Origin: Silurus meridionalis
Taxonomy: Eukaryota > Chordata > Actinopteri > Siluriformes > Siluridae
Direction: 5' to 3'
Length of the DNA: 64,000 nt
Assembly (NCBI RefSeq): GCF_014805685.1
Contig: NC_060887.1
Coordinates: 30,225,963 to 30,289,962, forward strand
Shown: in pieces, positions 1 through 64,000 of the stretch
How the letters are laid out: each line of letters begins with the position of its first letter
Numbering within the stretch: the first letter of the stretch is position 1
Made by a program: the position numbers and the translations under genes
Notes under the pieces: generated by a model
What the model saw: only the letters and a program-made list of their open reading frames with translations
The model's database searches: none
What the model was told of the DNA's origin: nothing

Positions 1-219
1 TTATTTATGATTTTTTTTTTATTTATATATTTGTATTTGCATTTTGATGTAATATGGCAATTAATGCATTAAGTGGTTTTGTATGCAAATATTCTTGTAT
101 GCAAATATTAGCAATAAAAATGCACATTTATCTAAAAAGGAAACAAATGACTTTGACATAGACCCGTCTTATTTTCTCTTGTACATTTAGTATTGCTCTT
201 TAATAAAGAAAAAGTACTT

Positions 220-297
220 CTTACCTGATTATTCGATTAATTAATGGAATAATCAGTAGAATACTCGATTCCTAAAATAATCGATAGCTGCAGCCAT
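220..297. mobile_element. hAT-like MITE end (fragment)
   Basis: TCGATTAATTAATGGAATAA followed by ATAATCGATAGCTGCAGCC resembles the terminal part of a very common teleost MITE (terminal GGCTGCAGCTATCGATTAT). Only this end is recognisable. Confidence 0.4.
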
Positions 298-527
298 AAT
301 ACATACCTTACTTACCTACTTACTGAATACTCAGCTTTATCTTTAGCTTTATCACATCCAATACAAAAGTTCTGAGTGGCAAGAGTTTGGACAACAAATG
401 CCATATACAAATATAAAGCATCCATCCGTATTTTGTAAAACAGGTATATTATTCTCTTACATGGGATTGCTGGGAATATTTGCCTGATTTTTGGAATATC
501 AGAATAGAGCATTATTTTCACCCAAAT

Positions 528-778
528 TTATGATCACAGTCTTGATATCACCCAAATGAGGATGGGTTCCCCTTTTGAGTCTGGTTCCTCTCAAGGTTTT
601 TCCTCATAACATCTAAGGGAGTTTTCCTTGCCACAGTCACCACGGCTGCTCATCAGGGATAAATACACATCATTCACCTTAACTGTTAATTTCTGTAAAG
701 CTGCTTTGAGACAATGTCTGTTGTGAAAAGAGCTATAGAAATAAACTTGACTTGACTTGACTTGACTTGACTTGACTT
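528..778 (+). mobile_element. L2-type LINE, 3' end
   Basis: About 250 bp of LINE 3' UTR ending in the tandem tail (TTGAC)n at 745-776. It shares long near-identical runs with 7290-7560 and, in reverse, with 27087-27360 (for example GAGGATGGGTTCCCCTTTTG). It is 5'-truncated and non-coding. Confidence 0.8.
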
Positions 779-1459
779 TTCTGTCAGTCCTGTCTTTGGT
801 TTGCATTTGGAAGACACTTCATTGAGAAGTATATGTTTTGTAAATTTAATTTAGCTGTCTATTTTTTTTAATTATGGTTTTATTCCTATGTCTGTTTTTG
901 GAAATGGACATTATTATCGTCATAATTTTTTTTACCCTTTGGAAAGTCCAAGCTGATTTTTAAGAACCGAAAAACAAAACCCACTTTTGTCCCTATAAAT
1001 GATAAAGACCTCTGTTCTCTTGGGTTTATTCTGCAATTTCACTTCCATTATTACAACATGGCTCTTTGACAATATGAAACATTTGTGAGAGATCAGTTCA
1101 TATCAACAGGAGAATGGAATTTTCTCTCACAACACTGCACATGGATATATTTGACAAAAAAGCTTTTACAATTGGATTCACATCCTCAAGAAAGACTTCT
1201 TTACAGTATATGTGTGTAGAGCCATGTTAGTCAGTATATAAGAGGCTGTTATTCTATCCAGATGAGACTTCACCAAATATTAATTTTAAGGGTGGGGACA
1301 GCTTGTACACCATTGTATTGTATTGCAGCAAAGAGCTCTTGCACTCTTTTTTTTCTGTTTGTTTTTTGTTTTTTTGTTGTTTTTTTTCCAGTGGTTAAAT
1401 AAATGAAAAACTGTACCCTAATTTGTTTAGTTTAAAAAATTACACAGACTATGTTACAA

Positions 1460-1496
1460 ATTTTAGGGGTGCCAATAATTCTGGAGGGCACTGTAC
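1460..1496. mobile_element. Tc1-like terminal repeat remnant
   Basis: GGGGTGCCAATAATTCTGGA then GGGCACTGTA is the terminal motif of a widespread fish Tc1/mariner family. The matching left end was not found with confidence. Confidence 0.4.
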
Positions 1497-2073
1497 ATCG
1501 TTAAAATATCAGTTTAATGTGATGAATATTAATACACCACAGCGCTACTGAATTCTGTTTCTTCTATTTTGATTGCTATCATTTCTATAGTAGGATTTCA
1601 GTCTTGTAGGGTGAAGACAGATTAAAAGGTGTGTACTTGTTGAGACAACAAAGCTTTCTGTATAGAGATGTTTGCTTAATATTTATGAAAGGAGTGTCCA
1701 GTATAAGTGTTTTCTAAAAGGTAAGATAAAGCTTTAAATGTATGTTTTCTGACATGAAAAAGACTTGAGGACAGAGGGCTTTATATGTTCTTTCTTTTTT
1801 CTAAATGTGATCACCTTTTTGCAACCTGCAGTTAACAAATGTCCACATCGAGCACTGACGGTTGAAGTATAGATATTATTTGTATATACTTTTGTTCCAA
1901 GTTACCATTATGAAAGCATTACTACAGAGTACATATGGAAAATGATTTATGTGTCTGTGATTGGACAGTCATGTAAGAGAGAGAAGGGATCAATAGTACA
2001 GTATGGACTGGGCATGTAGCCTGGGGGACATGTAATTTAATCTCAGAGTTGGCCTTCTGCTCAAAGTCTGCAT

Positions 2074-2266
<193 letters not shown>

Positions 2267-2732
2267 CTTTAGCCAGTGGACTTGTATTTTCATGTCTGTA
2301 TGACGCTTATTCTGGTTTTGGTTTGTACTTTGTACTTTTACATTTTCTTGAATAAGGAAAATGTATGTTTATGTGCTATTTTTGCTCTGCGGCAGTAGCA
2401 CACATCTGACTGATGTGCATACAGTGTGTCACACAGCCTGTGTTTCTAAATCTTCATCTATATGCCACACATGTATCTGACCTTTATAATGAGGACCTTT
2501 AGGGCAGAGGTGGGAGTCTCAAGAGACCTCAGGGTTCGATTAAGTTTTAATTGCAGCTGCCATGATGCAGTTATTAATGGATTATTTCTACAACTTACTG
2601 CATCGTTAATTGCCAATATACTTTAAAAAATGTTTTACTTATGCTGCCTTTAAAAACATAACATTCTCCATTATGAAAGATGCTTATAAGACTATATTAT
2701 ACACGGATATGGAAATGTGATATTTCAGTAAA

Positions 2733-2927
2733 TTATGGATGGAGCCACTAGGAAGGAGGAAAAGAGGAAGACCAAGGAGGAGGTTCATGGATGTGGTGAG
2801 GGAAGACATGCAGGTAGTTGGTGTGAAAGTGGCAGATGTAGAGGACAGGGTGGTATGGAGACGGATGATCCGCTGTGGCGACCCCTAATGGGAACAGCCG
2901 AAAGAAGAAGAAGAAGATGTCAGGGGA
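2733..2927 (+). mobile_element. RTE-type LINE, C-terminal and 3' end
   Basis: In one frame the + strand reads RGRPRRRFMDVVREDMQVVG and on to RRMIRCGDP-stop (stop at 2886-2888), the conserved end of fish RTE-like reverse transcriptases. It is followed by a (GAA)n-like tail at about 2903-2918. The rest of the element is missing (5' truncation). Confidence 0.7.
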
Positions 2928-4253
2928 TTTTACTGATAGTGTAGTATTTGCCCCCATATTTTTTAAATAGTGAATGAAAAATGTTATGCTTTTTTGTTTT
3001 TCATGATATTGATTTCATATTTAATTTGCTAGCAGAACCTTAAAATCAATTGGCATAAATACCCCGTATCATAAATTTTTCATGAACTACTATTTTAAAC
3101 TTATTGATTTTTCACTCCTCAATATTGTTACAGAGTATATATACAGTAAGCGGTACACAAATACCAAACACAAAATTCCTTGTCGTTTTTTTGTTTTTTT
3201 TATTACACAGTTTATTATTATAAGCATTTGTGATCATCAACATTTGAACAATAAAACATTTGTTTTTTAAATAAAATGCCTGCTTGGTTAAATAATATTT
3301 TATAATATTTTATAAAAATAACATTGAATAAATCAAATTATGCAATACACTTTTTTATTATATTGTTTAAATTCAGTAATCAGTTAAACTGGCACAAATT
3401 AAATTGGTTAAATAAAATGTAATATATAGAAACATTTTATAGTTTACATTTGTTAGACACCTTTTGGGAAATACACGTGTATACACTCCCTCGTTATGTG
3501 GAATTGTCAGGATTTTCTCCTTTTAAGAGAAATTCTTCAAGCTGAACAAAAGGTTTTGTACACAAAAAAGGTTTGCACTTGTTGAGATGAAGTTCTCTGT
3601 AAAAAAGACATTTGTGTGACATTTATTTAAGGAGTCTCCAGTAACAGTGCTTTACACTTTGTTTTCTAGTAATATAACAAGCTCAGTTCTGTGTATTTTT
3701 TTTAATCCATTTTCATATTGCATGTTTATTGCTGTGTTGGTTGTTTAATAGAGGTGTTAATGGACTGAATGGCTTGTGCATAATGTGTATTGTGACTGCT
3801 CACTACTCATGTGAGCACATGGCTTAATTCGAATATTGGGAAGCCATGCAGCAGAATAAGCCTTGTGTGTGATTAATGTGGCAGAGCACAGAGCTCCCAT
3901 CAACAGAGCTCAGCTGGAGTGTGCCTGGCTCTTTGTCATCGAGTCGCAGCTGCATCCTATGACACACGCACACGCACATGCAAACGCACATACGCCTTTC
4001 CTAAAACGACCTCCATACACTGTCTTCCCTGACAGAGGGCAGGGGTGTGGTTGTGGCTAGAGGAATATTTTATGGGCACGCGACCCATTATGTGTAAAGT
4101 GTTAGCAGGACCTGTTTTACTTGCTCCTGCTTGAATGCAGCTTGAGGTAACAAGATAAGGAGTAAGCATATGTGTGCCTACGTGTGTGATTGTAAAGGGG
4201 TTGAGCTAGTATTGTGCAGACACCCATGTGCATTTCTTCTTATTGGTTCATTC

Positions 4254-4290
<37 letters not shown>
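4254..4290. repeat. (TG)n microsatellite
   Basis: Uninterrupted TG run of about 36 bp. Confidence 0.95.
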
Positions 4291-4291
<1 letters not shown>

Positions 4292-4689
4292 GACTCTACT
4301 TCTGTGTCATTGTTTCCTGGGTAACGCATTTCCTCAGTGACACGGAGGCTCCTGAAGTCAATAACATGCATAGTGTATTAAAGTCTAAGTGTTAATGTCA
4401 TACTGGTGGTGGGGGGGAGGGGAGCAAGTAATTATATGCCTATAATATTTTCTTTCATTTTAAACCACATATTTTTTTATATTTTTTTTATTAATTGCTC
4501 AATATCTCAGGTTCTTATTCAGCTGTTTGTCTTCACATATATTTACCAATAATTGCTATGAAATACTTAATGCATATACTTTCATACGGCAAAACTATTA
4601 ACGAAATGTGTGTATTAACAAGAACAAGTGTAAGAAAGCATTGAGTTTAAGAGTTGAATTAAATAATCACTTTTGGATATTAGCTATAA

Positions 4690-4988
4690 AGGCTTAATGG
4701 CAGGTCCAGGAGGCCTGGGGTGCATTCCAGTTCATTCCAAAGGTGTTCATAAACAGGCCAATCAAGATCTTTCACTCCATACCATGTAAAGCAATCTTCA
4801 TGGAGCTCACTTTGTATACAGGGGCATTGTCATGCAGGACAGGTTTAGGTCTCGTAGTTCAAACTGAGGGTAAATGTAATACTACCACATACAAAGACAT
4901 CTTGTACGATTGTCTGCCTCCAACTTTGTGGTAACAGTTTGCAGAAAAAAACATGTTTTAGAAGTCGGTGTCCCAATACTTATGTAGA
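4690..4988 (-). mobile_element. Tc1-like transposon remnant
   Basis: CATTCCAGTTCATTCCAAAG, the GGGGCATTGTCATGC block and the GTGTCCCAATACTTATGT end match a common degenerate fish Tc1-like family. It is opposite in orientation to the copies at 12040 and 19290. No intact transposase frame. Confidence 0.55.
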
Positions 4989-5974
4989 AACAGCAAGAGA
5001 GAGAGAGAGAAACAAAGGGAGGCAAAAGAGGTGCTGTTCAGTGGTGCTGAGCAAAAGAAACCATTGTTAGATTTCTTGTTTATGTTTATGGCAGTCGATT
5101 TACCACCTTCGGAGATGTTGAGGTTGTAGTTCTATGATTGAGGGCGAGTCCAGAGGGATGTAGCCACAGGGTAACACTCTGGAAACGAGATATATTCATT
5201 CAGATATATTCATGTTGACGTATGAAATTTATCGGGTTAAAAACGAATCGTTATGTGTTAATAGGACAGGAATATATTTTAATCTGTAGTCAGTGATTAG
5301 GTACACACCTGAACAGCTGAACAGTCACTCATCAGGAAACCGTAATACAGTTTAGCTAGTTCTGCTTTAAGTGCAAAAGAGGTCAATTATTGTGATTTCC
5401 ATATTGAGCACGTTTTTTTTTTATACAAGCAACTACGGCCTCAAAGTAACAGCAGGGTAAATTATAAATTGAAGTATAAGTGAGTATTGTGCTCTGTTTA
5501 GACCTACTGAGAAAACAGCGTATTACCCACATTGTGTTTGAACCTCTTCCTTCCTCTTTCACTTTTTATCAGATTTTATTTGGCCACGTCTTTTTTTCTG
5601 CATATAGCGGTTTGATTTTACCTCTACTAGCTATCAGTGTATGTATTTCTGTGTCGATTTATCTGCCTCTTTCTGAGTTGTTAGGCAGGATGAATGTGTA
5701 ATTACCCCCTTTGTGTCCTTTCCCTCTAGTAGCTCGCTCAATTGTCCTCCACCCGGGCAGGCTGCATCGAGCACATGCTTTTCCCTGCTCTCAGTAGAGC
5801 AATTACTGGGCTGACTTGTGAAGCAAAAAGATCTCTTGACTGAAATTACTTTTCATAATGGATTTCTGTCCAGAATGGCCAAAAAAGGAGATGTTGTTTG
5901 TGGGTCAGATATCATTTCAGGGTGGTTAGCAGTACCGTATGTTTAATTTCTCAAACTCATCTCATGCAGAATTG

Positions 5975-6490
5975 TTAATGGCAACTACAGTCCAAATCCA
6001 GCCTTAGAGTTCTTGGCTTTCTTAGTAACTTCATGGATCTTTAATCTGTTCATGTGGAACCATCCCCAGATTCACTGAGTGGTCTTCAATTAAAGAGAGC
6101 CCCATCCAGGGATGTCAGGATGAATCAGGTGGACCTCAGACTAAGAAAGGGAAAGGATCCTTGCTCAGTGGTACTATAGGAGCATGTTTAACTTAACAGA
6201 GAGGGAGAGTTTGTAGGTGTATAAATTAAAATACCGAACCTTAAAGTCTAAATGCAAATGCAAGTCTATAATGTGCATGCCCATTTTCCATTCAGCTGAA
6301 TTTTATTTGTATAGTGCACATAATATTGGATATTACTACAAGGCAGCTTTACAGAAATTTGGGCATCACCCCAAAATTCCTAAGAAACAAACTTAACAGG
6401 CAAAAAACATCCTCTTCAAGGTGACACCAGGTTGTAAGATTAAAAATGATTGCCGTTCTGAAGATACTACCTACTACTAACATTATCACA
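5975..6490 (-). mobile_element. degenerate LINE (L2-like) 3' region
   Basis: The part 6190-6485 is clearly duplicated at 11318-11817, with shared runs such as GATTGCCGTTCTGAAGATAC. In reverse it resembles L2 3' ends (AGCTGCCTTGTAG, then a tail near ATTCAGCTGAAT). The part before 6190 is assigned by continuity only. Confidence 0.5.
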
Positions 6491-7059
6491 TGCTATGGAC
6501 AATGATTTCAACATTTTTTTACTGTAATAATAAAAGAAATCGTTATGTAATGGTGCAGTAAATGTTGAAAATGTTCAATTGTCACTTTTTGGGCGTTTTG
6601 TTGTTTCAACAACGTTAATGTTTTTATTCTTCAGTACAGGAAAAAGTAGACACGAGATTCTGGTCAGTGGTAATTGCTGCAATGCCTTCAGATGTGATAG
6701 AGTTTTAAAATGGATAGCATTATTCTTTTAATATTGTTGTGAAGCGAGAGTGGTTAGATCAGAACGTGCCTTTTGCTGACAATCCAAACGAGAATACAAA
6801 AGTATAGCCAGAAATCAGCAGACCTGAAGGAAGGAAGTTCAAAAATACTCAGAAGGCTTTATCTGAGTGAGCTGGTAGATGTAGGTGAGTGGGGGTAATA
6901 TTCTGTAATCTGTACTGGATTTAAGTGTGTCTTTGTAATGTTCAGGTGAAGGCATGGTTCCTGGATTGGAATTCGATTTGAATGAGGATTTGATGCAAAC
7001 AAAAGATTGTGCTCAACGTTAATTCATCTTGCTTTAGAAGCCTGAAGTTGTGACATAGA

Positions 7060-7560
7060 GGTGTGAAAAGGCACCTTTTGGATTTCACTCCATGTGGAGT
7101 TTTGGACATTGGACCTCTTTAAATGTTTGAAGGCTCTGTCATGGAGAAGCTGGTGTTCTATGATCTATGATGATCTGAAATGTTGAGCTATTTTATGAGT
7201 TGCTTAGTAGATCCTGGTTCCAAAACTTCAACTGACTGTATAAGACTGTAGAAAGGATATTACTCACAATCGTACACTCCGGTGCTCATGTTAGTTTTCA
7301 CTCTCCAGTGTTTTGTATTATTTTAGGATTTATGATCACACTCTTGATGTCACCCAAATGAGGATGGGTTCCCCTTTTGAGTCTGGTTCCTCTCAAGGTT
7401 TCTTCCTCATAACATCTAAGGGAGTTTTTCTCGCCACAGTCGCCATGGCTGCTCATCAGGGATAAATACACATCGTTCACCTTAACTGTTAAATTCTGTA
7501 AAGCTGCTTTGAGACAATGTCTGTTGTGAAAAGTGCTATAGAAATAAACTTGACTTGACT
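7060..7560 (+). mobile_element. L2-type LINE, 3' end
   Basis: About 500 bp of L2 3' UTR ending in AAACTTGACTTGACT. The earlier part (7060-7290) matches in reverse the 27360-27560 part of the larger copy, for example GTTTTGGACATTGGACCTC. Non-coding. Confidence 0.75.
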
Positions 7561-9998
7561 AGGATCCGGATTGGGATACTAGGACTCAAGAAAAATGTTC
7601 ATAGACGATAGTAGTTTGTACTCATTTTGGCAAAAACAGACAGTAACAGTAGAAAAGGTGACCTTGAATAACATGGGAGTGAGCTGAGCATTATGATGCT
7701 CTTACTGCATCTGGTGTAAATCAGACATCATTTGTTTAGGAACAGCCATGACCTTATTACAGTCTTTATATTTTGGAAATAAGTTGATTCATAGCAAAAG
7801 TGACTGCAGGAGTGTGTGTGACTGGTGAGAAATCTTTCATGAGCATAGCACGATGGATTAGTTAGAGACAAGCATTCTTGTGTCTGGCCTGTGTGATTCA
7901 TTTAAGCTAAACTGTTATATATTCAGGCCACACAGCTGTGATCTATGGCTGGCTGGCTGATTTATGCGTAAGGTAGCAGTAAGGATTTGAAAGCAGTACC
8001 TGACCCGAGGTTAACCACTGCATCACTGTGTAATTCCCCTTAGGCTTACATGAAGTTTATGCTTTATACATCATGACTCACTTCTCTTGATGATCTTTGG
8101 TAGTTTAATCACTAGCCATTGCTATTTATGTATATTTGCAATTACCTGGATGACATTATGTGTATATTTTGTGTCAAGTTGTGAAGGTGAAGCATATATT
8201 TTAGTTGTCCTCTGTCTTAAGGGTTCTGAATGCTTGCGTAAAACAGTTAAGAGACTGAGACAGTTTGCTGAAATAGATACATAGGTGGCATGGGTTAACC
8301 TATTTTTTTTACCTCAGATATAATAAAGGATGATTGTGATAATCGTGTCTGGATATTTGTATGTTTAATACATAGATAAAAGAACTAAGATTAATGAGAA
8401 TGCCTTTCACTCTGTCACACACAGCTTAGCTTTTAAAATGGCAGTGCATTTGCTAAGAGAACTGTGGGAGATGTGCACACGCTGCAGGAGTGTTCGAAGG
8501 CAGAGTTTCTATAATTGATGAGGACGGCTAAGCACTAATCCCAGAGACATTTTCCACTCCATTAGGGTTGAAGACAGAGTCTGTACGAGCTCTCTGACCC
8601 GGTGAGGGACAGTCGTGCTCCTGGATATCTGCAGATGTGCCCTTAGACCTCAAGTTGATTCAGGCCAAATAGTGATTTGAAACCTCATTCTGCAACTAGG
8701 CTGTAAATCCCATGGGACGGTGTTCCATCAATGTACAATCCATATAGAATTTGATAGGTAAGATAATAACTTGTGTCTTCTATAGTTCTTTAATTTCACT
8801 TTTTATGAATGATTTAATTCGGAAAATGGCCATTTTTGAAGGAATGAATGGCAAATAAAATTTGCCATGTTTTCAATAAATACACTAAAATTAAATAAAG
8901 TAATATTAATAGATACATTGATGAAAATCACATTGATTTGGTTCACAGGCAGCATCAACTTTTGCACAGTTCAACATTTATTGCCAAACCCTATGTTCTC
9001 TTAGAAGCTTGACAGTATTTTTGCATCAAGCAGGTCTATAAGTTGGTCTGCATTCTGTAGCATTGTCAGGATACCGATGGAGACTAAGAAATACATTTCC
9101 TCATTAACCACTGAATTATGTCACATGATACTTGATTGACATTTACATGAGGTACCTGATTCACAACATTCACAAATAATGAGCACCAGTATACTGTAAA
9201 TGTCTTACATTTCATTGATTGTCTGACTTTTTTCTTTATAGGTTGTTGTCATTTCATGTCTCAAGGTTTTTGTTCACATACGTTTATGTTTATACATTTG
9301 CCCTTAAAATCAATCCCTGCATTTGCATCCACTTTGGCTCCTAATATATTGCAAAGGGCATCATCTAAATGCTATAAATGTACTAACATATGTCATATAA
9401 TGAAATATAAATCCAAACACTCACATAAAACACACATTATCTTATGTTTACCTAAATGTAAATCAAGCCTCAATGAAATACAACCTAACATCTGGATTAA
9501 AGCACCAAAAATGCTAAACATTTGCAAGCAACATGCTACAGAAAAGGTGGTAGTTTAATCAGGCGTAGGTCTTGATGTTGTTGATGCCTGTCAGACAGAC
9601 GCTTATATCTGATAGGCTGGGAGCTCATGAGGAGGACAGGTCTTCATGTCAAACATGTCTTCAGTGACTGTCTGGAGGCTCAGTGGATGACTTTCAGCTG
9701 TGGTGTGTGTTTGTGTCTGAGTGACAATGGTTTTTAAGATGTCTCATGTATAATACAGAGATGAATTACCTTCTACCTACTGAGTCCAGCACTGAGATAT
9801 AGAGACAGTGGCATGTTTTTATATCGTGACCAGGACCAAATATCCCATAAGAAGAGGAATTATATTTAATTCAGTTTTAGTAGTTCCAACCTTGTATATG
9901 ACATTTGTTTCACACATTCCTGTCCTCGTTTAATTGGTCCTCACTAAAATTGCTAAAAACATGGCATTCTCTACACACATGAACACAAATATGCTATC

Positions 9999-10000
<2 letters not shown>

Positions 10001-10044
<44 letters not shown>
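10001..10044. repeat. (TG)n microsatellite
   Basis: Uninterrupted TG run. Confidence 0.95.
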
Positions 10045-10048
<4 letters not shown>

Positions 10049-10102
10049 TGTTTTTCTGGTTTGGTCCCTGGAGATGGGTAGCATAATGAGCTTACTCTCT
10101 TT

Positions 10103-10111
10103 CTTTGTCTT

Positions 10112-10144
<33 letters not shown>

Positions 10145-10182
10145 CTCTCTCTCTTTATCCTTTACTCTCTGTCATTTCAATC

Positions 10183-10249
<67 letters not shown>
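10103..10249. repeat. compound (CTGT)n and (CT)n microsatellite
   Basis: CTGT units at about 10111-10145, then CT units at about 10181-10248. Confidence 0.9.
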
Positions 10250-10251
<2 letters not shown>

Positions 10252-10785
10252 GGATCATATTTCATTTTTTTCTGGCAGATTTGCATTTTAGTATTCACAT
10301 TACCAGATCCTGTTTCCATGAATAATAAAGACCTTGTCCTTGTTCTCACTGCAGTTTCCTTGTGCTTGTCTTTCCTAAGACTCAAAAAGAAAGTGTGTAA
10401 ATGCCACTGCAACTGACAGTACCGGCATAAGCATTTGAGCTCGTACGGCACGCTCCAAGAACACTCAGAGCAAATGTGATTTACTCTTTTCCATAGCACT
10501 GGAGAGCTTCATTCAGATGAGACATACTAGCAAATGTAACGTGATATTCCAGTCTGTTTATGAATTTGAAAAAAAAAAATAGTGAAGTGATTGGTGCAGT
10601 CTCATTGAACAGCCACCACAATGTGGTGAAGGGCTGTAAGAACAGTATAACTGCTAATACAAATGTAATTTTTACATTTGTAAAAAATATACAAGACCGT
10701 ATTTTAGACCCAATCATTTTGGAAATGTTTTTATTAAATAAAATTAAAACTGTGTGTCACGTCTAAATAAATATATAAACTTTCT

Positions 10786-10925
10786 TTCGGCTTCTCCCAT
10801 TAGGGGTCGCCACAGCGGATCATCCGTATTCATGATCCGCATGTTCGAATTGGCACATGTTTTTTACGCTGGATGCCCTTCCTAACGCAACCCTCCCCAT
10901 TTATCCGGGCTTGGGACCGGCACTA
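10786..10925 (-). mobile_element. retroelement with an RTE-like 3' tail (SINE or LINE 3' UTR)
   Basis: The block at 10803-10823 is the reverse complement of the end of the RTE fragment at 2864-2886 (ATGATCCGCTGTGGCGACCC). The remaining part (GGATGCCCTTCCTAACGCAA, CCGGGCTTGGGACCGGCAC) is unrelated to the RTE coding end. It is a common fish repeat sharing the LINE tail. Confidence 0.6.
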
Positions 10926-11164
10926 CGTCTAAATAAATATATATTTTACTAAATAGATTTATGATATATTTTCACATATTTTATCATTTTATTGGACTTA
11001 AAGTTTACTGTTCTAGAATATTATAAGTTATAAACTATATTATTGTGTGAAACTGAATACATTTACATTCGATTTTGGGATTTTTAAATGTCAATGAGTA
11101 AATAAAGATTGAGGGGTGATAAAATGGTTTATTTACAGATTGCCGATATTGTTCAATTTAATTT

Positions 11165-11830
11165 ACTTTTTTTTGTATTGCACTTTTAATAATAGAAATT
11201 GTCTCAAAATAGCTGTACAGAAATAAATAGGAATATGAATTCTACATTCATAAATTTGTCCCTATAAGTTTATCCCTAATAAGTAAACAAGTGGCGACTG
11301 TGGCAAGGAAACAGTCCCTGAGAGGGAGAGTGTGTAGTTGTATAAATTAAAATACCAAACCTTAAAGTCTTAATGCAAATCTAAAATGTACCCCATTTTA
11401 TTTTCTACTTTCACACCATATATGGTTTTCACACTGCTTTACCTCACTTCCTGTGTTGTCCACAAAACATATAACACATTTGTTATCCAGTCTTTTCATC
11501 TTGTTATTAATTATATACCTCTATCTGCATCTGTCTTTGGGAATCAGCATGTAGGGGTGGTCAATGAGATGATTTGGACTAAAACAAAATATACTGTCTA
11601 TTAAAAGCATGCTCGTTTTCCATTCAGCTGAATTTTATTTGTATAGTGCACATAATATTGGATATTACTACACGGCAGCTTTACAGAAATTTGGGCAAAT
11701 CTCTAAATTCCTTATAAACAAACTTAACAGGCAAAACATCCTCCTCAAGGTGACACCAGGTTGTAAGTTAAAAAATGATTGCCGTTCTGAAGATACAACA
11801 TTATCACATGCTTTGAAAAGAGGTTTACCA
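11165..11830 (-). mobile_element. degenerate L2-like LINE 3' region, with extra internal segment
   Basis: 11195-11330 carries an L2 3' block in reverse (TGGCGACTGTGGCAAGGAAA). 11318-11388 plus 11607-11817 match 6190-6485. The 11389-11606 segment is absent from the other copy, so it is either an insertion here or a deletion there. Confidence 0.5.
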
Positions 11831-12029
11831 TGTACAGAGTGAATAAGACTTCTGGGATAAGTTACAGTCTTTATGATTACAGCAGCAGTTCTTCGGTACA
11901 GTTTAGTTGATCTGAGTTATTTGGACAATTTCCAAAATTGGGTATCCACATGGAATTATCCATATCAACCCAAAGTGATGCACAGAAATCTGCCGGCAGA
12001 AGTAGAACAGCATTAAGATATACACGAGA

Positions 12030-12260
12030 TGGACAAAAGTATTAGGACACCTGACGTTTCTAGCCATATGTGTTTTTTTCCCCAAACCACAAAGTTGGAG
12101 GCACAGTTGGATTTGGATGCAGTAAAATGACATTTTCCTTTTAATTAAACTGGGAGACCCAAACCTGTTCCATCTTGACAATTCCCCTGTGTACATATTA
12201 AGCTCCATGAAGATATGGTGTACATGGGTTGGAGTGGAAGATCTTAGGTGGCCTGCTATT
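12030..12260 (+). mobile_element. Tc1-like transposon remnant
   Basis: GAGATGGACAAAAGTATTAG at the left and CCCAAACCTGTTCCATC, GGTGGCCTGCTAT at the right match the same family as 19290-19765. No intact frame. Confidence 0.55.
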
Positions 12261-12906
12261 GAGCTCTGCTCTCAAAGACTGTATTGTAAAAACTGGATTT
12301 CCTCCACAGTTAAAATTCTATTAATAACCTTAAGAACACTATCTTAATAGAGGCAGAAAAGCACAGGGCAGTTATAAATATATTCACTCTGGCTGTAACT
12401 GAAGTCTGAGGGTTTCAGTTACCTTAGAACAGATCACTGCTGGCTTCTCTGCTGTTACAATATATGTACCTATATTCTGTCATATACTAAGGGATTGTAA
12501 AATTGGGTTGGGAGATTTAATTTAATTTAATAAACCTGTGTTCCACTGTTGACTGTTGGGAGCTAATGGGAGGTTATCTGGGAAGTTTTTGTTCTGTGGG
12601 TCTCAGAATGTACATTGGTTGTTCCTCGACCAGGCCTTTTAAAGTACTTTAAATGAGATCTGCCTTGTGCCACTGAACAAACACTTTGTTTCATTTACCT
12701 TAAATAAAAGAGGTCAGTAGCTATAAACATTAATAATATCAAAAGAATTACCCAGACTGCCTTCCTCATCACTTCCTTTCCCCCCATTCATTTCAAGTTC
12801 ATCCGGGTAGCATGTTTCATGGCCATCGTCATTGTTTGGCTTTGGCGTGTAACCAGATGACTCAGACTTTGACTAATCTTCTGTTCTACTCTCTTTATTC
12901 TCTAAG

Positions 12907-13829
12907 GTATTGGCAAGAATGTCATCTGCGACCGCACAGCCACACCGCTAGACGCCTTCCGTATGATGTCAGCAGCACAGTACTACCCCAAGCTGCTGAG
13001 CATTATGGGTAATGTTCTGCGCTTTCTTCCGGCATTTGTGCGCATGAAGGAGCTGTTAGAGGAGGGTTATGTGGGAGAGGTGCTGGTCTGCGAGGCACAG
13101 GTCCACGGTGGAAGTCTTTTGGGCAAGAAGTACAACTGGAGCTGTGACGACTTGATGGGCGGTGGAGGACTTCATTCTGTGGGCAGCTACATCATCGACC
13201 TGCTCACGTTCCTGACCAGCCAGCGTGCCGTCAAGGTGCATGGCTTCCTAAAGACGTTCATTAAACAGACAGACCACATCAAGGGCATCAGACAGATCAC
13301 CAGTGATGACTTTTGCACTTTTCAGATGGTGTTGGAGGGTGGAGCGTGCTGCACAGTTACGCTCAACTTTAATGTGCCGGGGGAGTTCCGGCAGGAGGTC
13401 GTTGTGGTTGGTACAGCCGGACGACTCACAGTGAGTGGCACTGACTTGTACGGACAAAAGAACAGTGGTATGGGAGGTCGTGAGCTACTGCTCAAAGACA
13501 GCACACCTTTAGACAATGCCTCGCTGCCTGATAAGGCCTTTAGCGACATCCCCACGCCCTACCTCACTGGCACCATCTACATGGTCCAGGCTATACGACA
13601 GGCCTTCCAGGGCCAGGACGATCGGCGGACTTGGGACGGACGGCCGCTTACCATGGCCGCCACTTTCGAAGACTGTTTGTATGCTTTGTGTGTGGTGGAC
13701 ACAATCAAGAAATCCAACCAGTGTGGTGAATGGCAGAACATCGTAGTAATGACGGAAGAACCTGAGATCAGTCCAGCCTATCTGATAAGTGAGGCCATGC
13801 GACGCAGCAGGATGTCACTGTACTGCTAG
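12907..13829 (+). CDS. gfod1: gfod1 terminal exon: glucose-fructose oxidoreductase domain-containing protein 1 (C-terminal ~307 residues)
   Basis: Seen: an AG acceptor at 12905-12906 opens a reading frame whose first codon is split (G|GT, Gly). It runs 306 full codons to TAG at 13827-13829 and ends RRSRMSLYC. Translation starts [20 protein letters not shown] and includes [35 protein letters not shown] and [20 protein letters not shown]. From memory these match vertebrate GFOD1 closely; the paralogue GFOD2 differs at many of these places (for example its C-terminus lacks MSLYC). Human GFOD1 is about 390 residues, so this exon supplies roughly residues 85-390. Family: GFO/IDH/MocA oxidoreductase fold, with the NAD(P)-binding Rossmann half mostly in the missing exon and the alpha/beta C-terminal domain here. 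The usual EKP catalytic motif of the family is replaced by DRT (in CDRTAT), so ordinary dehydrogenase activity is doubtful. No frameshift or premature stop. A Met at 12963 is internal, not the start. Confidence 0.96.
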
Positions 13830-14281
13830 ACCCGCTTGACTGATGACTGAATAAATGTGATTGAAGTTGAAATGACTGGAATTGGGAGCTGGAATTGAAA
13901 AACGAACCCTGCTGAATTTTTATGTTTGATAAATTAAAGATGTGATCAGAAATGCAAACAGCAATATGCTCTTTCTCTTTTCTCTGACTGACACTGCTTG
14001 GAAGTTTAATCACACTGGATTCATGGAGGATAAGTGGAAATTTCACAGCAGATTCTTTTAACACTGGAGAATATCACACAAAAAAACATTTATCTGTGGC
14101 AAACATTGTTCTGACATTCTTGCATGGTGACGATTGTGCAAAAAAAACCCAATGGGCCGTCCTGTGTATATGTCCTGTGTGTATGTAGAGCATTACAAAA
14201 ATCAATAGTTTGACTGGTAGGCCTTTTAGAGAGGAACTCCCTGCTGGTCAATCATGCAATAAACCTGCCTAGATATGCTTG
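13830..14281 (+). other. gfod1: gfod1 proximal 3' UTR
   Basis: This follows the TAG stop directly. An AATAAA occurs at 13850-13855, only 20 nt after the stop, so probably too early to be the main signal. A second AATAAA at 14258-14263 has a GT-rich stretch (TGCTTGTGTGTCTG) about 12 nt downstream, a normal poly(A) arrangement. The short UTR would end near 14280. Confidence 0.6.
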
Positions 14282-14290
14282 TGTGTCTGA
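14258..14290 (+). terminator. poly(A) signal with downstream GT-rich element
   Basis: AATAAA at 14258-14263, then a GT-rich element at about 14276-14289. This is the best-formed cleavage and polyadenylation site close to the gfod1 stop. Confidence 0.5.
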
Positions 14291-16860
14291 AAAACAAAAA
14301 AAAAAGTAATGGCACGTTTTTTAGCTCTGTTTGCAGAACACAGTGTAATCCCAGCATGCTAGTGCAAGTCTACTGTTCCTTCACTGTTCTTTAACATGAA
14401 GCTAGTCATCTTGTTTCTGAGCTTGATGTACTCAGCGTGGGATGCAATGGCAATTTACTCTTGCATGCGTAGACGAGGCTGTAAATTACATCTCAAACAA
14501 TCAGCAGTGGCCTTAGTACAGCATGGGTAGGTGTTCCAGCATGCTGCCGCCCGCACTGTTCCAGTGTTGGAAATAATTACTATAATTAAGACCTAAGCAA
14601 ACAACTGGTAAATGTGCTAGACATTAAACATAATGCAAAATAGTAAACACCCCTTTTGTTTTAAGAATTCATTCATAGTTTGCATACACTAAGTGTCATT
14701 GAGCTGTTACGTGACAGTTACATGAACAATATATAATATATTCTGTTTACAGAGTCAGATTCATAATCTGACATTTAAATGCCAATTTTACACTTCATAC
14801 CTTCTCAGCTTGAGTTCTGTGGTAGATTTATGTGTTCTGATTGTGTGTCATGAGATTTTCATGTCTAGCGAAATTCTTGCACATTATTGAGGGCTAGACA
14901 TAGTCAATTACATAGTCGGCGTCAATTATAAGCATAACAATATGTATACCAAAATATATTAAACTCAATGCAAAAAATTCCTACGCAATGCTTAGTGCTG
15001 TCTGGGCCAAGACATGATCGCAGATTAGCTGTTTTTAGTGCATAATATTTTAATGAAAGTTTAATTATCTGCTGTAATTAGTCATTAGTTCATTATTGTC
15101 TTATTACTAACATTGACCTAAAAGCCAGAAGATTTTTATTTTCATTTATTTAGGCATTGTTAATGTATTACAAATGTGTAATATCTACCACTGCTTGTTG
15201 TTTTTCTTTTCCTGTTTCTGTTCCAAGTTGGTAAGGTACCACTTCGGGTATTGCATGAGTGGCACAAAGGGTCAGATGATGATGATGATGATGATGGTTA
15301 TAACTGGTGGCGAAAAGTTGCAAAGGCTAACATATAATGCAAAGACTCTCCACAGGATAGGTAGCAAAAAAATAAGTCTGATCACTGTCTTGTTTGTACA
15401 GCGTAACGTCACGCTACTCGTGCTGCAATGAAATGAAAGTTCTTGGCCGAAAACTGGAAAATTACTAGATTTTTTTTTATTTGGCTTTTTTCAGACTATA
15501 AACTAATTTATATTAATTTATTTTTCTTATAATTTATACTTAAATCTAAGTCTTATTTGAAGACCTACATGTTATTGAACTGTAAATACATTGCTGTTTT
15601 ATAGCATCTTACATAAAAATTGTTAGTAGTGCTTGAAAACTGTGATGCACACATGCAGTGCTAAATCAAGCAGGTAACGAATCAGCTCCAAGTGCAGCAT
15701 TGCCAGATTCCAGTTCAATTGAAATCCTGATAAAAATGTATTGATGAACATTTACAACTACAAACCTACAGAGATATTATTGAGGCTCCAAGTGGTTACA
15801 TTTAGGGGGATTAAATTTAAAAGGGGATCTTTCTCAATCTGGCAACACTGTACAATTTCTGGTGCTGTGTTTTTAATGAATAAGCTTATTGTTGTGTTGT
15901 GTTATGGTTTAATATGCTGGATTCAATCTTTAAAATATAAAAGCAACATAACTTTTCTGTTAACCTTTTTTGCAGCATTTGAACTCTTTTGAGACCTGGA
16001 TGTTGTGCTGGAACATTTTCGGACTCTAAAACAACTGTAATAATTATTACGACCGCTTATTCAACTGTTAAAAAGGTGTCTTGGCAAATGGATTGTAAGA
16101 GAATCTTATTTTGAGAAAGTTATTTTGACATTTCGTCAGGTTCGATTTTTTTTTCTTTTTAAGCTGCCTGTGAAAAACATCTGTTGTACATAATTACATG
16201 CATTTTTATACATGCTACGTGTAATATAGACATTTATTTTTGTGTTTTGGATGTTTCACATTGAAGTAGGTATCGTGTTTTGTTTGAGAGGTGCATCGAT
16301 GCCTTTGATTTATACCGCTTCTCCAGGAGAGGTGCAGCACTTCCACTGTGATACTACTGTTACTGTCACCAATATCTGACTCTGTAGTTGTCTTTTTCTT
16401 TTTTGTTTAAATTGTGTCATTTATTTTCATGGCTTTAAGTTCACATAGTATAATATATTATGTTTATATAAGACTTCATTGCCATGAAAATCATCTCTGG
16501 GTGTGCATATTTCTTCCTAAAATGCTTTTTTTTTCTTTTTTTGCTTACTCGATTCCTCCTATACGTGATATTTGTGCTCGCGTGCATGCTATTCTTATAA
16601 TCCTAAACAAATACGCATACCGTTTCCTGTCGACAGTCTTCAGTGACCTTTGACCTCGTTCTCGAAATCCTTTTATGTCGCTTCACTTACGTTTGCACAA
16701 AATGCACAAGTATAACAACCCCTTGAATTCGAATGTCGATCATGACAGGTTTTACATGTTTCATCGTCTGTTTTTTTTTTTTTTTGAAGAATGATCTTAA
16801 ACTGTTTTCATGTTATTGAATCCTGAGATGTCTTTATGGCTAAATTAAACATGTCCTGCA
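14291..16860 (+). other. possible extended gfod1 3' UTR, otherwise unassigned
   Basis: About 2.5 kb free of recognisable transposons, rich in T and TTT/ATT-type motifs like long neuronal 3' UTRs. An ATTAAA at 16844-16849 is followed by a TGTCCTGCAGCCTG stretch. A (GAT)n run lies at 15274-15296. Absence of repeats next to repeat-rich DNA is compatible with constraint, but transcription is an inference only. Confidence 0.3.
15274..15296. repeat. (GAT)n microsatellite
   Basis: Seven or so ATG/GAT trinucleotides. Confidence 0.9.
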
Positions 16861-17639
16861 GCCTGCATTTGCTATGCTTTCTTTTTTAATTACACACCCG
16901 CACAGGTCACAGCTCCTGTTCACTTCTCAAATTAAGCCGATGACTACAAATCATGTTTTTTCAAGGAAGAAATGCTAGAATAAAAGCCTAGGATTAGATC
17001 TTGAGCGCTAATCCAGCTATCAGCATCGTGCTAATATGAGCGCTCATTGAAATCACTTTTTTTTTGATGATTGGTGGGTGTTGTTTATGAAGTTGGATCT
17101 CTATTAATAACAATATGTTCCAAATAAATCAGAGATGCTGATTCCAGGCTAAATCGACTTTGTAGATGATATCAGACAAACATCAAAAAGCTTTATCTTA
17201 TCTGAATTCACCGAAGGCAGATTTTATTACTGAGGTATCCAGAGATGATTTCTGCAGTGGTATGTTAAACAGGCTGTATTTGTATTACAAAAAATGATGT
17301 CTTTGGAAATAGGATAAATCAAAAGATGGTCTACTATGGGTTAAAAAAAAAAGATATGTACTAGAGTTCAAAGTCTGTCCTTATACAGCTTTTTGTTGTA
17401 ATTCAGTTATGCAAATAGCATAAAATTGCAGATGTTCTGGAATTAGTGTGTTGTTATTGTGTCACGATGACTTTTACACCGCCCCCCTAAAAAAAAAAAA
17501 AAAAAAAAAAACATACCTGTGGTTATAAATCTGTTACGTGTCCAGTTTAATGCTCTTTCTAAACTCTTTTACTTTCTGTAAAAAAATTATTTTAAAGAAA
17601 AACACTTGCGGTTGTTGGATATCTGGATATGTTTGAAGT

Positions 17640-17950
17640 GTTGTTTATGTCTTCTAGCTCTTGTGTAAGTTTTTTCCTTCTCTTAATGGAGCATTAGCAA
17701 GCATGTCGAGTAATAAGGCGGGGGTTGGGGCACGCTGAAAAGGCCGAGACTCAACGGTCTGGCTTTGGCCACACTTCAACAGGACACACTCGGCTTTTAA
17801 AATTGATTCCGCCGAAACAAAGCTTTGACGGAAAGGGTGAGTCAGAGGGAAAAAGTGAATCCTTTTACCCGTCCTTGGGAAGCGATTAATGCATATCCCC
17901 CTCGACTCTTCCCACTTTGAATGATAAGCGACCGCATGATCCTGTGTAGG
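17640..17950. promoter_or_regulatory. candidate conserved non-coding element / enhancer
   Basis: Repeat-free, locally GC-richer block in AT-rich surroundings, with no ORF. It contains a TGAGTCAG AP-1-like site near 17839 and ATTAATGCATAT, an octamer/homeobox-like site, near 17885. Its character differs from the surrounding sequence, but conservation cannot be tested from one sequence. Confidence 0.3.
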
Positions 17951-18155
17951 ATGAGTTAGTGCTCATGTATTTGTGGGTTTTTTGTTTTGTTGTTCCTTCA
18001 GGTTAGAGGTATTTAGAGAGTAGAGATGATATGAGGTGGACATTTACACACCTTTAATTGTCATTTTGACGGTGAGGGTGTTGGTCTGTTCCCAGCCTGC
18101 TTCAGTATGAAAAGACTCCGAATTCAAAGAAGAGCTTCTTCGGCTGCCTCAGACA

Positions 18156-18168
18156 GTAACCTAGCAAC
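18156..18168. promoter_or_regulatory. consensus RFX X-box
   Basis: GTAACCTAGCAAC matches the RFX half-sites GTNRCC and RGYAAC at every position with a 1-nt spacer. It lies 4.3 kb beyond the gfod1 stop in a repeat-free stretch (18060-18240). Confidence 0.4.
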
Positions 18169-19289
18169 TAAACACTGCTCGGTGAAACTAGCCTTATCTT
18201 AAATATTTTCTGCCCCCCTTTTCTCGGTGAAAGATGGAATAAAGCAGACAGACATTCAGTTATCTTTTACGCATTTTTTTAAATCATTGTGACCTGTTTG
18301 TTTTAGCAGGTGTTTAAAAATTAGCACAAACTAATGATGTATAAGCCTATATGCTATATGCCACTACTTTGCAACACTTCTGGTTGACACATTTGTAAAA
18401 TGCAAAAAATAAAAAATGAAGGTAAGAGCACATTTTACATACTTAAAATGAAAGGTTTGAATCTGGAACATTAAGGTTTTTTGGGGGGTCTATTAGGGGT
18501 GTCACTTAAAATAATATCTAATGCCATGTCTGAAGTCCAAAGACCAAAGAGGTTGACTTCTTAAAGTTCACCATCTCTTTGACTTATCAGTTGTTAGAAG
18601 TGGGTCTACCTAAACAACTGAAAAGCAAGCAGGCTTGTAGGTAATATCTTGGACCTAAGCTGTCAATAGAAAGTAACAGGAAAATATAGCCATATTGAAT
18701 TATGAGAGTCATATTGTAATAAATCCTAAAAGATTACGTGTTTTTGTTTTTGTTGTTTTTTCTCGGTTAATTGTTTGAGAGCTTGGTATGACTCTTGACT
18801 CTTGGCTTAAAAGTAAAAAAAAAAAAAAGAAAAGAAAGGTAAATCGTCATAGTACTTTGATCGTAACCATTAATATACACATATACTTAACTAATAATGT
18901 ATTCATCAGTGATTTCAAGGCCACAGCACAGAGACATTTCCAGTCAAGAAAGTCTTCACTGTGCCAAAACTGAAGCAGGAATGTTCCAGTTTTTCCCCCA
19001 TTTAAAAAAAAAACTAAAAACTTTAAAGCAGAGGTTAATGGTAGTGCAACTTGTAAATAAAACCAGTATAATTATATTATATATAAAATCAGTGTGTTGC
19101 CTCTCAGTGTGGGGTTTTAAGGTACAGAGCTTTGGTATGAAACACAGAATGTTTATATTATAATCAGATAAAACAGATTTTGTTTGGCTAATTATTTTAC
19201 ATAAGACCACCATTCTCCTCACCACAAGGGGTCAGTGTTGGGGAGCATGATCATAAAAAAATCACAAGAAAAATGTGAAAGCTTTTATT

Positions 19290-19768
19290 CGGTCACCTGA
19301 CCTTTCCTGCTATATGTGGTTCTTTTACAAACTGCACTCAATTGTACAGGACCTCTTTAAATGCGCTCTAATACAATTTTGCATTCACTTGAACTTAAAA
19401 ACCCAAACCTGTTCCAGCATGGCAATGCCCCTGTGCACAAAGTGAGCTCCTTGAAGATTTGATGTACATGCTTTCTAAAGGAAGATCTTAAGTGGCCTGC
19501 TATAGAGCTCTGGTCTCATCCTTACTGAACACCTTTGGGATGAATGTAAACACTGACTGCACTCCAGGGCTCCTCACCTACATCAGTACCTGCCTTTATT
19601 AACACCCTTGTGGCTGATGAACACAAATATCCATAAGCACACACCAAAATCTAGTGGAACATCTTCCCAGAAGAGTGAAGGGAATTATAAGAGCAAATTG
19701 GAACTAAATGTGTAATGCAAATATCACCAAACTTTTGACTAAGTGACCCAATACTTTTGCAAAGATAA
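19290..19768 (+). mobile_element. Tc1-like transposon remnant (longest copy here)
   Basis: Contains CCCAAACCTGTTCCAGCATG, GGCCTGCTATAGAGCTCTGG, CTGAACACCTTTGGGATGAA and an end near GACCCAATACTTTTGCAAAG. These correspond to the decayed C-terminal transposase region of a common fish Tc1-like family. Stops and frameshifts throughout. Confidence 0.6.
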
Positions 19769-20722
19769 GATAATATATACATTTATTCATCCCACAGTGA
19801 ACTGTTACAGCCGCAAAGAAAATGTGCAAATATATAAAAGAATAGAGACATAATACAGTATATAGAATATACAAAACACAATGTATAAATACAAAAAAAA
19901 AAAAAAAAGTAGTCTACAGTATGTTAATTGGCAGGTCTGCAGTCCTTTTGTGGTAATTCTAACAGACATCTGAAAATAATCTGTGGTACAATTTGTTTCT
20001 TAGTCCAACAACAGATTTACCATTTATAAACTAGACTTTTCATTGAAATGCATAATGTCAGTTCTATAAAATGCATGACGTCTGTTGTCAATGCGTAGGC
20101 CACATTTTTTAAAGTGGTGAAAATCACAACCAATCATGATCAACCCTGTTACATTCTTGATTGTGTTCTTATGGTTATCCGAGTTCTGTCAAAAAATTGT
20201 AACAAAGTTAAATATTGGGGCTATAATTTGTATAATTGGATTATAATCATAAATAAATCTAGACTAGAGATCCGTGGAGTATATTTTATAGATACTAAGA
20301 CCAAAGTTTTGAGAAACCAAAACTTAGTAAAAGCTCAGACTTGCCGTCCACTTTCCCTAAAAATACAGCCGACTAACACTTATTTGACTACTCAAATGTG
20401 TGACGCAACTCTGCCCTACAATCATGTGCTTCTCACGTACAGTTCCTGGTCACCACAGATGTCTACACGAGCCCTGTGCTTTTGAGAAAGCATTAATGTT
20501 GTCATTAATGACGCCTTTGTTACCCCCAACCTCAGAGATTTGCGATGGCTGGATATCTCGTTTTTTGTGGCTTCAAACAATTTTTCTACTACATGCATAT
20601 CATGGATGCATGGATACTTTTATATATTTTGGAGTGGCAGATATAATTCCTGAACTACAGAATGTAAATAGTTTAGTAGCATTAAAGACTCAAATATATA
20701 TATGCTGATGTATGGCTGCCAT

Positions 20723-20724
<2 letters not shown>

Positions 20725-20788
<64 letters not shown>
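20725..20788. repeat. (TG)n microsatellite
   Basis: Uninterrupted TG run of about 64 bp. Confidence 0.97.
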
Positions 20789-20790
<2 letters not shown>

Positions 20791-21597
20791 CAACAGTTTA
20801 TGCTTTCATGAGCATTTATAAGTCTCCATGTATCAGATTGTTGTTTTGCGAATGGTACTTGTCCAGACCTGACCATCCAGATCTCTGACATGTTTTGTAT
20901 TGTTTTATCTGATGCTAAAGTTTCTATGGAATTAAAATTATGTAAACAAATCTGTCTTCTTTATTCACCTTCTTCCTATCTGAGTTTATGTACCAATTCA
21001 AATTTGAATGTGTAATGCTTAAGATTCACTATTTCTTATATTCAGGGTGGAAACGAAATCCAATTTTCATCTTTCTTTTCTAACACTAAAGGTTGGATAA
21101 AGTAACTCCGGACTCTCACTCTTTCAGCGTCAAGGAAATGTACACTTTAGTACTTTTTTTAGAGAGTGTAGGATCTATACTGATAAGATATTATTTGGCT
21201 AGTGACTTATTACTTTTGTCATAAAGGTTTTAGTCACAATTTTATTTTGACTATTATTTATGCAGCTTATTATTAGAATCCATTGATGAATGCTGCCATC
21301 TGCTGGTAGGAGTATTGTATACACTCCCCAGCTAATATAAAACTCAAATCCCTTGCTAATGTTTGCAATGAACCAATCATACAATCATAAAATTAATGAA
21401 ACTACAGGTCAAGAGCATGAGTTAATGTTCGCATTAAACAGAATAATGGAATGTGTGGAATGGTTGTTGGTGCTAAAGTGGTTTTTGACCCTTTTAGTCT
21501 CCAGTGATTTTTTTTACAGTCTTTTTTTATTAAAAACAACAACAAAAGAAATCCCGTGAAACCTTAAAACTGGAAGTTTTTATCTTCACTTGTATGT

Positions 21598-21777
21598 ATT
21601 AAACCTTGAGGGCTACTAATGCAGATGGAGCTAAAAAGCGCAGACAAACATCAGCCAAGTAAAGGCCTTTGAGGTTTAAATAAGCAAAGGCTCACTCTAA
21701 CCTCAAAGGCCTTTACTTGGCTGATGTTTGTCTGCGCTTTTTAACTCCATCTGCATTAGTAGCCCTCAAGGTTTAAT
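21598..21777. repeat. near-perfect long inverted repeat (hairpin)
   Basis: Left arm 21598-21676 and right arm 21699-21777 are reverse complements over about 79 bp with one clear mismatch (GGAGCTAAAA against GGAGTTAAAA). The loop is 22 nt (21677-21698). Both outer ends contain TTAA (ATTAAACC and GGTTTAAT). No ORF. It could be a foldback MITE or a recent inverted duplication; a transcript would fold into a long double strand. Confidence 0.9.
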
Positions 21778-24700
21778 GTATTGTATTCTGAGAGATGTTT
21801 TAGATGTGGAGATGATCTCCACAGTTCTAAATAGTGGTTAAGTTACTTTAGTCTTCTGGTCAGAAACCTTGAGTTTTTTGTTTTTGAGTAATCTCTAAAA
21901 CAGTTGTAAACAAACAAACAAGCAGACAAATACATAAATACATAAATAAGAATATTTAAACCAGCCCATTTGCAATGAACAACTATGCCACAGTTAAACT
22001 CACAGAGGTCATGCTCTTCCCCAATTATATAAAGCTCTTGACCTGTGTTTGCTAGGTTGTATGCAATGCCCTGCTGGCTAACTGTATGATTCCATGTTTC
22101 ACTGGTGCATGTGCTCTTAGTAATCAACTGCATATTCCCAATTATAGCAATATGAATGCCTTTCACTGGACTTTATTACACTCCTCAAGGATAAGCAATA
22201 AAATGATTTCAGCCATTTGAAATGATTGTGTAGTAAACAGTACGTTCCCTTGTCACAAAAAGTCACACCATTATATTTTGTACTTTGAAATGAACAATAT
22301 ATAAATGTAATAAAAATATGTTTATAGTGTGTCTATAAAAAAAGGTTTAAGGTACATAATTGGACCATGATTACCTTTGATAGTAGAGGTTTACAGGTAC
22401 TCTTTTTAATCCTATGCAGCCTCACTTGTAAAGATTCATGTTAAAGAAACAAAAGGTGTAGGTTTAAGGCACAATAATATTAGCTTTACCTTTAGATTAA
22501 TAATGGTATAAACTTATATACTCATTTGGGGATTCTCATTTATGACTGCAATTAAGTTTAAATAATCACTGCTTGGCTTTATAGTATACAGTTACAGAAA
22601 ATAATTATTTTATAATCCCACTATCCATGCCACTAGATGTCCATATTTCTATCTAGAATTTGTTTAAAGTTTAGATGTGACCATGTCCATTGGAATTCAA
22701 TAGAAGTTTTGCATGGCACAGTGTGTTAATTGCCACATGTCTATAATTCAATCAGACAGATTTAAAGGTCTGTGCTATTTTGCAGTAAGGAACTCATTTG
22801 TTGAGCAGAATACTGTCAAATTTCTTATTTTTATCACCCAGTGCACTTACATTCTTTTCCAACATCTATTTCCAAAATCTATTCAACACTAAGCATTTGA
22901 TAGAAGATTATATTGAGATATATGAGTCTGGGATCACACATTTTTTTGACAGACAAAAAACAAATATTCCATGCACACAACACAGCATGATCCTAAAGAA
23001 CAAACTCTTCCCAGGTCTGAGAAAATAGAAGCGAACAGGATTTTACCAGAAGTCAGTGGTTGACTTTGGCTCTTTGGCTTTGCTCCTCTGGGAAAACAGC
23101 AGCATGGAGCGATGTGTTTCATTTAGGGAGGTCATTAAGGGACCGAAAAGAGTTCTGTATTTGTTTTTTGTCTTTGTTTCTATCCAAATTATAAGGAGAG
23201 AAACCTTTTCCTCTAAACCACAGTAAAGGTCTGTCTTTCATTAGAAATCTCAAGTGTTTCTGCACAGATGTTTGACAAATTGTGATTGGCTCAGATTTTT
23301 ATTTTCAAAGATTTATAATCAGGATTTTTTAAACTTTGTTCTTAATTTGTTTTGAAATAAAGAAGCAAGGACAAGCTAAAATATAGCATGTGTAATCATA
23401 TGTATGCTTATTTATTTATGTTTTAAATGATTGATTAAATGATTAATATTAATGATTAAAGCATTATTAAATGTATTTTTCACTATGACTAATATGCTCG
23501 CAAACACAGCTACTACAGTGCCATTATCATTACAGAAAATAATTTTATATGAAAAGCTATTTTTAACTTTGTATGTGTCGTTTGGAAGTTTGTCGGCTCT
23601 TTAACTCGACTCTTTCTGAGGAACATTAAGGGCCATAATAATCTGGCACTTTTTTTATGTTAAACTGTAGGCAATGTTACTGTTTTAGTGTAATTTAATC
23701 CAAAAGCTTTTACGGATGCCTCTTTTTTTTAATCTTAGTTATTTGTCAGCATGTATGTTGGGTGAGTCATTTGTTTGATTCTTTATTTATAGGAGTCAAA
23801 CTCCTGCATGACATGATACATGTGCACTGCTGTTTGAGAAGTCCTGTATTCAGTCGAGTATATTAGAGTCGAGTATATTAGAAGGTACATGTTGTGCAAA
23901 GAAAAATAATAATTGGTAAAAAAGACCGCAGATTCTATTCAGTCGAGATATATTTATATCGATGAGTTGTTTTTGCCATGAAAGAGTCGACTCTAAAAAT
24001 GCAAAAAAGAACCGAAAATTTAAAGAAAACTTTTTGGGTTTTCTTTTTAAATGATGATAAATATTTTTTAACTTGTTGCAAATCTGGTGAAATATGTTAA
24101 CCATGTGGTAAATAAGACGGTAGTTTCTGAGCTGTGAAAATATAAAAACATTTTTCCACGGTGTTACACATTTGCACGACTCATACTAGTCATGGCCGAC
24201 AGAGGGCGCAAGGTTAAAGGTTAAAGCAGGGACCCCCGACCATCAGGCCACACAGAAAGAATCAAAACGTTTACTTTTTTATTTCCATTTTATTGACTTT
24301 CGAGGTCTGTAACCTGCTTTATATCGAAAAATGTCCACCTATGCCAATGTCCTGCTTTTGTTTCATTTGCAGTTTTTTCTATGCATTCACAAATTACGAC
24401 TGGAAGCTTAATCCCAAGCAAATATCACCAGAAACCAAACATTTCTAAAATGTTTCTTGGAAAAGAACAAATGATGAGACAGTAGAAGACTGTAGAAGAG
24501 AATATGTGATTCTCATGATCCACACCCGCTCTGGATAATATAGGGCTCAGGGTTCCCCATATGAAACTGGCCCATGGTACAAGGAAGGTTGCGGAACCAA
24601 GAGTTACTGGAAGGTTTAATCCCTGCTTATCAAAAATTTTATTCGCAGAGCTAATATGCACATATCTCAAACAAATGATTAAACAAGTGTAATCAAATTC

Positions 24701-25190
24701 TGTTTAGTTAGCGAGAAAACACAAACATGCAGATAAGAGCTAACACACCTACTATAAAGTTATAGAGATGTCATAATGTGCAGCCAGTTACCTTTCATGA
24801 GACTTTAGTGCTGCATTGAAGTATCAAAATGTGCTGAAATCATGTTTAATTAATTTAACAGTTTATGTACACAACTATTTATTTAGTTTTAATTTCCATT
24901 ATTCTGACCTTTACATCGTCACAGGCCTGGAACAGTCTAATTGAATTTGATTTACTGAATGGAGTGTGTAAAAAAATGTGGTCTCCTGAGAGCTGTTATT
25001 GAAGGGAACTGTTTAGATAAAGCAGTAAACAGATACTTAGTTTATAACAATCCCAGAAGATATTACAAATGTCCCTAATGACTGATTGACTGACTCACTA
25101 AGACTGGGGTATTTTACAAAAATGTGTAAATGTAGTTATATCATTCTTACAGATGTGTAGATAATCAGCTAACATGGCTGAACGGTGACA
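21778..25190. other. intergenic, nothing recognised
   Basis: AT-rich sequence with only short frames. A 16-bp tandem duplication (AGTCGAGTATATTAG type) lies at 23854-23885. Confidence 0.6.
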
Positions 25191-25194
25191 ACAT

Positions 25195-25390
25195 TTATGT
25201 TTACGACATTTGGCAGATGTCCATGTCCAGGGAGACTTATAATCGTCTCATTTATCCAACTTAGCAGTTGATGGATAAGGGCCTTGACCATGCGGCCAGA
25301 AGTGGCAGCTTAGTGGCGCTGGGATTTAAAATCATGATCTTCTGATCAGAAGTTCAACATCTTAGTCAGCTACTGAACTACCTCTTCTTC
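25195..25390. mobile_element. degenerate common teleost dispersed repeat
   Basis: GACATTTGGCAGATGTCCA and GGGCCTTGACCATGCGG resemble the copies at 55460-55660 and 63533-64000. The repeat class is uncertain. Confidence 0.45.
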
Positions 25391-25577
25391 TAACAGTGAT
25401 GTTGAAATATGTTTTTCTGTCACCGTGGGGCTTCTAGTTACCAATTCGACTAGTATTACAGACTCTGAACCAAGGAACAAACAATAAAGGCAAATAATTC
25501 TGTTTAAATGAATTAGCTGCCTTCACAAACAATTTTCTACAAAACAGATTTTAAGCTATATTTACACTCACAGCAAA

Positions 25578-25775
25578 GAAAGGTACTTTATATTGTCACA
25601 TGTACTTTACAGTACAGTCAATTACAGTACAATTCTTCCTTTGAATACACCGAAGCTGGGGCCAGAGCGCAGGGTGAGCCATGATACAGCACCTTTGGAG
25701 CACAGAGGCTTAAACCCCAACCTTTCAATCAGTAACCCAGAGCCTTAACCACTGAGCTACCACCTTCCCAAAGTG
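25578..25775 (-). mobile_element. dispersed SINE-like repeat
   Basis: The part around 25665-25712 matches in reverse 50470-50515 (GAGCGCAGGGT, CATGATACAGC, GGAGCACAGAGG). It crosses the left boundary of the 1.4-kb direct repeat without a break, showing that the left junction is the ancestral one. Confidence 0.55.
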
Positions 25776-27086
25776 ACCATTTTCATTAAAAGCGGGCGAA
25801 CATGAGAAACAGCAACCACGAGTGGCAACTTTGTCCAGAGATTTGACAAAGAACAGTTTAACTTTATGAAAGTATGGAGCTGCTTGGTGCACTGACTGCT
25901 AATGTATTTGTGGAAAGTGGAAGATTATGCCGCCTACTGACAAAACTTACTATGGCAACCAGTAGTACGAATGCCCACAGATGACTTCATGGTAAAGTGA
26001 CTGGAAACTTTGGTAATAAACATTACACATTTAGAAAGTAATAAATTACAAATGCATTTATCACCTCTGGTACAAGGTTTCAAGCTTATGTTGACAAAAA
26101 TGAACATACAGTGTAGGTCAGATGTGAGATGTTGGAGCATTTGTGTTGTACAGACTGAACATGTAACAAACAGGCTTCAGTACACAGCTCAAATTACCAT
26201 CCAAATGCTTCCCAGAGGCCTTTCTGCAACACTATCTGTAAATGAAAGATGGAACATTTGTGAAAGATGATATCAATATTTTTTATCATTAGGATGTCAA
26301 TGCTTAGGCTTCTCCAAAATCTTGACAAAAAAGTTTTCCATGTGATCTTGTAGATGCATTTCATACTTATTTTCCATGTGTAAATCAAAAGTCAAGACTC
26401 AATCTGGAGCCTGGTGATGTTTTAGTATCTTCAGACTGTGCCTTTAACATGATATACTACTTACTCTTTTTGGCTCTTTTTCATGGACAGAGATTAAGTG
26501 CAGTCACTAAATAAATAATACCCCAACACGGATGCTCCAATAAAAAGACTTCTGGAGTAGGGTGTGGATTCATGTCCAAAAAGCAGCAGCCCAAGGTGTC
26601 CTTGAAATCTTTAACAGCATATTACACTGACAGATCTCTTTTTCAGGAGAGCTTAGAATCAAACCTTTTTGTCCTTAAATGACCCTACTGATCTATTTTT
26701 TCCTATTATCCTCAAAGTCTTCCAGGTGCAGAAGCAATTATATCTTTGCCTTGTCATGTCCCACAGGGCATCCTGCATCCTAGTCCCACCCTGTCTGTTG
26801 CTTCTGACTCACACTCTTTCCATGTCAAATCTTTTTCTGTCTCACAAAAAAAGTTCAGCCTGCCCTGTTTTTAACACATTGTATGTTAAACATGGGAAAC
26901 TCTGTATCCACTATAAATCTATTAGCTCTAAGCAGCAGCCAGCAGATGCCATATGGTGGACATTTTTCCAAGAGTTGTGTCATTTTTCCTCTGTGTTGAT
27001 ATTGTAAAAGGTGTGTTGCCAGAATAAAGCTGATGAGCATGCTTTTTGTGCCATTTGACCACTGTACAATTGGCTATTGTCTATTT
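25686..27086. repeat. 1.4-kb direct repeat, left copy
   Basis: Matches 28727-30128 at an offset of 3041-3042. Reading by eye I find one indel and about five substitutions, all in the last ~550 bp; the first ~835 bp look identical. No recognisable gene; the small frames in it are duplicated with it. Confidence 0.97.
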
Positions 27087-28726
27087 CAAGTCAAGTCAAG
27101 TCAAGTTTATTTGTATAGCGCTTTTCACAACAGACATTGTCTCAAAGCAGCTTTACACAAATCAACAGTGATGGTGAATGGTGTGCATTTGTCCCTGATG
27201 AGCAAGCCGTGGCGACTGTGGCAAGGAAAAACTCCCTTAGATGTTATGAGGAAGAAACCTTGAGAGGAACCAGACTCAAAAGGGGAACCCATCCTCATCT
27301 GGGTGACATCAAGAGTTTGATCATAAATCTTTCAACAATACAGAACACTGGAGAGTGAGAACTAACATGATTACTGGAGTATAAGATTATAAGTAATGTT
27401 CTTTCTGCAGTCTTAAACAGTCTATATGGTTAGTAGCTCCGAGTTTTATAAGCTCAGCATTTGTGATCACCACAGATCCAGCATCAGCTTCTCCATGCCA
27501 GAGCCTTTAAACACTCCAGGAGGTCCAATGTCAAAACTCCACACATGTAGCGGGATCCAAATGGCACTGGTACGTCTCTAGATGGTTCAGGATGTTTGTG
27601 AGTTCGGCATCTACTTCTTTAAAGGTCCGTAATCATCACGAGGTGGGAGGTGACTGGAGCTGGAGCAACCTCAGGATGCCTCGGGATGGGGAGAGAAAGA
27701 GAAGCAGTGGAGAGGAATTAGCGTAGCTGCTGTTCATGATATTAACAGCACAAGTTGATAATGTGCATGTGATCAGATGTTCTGGAGCACAAGGTTATGA
27801 TGTGATGTGTGTTATGTGTAGGCTTTGCTAAAAGATACGTTTTAATCTACACTTAAATTGGGTGAGTGTGTCTGAGCCCCGAACACCGTCAGGAAGACTA
27901 TTCCAGAGTTTAGGAGCTAAATGTGAAAATGCTCTACCACCTTTAGTGGACTTTGCTATTCTAGGAACTACTAGAAGCCCAGAGTTTTGAGATCTCAGGG
28001 GCGTGGCGGATTGTAGCGTGTTAAAAGACTGGATAGATACAGGAGCCAAACCATTTAGTGCTTTATAAGTGAGAAGTAATAGTTTGTAGTCTATTCGAAA
28101 CTTAACAGGAAGCCAATGTAGGGACGATAAGATCGGGGTTATGTGATCATATTTTTTTGACCTTGTAAGAACTCTGGCTGCTGCATTCTGGACTAACTGA
28201 AGCTTGTTTATTAATGAAGCAGGACATCCACCTAGTAACGCATTACAGTAGTCTATTCTGGAGGTCATAAACGCATGGACGAGCTTCTCTGCATCGGATA
28301 TAGACAACATATTTCTTAGCTTAGAAATATTTCTAAGGTGAAAGAAGGCTGTTTTGTAACCTGATTGATGTGATTTTTGAAAGACAAGTCGCTGTCTAAA
28401 ATAACACCCAGGTCTTTTACCGTTGAACTAGTGGTTACAGAACATCCGTCTAAATGCAGGTTGAGATGCTGGAGCGCCTGTATACCAGTTTTGGGCCGAT
28501 GAGCAAAATCTCAGTCTTATCAGAATTTAAAAGTAGAAAGTTATGGGTCATCCAATCTCTTAGTTCCTTAACACACTCAGTCATCCGGGTTAATTGAGCT
28601 GTATCGCCTGGTTTAGATGAAATATATAGCTGAGTATCATCAGCATAACAATGGAAGCTAATTCCATGCCTTCTAATAATATTTCCTAACGGAAGCATGT
28701 ATATTGTGAAGAGCAGGGGTCCTAGA
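27087..28726 (-). mobile_element. L2-type LINE, 5'-truncated, exactly between the two direct repeats
   Basis: On the minus strand the element runs from a truncated 5' end at about 28726 to a (TTGAC)n tail at 27087-27104. Protein fragments: GAVLGPLLFTIYMLPLG and FHCYADDTQLY (the YADD reverse-transcriptase active site) at 28726-28470, then the C-terminal part LVHAFMTSRIDYCNALLGG to RLKRIF ending near 27828. Two frameshifts, near 28475 and near 28350, interrupt the frame, so it is dead. About 740 bp of 3' UTR follows and matches the copies at 7060-7560 and 528-778. Confidence 0.92.
27828..28726 (-). pseudogene. L2 reverse transcriptase, truncated and frameshifted
   Basis: Includes the palm region with YADD and the downstream C-terminal segment LLTYKALNGLAP, LRSQNSGLLVVPR, FSHLAPKLWNSLPDGVR typical of L2/CR1-type ORF2 proteins. 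The endonuclease domain and the front of the reverse transcriptase are missing. One frameshift interrupts the region after LLIGPK; another splits the NHINQVTK / AFFHLRNISKL region. Confidence 0.88.
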
Positions 28727-30128
28727 ACAGCACCTTTGGAGCACAGAGGCTTAAACCCCAACCTTTCAATCAGTAACCCAGAGCCTTAACCACTGAGCTA
28801 CCACCTTCCCAAAGTGACCATTTTCATTAAAAGCGGGCGAACATGAGAAACAGCAACCACGAGTGGCAACTTTGTCCAGAGATTTGACAAAGAACAGTTT
28901 AACTTTATGAAAGTATGGAGCTGCTTGGTGCACTGACTGCTAATGTATTTGTGGAAAGTGGAAGATTATGCCGCCTACTGACAAAACTTACTATGGCAAC
29001 CAGTAGTACGAATGCCCACAGATGACTTCATGGTAAAGTGACTGGAAACTTTGGTAATAAACATTACACATTTAGAAAGTAATAAATTACAAATGCATTT
29101 ATCACCTCTGGTACAAGGTTTCAAGCTTATGTTGACAAAAATGAACATACAGTGTAGGTCAGATGTGAGATGTTGGAGCATTTGTGTTGTACAGACTGAA
29201 CATGTAACAAACAGGCTTCAGTACACAGCTCAAATTACCATCCAAATGCTTCCCAGAGGCCTTTCTGCAACACTATCTGTAAATGAAAGATGGAACATTT
29301 GTGAAAGATGATATCAATATTTTTTATCATTAGGATGTCAATGCTTAGGCTTCTCCAAAATCTTGACAAAAAAGTTTTCCATGTGATCTTGTAGATGCAT
29401 TTCATACTTATTTTCCATGTGTAAATCAAAAGTCAAGACTCAATCTGGAGCCTGGTGATGTTTTAGTATCTTCAGACTGTGCCTTTAACATGATATACTA
29501 CTTACTCTTTTTGGCTCTTTTTCATGGACAGAGATTAAGTGCAGTCACTAAATAAATAATACCCCCAACACGGATGCTCCAATAAAAAGTCTTCTGGAGT
29601 AGGGTGTGGATTCATGTCCAAAAAGCAGCAGCCCAAGGTGTCCTTGAAATCTTTAACAGCATATTACACTGACAGATCTCTTTTTCAGGAGAGCTTAGAA
29701 TCAAACCTTTTTGTCCTTAAATGACCCTACTGATCTATTTTTTCCTATTATCCTCAAAGTCTTCCAGGTGCAGAAGCAATTATATCTTTGCCTTGTCATG
29801 TCCCACAGGGCATCCTGCATCCTAGTCCCACCCTGTCTGTTGCTTCTGACTCACACTCTTTCCATGTCAAATCTTTTTCTGTCTCACAAAAAAAGTTCAG
29901 CCTGCCCTGTTTTTAACACATTGTATGTTAAACATGGGAAACTGTGTATCCGCTATAAATCTATTAGCTCTAAGCAGCAGCCAGCAGATGCCATATGGTG
30001 GACATTTTTCCAAGAGTTGTCTCATTTTTCCTCTGTGTTGATATTGTAAAAAGTGTGTTGCCAGAATAAAGCTGATGAGCATGCTTTTTGTGCCATTTGA
30101 CCACTGTACAATTGGCTATTGTCTATTT
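28727..30128. repeat. 1.4-kb direct repeat, right copy
   Basis: Second copy of 25686-27086. It begins in the middle of the SINE-like repeat (ACAGCACCTTTGGAGCAC) immediately next to the L2 5' end and runs on into unique DNA after GTCTATTT at 30121-30128. Confidence 0.97.
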
Positions 30129-33100
30129 GTGTGTGCTAATTCTGTGGTTAAGAAATTGCAAGAGGAAGAAATTGTGTATGCATGACAAATTAGGCTTCCA
30201 AAACTATGTAGAGTAACCAAAGCATGTATTTTTCATTTATTCATTCATCTTTAATAACTACTTTGTCATGGTCAATGGCTAGGTTTCATAGAAACAGTAG
30301 AAGAACACTAGAAAAAAAAGCATGAAACCAACTTTTTCATGCCATTTCTTTTCTGTGTAGTGTGATCATAAAAATGTATTCCTATTACTTTTCCAAAATG
30401 TCCTCAACAACTGCTCTCTACACTACTATCTGTCTGGTTCATAGCAAATTCAGGGTCAAATTGGAGGATCAAAACACCTCTACTTATAGCTGAAAAACCT
30501 ATACGTGCTCAAGCACAGGACGTGTATTAACCTACATACATGCAGTTCACATTCCATCTCTATATCCACTGGTACACCCAAACCTTATCCACAGTTTTAA
30601 CTGATCATTTATGGTTTCCAAATATATTTCAATTCTAGAGACATGCAGTCACAAGAGCAGCAGAAATGCACAATACAGAGGCGTTTCATAATATATCTCC
30701 TTCCCTACGTCGAGTAAGGAATCGAACACGCTGGTGTGTGAAAGGGTGGTGTGACGTGACCTGAGCCAAAGCAATTACTGTTCCCACCCTGTAGATGATT
30801 ATTTTCCAAATACCTGGATGGCTTTATTCCTCAGATTATACCACTGCAGTTTGTTGATGCTGTTCTCTTATTAATGACACTGGAGACTCATTCTCAACAT
30901 CCCTACAAAAATTACAGTATTATCAATTTTTACAGCACTTAGTTAAGTAAAAATTTATTTTATGGTTTTTAGCCTGCACTTCTGCGAGTGCTGCTGGTAT
31001 AGAAATTCAGCTGTATTCCAAATGCTCCTATCTGCCTCACAGGCTTTGACTCTCTGTCTGTATCTCCAAATGTTCTCCCATGAATTTAAAAAGCAAACAA
31101 ATTAAATTTCGCTGCATGCTGATTCAGGACATTCTTGGCGTGTCACTGCACTCAATTACTTTTATTGTGTTCTTAGCTTAATGTTTTAAAAGGCAGCTTC
31201 AAAGACACTTTATTGCACACTTATAGGGATTAGTGTAAACCAGTTTTGAAGACTGATGAATTGCTAAATAGTGATAAAATCAGAGAAAAAACAAATGTTA
31301 GACTCAGGAGATGTTTAGCAAAGCTACTGATGTTTGTTGTCTGTTTATTCGTCTTTCCTCGAGTCAGCATGATGTTTGAGTTCACAGATTTCTGCTGTCC
31401 TGTTGACGTTCTTCCATGTCGCTTTCACATGACTTCTCAACCCCTGCACTTTGTTCTGCAAATCTTTGTCTCTTTGAACGGATGAGTGCATGTTTGAAGT
31501 ATTATTTCCACTAAGTAAGAGGTAAATAAATAGGAGAAATGTTGAGCATGAACTCTGGTGACTTTTATGTTCTTGTTGAGTTTAACCATAAGGTGTAGGA
31601 GTGGTGCAATTTTGGTAACAAGGGAAAATCTAATGCACTCTGGTTGGGAAAATTCCTGGTGGTACAGACAGACACAAAAGCAATTAACCCATTCCAGTTG
31701 TGTTTAGTCAACCTTGCCCTGGTTCATCTGGAATAAATAGGGGGATTTTTGCCCGCCCAAGGGGCATGACATGGGCCAGTGATCTCACTTTAATGCATGA
31801 CTCATCACATTAGCAAAACATTTAACTTTGGTTTTTGTTTTCCACTCACTGGCAACTTGCTCCCATGTCTGTGGATAGATAAGCTGATGCAAGTAAGGTA
31901 TAAAACACAATGTGTGTTTTGTTATAGGGAAATAATCAGTGGCATGGGGATGTCATGCAACCCGATGTAAAGTCACTGATATGACTCCAAAGTTAATTAT
32001 TTCTCAATAAAATTACATCTCAAAGTGCTCTTCCCTCCTTTTTTAACAATGAAATCGTCCAACGTTAACCATTTAATTAATGGAAAAAATGGCCTACTGA
32101 TTATCCTTTTATACAGTAGTTACATTTAACATTGCTAAATGTTTGAGAAACAAGTTCTCTTACATATTTTTTAAACAATAGCAGCCCAAAAAAAAGTAAA
32201 AAAAAAAAAAAAAAGAGGCAGAAACCAAGTACTGACACTTGAGTGTGCTTCCTTCCTGCAGTCTAGACCTTTCACCATTTAAAAAATTTGATTCATCATG
32301 AAATGAAAAATACAACAAAAGACACCCAGAATCCAATACATATGGGACAACATTCATCTCCCGGTATGTTTTTTGTTTTGTTGTGAATAGAATATGGATT
32401 TATGACATGAAAATCATTGCATTCTGTTTTTTACAATTACAGTCCCCAGTTCTTTTGGAATTGTGGTTGTAAATCTGTTTATGTGGACAATCTGCCCTAC
32501 AACAAGCACATGAGTATAAAACCTCTGATTTGCCTTATACCCAACACTTTTCACACTTGATTAACACATACTGACCAAACAGAATCGAGCGTTAAAGAGC
32601 GCTGGGGTCCAATGCTGAATAGGGCACAAAGGTATTACAATGATATACCTTTAAGTTTAAACTCACTGTTGATGCATTTATGTCGGCTGTGGAAGAAAAT
32701 CAGCATTCCCTTTCTGCCTGCTCATTTTTTCATTTCTCTCCCTCCTGTCTGTCTTTCGTTCCCTTTCAGAACCCCTAACCTCCCACTTAACTTTCAGAAT
32801 CACTAATGCATCTTGGGCTTGGGATCCTTTTGCTCTGAGATCCTTTTCTTTCCATGGGCTGATAACTCTGCTAAGCAAAAAGGGGAGTAGAGGGAGAATG
32901 AGGTGTCCCCTACATTACCCCTGCATTTTCTGGCTCATTGAATGCCTTTCATGGCAGTTTGTTTTCCCTATCTTCTTTCCCTTACACTGATCTGGAACTA
33001 TGAAACACTTAAAGAATGATGTAGAGGTTGTTACTTATATACAACATTTGTCCACTGTATATGGTACACTGTATTTAGTTTACAAATGGAAAAAATTTGC

Positions 33101-33800
33101 CAGAAAAAAAAGAATCTTAGAAGTTTCTGTGCTACACTTTGTTGCTTTACGTCCCATCTGAAATGATTCTGTTTCTAAAGAAGAGTGTGTATCATCTGGC
33201 TGCAGCACTAATAGTTTTAAATTGCAATTTCTTTTGGCTAGATCACTCATCGTTGTTCCTGCATCTTTTCCAGCTTTCCCCTCTGAATTATTACCTGGAA
33301 AATGTTCTACTGAACAGTGATGCACATTTATTCTTTTGCAGTGATCACACTAAACCAGACTCTGAACTCCATTTGCTCAATAAATATACATAAAGGTAGG
33401 CCAGGAAACTTTTTTTCTTGGCTGCACATTATTACATGATTTTATTTTTTAAATCCAGGCTGTAACTCAGTGATTGCCAATGCCATTCAGTGGCATTGGA
33501 TTGAAAAGCCTTCAATGGAACGTTCATATTTCATGGAGCCTTTAATTGTCTGGGGCTGTTAGCCAGTTATTTGAATTATATCAAGGCTGGAATTTGTGCT
33601 GTGTGCATTCACAGATCAGGCTTCCTGCATCAGCATATCAACACAACACATCACAATTTATTGGTGATATAAAATATACTGAATGGCTATGTCTTTTCAA
33701 AGCCACACCACTGAAAACACATGTAATATGTAGCTGCCAGTGCTTATTTGCAACGTGACTGCTTGAGTGGTGTGATTGGTTGGATGTTGGTGGTCTGTAT
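30129..33800. other. intergenic, nothing recognised except a MITE end
   Basis: AT-rich, no exon. Poly(A) at about 32198-32214. A transposon end near 32440 is listed separately. Confidence 0.55.
32320..32473. mobile_element. DNA transposon / MITE end (fragment)
   Basis: AATAGAATATGGATTTATGA, AATCATTGCATTCTGTTTTT and the end CTTTTGGAATTGTGGTTGTA match the right end of a very common teleost element whose terminus reads ACAACCCCAATTCC. Confidence 0.5.
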
Positions 33801-33805
33801 CATTT

Positions 33806-34386
33806 GTTCCCTTTCAGGAGCTCGAGCTGCGTCGAAATGCATTAGGAATGCGCACGAGTGTTCACGCTCTGAAATAATGTGTGTAATCAGTCAGAAATTG
33901 GATGCTGGTCGTCACTGTCTGAGCCCCCCTTCGAGCCTCCAGCCGAGGCACCTTTCCATCAAGACCGCTTTCTTGTTGGCCATCTGCTCTATCAAGAGAG
34001 TAGGGGACTTGCAGGCCCTTTCTGTGGCCCCCTCCTTCATGGAGTTTACCCCAGGTATGGCTAGTGCCTTCCTGTACCCCCGTACAGGTTACAGCCCCAA
34101 GGTGCCCTCGGTTGTCCCACGACCCGTAATATTACAGGCATTCTAACCTCCTCCGTTCCGGGCCCCAGACCAGGAAAAAATGAACTGTGAATGCACGCAC
34201 CGGACATCTACGTCCATGTTTTATACTTCCTGGTCGTGACGTCACCCTGCCAGTGACGGCCAGCATCCAATTTTTGACTGATTACACACATTATTTCAGA
34301 GTGTGAACAATCCGGGACGTTCCCAAAGTGTGTCGACTCAGCATCTCGTTCCCTCAGGGAACTAGGGTTACATACGTAACCTAGAG
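33806..34386 (+). mobile_element. DIRS-like element, internally deleted
   Basis: Left (33806-33918) and right (34249-34362, extending to 34386) ends are inverted repeats of about 110 bp, strongest over CTCTGAAATAATGTGTGTAA and the adjoining bases. Between them a + strand frame at about 33940-34146 reads KTAFLLAICSIKRVGDLQAL and on to TGYSPKVPSVVPRPVILQAF, resembling the tyrosine-recombinase region of DIRS1-type retrotransposons. The outer right end carries the GTTCCCTCAGGGAAC motif. Reverse transcriptase is absent. Confidence 0.65.
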
Positions 34387-34403
34387 ACGTTTTTTTACAC
34401 ACA

Positions 34404-34520
34404 CATTTTCATCCTCATCTATTCATCTTTCCACCTTGTCCTTGTCAGGGCCATGATGGTTTGTGTATGATGAGTAAAAACACCCTAGTTAGGGTGCCAG
34501 TGCACACAGTCAACAAATAC
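34404..34520. mobile_element. degenerate dispersed repeat fragment
   Basis: TTGTCAGGGCCATGATGG and GGGTGCCAGTGCACACA resemble a common teleost repeat also seen, decayed, at 43372-43600. Confidence 0.3.
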
Positions 34521-35071
34521 ATATTTAATTGAAAGCTACAACATATTAAAATGTTTTATGGCTTTTTTGGAGGCCAAACCAAAATATAGACAGTTTTATT
34601 AGAGATGATATTGAAATAGTTTGTAGTGCCTATGATTCGACATTTTCAAATTAGACGATTAATCTCTAGATTTGAATTAAAACCAGACACTGCAATTCTT
34701 AATTATTATTGTTAATCAAAATGACAGATGATAATGTTAAAAAAAAAAATTCCCTTACAAGCGCTCAGGAAAATGCTGATGCATGCATGAATTTGACACT
34801 TTTGTTTAAAACATTTCACAAGACAATGACGAATTACTGTCCTTTTCATGTGCTCCTGCCATGTACAAATGTATTATGTTTCTATGTTTCTGATCTAATC
34901 TAATATCGGAGGTCAACCCTGATTAATGTTAAATCTCTTTGCTGATCAATCATTTAATTGAAGGCTAAATCAACTAAACAGATGACTTTCAAATGCTTTT
35001 TAGACAAACAATTGACAAATTAAAATAAGGATAAAGTCTGAAAAAAATCTCTGGACAATGTGTGATGAAAG

Positions 35072-35764
35072 CAGAGGTGGCAAAAGTACACACATCCTTC
35101 GCTCAAACAGAAGAAAATTAACTGTTTTAAAAGACCCCCTTTAAAAGTACTGACTACACTTTTTCACTCAAGTTAAAGTAAAGTAAAGTAAAGTTTGGGC
35201 TCTGACATGTACAAAATGTAAATGTAATGTAAAAAAAAGTAAAAAGTAGCCATAACTATTAACTGTTTTAGTGTCACACTGGTAGCTGGATCTCAAAAAA
35301 AAAAATGTTTAATTGTGTTTTCTAATAAATGCATCCAGGCTGAGCATCCACCATATAGAACACAAGCAGAGAAAAGATGATGGTGATCAGGAATGTCTCT
35401 GTTCTCAGTCACGTTTACATCATTGACTCCCTCTGTCTCATCCACGTTAACCCCATACTTTTGTTGCCTTCTGCCCTGCTTGTTGTTAGCTTAATAGGTT
35501 AACCTACACCTATGGTGCATACAATGACAATGCAATGAGAAGAAAAATATTGATCATGTCACGAAATAAAACAAAACTAAAGTAACATGCCTGGTTTGAA
35601 AATGCAAGAAGTAGAAGGTACAGATATTTAAAAATATATACATATTTAATGAGTAAAAGTTAAAAGTTGTCCAAAAAATAAACAGTAATGTAAATTACTG
35701 ATACCAGAAAAATCTACTTAAGTACAGTAATGGAGTATTTGTACTTTGTTACTTCCCATCTCTG
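35072..35764. mobile_element. hAT-like MITE
   Basis: Left end CAGAGGTGGCAAAAGTAC and right end GTACTTTGTTACTTCCCATC-TCTG are imperfect terminal inverted repeats, 693 bp apart. The interior lacks a transposase. Part of the same element occurs reversed at 43180-43370. No exact 8-bp target duplication is visible. Confidence 0.65.
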
Positions 35765-36752
35765 GGTGAGAATGGAATTAGATGTCAAAAGGTTAAAGAG
35801 TTGGCATGTAAGGTCAGGGGGGTGCGATGCTATTCCTGTAAGTCACAAAATAGGAAACTACTCTCTGTGGAAAGTGTGCATAAATGGGGATTTTGTGCTC
35901 ATGACCTCCTTGCCTCAGGAAAGAAGGCATTGGCAGAATGAAATTTACACAAAACTCTACAAACCATACAAATATATATTTCATAAATATATATTTCATA
36001 ACTTCTGCCATCAAACAACACTGACATTATTTTAACTTGCAGATTATATAGAGGCACATTTTTATAAAGGTGTTTGTGTAGCCCTCAAATGTTATCTTCT
36101 CTTATCCAACACCTTTACATCAATTATTTGAATGTTTCCATGTTTCATGTCTTTCTGTTTGTCACACAAATCCCCAATAGGATAATACCCTTAATCTTAA
36201 ATAGAGGATTCCACATGGTTTGTTCAGTATGACAGCTTAGGTTTTGACCAAAACTTGGTTTTGACATCCACATGCACACAGGCTCCTGTTTCTCTCAGTG
36301 ACAATGACTGCTTTTCAGAAGGACTTCACCATGGCTAGTGGTATTGCACTTTTTATGTCCAACAAACAACGACAAGCCATTAAGATGTGAAGCAGTGCAT
36401 GTGGGTAGCACTGATTTTTACTGAATTTGTTCTTTATATGCTTGCTGCTGTGTCTTCTAGCTTCTGGTATGCACTCCTATTCCACTTTTTAAGGAAAATC
36501 CTGTGTGTGGGACTATTATGTGTACCCTGATAACTACTAGTTCCTGTGTTGTTTTCCTTTTAATAGGCTTAATCTTGTGAAATAACAATGTAAGTATGCA
36601 ACAGGAAACAAACAACCTGCTTTGAATGCCCCTCCTTTTTAAAATATACAATAATGTATTACTTATTATGGTTCAAATGCTAATTAATATTATTATTTAT
36701 ATAATTAATTTAAATAGCGAAATATTGATTAAGCAAAGTGTTTTTTGCTTTC

Positions 36753-36753
<1 letters not shown>

Positions 36754-36790
<37 letters not shown>
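36754..36790. repeat. (TG)n microsatellite
   Basis: Uninterrupted TG run. Confidence 0.95.
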
Positions 36791-36795
<5 letters not shown>

Positions 36796-38678
36796 TTTTC
36801 TTGTTCTTTTTTAGTGCATGTGCTCCATTTCTCAGAGGAAGAAGGAGAAATCACACAAGCCTTTCATCTCTTTCTGGCTTTTTAGAGAAGGAAGGGGGGA
36901 AAGTGAGGTTTGGAATCTGCTAAATTGCTCTACATTAACTGTATGAGATGTTTATCAGATTTTGTGGGCATCCATGGGCATTAATGCACTGCTGTTTCAA
37001 CTTTAGACATTTTTTTTCAGCTTCTGTTCCCGTGTAAAACACAACTACTGCTTTGCATGAAGTGAACAGGCGGACACAAATGCAGGTTTTGTGTTTTTTT
37101 TTTTTTTACTAATTGGCAAGCAGTAGATGGGAATGTAGCCCAAGCCAATCAGCAACCAGACATAAACTGAGCAAGACAAATGCTGGTGGGTTTTGCTAAA
37201 ACTTGACTAGAAAGTGGAAATTTCCAACTTTTGAAAATGGAAAAACAACGAAAGGGTGGAAGGTATTTTTACAGTTCAGGATGCTCACAACATCAGCAGT
37301 AAACAAAGCAGTACTTCTGTATTTTAAGGTGCATTATACTGTATATGTATATGACTGTATATGACAAATATAAAATATTTGTCATTAGACTAATCAACAG
37401 ATATTTTAGTTTTTAAAATCTCAATAACTGACTGTACAGTTAATTGTGTAAAGGGTATAAATTGATATTACTCATGAGGCCTAGTTTACTAGATTGTTGC
37501 TAACAAAAGATTTATTCTCCCCCTATTTTGTAGAACACAGAGGGGTTGAGATTTTTTGCAATTACAAGTTCCAACATCTTTTGGAAGGTTTGGAATTAAT
37601 GCACAACAAAGTACACAGTATCTGTCATTTATTCTGAGTATTCAAGACTCTTTAGTGTAACAAATTGATCTCTAGCAGTTTTGACACAACAATTTGTAGG
37701 TGCTTCACTGATACAGTTAAGCATAAAAAATAAATGTTTTACTTTAAAATATTTTAAGGCAACAAACATGATTCTTAAAATCATCTAATAATAAACTGTA
37801 CAAATTTGTCTTAAACTTTGTTATTTTACATCCAAATTGACTGATTTTTGGTACTGAATCCATTAATGAGAGTCCTCAGTAAAAAACGAATGTATAATAT
37901 AGAATTATATAATTTCCTAGCAAAGACAAAATCCAGCAAAGGCTACAAAATTGAACTCTGGCTTTTAGACAATACAGCTGAAGACATACAGTAGTGATCA
38001 AGGCACAAGTATTAAAATGCAGCAGTTGTAACATTTTACTGTAAATACAGCATAGATAGAATTTTTTTTTACATAACATTTATTCCATGAACCCGAAGTT
38101 AAATTTAATATAATGGAATTCATTTATTTATTTAATAATTCATTCATTCATTCATTAATAAATAAATAAAGACAAACATTTTGTCAAATACACTATACTG
38201 AAGTCCAAAGCAGGGGTTTTAATACTTTTTGCAGCCATAAAATCCTTTAACTGTGAAATCAATTTTACTGCCCCCTCTGAGCATAATTCAAACAATCCAT
38301 GCAGTGTCATTCTGCCTATTTATTTAAGCAATGGAGCTTTTTATTTATTGACCTTTTAACAGAAAGAACATTGGGTCCAAGATGGCAAAGGTATTTAGAA
38401 ATATTTTCCATACAACTGACTAATCAAAATGGTAATAATAATAATTAAAAAAATACAATAAAATTCATAATGATGTAATTTCCACTTTAACTACAAGTAA
38501 TCTAAAAAATCATGCACCCTCTGACCTTGCTTTACTGCCTAGGGGTCTCTGGACTCTGGAATATCTGAATTGAACAGTGCATCCATTGTTTCCAAGAAAA
38601 CAACCTCCCACAAAACAGTGATCAGTTTTGATTCTTATTCAAATACTGACTTGGAATACACTGGAATATCAGAGAGCA

Positions 38679-38682
<4 letters not shown>

Positions 38683-38724
<42 letters not shown>
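38683..38724. repeat. (CA)n microsatellite
   Basis: Uninterrupted CA run. Confidence 0.95.
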
Positions 38725-38725
<1 letters not shown>

Positions 38726-41214
38726 TCGCAAATATGCAAAGCAGACATTTACTTTAGCTTCCACAAACCTTTAAACTATCCCTAACCCTGCTATTTGTGT
38801 GTCTGTGTGTATATTCACGCTCACCTAATCCACGATACTCAAACAAAGATGGGAACCGTTTGTGTTAGTTAATCGTGTTAATTCAGACCTGTGTGTATTT
38901 ATATGGAGTGAGGATGTTAACTCTGCAAGCTCAAAGAGATGTTCTGTTTACTCTCAGTAACAGGCAAGTAAGCTATCTACCCCCTAAGATGCTTAAAAAC
39001 AACCTTGTGTGTATGAGAACTATTGACCCTGATTTTCTCCAGAGTAAGTTCTGTCTTGGCTGGCACTTCAGTCAGAGCAAGTTAAAGCACTCTAGTTTTC
39101 TTTTTTACCAGCTAATAACTGGTTAGAGATGTAAAAAAATAATAATAAATCACAATTGTTATGGTAAACCTACAGGAGAAATATTTTGGCAGGTTTGTCT
39201 ACTGATAAACTGAGAACATTAAATTGCAAACTAAGACTGAAATCCTACTTGAGATTACCAGAGAAAAAAAGGAGCTAGTTTATTAGCACAGCTAGCAAGC
39301 TACATCTTAGGGCTGGCAGAAGGGCTTTAATTTGCTTGCAGGTTATGTACAGAAATTCCTACACCCATTTTAACAACTCGTTATTCTACATAAATTAATT
39401 GTGTGGTATAAAATCCCACTTTTATGGGAATGTTTTGCCTGAGTGAGTGCTTTTGTGAAAGCAGAATTGGTCAGAGACAAGATGTAGAATGTGCTGTACA
39501 TCAATTGAGCACAGTTATCAAAACATCTCTGGTTGTGTAGATGTAAATATTATTTTGTCATTTTCAACACAACGCGTGTTCTTTTTCTGCGGGGCTTCTG
39601 GGTATGCTTAAAGAACTTGAAGAGGATAAAAGAAGCAGGAAAAAAGCGAGTAATCTTGCACATACAATGCTCCTGCTCTGTTAATGTCTATTTTGGGATA
39701 GATCCCATAGCACCATGCAGAGGGCCTGGGATCAAGCAACTCAACTACTCTCCAAAACCAAGAGCTTATTGTCTGACGAGACAAGAGACGTTTTCATGCT
39801 GCTTCATCTGTTCGCATTTGTTTCCTGCCTACTAGAGATGTGCTGTTGTACACAGCAGATTCTGATGTCACACTTTTCAGTGCTGCTAGAAATACAACGA
39901 ATTACATATCTTTGTTGTTTACTAAACTATTTATCTTTAATTGACTGTACAAGGTTATGAGACAAGCAATTGTGAATAGATTCTATTCGCAAATAGCTTT
40001 TTTTTTGTCCAAATTATTAATAATGGTTGCATTTTTGACAGGGATGTAAAAAGTAAAGTGTATAAGTAAAAAAAAGAAACAGTATAAGTGCATAAGTATA
40101 GAGTGCCTGTTATATAGCATTCTATCCAGGTTAATCTGTAAATGATGCAAGCAAGACTAATGGATTTAGAGATGTTATGCCATCCCCTATCTCTATCTGT
40201 TTAGTGTGTCTCCTATTTGGATTTAGATTTAAACCTGCCCTTTAGCAGATTTTCTCTATTAAATAGGAACAAGAATTTTTCACTTGAAAGCATGTAGAAA
40301 TTTCAGCACTGACTGATTTCTGGCTCTAACAATTTCTCAACCTCATCTACATTACATCACTTTAGAAACATGTGCACCCAGGATTTCGAATAGATTTAGC
40401 TGTTTCTAATGACAAAAATATAAACATGCTAATTTAAACCTAATTGGAACCACCAGGACCCTGACCAGGCAGTTACTAAGGATGAATGCATGCTTCATAT
40501 CTAACCTTTCTCGCATGCAAAAGTAAGAACCTCTCAATCACTTCTTACGGGATCCCAGTCTCAATGCACTGCTCTAGTCTCAACCAGATGTATCTATTTA
40601 GACAATATTATCTGTCTGTTCAGAAAAATGTATACTTATCCAGATAGATCCTTTTGGTACTTTAATACTGTCGACTGTGCATAGAAAATTTACTGTATTT
40701 TTCCTGAAAAGTGTATGCCATGTGGTTTATATTTTCCTTAGCGTAATCTGAGGATGCACTGTAATTATTATTGTTTTGACACTTGTTTATGGTCAGTCTC
40801 TGTTTTGCCTTAAGTTCTCAAAACTGCTCTGCAGAAGGGATAAGCTGTCTAAAGCATATGGGAACTAAATCACAGTTAATTCAGTCTGTTCATGGTCTTT
40901 ATTGTGTTGATATAAAGATTTATGCCTCTGTATTATTTTATAGCTGATAGTTTAATATCTGCTTTCCTGAATGGCATGTGCTTTGTAAGAGAGTAGAGAC
41001 TTAATTGGTGTTGATCAAAATAAAGTATAATGGCACAGTCCTGTCTCAGTGCAACCTCTGCACTTAAAAACAAGTTTGATTTCCACTAGCTCATGTTTTT
41101 TTTAATGTTCAATTAAAATGTTGAAGGAATGGTGCCGTCTCAGATTTCATTGTTGTGCATTCAGATCGGTCTTTGGGGTGAGAAATGTATGTTTTTATTA
41201 ATGTGGTTTGTAAC

Positions 41215-41460
41215 ACTGGTGTCACGGTGGTGCATGATGGACCACTGGCTCCTCAGCTTTTTTCCTGACCACAGATTACTGTCTTTGTAGAGTTCTGCAT
41301 GTTCTCTCCATGTCTATGTGGGTTTCCCTTGAGATCTTAAGTTTCCTTCTACATCAAACATCTTAATACTAAGTGGATTTGTGGCACTAAATTTTCCCAC
41401 TAAAGTGTGAAAGAGTGTGTGGCAATGGGGTGTATTCCTACCTCTGGAACATATGTGTAA
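41215..41460 (+). mobile_element. degenerate dispersed SINE-like repeat
   Basis: GTGTCACGGTGGTGCA, then CATGTTCTCTCCATGTCTAT and GTGGGTTTCCCTTGAG follow the order of a very common fish repeat. A further decayed copy is likely at 51270-51540. Confidence 0.45.
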
Positions 41461-41963
41461 AATATATTTTTTTAATATATTTAATTAAAAGTTAATTGCA
41501 GGATTGCACTTTCCGATATTGCTGGTAGTATTTCATATTGATAGATCGGAAATCCAGTGAAAGCAGACTCAAGTTTTACAAAAACACTTGAAGTCAACGA
41601 CCTCCTTCCAAACTTTATTGAATATTTAAAGACTCTATAAACGTATCATCTGTTATTTCTACAATATTTGCTGGCTAATTTAAACATCAACCCCCTTTCT
41701 TTCATTACATTTTGGAATCCCTGCCAAACAAAGACAGGAGAAACTATGAATATTAGACTCTAGAATATGCAATTCTTGCTTTAGAGGTTTAAGTCTGTCT
41801 GCCCCAACCATAAGGCCTCATTGTTTGGGGATTGAAGCTGCTTTCATAACTTTGACATCAGCTCTGTAGTAGTTTCCATATGCTCATAAAGCCAAAGTCA
41901 AAGACAGAACAGGGTGTAAAATGAGATGTACTTCTGGTGCATTATTCAGATTATTTCCATACC

Positions 41964-41964
<1 letters not shown>

Positions 41965-42028
<64 letters not shown>

Positions 42029-42050
42029 CGAGAGAGAGAGAGAGAGAGAG
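41965..42050. repeat. compound (GT)n and (GA)n microsatellite
   Basis: GT units to 42020, then GA units with one interruption. Confidence 0.95.
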
Positions 42051-42884
42051 ATGATGGAATTTCATTAACTGAGTGATTACTGTAGGAACAGGGAAGCAAA
42101 TTAATTTCCCTTCAATAGGTTCATGGTGATGTGGCTATGCAAAATGCAAAACACATACTGTGTGCTTGTTGCCAATGATGTCAGTTTAGGTGGCTGACTG
42201 GCTGTTGTTTTTTGCTGTTACTTAGACCATATTTATATAAACAACTAATCCGATTTCCTTGGATCCTTGCTGAAAATGGAGGTTTTGTGCGAAGGTTGTG
42301 AATGTAATAAGAAATCAAAACCCATGCAGTATTCTCAAAAGTTAATAAGCTTGCAATGGTTGTGTATGTCAAATTTCACCATCACTCTACTTTTCGACTT
42401 GTTTAATTTTAATCATAATATATTTGATTTACAATACTCTCTACACATTTTTTTTTTTATTTTAGCTATCCTTATCTACCCCTACCCTTAACCCCAAATC
42501 CAAGGCGAGCAAAAAACAAACAAGACATTACACATTGAGGGAATTGGGCTATAACAGCAGAGGATAACATCAATTTCCCTGTATAAAAATATGAATCTAG
42601 AGTGGGGACAGGACCAAAGTGTTGCATAAACCAGGTGTCAGAAACCGGGAGTAAACTAGAATGTCTTTATTTATTTCAAACATGCAAACACAGACTTAGC
42701 TTGAGTTCTTCACATAAACCTCAGCCAGGAAAGCTCAAAATGTCCACTTTAAATCACACAAATTCACAAAACTTTTCTCTGATGATTTCATCCGTATAAA
42801 AGTTATAAGGGGTACAGATTCTCCAGTATCACCTGATTAACCATCTGTGTGGAAACCTAGCAAAGGTTCCGTTTGGTGACCTGA

Positions 42885-43158
42885 TTTACATTTCAGCTTG
42901 ATTTACGTACTTTTGTTGTCAATATTTTGTTTTAATGCTCTATGTTGAGTATGGTTTCACTAATAAAAAACATACATTTGCATAAAGCGTCCATGTTTGT
43001 CCATGCCCATGATGATTAGATTATTAAAAACGTGAAAAGTATTAATTGAAGGTTACATTTAGAACAAATAAAAACGTGCATTAATCGTGAGTTAACTTAT
43101 AATAATTATGCAACTAATCATGATTAAATATTTTAATCGATTGACAGAACTAATATTA
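42885..43158 (-). mobile_element. MITE (hAT-like), copy 1
   Basis: Shares, in reverse, the order of blocks with 61490-61755: a CTCTATGTTGAGTATGGTTT end, a CATTTGCATAAAG block, a CATGCCCATG block and an ATTTTAATCGATTGACAG end. Non-coding. Confidence 0.6.
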
Positions 43159-43179
43159 ATATGACATGAGGTCCAGTTA

Positions 43180-43370
43180 CCAGTGTGACACTAAAACAGG
43201 TAGCATTAATGGCTACATTTTACTTAATTACATGTCAGAGCCCAAACTTCTTTACTTAAAATTAAGTAAAAAAGTGTAGTCAATTCTTCATCTTTTACCA
43301 GAGTATTTTAAAACATGAGAATCTGTACTTCCACTTAACTGAAAGATATGTGTACTTTTGCCACCTCTGA
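43180..43370 (-). mobile_element. hAT-like MITE fragment, same family as 35072-35764
   Basis: In reverse orientation it has CAGTGTGACACTAAAACAG, ACATGTCAGAGCCCAAACTT and the end GTACTTTTGCCACCTCTG. Confidence 0.6.
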
Positions 43371-43371
43371 T

Positions 43372-43600
43372 TTTCATCCATTTCTTTATCCATTGGTTTT
43401 TCAGTAACTCATTTATTCTGGTCAGGTTCATTGTTGATCTGAAACTTAACCCTGGAATGCTAGGTTTTAAGCAGGAATACACTTCTATAAAAAGGCAATC
43501 CATCACAGGCCAGCATGCATACACAGATTCGGACCCACGTGCAGCATATTTTTGTAAGATGGGAGAAAACTGCAGAAGCAAGACACCATTATCTAAAGTG
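43372..43600 (-). mobile_element. degenerate dispersed repeat
   Basis: CCCTGGAATGCTAGG, GGCAATCCATCACAGGCC and the following stretch resemble a common teleost repeat; heavily decayed. Confidence 0.35.
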
Positions 43601-43816
43601 ACTTATTGTCTAATTTATTCAACTGAGCAATTGAAGGTTAGGTCCTAACAGTTTCTGATTAGAAGTCCAACCACCGAGTTACAGACTGATTAAGTCTATA
43701 AGGCAACAAGAATATCAAGGCAACCTGCTGTACACCGTGTTGCACCTGGCTGAGCTAGTAAAAACACACCTGTGGTTTTCTGATTTCTGATAAGACACTT
43801 CAATTCAATGTGGGGG

Positions 43817-43843
43817 GAGAGAGAGAGAGAGAGAGAGAGAGAG
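43817..43843. repeat. (GA)n microsatellite
   Basis: Uninterrupted GA run. Confidence 0.95.
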
Positions 43844-45055
43844 TCCAAGTCACTCTATACTTCATTAACAATGATGATGAATGAAAATGGATCTAGATAC
43901 TAAAGCCAAGCTGCGCAACAAGTTTATTTTTTCTGGTAAATTTACACTGTAGCTTGACAGTGACTATGAATCGTTCATGTTAGCAAACCTAAGTCTTAGC
44001 TGCTGTGTATGAATGTATGTCTTCGTCAGCATGTAGGAGCCTGATGAAAATAATATGCATTTTTTGTATTTTATGGCTCAGCCAGTATGAGCTACAGCAT
44101 CCATAGCTACAAAATCAAGTCACACTGATTCCTTGTGGAGAACTATGATTATGAAAAACAGACAACAAACAGACATTTTACTGGTGTGCTGCACAGCCTA
44201 ACTTGACCCATGATATTACAGCTGGAGTTGACAAACATTTCTATAATGTCCTGCCTGTTTGCCCATCTGTGCCATTACATAAGACTCTTCAAGGGAAAGG
44301 GTGTTGTTCTTACACACTGCCATGTCCTGTTTAATGACTTCAACATGAAAAAGAAAAATCAGCACTAAGTGCTGTGCCTATAAAACATAATTTACCATAA
44401 TTCTCCTATTACCAGAGAATCATTCATATCAATGCTGCATTCACAAAGTTTGGTTCATTTGGGATTTTTTTTTTATGCTTATTCTCCTTTTCATCCCAAT
44501 TGTGCCAAAAACAGCATGCTATGAATGAAACCAGCTGTAATACACAAGTATGTTACAAACAAGTTTTCCAATAGGCGCCTTTAAAATACAAGCTTAGACT
44601 ATTTGTGATTAAATATCAGACATTAGATAAATTGTTTATGGGTTATAAATACATTATTCAGATTTTAAAGATTTTACAAGAGCCATGCGTTTCAATGTCT
44701 GCAAAGTTTGCATTTATTTTAATTTAATATCCGTGATTAAAATCTGTGCTTATGACTTGTAAATGTGCTATTGCAGAAAGATATCCATATAGAAGCAACA
44801 ATATTGAGATTTTCTAGAAAAAAACAGTGACGTCAGAAATAACTTATATACAATAATCCAGTAGTTAAAAATGCACAAAGAAAGTGCAGTGTACTTTAGT
44901 TTGCTAATGTCAATGTAATACTTATCCAACCAGTTCCATCGGTGGGTTGTTGTGAAGATCAGGTATTATTCTGCTGACTGTTATAATGTTGATTGCTGCA
45001 CCTTATCACTGATGCCTTTCACACTGTATATGATTTGACAATATTTATCAGTTTG
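43844..45055. other. intergenic, nothing recognised
   Basis: AT-rich with short frames only. Confidence 0.55.
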
Positions 45056-45059
45056 TCTG

Positions 45060-45245
45060 GCTTTTTCAAGTCAAAAATCTTCTTTGTCATTTTTACCATT
45101 TTGACAGTGTTCCCCCTGAACCCTGGTGCTACATTAAACAGCATAGAGCTACATCACACAACATAAAGCTATATACAATAACAGAACACAGAGCAAGGAC
45201 TAAATAAGTGCCCTTGCCACATAAAGTGCATCGTGTGCAAATTAG
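45060..45245 (-). mobile_element. LINE 3' UTR fragment
   Basis: Same family as 55828-56060: AACCCTGGTGCTACAT, CATAGAGCTACA, CTTGCCACATAAAGTGCAT in the same order. Non-coding. Confidence 0.6.
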
Positions 45246-46815
45246 TGCAAACAGTAGAAAACCAAGTCATATTTGCTACCTATTTGTCTTTCTGGCTATT
45301 ATAGATGTTGTAGCACAGAAATTTTCCAGAGAAACTTTTACTTCCTTCTTAACCTAATTAAGAAGGATGTAATTTTGTCTGGAATTTTCTGTCCTGGTTG
45401 TCAAGGCACTTTTTGTACCACATTTTTTCAAGCTAAATCCACAAAAATATATATAAAAATAAAAAAATTCATCTAGTCGTTTGTTCATAATTTTTTATAT
45501 ATTTTTATGTTTATGTTTATGGCAGTTGTATCCCAAACAATATGGTGGTGTTATTATTGCATCACATTTTTGCAAACAGACTTAATAATTGTATATAACT
45601 CATTGTGTTGTGTCTGGTAACAAACATGGCACAGTGTTCTTCTAATGCTAAATTGATCTGCAAGTCTGGTCCTGAGAGCTGCAGTTTTTGTAAGCTGTAG
45701 GATTTTTTTAGTTATCACTTCATCATGTGTACATAAGAATATGCAAAGTTTCAGTTCCCCACCAGCTCATTGTCCGTTATACAGTTTAGGCTGATGAACA
45801 TTTTGGACTACCCAAGCTACGTACGCCACGTGTCTAGTTGGGTTTATCATTGTATGCAGGACTCTGTTTAGTTCTCTGAACTTTCTCTGGTCATAGCATT
45901 CACCAGGTTTAGTTAGACTTGGAGCTTAGTTCTGGTTTGCCGTTTTCTGCCTTTGCCCTTTTGTTCTTCATTAAACATCGTGAATTGCATTTCGGTTTCC
46001 GGCATGTTCTTCCGCCTGACAAATATGCACTGCTGTATGTTTCCCAGTTCATTCCTTGAATATTAAACAACCCCAGCTGTTTCAGTCTTAGGTCATTATC
46101 TGGCTTACACTTACTGTATACCACTGTCAGAATGTGATGTAAATTTTTGTACATTTCCTCATGATTCAGTTTCTGTTTTCATTTGACAAGTGCCCAATTT
46201 TATTTATTCATTCACTGAGTGTGATACAGGAATGCAGCCTGTATGGGTTACCGGTCTGTCACAGTGCACCATACATACATTAAATGTTTTAATAACAGTG
46301 CTGGATGCAGTATGGCTTTTTGTCAAAGTGGACATCTTTTAAGACCATTTGAGGCCTTGAGTGAATAACTTTCACGCCCACTGGGAAAACTCCACCTCTC
46401 TCTTACTAAAAAATCTTCCTCTGAATTGTAGCACTTTATTACAAGCACTTGACTTCACTAGAATATTCCTGCTGCTTGTTACTGTGCACTATGTGACATG
46501 TAATAGGTGGAGTTTTCCTACATCACTTACTACAGTACATCTTCTGTTTAATGCCTCACACACTCTTCCGGACTTCCTCTCATATAAACATGCATATGCT
46601 TGTATACACAGACGTACATACAGTACACGCCCTGGCAATATTTTATATTTTTCCAGCTTTCCTCTGCCTCTGTATAAGCAAGGCTTCCCTAAAGAGGAGC
46701 CTGTACTCAAAGCTGGCAGCACCACCCAGTCTGCCAGATGGCTTTTAATACGAAGTGTGTGATTGTTTTACATCAGAGAGCAGCCATTTTGACATGAGCT
46801 TAAGCTGGGTCATGT
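45246..46815. other. intergenic, nothing firmly recognised
   Basis: The 133-codon reading frame at 46361-46762 has no recognisable domain, no promoter context and no splice support. Confidence 0.5.
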
Positions 46816-46819
46816 AGAC

Positions 46820-47296
46820 CAGTGGTCCCCAACTTTTTTGTGCCACGGACCGGATTAATGTCGGATAATATTTTCACGGACTGGCCTTCAAGGTGTGATG
46901 GATAAATACAACAAAATAAAATTATACGACCGGCATAAAAACTGGTATTTTCTAAATATAATAATAAACGTGAATCCACTGTGTTGTTTTTTGTTCATTT
47001 TGTTAGCTTGGGGGTTTAAATTTAGCGGTAATGTATTATGTGTTACTGGCAGCCCCTTTAAGAAGGTAGTGGATGGGGGTAAGACATGTGACTGAGGCAT
47101 CTTGACATGCATCAAGAGTGACTCATAGACAGATGTGGCGGAGAGAATCCGGTAATTTTCCAAAATAAACCATCGTTCATAATCAGATAATAAATAAAAC
47201 TGAAATAATGTAAGTTATGTATTCTTTCTGTGCAGCCCAGTACCAATCTACCCATGGACACGAACCTCCGGCAGACCTGGAGGTTGGGGACCACTG
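46820..47296. mobile_element. hAT-type (Charlie-like) MITE, complete
   Basis: Terminal inverted repeats CAGTGGTCCCCAAC (46820-46833) and GTTGGGGACCACTG (47283-47296) are exact. Element length 477 bp, interior AT-rich and non-coding. Subterminal GCCACGGACCGG is typical of this family. Confidence 0.85.
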
Positions 47297-47854
47297 ATTT
47301 TATTGTAGATTTTGAACCTATGGCCATGTTGTAGATGCAGAATATTTATTGACTAACTATAAACCGCTTATTTCTTTCTCATTAGAACAATCTTATTAAT
47401 ACTAACCCCTTTATGTTCAACACACTCCTGAATCTTTGTTTTATCCTCAGACACTTTGTGGTCTATGTATTGTACAGATCCTTCTGAATTGTTTCCATGT
47501 ACAATCAGCAGGATAACAAATCCTTCAGCACAGTTAGCCCTTCTGTGCAAGATGTAGTGATCATGTCTTCTTAAAGGGTTTTGTTTGAAGCAGTTAGTGG
47601 TAAGTAAACAAGATAATTTTGTGTGTTTGCCAACTGGCTTCAGGAAAAAGCTCTGTGGTTTGTCAACTGTTTTGTTAGTGAAATAGACTCTTTCTGTGAA
47701 AGTTCTGGTCGTGTTTTTTGGCAATGCTTGCAAGAAGTCTGACTTGCAAGCCTACATAAACCCTCTTGAACATTGTCCTTAGCCCCAACTTTTAACATTA
47801 ACACTTGATCTCTAACCTGTAACGCATTATTGTAGCTCATAATTTTATGCCTGG

Positions 47855-47988
<134 letters not shown>

Positions 47989-48581
47989 AAATTTTGCTGC
48001 ACATTTCAGCTGTAAATATCACATCTCTAGATAATGTTTAAAAAAAAAAAATTCATAAGATAACTGTCTTTTTTTAGGTGGACTCTTATCACAACTGCCA
48101 AAGATGACAAGATGCAGACTCTGTGGATCCCCATTAAAATGTACTCAAGACACTTTGCCTCATTCTGGATGCATGAGTGTGTTTGCATCTGCTTGCATAT
48201 GTTAGCTAACAGGAGTATTGCCTTTATTCTAAAACCATTAAGGCCCACAGCTCCTCTGACTTTTTTTAGCAGGCTGAATCCCTATCATGACCTCTGACCT
48301 CAGATAGTGCCTGCCTTCAAGCTGTACTTCCAGTATATAATTCTTCTCTCCCCTAGCCTGAGCTTATCTATGAACTCTGAGGGCTTTGCTGGAATTGTGC
48401 ACACATTTACATGCTCTTTTACACGTTGGAGCAATATAGCTTATCTAATACATCTACCAGTGCTTTACTGCAAGGTTGGAAGAAACCGGAGAACCTGACT
48501 CTCTGTACCACTGGCTGTGATGAGCACACAATGGAGCTTCCTTCAAAAATTCCACCAGATCTTACAATTACAGCTGTTTGT

Positions 48582-48585
<4 letters not shown>

Positions 48586-48640
<55 letters not shown>
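48586..48640. repeat. (GT)n microsatellite
   Basis: Uninterrupted GT run. Confidence 0.97.
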
Positions 48641-48646
<6 letters not shown>

Positions 48647-49995
48647 AGAGAAGTAGCACGGGAGTGAAAACTGATGTGCAAACGAAATCCACTCTCTCTC
48701 TCAGGGAGTAAGTCAATACAACCTCTACTGCTGTTTCCTCTTCTCTCAAGGCTTAAACTTACAAAACCTGACCTTAAGATGGAAAAGCAAAAAGAACCAG
48801 CATTTCTTAGCTTTATTTCGTTCTTTATTTCCTGAAGGCACAGAGAATTGGGTTGAAACACAATTGCAATTTTCTGTGAATTGCAGTTTTAAGGTATAAC
48901 TTCTCATATATAATTTTTTTACAGTTATTTCTGCTATCTTAGATTCCAAAGCATAATATATTGAACAGTTTAATAGTTTAAAACAAGCTGGGTTTATGGT
49001 GCATACAGTCTTTTAATTGTGTATTGAAAGGTATTAAAGGTGAACTCATTTGGGATGAAGAGTAGAGAACACAGTTGTGTAGGATGGTTATCAGTGAGCT
49101 TCATTCTCCTGTTGATTCCTTGTGTCTCCCACACACCATGGGTTTGTGTTTACACTCCAGTTTGATGCTAAAGGCATCTGGTGACACAAAGCTCCTTCAG
49201 GGCTTGGCAGCGGTGGGTGGCCAAGATACACATGCATCAAAGCTTCAATTTTGGTCAAGGTTAAAGATTTCAGCTGTTTATATTCAGTGTCTAGCTATTA
49301 CTTAGTTTCACTTGATTAACCTGTCTGGCATGTGTATACAAATGCCTAATTAACACTGTGTATAATATAACCACTAGTTTCTACTGAATTTGTTCAGGAC
49401 ATAAGCTACCATCAAAAGACAATCCAGGTCAGATGATTAAAATTAATGCCCACTTCATTATCTTATTGTAATATTTGTACATTTTTGTTGTTTTGGGTTT
49501 AAGCTCTTAGGTGTAATCCATTCACATCTTTCTCTACATTTTATCCCGTTACAATCATGCTTGCTAATTAACTACTGTTAAATGAGAAAAGAAAACTATG
49601 TAAACTGTGCAGTTCTCCAGACATTGGGCTGAGATCACTCTATTATTATAAAACCACAAATATGTTGAAACTGTGCATACTTACCGTTCTCTTGTCTCTC
49701 ATTTTCAACCAAAGTTGATTTCTGTTCTTTTGCTAGGAAGGCATTTTCTGTCTTCAGTTAACATGGTCAATGCTGACTCATGATAGACCTTGAACGTAAT
49801 GTCAAATCTAATGCAGTCCCACCACGCACAGTCTCCCTGTTCTCATCACTGACGTTTTACCTAAACATCGCTGTTTTCCAGCAACACAACATCACCATGG
49901 AGATTCTTTCACAGTCAGAGCGAGAGTTAGGAAATCCTAGAGTTCTGTAAAACCTTATACACGCCACATGGTTTTAAGCAACCTGACAAGCAATA

Positions 49996-50062
<67 letters not shown>

Positions 50063-50375
50063 GGAAAAACAATTAAGCTGCTTAATAAACCCAAATATGA
50101 TTTATGCTTAAGTGCTTGGTTGGGGTTGGTGTTATCTCTGACTTATCTAAAGACATTAGAGAGTGTCATACAATTTTGAACCAGATGTTCATGCTCAGCC
50201 TTTCTTAAAAGTAATGTTTAGCAAGTTAACAACCAATTATACACGTTGTTATGGTTTTGTGAGAACATAATAAACAAAATCCGTTTTATTTGTTAGTCAT
50301 GCAAGCAGTTAGATTTAGAACATTAGTTAAACCAACAGTTCAACCTATGTAGTGAATAAGTTTTGTTTTGCCTCA
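48641..50375. other. intergenic, nothing recognised apart from a CA tract
   Basis: Short frames only; the CA microsatellite at 49998 is listed separately. Confidence 0.55.
49998..50061. repeat. (CA)n microsatellite
   Basis: Uninterrupted CA run. Confidence 0.97.
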
Positions 50376-50424
50376 TTAGGCTTGAGCTGCAATGGTAATA
50401 TAGCTAATAAGCCCCGGTATCATT

Positions 50425-50602
50425 CAAGCTGAGACTCTCGGGGCTTTGAGCAAGGCCATTAACCCTCTGTGCTCCAGGGGGGGCTGTATCATGACTGACC
50501 CTGCGCTCTGACCTCAGGTCTTGAACAAGCTGGCATATGCAATGAAAATAATTTCACTGTGCTGTAATGTATATGTGACAAATAAAGGCAATTTGATTTG
50601 AA
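50425..50602 (+). mobile_element. dispersed SINE-like repeat
   Basis: Reverse-oriented relative of 25578-25775. It ends in ATATGTGACAAATAAAGGCA and TTTGATTTGA, a typical retroposon 3' end. Confidence 0.55.
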
Positions 50603-50747
50603 GTATAAGAAGTTTATAAACAGTAAGTACTGGGTTATCTTGCCTAAATCAAAGCATAAGTTTCAGTGTCTCATGCAGCCTTTCTAATCTGTTTTCTGAC
50701 ACCATGTTTTACTGTTCTGTGGAGAAACAGATAAAATCCTGCATATC

Positions 50748-50880
50748 CAGTGGTGGATGAAGTACACCATTCCTGTACTGGAGTAAAAGTATAAATCCCC
50801 TGCCTAAACACTACTCTAGTAAAACTACTTTAACATTTCTATTTAAGTGAACATAGACAAGAACTTGGTTTTGAAGAGAC
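50748..50880 (+). mobile_element. hAT-like MITE end (fragment)
   Basis: CAGTGGTGGATGAAGTACAC followed by GGAGTAAAAGTATAAAT is the left end of a common teleost MITE related in style to 35072. The right end was not found. Confidence 0.45.
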
Positions 50881-51544
50881 TTTAGTAAGTTGAGTAATGT
50901 ATGAAAGTCAGTGTTCCATCCTCCTGCACATCACACATTTTCAAGGAGAAAGTTTTCTATGGTTACATAAAAATACCTAATACCTAATACTTAATTGCAA
51001 AAGAAAAGTTGAAAATACTTTTATTTCTATTAATTCCAAAATATCAAACCTTGTTGTCACTAAAAACCAAATGTCAATCTCAGATATAGTTTTATCCCAA
51101 GATTGGCAGATAAATCTATATTTTAAGAGTAATCTACATATTAAAATACAGTAGTTACACATGTATATTTGTATAATTGTTTTAGGCATTACAATGTGCT
51201 GCTTTTGTGTGTTCATCACATCCATATTTCTTTGAAGTAGTGTTGCTGCTTCAGAGTTCCAGGGATCTTGGGTTGATTCTGAATTTGTTACTGTCTATGT
51301 GACTTATGTACAGCATGTTTTCCTTGGGTTAATGTTTTTCATGTTGGTTCTCTAGTTTTCTCCTACCTTACAAAAAAAATAATAATAATACATGCTTATA
51401 GTCAGATTCTCTATGCTAAATAGTCTCTAGGTGTAAATGTGTGCATGTGTTTGTTTGCAATAGACTGGCATTCTAAACAGGGTATATTCCTAAACTCAGA
51501 TTCATTGTGACCCTCACAAGGAACATGGAACATATGGATAGATG

Positions 51545-53155
51545 GATTTATTCTGTCTTATGTGGCTTTAAAATGTACAATTTTGTCAATGAGCTAATAA
51601 TGTTTTGGCACTGTGTGTATAGTTGGTTATGTAGTATGTAATAGTTGGTTAGGGTTATAAGCAGTATAACTGTGGTCTAGTCTTCCTTATAGCTATATTA
51701 GGGTTAGTGCTATAGCTTCAGCAAAGACTGATGCCCACTTTGTATTTTGCATGTATGAAAGTATTTGTTAAAACACGTTTTTATAAATTGAATATAAAAT
51801 CTTATTTTGTGGAAAAATATTCTTATTTGCATAAATGGTGCAACTCATTTAAACATTTTACTCTACATAGTACAAGATCCCATGAGCACTTGCCAGACTT
51901 GCCCTAAATAGAAATCAAAATCCAGCAGAGTGACAAAATCACTTCAACATGCTGTCATACATCAGCCTTGAAAAGCTAACCATGGCTTCCCAGAGTAAGA
52001 ATAACATGTTTGAAACATGGGAGCCTTCCGGCTTGTCCTGGATGTCCCTGATGATTCTTCTTGCAAAGTTTTCATTGGTTAGATGTTAGAGAAGTGATGA
52101 TAAAGAAGGGAATTCCAATGTTCAACGTTATCTCTCCTTATTCTCTTTGGCAACTTGCAGGCGCCATTCAGGGAGTGAATTCCATACATCTTTCAAATAA
52201 AATACCCCTAGAGATGAATCATAACCATACTCACAGCTTTGTCATTGGAAGAAGTTCTTGAAAGTTATATCACTGTCTCCTAGATGTCTGTGAAAGTGAA
52301 GTCATACGTTGTGCTGGCCACTTTGTGGTGGTTGAGGTATGTCTGGGGGAATATAGTCACAGGTTTATGCAAAGTCTCCTACTTTGGAGCTTTGAAAAAC
52401 TCAGAGTCTTGTTTTGGCAGTGAAAAACCTGGTTCCATCTGTATTTATGAGTGTATAGGATTACCTGTGTTAATTGTTTTAAGCTGTAACATCAGTTTGG
52501 ATTTGATTAAAACTTTGCAGTTAAATCTGGATGAAGTCCATTGGTTCAGTACAGTAATAAACCTTACACTGTATCTCTCAGTAAAGATACTGCAACCCAT
52601 GGAACAATTGCAATCTATGTAAACTCCCATTTTGTCAGAGCCCAAATGTACACTAGGCTATGAGGGCTTATGCGATTTGTAAAAGAGTTTTCTGTAATGG
52701 ATTTAGAGACTTAAGGAGTGATTATATAGGGCTTGTCTTTTTTTTAAAGAGTCTGGAATTATCACCTTTTACTCGTGTCTAAGAAGGCAATAAACTACAA
52801 TTTCAAATTTATACCTTAACCGCACTTTGACCTCTACATGTCTGATGATGTGCAAAATAGGCTACATCGTGGTCCATTTATGGACATGTCAATAAATCTA
52901 AGTCTTCTTATTTAGTACCAAGAGTAAGCTGTGGATTCAATGGCAGGAAGAGACATACCTGATGAATACCAATGCTGGTTCTCACACTCACAAATTTATA
53001 ACAATTCAAACATAGGAAAGGTGAAAATGTGTGGTTTACAGTAGTTTTTGTATTTTATCTTACCAGTCAAGAATACATTTGTTTGAACGAAACATGATCA
53101 CATGTTCAATTTGAATTTCTCATGAGATCTGGTTGGGGTAAATCACTTTTTTTCT
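51545..53155. other. intergenic, nothing recognised
   Basis: No exon or clear repeat. The 112-codon frame at 52284-52622 has no recognisable domain. Confidence 0.5.
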
Positions 53156-53161
53156 TATTTT

Positions 53162-53184
53162 CTGCCTGCCTGCCTGCCTGCCTG

Positions 53185-53219
<35 letters not shown>
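53162..53219. repeat. compound (CTGC)n and (TC)n microsatellite
   Basis: Six CTGC-type units then a TC run. Confidence 0.95.
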
Positions 53220-53222
<3 letters not shown>

Positions 53223-54059
53223 ACTTACTTCTTAAAAGAGTCACATGGAGGTCTCATGAGAAACATCTGTGCATTTTCATGATACAGTATAAATCCATTG
53301 TCCTTCTCTTTCAATGCACATAATTGTTTTCTTGTTGAAAATGTGCGAAGAAGTGCTGACAAACTAATGACATTTTAATAGTGATTAATTATTTTTAATT
53401 ATTACCATTCTGACCCACTTCGAGGACTTGTGGTTAGTTTTTTTTCTTTCAAAAGAAGAACCTCTTTGCAAAGCTAAGAACTGATGTTTAAAAATATTTT
53501 ATGGAACCATAGTTTTGTTTGTTTGTGTGTTTATGGTAATTTCCCATATTGAGGTTTAGAGATACTAAGTTGTCTATGAATCACAGAGGATGTGTGTATA
53601 TGGTGCATGATCAAGCTCTTTCAGTATTTAGTATTTATATCTGGTATAAAACTATTTAGTACTTTTGAACAGTCTATATCTACAAATATAAAATAAATCT
53701 AAATGTTTAATGAAATGGCATTTTTAATAAAACCCACAGTGTCTACGTGGTGTTGCTTTTCGAGGTGCTCAATATAGGAATAAAAGAGAGGAATGACTCC
53801 AGAAAATGAATATGATGTTTGGTATTTGCTGAGTGTGATTAATATCTAAAAAGCTGGACAATAATAAAGTCAATCTCTGGTGTATGATGATTTATTTATG
53901 TTTGCTTGGAGATTGATTGAAAAATAGTTTGCAACTTCAGTTTTATATGAAATATGATATGATACGATTTTTGATAGGGTAAAGTGGGAGACTTTGTCTT
54001 ATCTTCAGACTTTGAGGAGGAGACATGGCGTGCGTCAGTGAGAATGTGGGAATAGTGCA

Positions 54060-54356
54060 GGGCTGGATAAAGGTGGAGGTCCACGGCTCGAGCTCGGGTG
54101 TCAAATTTCAGTGTTTTTCAGGGGGCAGATTAAGCTGAGGGTGAACTAAGGCTGTCTTTGTTCAGGAGGCGCTCCTGAAGGTGCAGAGCAGATCATAGCA
54201 GTGCAGTGCACAGCGGAGAGTAGAGGTGCGCTGTGGAGCGGAGAGGAGCGCGGAGGTTCTCTGCGTTAGCGGGAAGATACACGGCGCCTCACGGCTTCTT
54301 GCTTAAAACACCGCCTGCTCCTTATTGAGCGCGGAGAAGACAAGACTTCTGGAGAT
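54060..54356 (+). promoter_or_regulatory. CpG-rich promoter / 5' UTR of the second gene
   Basis: GC and CpG content rise sharply here after tens of kilobases of AT-rich DNA (for example GGAGCGGAGAGGAGCGCGG near 54235). The patch ends at the start codon of the signal-peptide gene. No clear TATA box is placed to define a start site, as usual for CpG-island promoters. Confidence 0.5.
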
Positions 54357-54536
54357 ATGGCTATAAGGTGAATTCAATGAATACCTGCTATTGTAGTAGA
54401 TTTCATTTCTGAGAGGAGGTTTTTTCCATCACATCTTTCAACTCTTCTCTTGTCACCAGAGTGTCGCCCTGGTGCTGGTTGTACCTCTCTGCTTTGGGGC
54501 TTCTCCATCCAGCCACTGGGTTCCAGCTGCAAGACG
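54357..54536 (+). CDS. N-terminus of an unidentified secreted or membrane protein (two exons, signal peptide)
   Basis: Seen: ATG at 54357 has G at -3 and G at +4. Coding exon 1 is only 11 nt (54357-54367, MAI plus AG) and ends at a GTGAAT donor. The 92-bp intron 54368-54459 ends TTCTCTTGTCACCAG. Exon 2 is 54460-54536 and ends at a GTATGT donor in phase 1. The join reads MAIRVSPWCWLYLSALGLLH then PATGFQLQD: a short charged start, a hydrophobic core at about residues 8-19, and a plausible cleavage near residue 24. That is a typical signal peptide, so the product should enter the secretory pathway. The GC-rich leader upstream supports a real first exon. I do not recognise the protein. The remaining exons lie beyond the window, since no further exon is evident in the next 9.4 kb. 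The gene model is inferred from splice sites and composition. Confidence 0.5.
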
Positions 54537-55459
54537 GTATGTCACCTTTTCACACTCTATATTACCAAAACGTTATTTCTACGTTTAAAAGGCGGTGTTT
54601 TATGAGTGTTTGATACATTTTCACAATGTGGTTTGTTTGCGTGGTGAGAACGAAGAAGTTTGAGAAAATAGTTTGCCCAGATGAATGAATGAATGAATGG
54701 ATTGATGGATGAATTAAAGCCATTTAACCCAAATATGATGTTTGATCATTTCTCTACACATTTACATTATGTAACATATAGACATTTCTGGGCAGATATG
54801 CTCTGACCACCTTGTCACGTGTCATGTTTGCTACGCACATTTGCTCATGGAGATGATGCGCTTTTACGCACAGTGCGTCGTTTTCCCATGTGCTGGTGCC
54901 CTTGTGCTTTAAACATGTTTTGAATCTCAAGAAATAAATCATAAGCATTTCCAGTCCTTGTCTTGGAGAATATCATGGACAGCATGTTTTAGTTCTTTCT
55001 CTGCTCTCTGCACTCCCACTTGGACTCTGTTTATTAGCTGAATTGTTGAATCTGGTGTGCATTGACATGGTCACATTGACCAGTGTTTTTTTACAACTAA
55101 TTTTAATTGTTGTTAAGCATTTTGATTTGGATTATGGCCTGTTTGTTCATGTTGGGAATAATGGAGGTGGATATGGATGGTGCTGATTCAGCACATTGGA
55201 GTTGTAGCTAGATCCAGCACGTGAAGTGTACAAATACAAAGTTGCGTTCCTGCTCTTAGGCAGTTTTTATCATAATTTGATACTTTTTGCAAATTTGTGA
55301 CATGACTTCTGTGAATATGATTGATATTAAATGGTGGTGAGAGGGTGTAGTTTCTGTGTTCATAAGACTTGATGGTTTTTGCTCACTTCATTTGGGTTCA
55401 GCTTTTATAAGAGTTTAGATTTACAGGCTTTAATAATATCAACTCTTTTTCTGATTCCT

Positions 55460-55660
55460 ACATTTATAGCATTTGGCAGATGTACTTATCCAGAGTGACT
55501 TGCAAAATGTAATGGGTGTTATATTTATCCATCATTTTTTCAAAGAGCTTCAGGGTTAAGGACCTTGTTCAAGGGCCCAGAAGAGCTGGAATTTCAACTC
55601 ATGACCTTCTGAGCAGTAGCCCAGTGCCTTAACCACTGAGTTACCACTGTCCTGAATACA
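55460..55660 (+). mobile_element. common teleost dispersed repeat
   Basis: CATTTATAGCATTTGGCAGA, TTATCCAGAGTGACTTGCAA at the left and CCTTAACCACTGAGTTACCA at the right. Same group as 25195-25390 and 63533-64000. Confidence 0.55.
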
Positions 55661-55827
55661 AATAGAATGTTTAGGTCCTGAATTTTTGGTGTTCTCTTTG
55701 CTGAAATATCTAGCTGGATCTAACTAGTTACCACCTGCTAAAACAAAGACTTATCCACTCAAACTAGTAAACTATCTTAACTAACATAGGCTATTTTCCA
55801 GCCTAAGTCTTATATAATCAGTAATCA

Positions 55828-56233
55828 AGTCAAGTCAAGAAGCTTTCATTGTTATTTTAACTATATATAGCTGATACAGTACACAGTGAAATGAGACAAC
55901 ATTTCTCCTGGACCCTGGTGCTACATAAAAAAAACATAGAGCTACATAAAAGAACACACAGCTAAGGACTAAAGTAAGTGTCCTCGCCACATAAAGTGCA
56001 TTGAATGCAAACAGTGCAGACAAAAAACAGTGGAGACAGACAACACAAGACAGTGTAGGACAAGTACACAAAACACAAAATAGCACCGACCAGTAAACCT
56101 ACTTTATAATATGTTATACAGTACGATATGCAAAAAATAACTATATATATGATTTAATATAATATGGGTGGTGGAATGGATTGAGATGAGTGATGAGTGT
56201 GTGTTGAGTTCAGGTTGTGCAGTTCAGTAACAG

Positions 56234-56304
<71 letters not shown>

Positions 56305-57300
56305 ACAGTTTAGTTCTGTGTGTTGAGGAACCTGATGGCTTGAGGGAATAAACTGTTGCACAGTCTGGATGTGAGGCCCAGAATGCTTAGAAAATCTGTC
56401 CTGGTGGCAGGAGGGTAAAGGGTGTGTGTGAGGGGTGTGTGGGGTCGTCCACAATGCTGTTGGCTTTGCGGATGCAGCGTGTGGTGTAAATGTCTGTGAT
56501 AGAGGGGAGAGAGACTCCGATGATCTTCTCAGCTGTCCTCACTATCCTCTGTAGGTCTTGCGTTTCGAGATGGTGCAGCTCCCAAACCAGGCAGTGATGC
56601 AGCTACTCAGGATGCTCTTTATGGTCCCTCTATAGAACTTGATTAGAATAGGGGAGGGAGATTGGCTTTCTTCAGCCTTCTCAGGAAGTAGAGGCACTCC
56701 TGGGCTTTCTTGGTGAAGAAGCTGGTGTTGAGTGACCAGGTGAAGTTCTCCTCCATATGTACACCAAGGAATTTGGTGCTCTTGATGATCTCTTTGGATC
56801 AGGGGTGTCCAATCTTTTGTCCAATCTGAGGTCTCCCAGTGAGAAAATCAGGAACAGCATTTCCATCTCTTACCTGTTTAAATCTAATTATCTTCATCCC
56901 TGTTCCAAAGAGATCGTCAAGAGCACCAAATTCCTTGGTGTACATCTGACAGAGAACTTCACCTGGTCACTCAACACCACTTAAATCCAGTTGCAGAGGG
57001 AAGTGTTCAGGCCCAGTAGGCTCTGCTTCTTAATTAGGAGCTGCGGGATGATTGTGTTGAATGCTGAACTGAAGTTTATGAACAGCATTCGTACTTATGT
57101 GTCCTTATTGTCCCCAGGTGGGTTAGGGGCAGTTGGAGGGTCATGGAGATGGCATTGTCCATGGAACGCTTCGGATGATACGCAAACTGCATGGGGTCCA
57201 GTGAGGGTGGAAGCAGGGTCTTAATGTGCCTCATGACAAGCCTCTCGAAGCACTTCATTACGATCAGCACGGGGATGTTTGTGTAAACAAGATCCAATGT
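55828..57300 (-). mobile_element. non-LTR LINE, 5'-truncated and internally rearranged
   Basis: On the minus strand: reverse-transcriptase fragment [20 protein letters not shown] with [14 protein letters not shown] at about 57280-57120; then a segment that is inverted and duplicated (56905-56985 against 56726-56800, both coding KSTKFLGVH, on opposite strands); then the C-terminal and 3' UTR part to the AAGTCAAG end at 55828. About 400 bp of normally intervening reverse transcriptase seems missing. A TG tract (56237-56301) interrupts the 3' UTR. Dead element. Confidence 0.75.
56237..56301. repeat. (TG)n microsatellite
   Basis: Uninterrupted TG run inside the LINE 3' UTR. Confidence 0.97.
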
Positions 57301-60300
57301 GTTCGCTAGAAGTTTTAATTAAGTATGTTCCCATCTTTCAGAACTAGCAAATTAGACATTCTTGACCATCATTTTAAAGACTAACTGAAGATGTGATCAT
57401 GGACTGACAAATCATACTTGTCTGCATTCCTCAAGGTCAATGCCACTAAAAGATCATGTGATTTTAACCCCAAATTATCCATGTAATGAGTGATGGGTGG
57501 CCAAATGCAGTCTATGCAACCATTGGAATAGCTCATGAATAACTATTATGCCAAAGAATAGGGACATATAGAATAACCCATCACGCATAACATTACATTA
57601 CATACAAAGGCTGATATTGTTTTTAGAAGGTAAAATAATGTTGTAAACTCATATCAGACCCTGTTATGAATGTCTGGTTCAGAGAAATGAAGCATGCCAA
57701 GGACTCGTATGTTTGGTGTTAGAATATTTTGAAGGGAAGGCTATTCTGATGAAAGTGCTTGTAAAACATTTCACCACTGACATACCTGTTTGTCTTTTAC
57801 ATTGGTGACAAAGTCATTGATGGAACAAGATTTCTCATTTCACATGCTGAGAAATGGCTTGAAGAGAGAATACAGAAATGCTACAAGAGGGATATCTAAT
57901 TAAAATAAAAATTATTTTGAGAATTGCAACATTGTGCTACTAATACAAAATTCTTTGTTTAAATGTGAAAAGGAAAAAATGGGGATGTAAGTCATTTATT
58001 CTCCAATAACAGCATGCCCCAAAGCAATTCACAATTAATCTTTTTATTATTAGACACAGATTTTGTTACTATAGAAGCAAAAATGTATTAGAATGAGTAC
58101 ATTAGTCTAAACTTTTCATCATTTTAAAAGTAGGCAGAACTCTAAAGCCATGCTGTTTGAGAAAATGAATTAGAACCTTCAGACTGAATCCGATTTTAGA
58201 CCTTAGCAGGGCTGGTTGTATGCTGAACTGCTTCCTCAACAGTTTTATTTTATACACTATTATTGTGCAGATAATTCATTGTGGTTTTGACAGTAGAGTC
58301 CTTGGAGAAAAGGTCTTTGTGTCAGTATGTGATGTCATGCCTCTGATGCTTAGGACTGTAGACCAGTTTCCGAGGCGTGACAGAACTGTGCTGTTGTATG
58401 GTTGATATTTGACTTCTGTAGTTTTATGACTCATCATTCAGTAGAACACAGCCAGCAGTGTTGTGAATTTGCCAGGGAGCCCATTTGAGGACAAATATTT
58501 CCAGCCACAGCTGTAAACACACATGAAATAAAGCCGTTGCTGTGGAAATCACATTGCTGTGTATTCGCAGGAATGTGAGCTCTTTCTAATTCAAATGATT
58601 GTTTGATTCACATGTTTGAGGTCTGCAGCAGTGTTAATGGTAATTCACACAGTCTGCTTGGTGTGTGGTCACTGAAGTGTGAGTTGTGGGATTAAGTTTT
58701 GCAGTCAGCATAATGAGGTATCTAAGGTGCTGTTTTGTTGCTTTTGTACACCCATTGCTATATGAATTTCTAGGTTAATAAGCATTTTGTGATGATCACT
58801 GTACAAAATTAATCATTTTCTTAATTTTTATACATTTGGTTTTTGATGTGTATGTTCCTTGGCTGATATAACAACTCCTCAGTTGCTCTTCTCAAAAAAT
58901 AGACATGAATAATATGAAAATGGTATGAAAATAAGTATGAAATTAAACAGCCAAAATCCCCAGTAATTCCTAAGACATACAGTAAGTGGAGTTTAGGCAG
59001 AATTTTTGTATGAAACTGGCTTGATTTCAAAGTCATGTGATTTTCTTTTAGTGGAAAGATATTTGCAAAAACAGCATACAACTTCAAAACTTTGAAAAAT
59101 AAAACAATTTATTTTTTAAAGTAACTCTACCAAAAAAGTTATTTTGTCAGAGCCATATAACCATCCGGTCAATTACAGCTACAATAATAGACTTCACCCT
59201 CATTTATTATCCAGATAAGTTATATTCATTATAGTGTGGGCTGAGAAAATAGAGATATTTAAAACAATTAAATATTTTTAATCATGTGACACATTTCATG
59301 TGACATAGTCATGTGACACATTTAAAGCGAATAAAGCTGTTGAAGATGAATGCTACAACATTTAGATAGCATTCAGATTGCAAAGTGCATGGAATGTTTA
59401 CCTGCAATTGCATTGATTCAAAAACATTACAGGCCAAAACTTCCACAAAGGCCAGAGCATTTTAAAGCAGAAATGTTGTTTTCAGATTTATCTGGATTAA
59501 TGTGAATATAGCCTTGCTGTTACGTACATTAGCATGACAAATGGTTCTTATTTAGGTGCTTATTACGGTGCTTTTTATAATAGTATAAATCTGAATACAA
59601 GCCAATATACAAGCCATCACACATAATGTATGTTCATAGCTTTGCTCAATTGCTCCAATAGTGGCTCTCTTCCAGCCTGAGTATTCAAACTACCTTTTAA
59701 GCCTCTAGCACAGAACCATAACCCATGTCCCAAAGTCATTACATTTAGATAACAACTGCCTCAGGCTAGAAAGGTTTGGGTAGTTTTTAAAAAATTTCTT
59801 TAAAATGACAAATTATAAATCAGAAATTATAAACTGGAAATGTCCAGCCAGCACAAGCCACAAAGTAATTGTAAAATCTCACCTTTAGCTGTGAGCTCTC
59901 TGATCAGCTTGTGCTAGCATCAGGTTTCAATGAAAGAACTTCTAAAAAAAATGGTTAGGGGGAAACAACCCGCCTTTTTTTTAATAAAGAAAGACCTGTG
60001 TGTCAGGCAAAAATAGACCTTGGTATTTGGTTTCCCAAAGACATTTGCAAAAGATATAGATACTCACCTATTGAAAAGAACTGGATTTGAGCCCCTAAAC
60101 TTTCATTTTCTTTTAATTGATAGTGTGATATCGCATATACTGACCTTTGTACGGGTCAGACCATGTTGAACCACCAGATATGGCTCTCTTTCGAGCTTTG
60201 TAATGATGATTTACTGTTTGTTATTTTGTCTTTCTTGAACCTGTTTATGGTGCATGGAGTGCCTATAGTGTGATTTTGGAGAGTAGAGGAAAACAAGAAA

Positions 60301-61420
60301 ATTAAGTAAGGTTGTATGAACATCATGTATCATAGTACATACTATAATAAAATTAAATGTAAGTCAAAGGGCAATGGAATTTATGAACACCAACTAGGTT
60401 TTAGTTTGAAGTTGTATAGGGAGATTTTATTCAGCAGCACACAAATATAGTATATTTCATCAGTTTCTGGAAAAAATGAAGCAAGTGCATCCAGAGGAAG
60501 TTTTGGAGTGTAGAAAACAAGACTTGTCCTTTTTTTTCATAGTGAGTCTCAGAACAAATTCATACATTTGCATAAAAGGCTTTTCTGTTCTCTACGTTAC
60601 TGATTTAATTTGATTTTTAATATCCTGCTCACACAACAAAATATAACAGTGAATGTACTATTAACTAACATCACTGTAGTCTTTTTATTTGGTCCTGCCA
60701 GTGGGCGTGAAGATCCTACATACCTCGTGTTTTTTGCACCTTGTGAACATTTTCTGATATCCTGTTGTCTGTTGATTCTCAGTGCACATGCATTCTTGGT
60801 TTGTCTAAAGATGTCTAAATAATGTCTTAAGTTCATCTGCTTGGCATCTGCTCACTGAACATAGCAATGTCCATTCAGCTCCAGACATATCCTCTTTCAG
60901 AGAAAACCTGTACCATCTGGAGCAGATGATATGTCAGTGCTGCTGCACCATTTCAAAGCAATACTTCCTACCCTTTAACTCAGATTGTGTACTTATTTCT
61001 AGGCCATGCATTTTGGGTTTGTATATATTATGGAAATGCCGCACAAATGGACATCATAACAAAACATTTACAAGCAACATATCCCCTTGTTGCCAAGCAC
61101 AAATGGTCTATTCCACTCCCTGCTGGTTGTGTGATCTCAACAGGAACGTACAAACAATAGCTGTGGAAAACATGGAGCCATTGCAAAGTGTCATGGCAGG
61201 GGAGCTGAGCAACAATCACAACATTAATCCATGTTAATATAATAACGATGGAGAAAAGTTAAACAGAAAAGTGTGACAAGATTATTCCATAATATTAATC
61301 ACACAGCCACTGGAAATATGAATGCCATGTACAGCATTGGCCAAGACCTGAGAGAACTGTAAATATACGAAGGTTAGTGACAGGAATGACCTGATGTTTA
61401 TGTTATTACCAGCTATAACT

Positions 61421-61423
<3 letters not shown>

Positions 61424-61489
<66 letters not shown>
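61424..61489. repeat. (AT)n microsatellite
   Basis: Uninterrupted AT run of about 66 bp; self-complementary. It directly abuts the MITE at 61490. Confidence 0.97.
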
Positions 61490-61492
<3 letters not shown>

Positions 61493-61755
61493 GGTTTCCA
61501 ATCGTTTTAACTATTTAATCACAATTAATCCCATGACTGTCATGGGTTAACCTATGATTAAACACAACTTAATCGCACCTTTTGATCTGTTCTAAATGTA
61601 CCTTAAATTAATACTTTTAAAGTTTTTAATACTTGTATCAACATGGGCATGGACAAATATGTTTGCTTTATGCAAATGTATGTTTACTACTAGTGAAACC
61701 ATACTCAACATAGAGCATGAAGACAAAATATTGGTTTTGATTGCCGGATGTGTGC
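61490..61755 (+). mobile_element. MITE (hAT-like), copy 2
   Basis: TAGGGTTTCCAATCGTTTTA, AATTAATCCCATGACTGTCA, GCTTTATGCAAATGTATGTT and the CATACTCAACATAGAGCATG end. Same family as 42885-43158 in the opposite orientation; the start is the usual end of a very common teleost element. Confidence 0.65.
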
Positions 61756-61957
61756 ATCATGGTGGATTTTGGTGTTGATTTGAGACTTGGCACATCAGTA
61801 AAACAAATGTTTAATGATTACAATTTTTTTAATAGAGTTTATTATTCAACTCTATCTAAATAAAGAAAGGACATCAAGAATAAATGTGTTTAACACACAC
61901 ACACACTGTGTTTCCCATTATCTTTGACACACAGACCATTTAATTCTGGACCGCTCT

Positions 61958-62281
61958 GGGGTCTCATTTATAAACATGTTATAAAACGAAAGTACAACTT
62001 GCAAACACAGAAGGTGAGAAGGAGGATTGGAAACACAGATACCGCTCACAACCTTTGCGTGATAAGTGATGTACGCACAAACAGGGCTAGACATGTGCGC
62101 ACGCCACTTTCCATGCAAAGGTTGGCCGTCTGTGTTTCCACGTTGTGTGTATGCAAGGTTTACTTACAGGTGTGCAATTTCTCCCATCGATTTTTTTTTT
62201 TTTTTTTATCACAACCTTTGTGTGGAAAATGGTGTTTTCGGGCCCCGTTTTGTGTGCACACCATGTTTATAAATGGGACCC
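61958..62281. mobile_element. Harbinger-like MITE, complete
   Basis: Terminal inverted repeats GGGGTCTCATTTATAAACAT and ATGTTTATAAATGGGACCCT, about 324 bp apart. Interior contains ACGCACAAA-type motifs common in fish Harbinger MITEs. A poly(T) stretch at about 62190-62207 is internal. Confidence 0.65.
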
Positions 62282-63449
62282 TTGGACAGGTTACACAGAA
62301 GATGCTGCAGAATGAAAGATGGAAGAACGGAGAAAAAAAACTGTGATAAGCAAGGAGAAGATTCAGACCAAAGTACACCACAGAAAGTTTCCAAAGTTTG
62401 GGAAGATTTTAAACTAAAACATAAAGAAAACACCATACAGTATGTTTATGTTTTTTTAAGTAATTTAAAATAGATTTTTCTGAGCTCCTGAGTGTGAGTT
62501 TGGATAAAATGTCTGCTCTTCTATCCAGTGTGTGCTCTAGATACATTGTTCAAGATTCATTCCGACCCTGACCAGGATAGAGCTATTACTGAGGTTCAGT
62601 AAATAAACAGACTTTCCCATTGCAATCGGTGTTTCAAGTCTGTTACATGAGGCCATGTACATTATAAATAAAAGTGGGAGAGAACACTTTGTATTTTAAT
62701 AGGCAATCAGCACTTAAAGGCAGTAAAATGTCATAGTCAGAGCTTAAACAGATATCAATCTCTATGGAATACTGTGATATTTCTGGGTTGTTTTTAGCTG
62801 GTCTGGATGGAGTGACTATTTGGAAAGTCTTAGTTCACACTTCACAATAGGGGGACTTCCAGCAGGTGTGCATGTTTTTAGATTGGCAGAGAAACAGGAT
62901 ATGACCGTGGCCACCTATGCTGAATCTACACATAGCTATACACTAAAGGCAGTAAAGTTTCCTCTGAAGTTTCCTGAGTGAGTTAGAACATGAAAGAAAT
63001 AACAGTGGATGAAGTATAGGGTGCTGATAATAACAGTGAGGAAAAGGAAATGGTTGGAACAGATGTATTGAGTCTGTATTTCAGTGTTTGTTATCATTCA
63101 GAGTCTCTGACCTGCCAATGCAGTAGCATCTATATTGCAATACTTTAAGGTTATGCTTCTAATTCTAATCTTAATTAAAACTGCCAGATAATGTGTTACG
63201 GGTGTGTGCTTTCATGCATCGTTTTATTGAACACCACATGTCGTGTTGGTTTAATTAATCATTTAGGCCATAATCAAGGTGTTCTTAGTTATCCAAACTG
63301 TTAACACAAAGTTGTAGGCAGTTTTAGAGGATTTCTTTGGATTCATTAAATTCTCGTTTCACTTGGATTAGGAGAGCGATATCCTACAAACTGTCTCTGA
63401 CATCTGTACATATGACATATAAACTTAAAACCTGTGATAATACCTTTGT

Positions 63450-63530
63450 ACAAAAAGCTTGGAGTGGAAGATTTTGAGTGGCCTGCTATAGAGCGCTGAC
63501 CTAAACCCTACTGAACACCTTTAAACTAGA
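63450..63530 (+). mobile_element. Tc1-like remnant
   Basis: GGAGTGGAAGATTTTGAGTG, GCCTGCTATAGAGCGCTGA and CTACTGAACACCTTT match the copy at 19290-19768. Confidence 0.5.
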
Positions 63531-63532
63531 AC

Positions 63533-64000
63533 ATTTACATTTGCGTCATTTAGCAGACGCCCTTATCCAGAGCGACACACAAAAGTGCTTTAACCTCCTA
63601 CGACCTGGGTGTCCACATACGTGGACATTGTGCACAATGGTGTCTTTATTGTTTTCTGTAGATACAGACCGAGTGTCCACATAAGTGACATCATTTTTTT
63701 CCAAGAAGAGCTTCATGTTCAATGAAAATATATGGTTATTATAATTATTGGTTCTTCCTAACCCCAAATAACTGGAAGAAATCTACAATGCAAGCCAAAC
63801 CAAAGCTCAGGTCTTAGGAGGTTAAATCTCTAGTAATGAATAAATCTACACTGGTACGCAAGATAACAAACTTAATATAAATATAACTCGAATTCTACAA
63901 ACTTGGAAAGTGGTAATTTAGGTATTTCAGGAACAGGGTAGGTCTTCAGTTGTTGCTTGAAGATAATCAGGGACTCTGCTATACGTATCTAGGGGAAGTT
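63533..64000 (+). mobile_element. common teleost dispersed repeat, split by a MITE
   Basis: CATTTACATTTGCGTCATTT, GCAGACGCCCTTATCCAGAG, then after the MITE AATCTCTAGTAATGAATAAA and on to the window edge. Removing 63594-63825 restores the continuous repeat. Confidence 0.6.
63594..63821. mobile_element. piggyBac-like MITE with TTAA target duplication
   Basis: Ends CCTCCTACGACCTG and CTCAGGTCTTAGGAGG are imperfect inverted repeats, flanked on both sides by TTAA (63590-63593 and 63822-63825). 228 bp, non-coding. Confidence 0.7.

What the first reader, a model, noticed from the sequence alone, without database searches (positions are those of the whole stretch)
25686..30128. L2 LINE flanked by 1.4-kb direct repeats: very long target-site duplication or insertion-coupled duplication
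The order is ancestral DNA, D (25686-27086), L2 in reverse (27087-28726), D again (28727-30128), then ancestral DNA. The L2 tail abuts the end of left D exactly and its truncated 5' end abuts the start of right D exactly. At the left edge a SINE-like repeat runs unbroken into D; at the right copy that repeat is cut at the L2 junction, with short shared sequence (about ACAGCACC) between L2 and D. LINE insertions normally make duplications of roughly 10-20 bp. Target-primed insertion with nicks 1.4 kb apart gives exactly this layout; a tandem duplication with L2 landing at the joint would need a coincidence. A false duplication in the assembly must also be considered, although L2 between the copies makes that less likely.
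Basis: partly seen in the sequence, partly recalled or inferred. Interest (0 to 1): 0.75.

Follow-up and report, generated by a model that had tools for sequence, protein, structure and literature searches.

The report
Jumping gene with 1.4-kb flanking duplicates
In a catfish-like genome a truncated retrotransposon sits between two nearly identical 1.4-kb copies of the DNA it landed in, most likely because the insertion itself duplicated its target; such kilobase-long target duplications are rare but have been seen in cell-culture experiments with a zebrafish LINE of similar type.

Summary
D (25686-27086) and D' (28727-30128) are direct repeats of 1401 and 1402 bp that differ by 5 substitutions and one indel. 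They abut both ends of a 5'-truncated L2-type LINE on the minus strand (27087-28726). A second copy of the left-flank repeat aligns straight across D's left edge, so that edge is ancestral and the L2/D' joint is new. Best reading: one target-primed insertion whose two target strands were cut or joined 1.4 kb apart, a very long target-site duplication.

This is rare but not new: 1 of 25 ZfL2-2 insertions in wild-type DT40 cells had a 1228-bp duplication (PMC2666801), and human L1 often makes kilobase ones in NER-deficient cells (PMC5223499). Two loose ends: all six D differences lie in its last 568 bp, and the LINE has several frame lesions that may be assembly errors. Reads, empty allele and sister species were not seen; the own-genome search failed 15 of 15 times.

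The parts
25600..25713 (+). left-flank dispersed (SINE-like) repeat that continues across the left edge of D
   Evidence: second copy at 50574-50459 (-) aligns without a break at 25686
25686..27086 (+). D, left copy of the duplicated target (1401 bp)
27087..28726 (-). 5'-truncated L2-type LINE: (TCAAG)n tail at the left, truncated in the RT motif at the right
   Evidence: RVT_1 hit E 1.3e-12 in the ORF 28453-28785; 3935 related proteins for the stretch 27831-28427, best 120 listed, mostly fish where named; ACTTG tail shared with copies at 526-778 and 7074-7560
27087..27106 (-). 3' tail repeat of the LINE; first-strand nick inferred at 27086/27087
   Evidence: sequence; same unit at 745-778
28726..28730 (.). 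5' junction, probable 2-4 base microhomology (AC to ACAG)
28727..30128 (+). D', right copy of the duplicated target (1402 bp)

Best explanation
A single retrotransposition event. L2-type LINE machinery nicked the + strand at 27086/27087 and copied LINE RNA from that 3' end (inferred from the tail position). Reverse transcription stopped in the RT-coding part. The cDNA end was joined, through about 2-4 matching bases, to the - strand end of a second cut 1401 bp to the left, and fill-in of the two long 3' single strands duplicated D. Shown: exact edges, tail position, 5' truncation, ancestral left edge, 99.6% identity of the copies. Inferred: the nicks, the order of steps, and that the cDNA met the same chromatid rather than its sister.
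For: LINE ends coincide with D edges to the base. Left edge of D is ancestral. The tail is at the edge that target-primed reverse transcription predicts for this orientation. Short 5' microhomology is likely; Suzuki et al. give 5' microhomology for about half of the ZfL2-2 copies in zebrafish. Precedents: 1228-bp duplication in 1 of 25 wild-type ZfL2-2 insertions; human L1, median 1495 bp in NER-deficient cells, up to 1.6 kb in a complemented line.
Against: No empty allele or outgroup seen; right edge not testable here. The six D/D' differences are not spread evenly: none in the first 834 bp (chance 0.004 for that end, 0.03 for any gap that long, judged after the fact), which a simple clock does not predict. 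The LINE has at least four frame changes although D/D' look young; a working source would have none, so either the assembly dropped bases or a defective RNA was moved in trans. In the precedent 24 of 25 insertions were short, so the event is rare.
Confidence: 0.72

Rival explanations
1. Two steps: a longer LINE first inserted at the right end of D with an ordinary short duplication; later a break or template switch joined the inside of that LINE, by a few matching bases, to the start of D on an allele without the LINE. The product is the same D-L2-D' order.
For: Gives the same edges; the uneven D/D' differences and 0.36% divergence would fit two different alleles of D.
Against: Needs a second rare event within 1.4 kb; nothing in the sequence asks for it.
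Confidence: 0.1
2. Assembly artefact: one D per real chromosome, with two haplotypes or reads strung together.
For: 0.4% difference between copies is also what two alleles could show; frame lesions hint at imperfect base calls in the LINE.
Against: Both false joints would have to fall exactly on the LINE's tail and its truncation point; the match at the L2/D' joint is only a few bases, short for an assembler overlap; no N.
Confidence: 0.1
3. Older tandem duplication of D, with the LINE landing later exactly in the joint.
For: Tandem duplications are common (general knowledge).
Against: The LINE would have to hit a few positions of about 2800 (my arithmetic, about 0.2% or less).
Confidence: 0.04
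4. D and D' are long terminal repeats of another element.
For: Direct repeats of 1.4 kb around an interior.
Against: D starts ACAG and ends ATTT, not TG...CA; the 12 bases on either side of the whole unit show no short duplication; another dispersed repeat crosses D's left edge; the interior is a LINE in reverse.
Confidence: 0.01

Closest known systems
Zebrafish ZfL2-2 insertion with 1228-bp long target-site duplication in wild-type chicken DT40 cells (Suzuki et al. 2009, PMC2666801)
   Same: L2-type LINE (our element's clade name is recalled), duplication over 1 kb, cells with normal end joining; most insertions there are 5'-truncated
   Different: Cell culture, engineered element, fresh event; here an insertion in a genome assembly, 1401 bp
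[quoted passage not shown]
   Same: Direct copies of kilobase length on both sides of a LINE; the authors propose a distant second nick
   Different: L1 with polyA tail, mutant cells; TSDs over 100 bp never above 10% in HeLa, as they summarise
L1-associated tandem duplication in cancer (PMC7058536)
   Same: One LINE insertion at the joint of a direct duplication; model of cDNA joining a break on the sister chromatid
   Different: 22.6 Mb, somatic
R9 of bdelloid rotifers, 'exceptionally long target site duplication' (only the title seen, in a reference list; size recalled as about 126 bp)
   Same: Non-LTR element with long duplication
   Different: rDNA-specific by its title, much shorter if the recalled size is right

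Membership tests
Long target-site duplication (L-TSD, >20 bp) at a LINE insertion | Direct repeats abut both ends of the element exactly | tested here: met
Long target-site duplication (L-TSD, >20 bp) at a LINE insertion | Outer flank and D are continuous as in the ancestor on both sides | tested here: inconclusive
   left edge met; right edge has no repeat to test it (best score 50 against 45-46 for 3 shuffles)
Long target-site duplication (L-TSD, >20 bp) at a LINE insertion | Empty allele with a single target copy | not tested
   no fish genome reachable; the genome search on the own genome failed 15 of 15 times
L2-type LINE | Reverse transcriptase related to fish LINE proteins | tested here: met
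   RVT_1; relatives in Silurus, Tachysurus and cyprinids
L2-type LINE | Places in the L2 clade in a tree | not tested
   the clade name is recalled; no source name in the listings says L2
L2-type LINE | Short tandem repeat at the 3' end instead of polyA | tested here: met
   (ACTTG)n on the sense strand here and in two of the three other matches in the window
L2-type LINE | Apurinic-type endonuclease domain | not testable with these tools
   copy is truncated within the RT, the upstream part is absent
LTR retrotransposon | TG...CA ends and a 4-6 bp duplication around the unit | tested here: not met

The most novel reading that the evidence does not exclude
The duplication was made not by two distant nicks but by the LINE cDNA invading or template-switching onto the sister chromatid (or homologue) 1.4 kb upstream, i.e. 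a LINE insertion coupled to break-induced replication, leaving a germline segmental duplication and, in its last 568 bp, a cluster of changes from error-prone copying or allele mixing.
Probability: 0.2. Interest if true: 0.55.

Novelty: new member of a known kind. Interest (0 to 1): 0.3.

Why it matters
It is a candidate natural, germline example of what was seen once among 25 wild-type ZfL2-2 insertions in culture, and it suggests that a LINE can make a kilobase-scale segmental duplication in one step. Scanning fish genomes for near-identical direct repeats that abut a LINE's tail and its truncation point would tell how often LINEs seed segmental duplications.

Tried and rejected
LTR reading: rejected by end sequence, lack of a flanking duplication and the repeat that crosses D's left edge. 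Long microhomology at the 5' joint: set aside in favour of 2-4 bases; caution: the 116 readable relatives are the top of a search whose query carried PQGS, and few are named catfish proteins. Dating the LINE from its own decay: not possible, because its frame lesions, read by eye, are mostly losses in short homopolymers without stops in the aligned pieces, so they do not behave as a clock; there are 2 five-base homopolymers in the LINE against 6.9 expected from the window (P 0.03). Right-edge continuity by repeats: no usable repeat. LINE relatives in viral contigs: 6 pattern matches, none confirmed. Rfam at gathering scores and ARAGORN: nothing. Eight paper searches ran; only held fish terms. 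I noticed no natural kilobase duplication at a fish LINE in the listings, but most listed papers were not opened and subscription papers are not held, so this is no claim of absence.

Full report
What was checked. No base is shared beyond either edge. Between them lies a minus-strand LINE, 27087-28726. Among direct repeats of at least 100 bp and 80% identity in a BLAST self-comparison there are three pairs; D/D' is 1402 bp, the others 233 and 234 bp.

What the interior is. The ORF 28453-28785 (-) matches Pfam RVT_1 (E 1.3e-12). The 199-aa stretch 27831-28427 (-) has 3935 relatives at E<=0.001 of 4147 candidates, 120 of them listed; the top hit is from Leuciscus waleckii, and most of the named ones are from Silurus, with Tachysurus and cyprinid or loach fishes. 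The same 199-aa stretch has no Pfam match. The 3' end is a tandem ACTTG tail, as in two of the three other matches in the window, at 526-778 and 7074-7560; the third, 157 bp at 67.5% identity near 11168-11323, shows no such tail in the stretch printed. The name L2 is recalled from the family's usual look; no tree was built. The copy is truncated inside the reverse transcriptase, so no endonuclease part is present. The host is a siluriform catfish by inference: the GFOD1 reading frame 12909-13826 is 97% identical over 306 aa to a Hemibagrus guttatus protein, the best of 382 hits.

Which joint is new. A repeat in the left flank has a second copy at 50574-50459 (-), and the two align from 25600 to 25713, straight over D's left edge at 25686 (score 94; six shuffled queries reached 33 to 49). 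So flank-D on the left is the old order and L2-D' is the new joint. On the right side no repeat could test this (best score 50, three shuffles 45 to 46); there the LINE's own tail marks the joint.

The 5' joint. The joined sequence would give ...Lys-Gly-Ala-Val-Leu-Gly-Pro. Of 120 relatives examined (P0005 and P0241-P0359, the listed top of 791 hits), 116 have a PQG motif; 114 have Ser next, one Cys, one Phe, none Ala. Among the first listing of 120, five have PQG: four with Ser, and one (P0116) with Thr that runs on into another part of the protein, so it is probably not this motif. The query itself carried PQGS, which may favour Ser.

Mechanism. With the LINE on the minus strand, the + strand end at 27086 is the primer for reverse transcription, and D lies upstream of it. 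A second cut on the - strand at the left edge of D gives two 1.4-kb 3' single strands; the cDNA end pairs with the other 3' end by a few bases, and filling in both sides copies D. Only the end state is shown; the steps are inferred. A sister-chromatid variant (cDNA joins or copies the sister 1.4 kb upstream) gives the same end state; a similar model is given for a 22.6-Mb L1-linked duplication in cancer (PMC7058536, passages).

Precedent. Suzuki et al. 2009 (PMC2666801; abstract, sections 10 and 12 read): of 25 ZfL2-2 insertions in wild-type DT40 cells 24 had alterations of at most 20 bp and one had a 1228-bp duplication. PMC5223499 (passages): in NER-deficient human cells the text gives TSDs from 5 bp to 5.3 kb, median 1495 bp; in complemented cells 2 bp to 1.6 kb, median 14; over 100 bp in HeLa never above 10%; the authors suggest a distant second nick. 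PMC4245944 (passages) says that one HeLa data set (Gilbert et al.) had many TSDs over 20 bp while others did not. PMC2912911 (passages) says that 5'-truncated L1 copies in that data set often came with radical target changes, extremely long TSDs among them. PMC2671141 (passages): repair-made duplications in primates, largest 619 bp, not tied to a LINE insertion.

Age. Five substitutions in 1401 bp is 0.36% (95% range 0.12-0.83%). With assumed rates of 1e-8 to 2e-9 per site and year (recalled, not fitted) this is about 0.2-0.9 million years, or 0.06-2.1 with the range of the count, so the insertion may still be polymorphic.

Results that do not fit smoothly. All six D/D' differences lie at D position 835 or later; four lie within 109 bp (chance 0.02); none in the first 834 bp (0.004, or 0.03 for any gap that long), all judged after the fact. 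Gene conversion, allele mixing or chance could do this. The LINE's coding part changes frame at least four times by tblastn with 6 of the 120 relatives, and probably a fifth time by eye, without a stop in the aligned pieces; read by eye, most of these places are short homopolymers, while long stretches are near-identical to a Silurus protein. For a young insertion these lesions would come from base-calling or polishing errors in repeats, or from a defective RNA moved in trans. This does not touch the structure but warns against reading single-base differences too closely.

Verdict. A clear case in the assembly, best read as a very long target-site duplication; a new natural member of a known kind. 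Not tested: reads, empty allele, relatives, rate in the genome.

Noticed in passing
27840-28500 (-): LINE coding part has at least four frame changes, by eye mostly at short homopolymers, and no stop in the aligned pieces; five-base homopolymers are scarce in it (2 seen, 6.9 expected). Assembly polishing error or a defective source.
   Followed up: partly
25686-27086 and 28727-30128: All six differences between the D copies lie in the last 568 bp; four within 109 bp.
   Followed up: partly
12906-13829 (+): Open GFOD1 reading frame, 97% identical to a Hemibagrus guttatus protein; used to place the window in catfish.
   Followed up: yes
6264-6497 and 11596-11815: Unidentified dispersed repeat pair, 87% identical.
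   Followed up: no
33727-34146 (+): 139-aa open frame without Pfam match; nature unknown.
   Followed up: no
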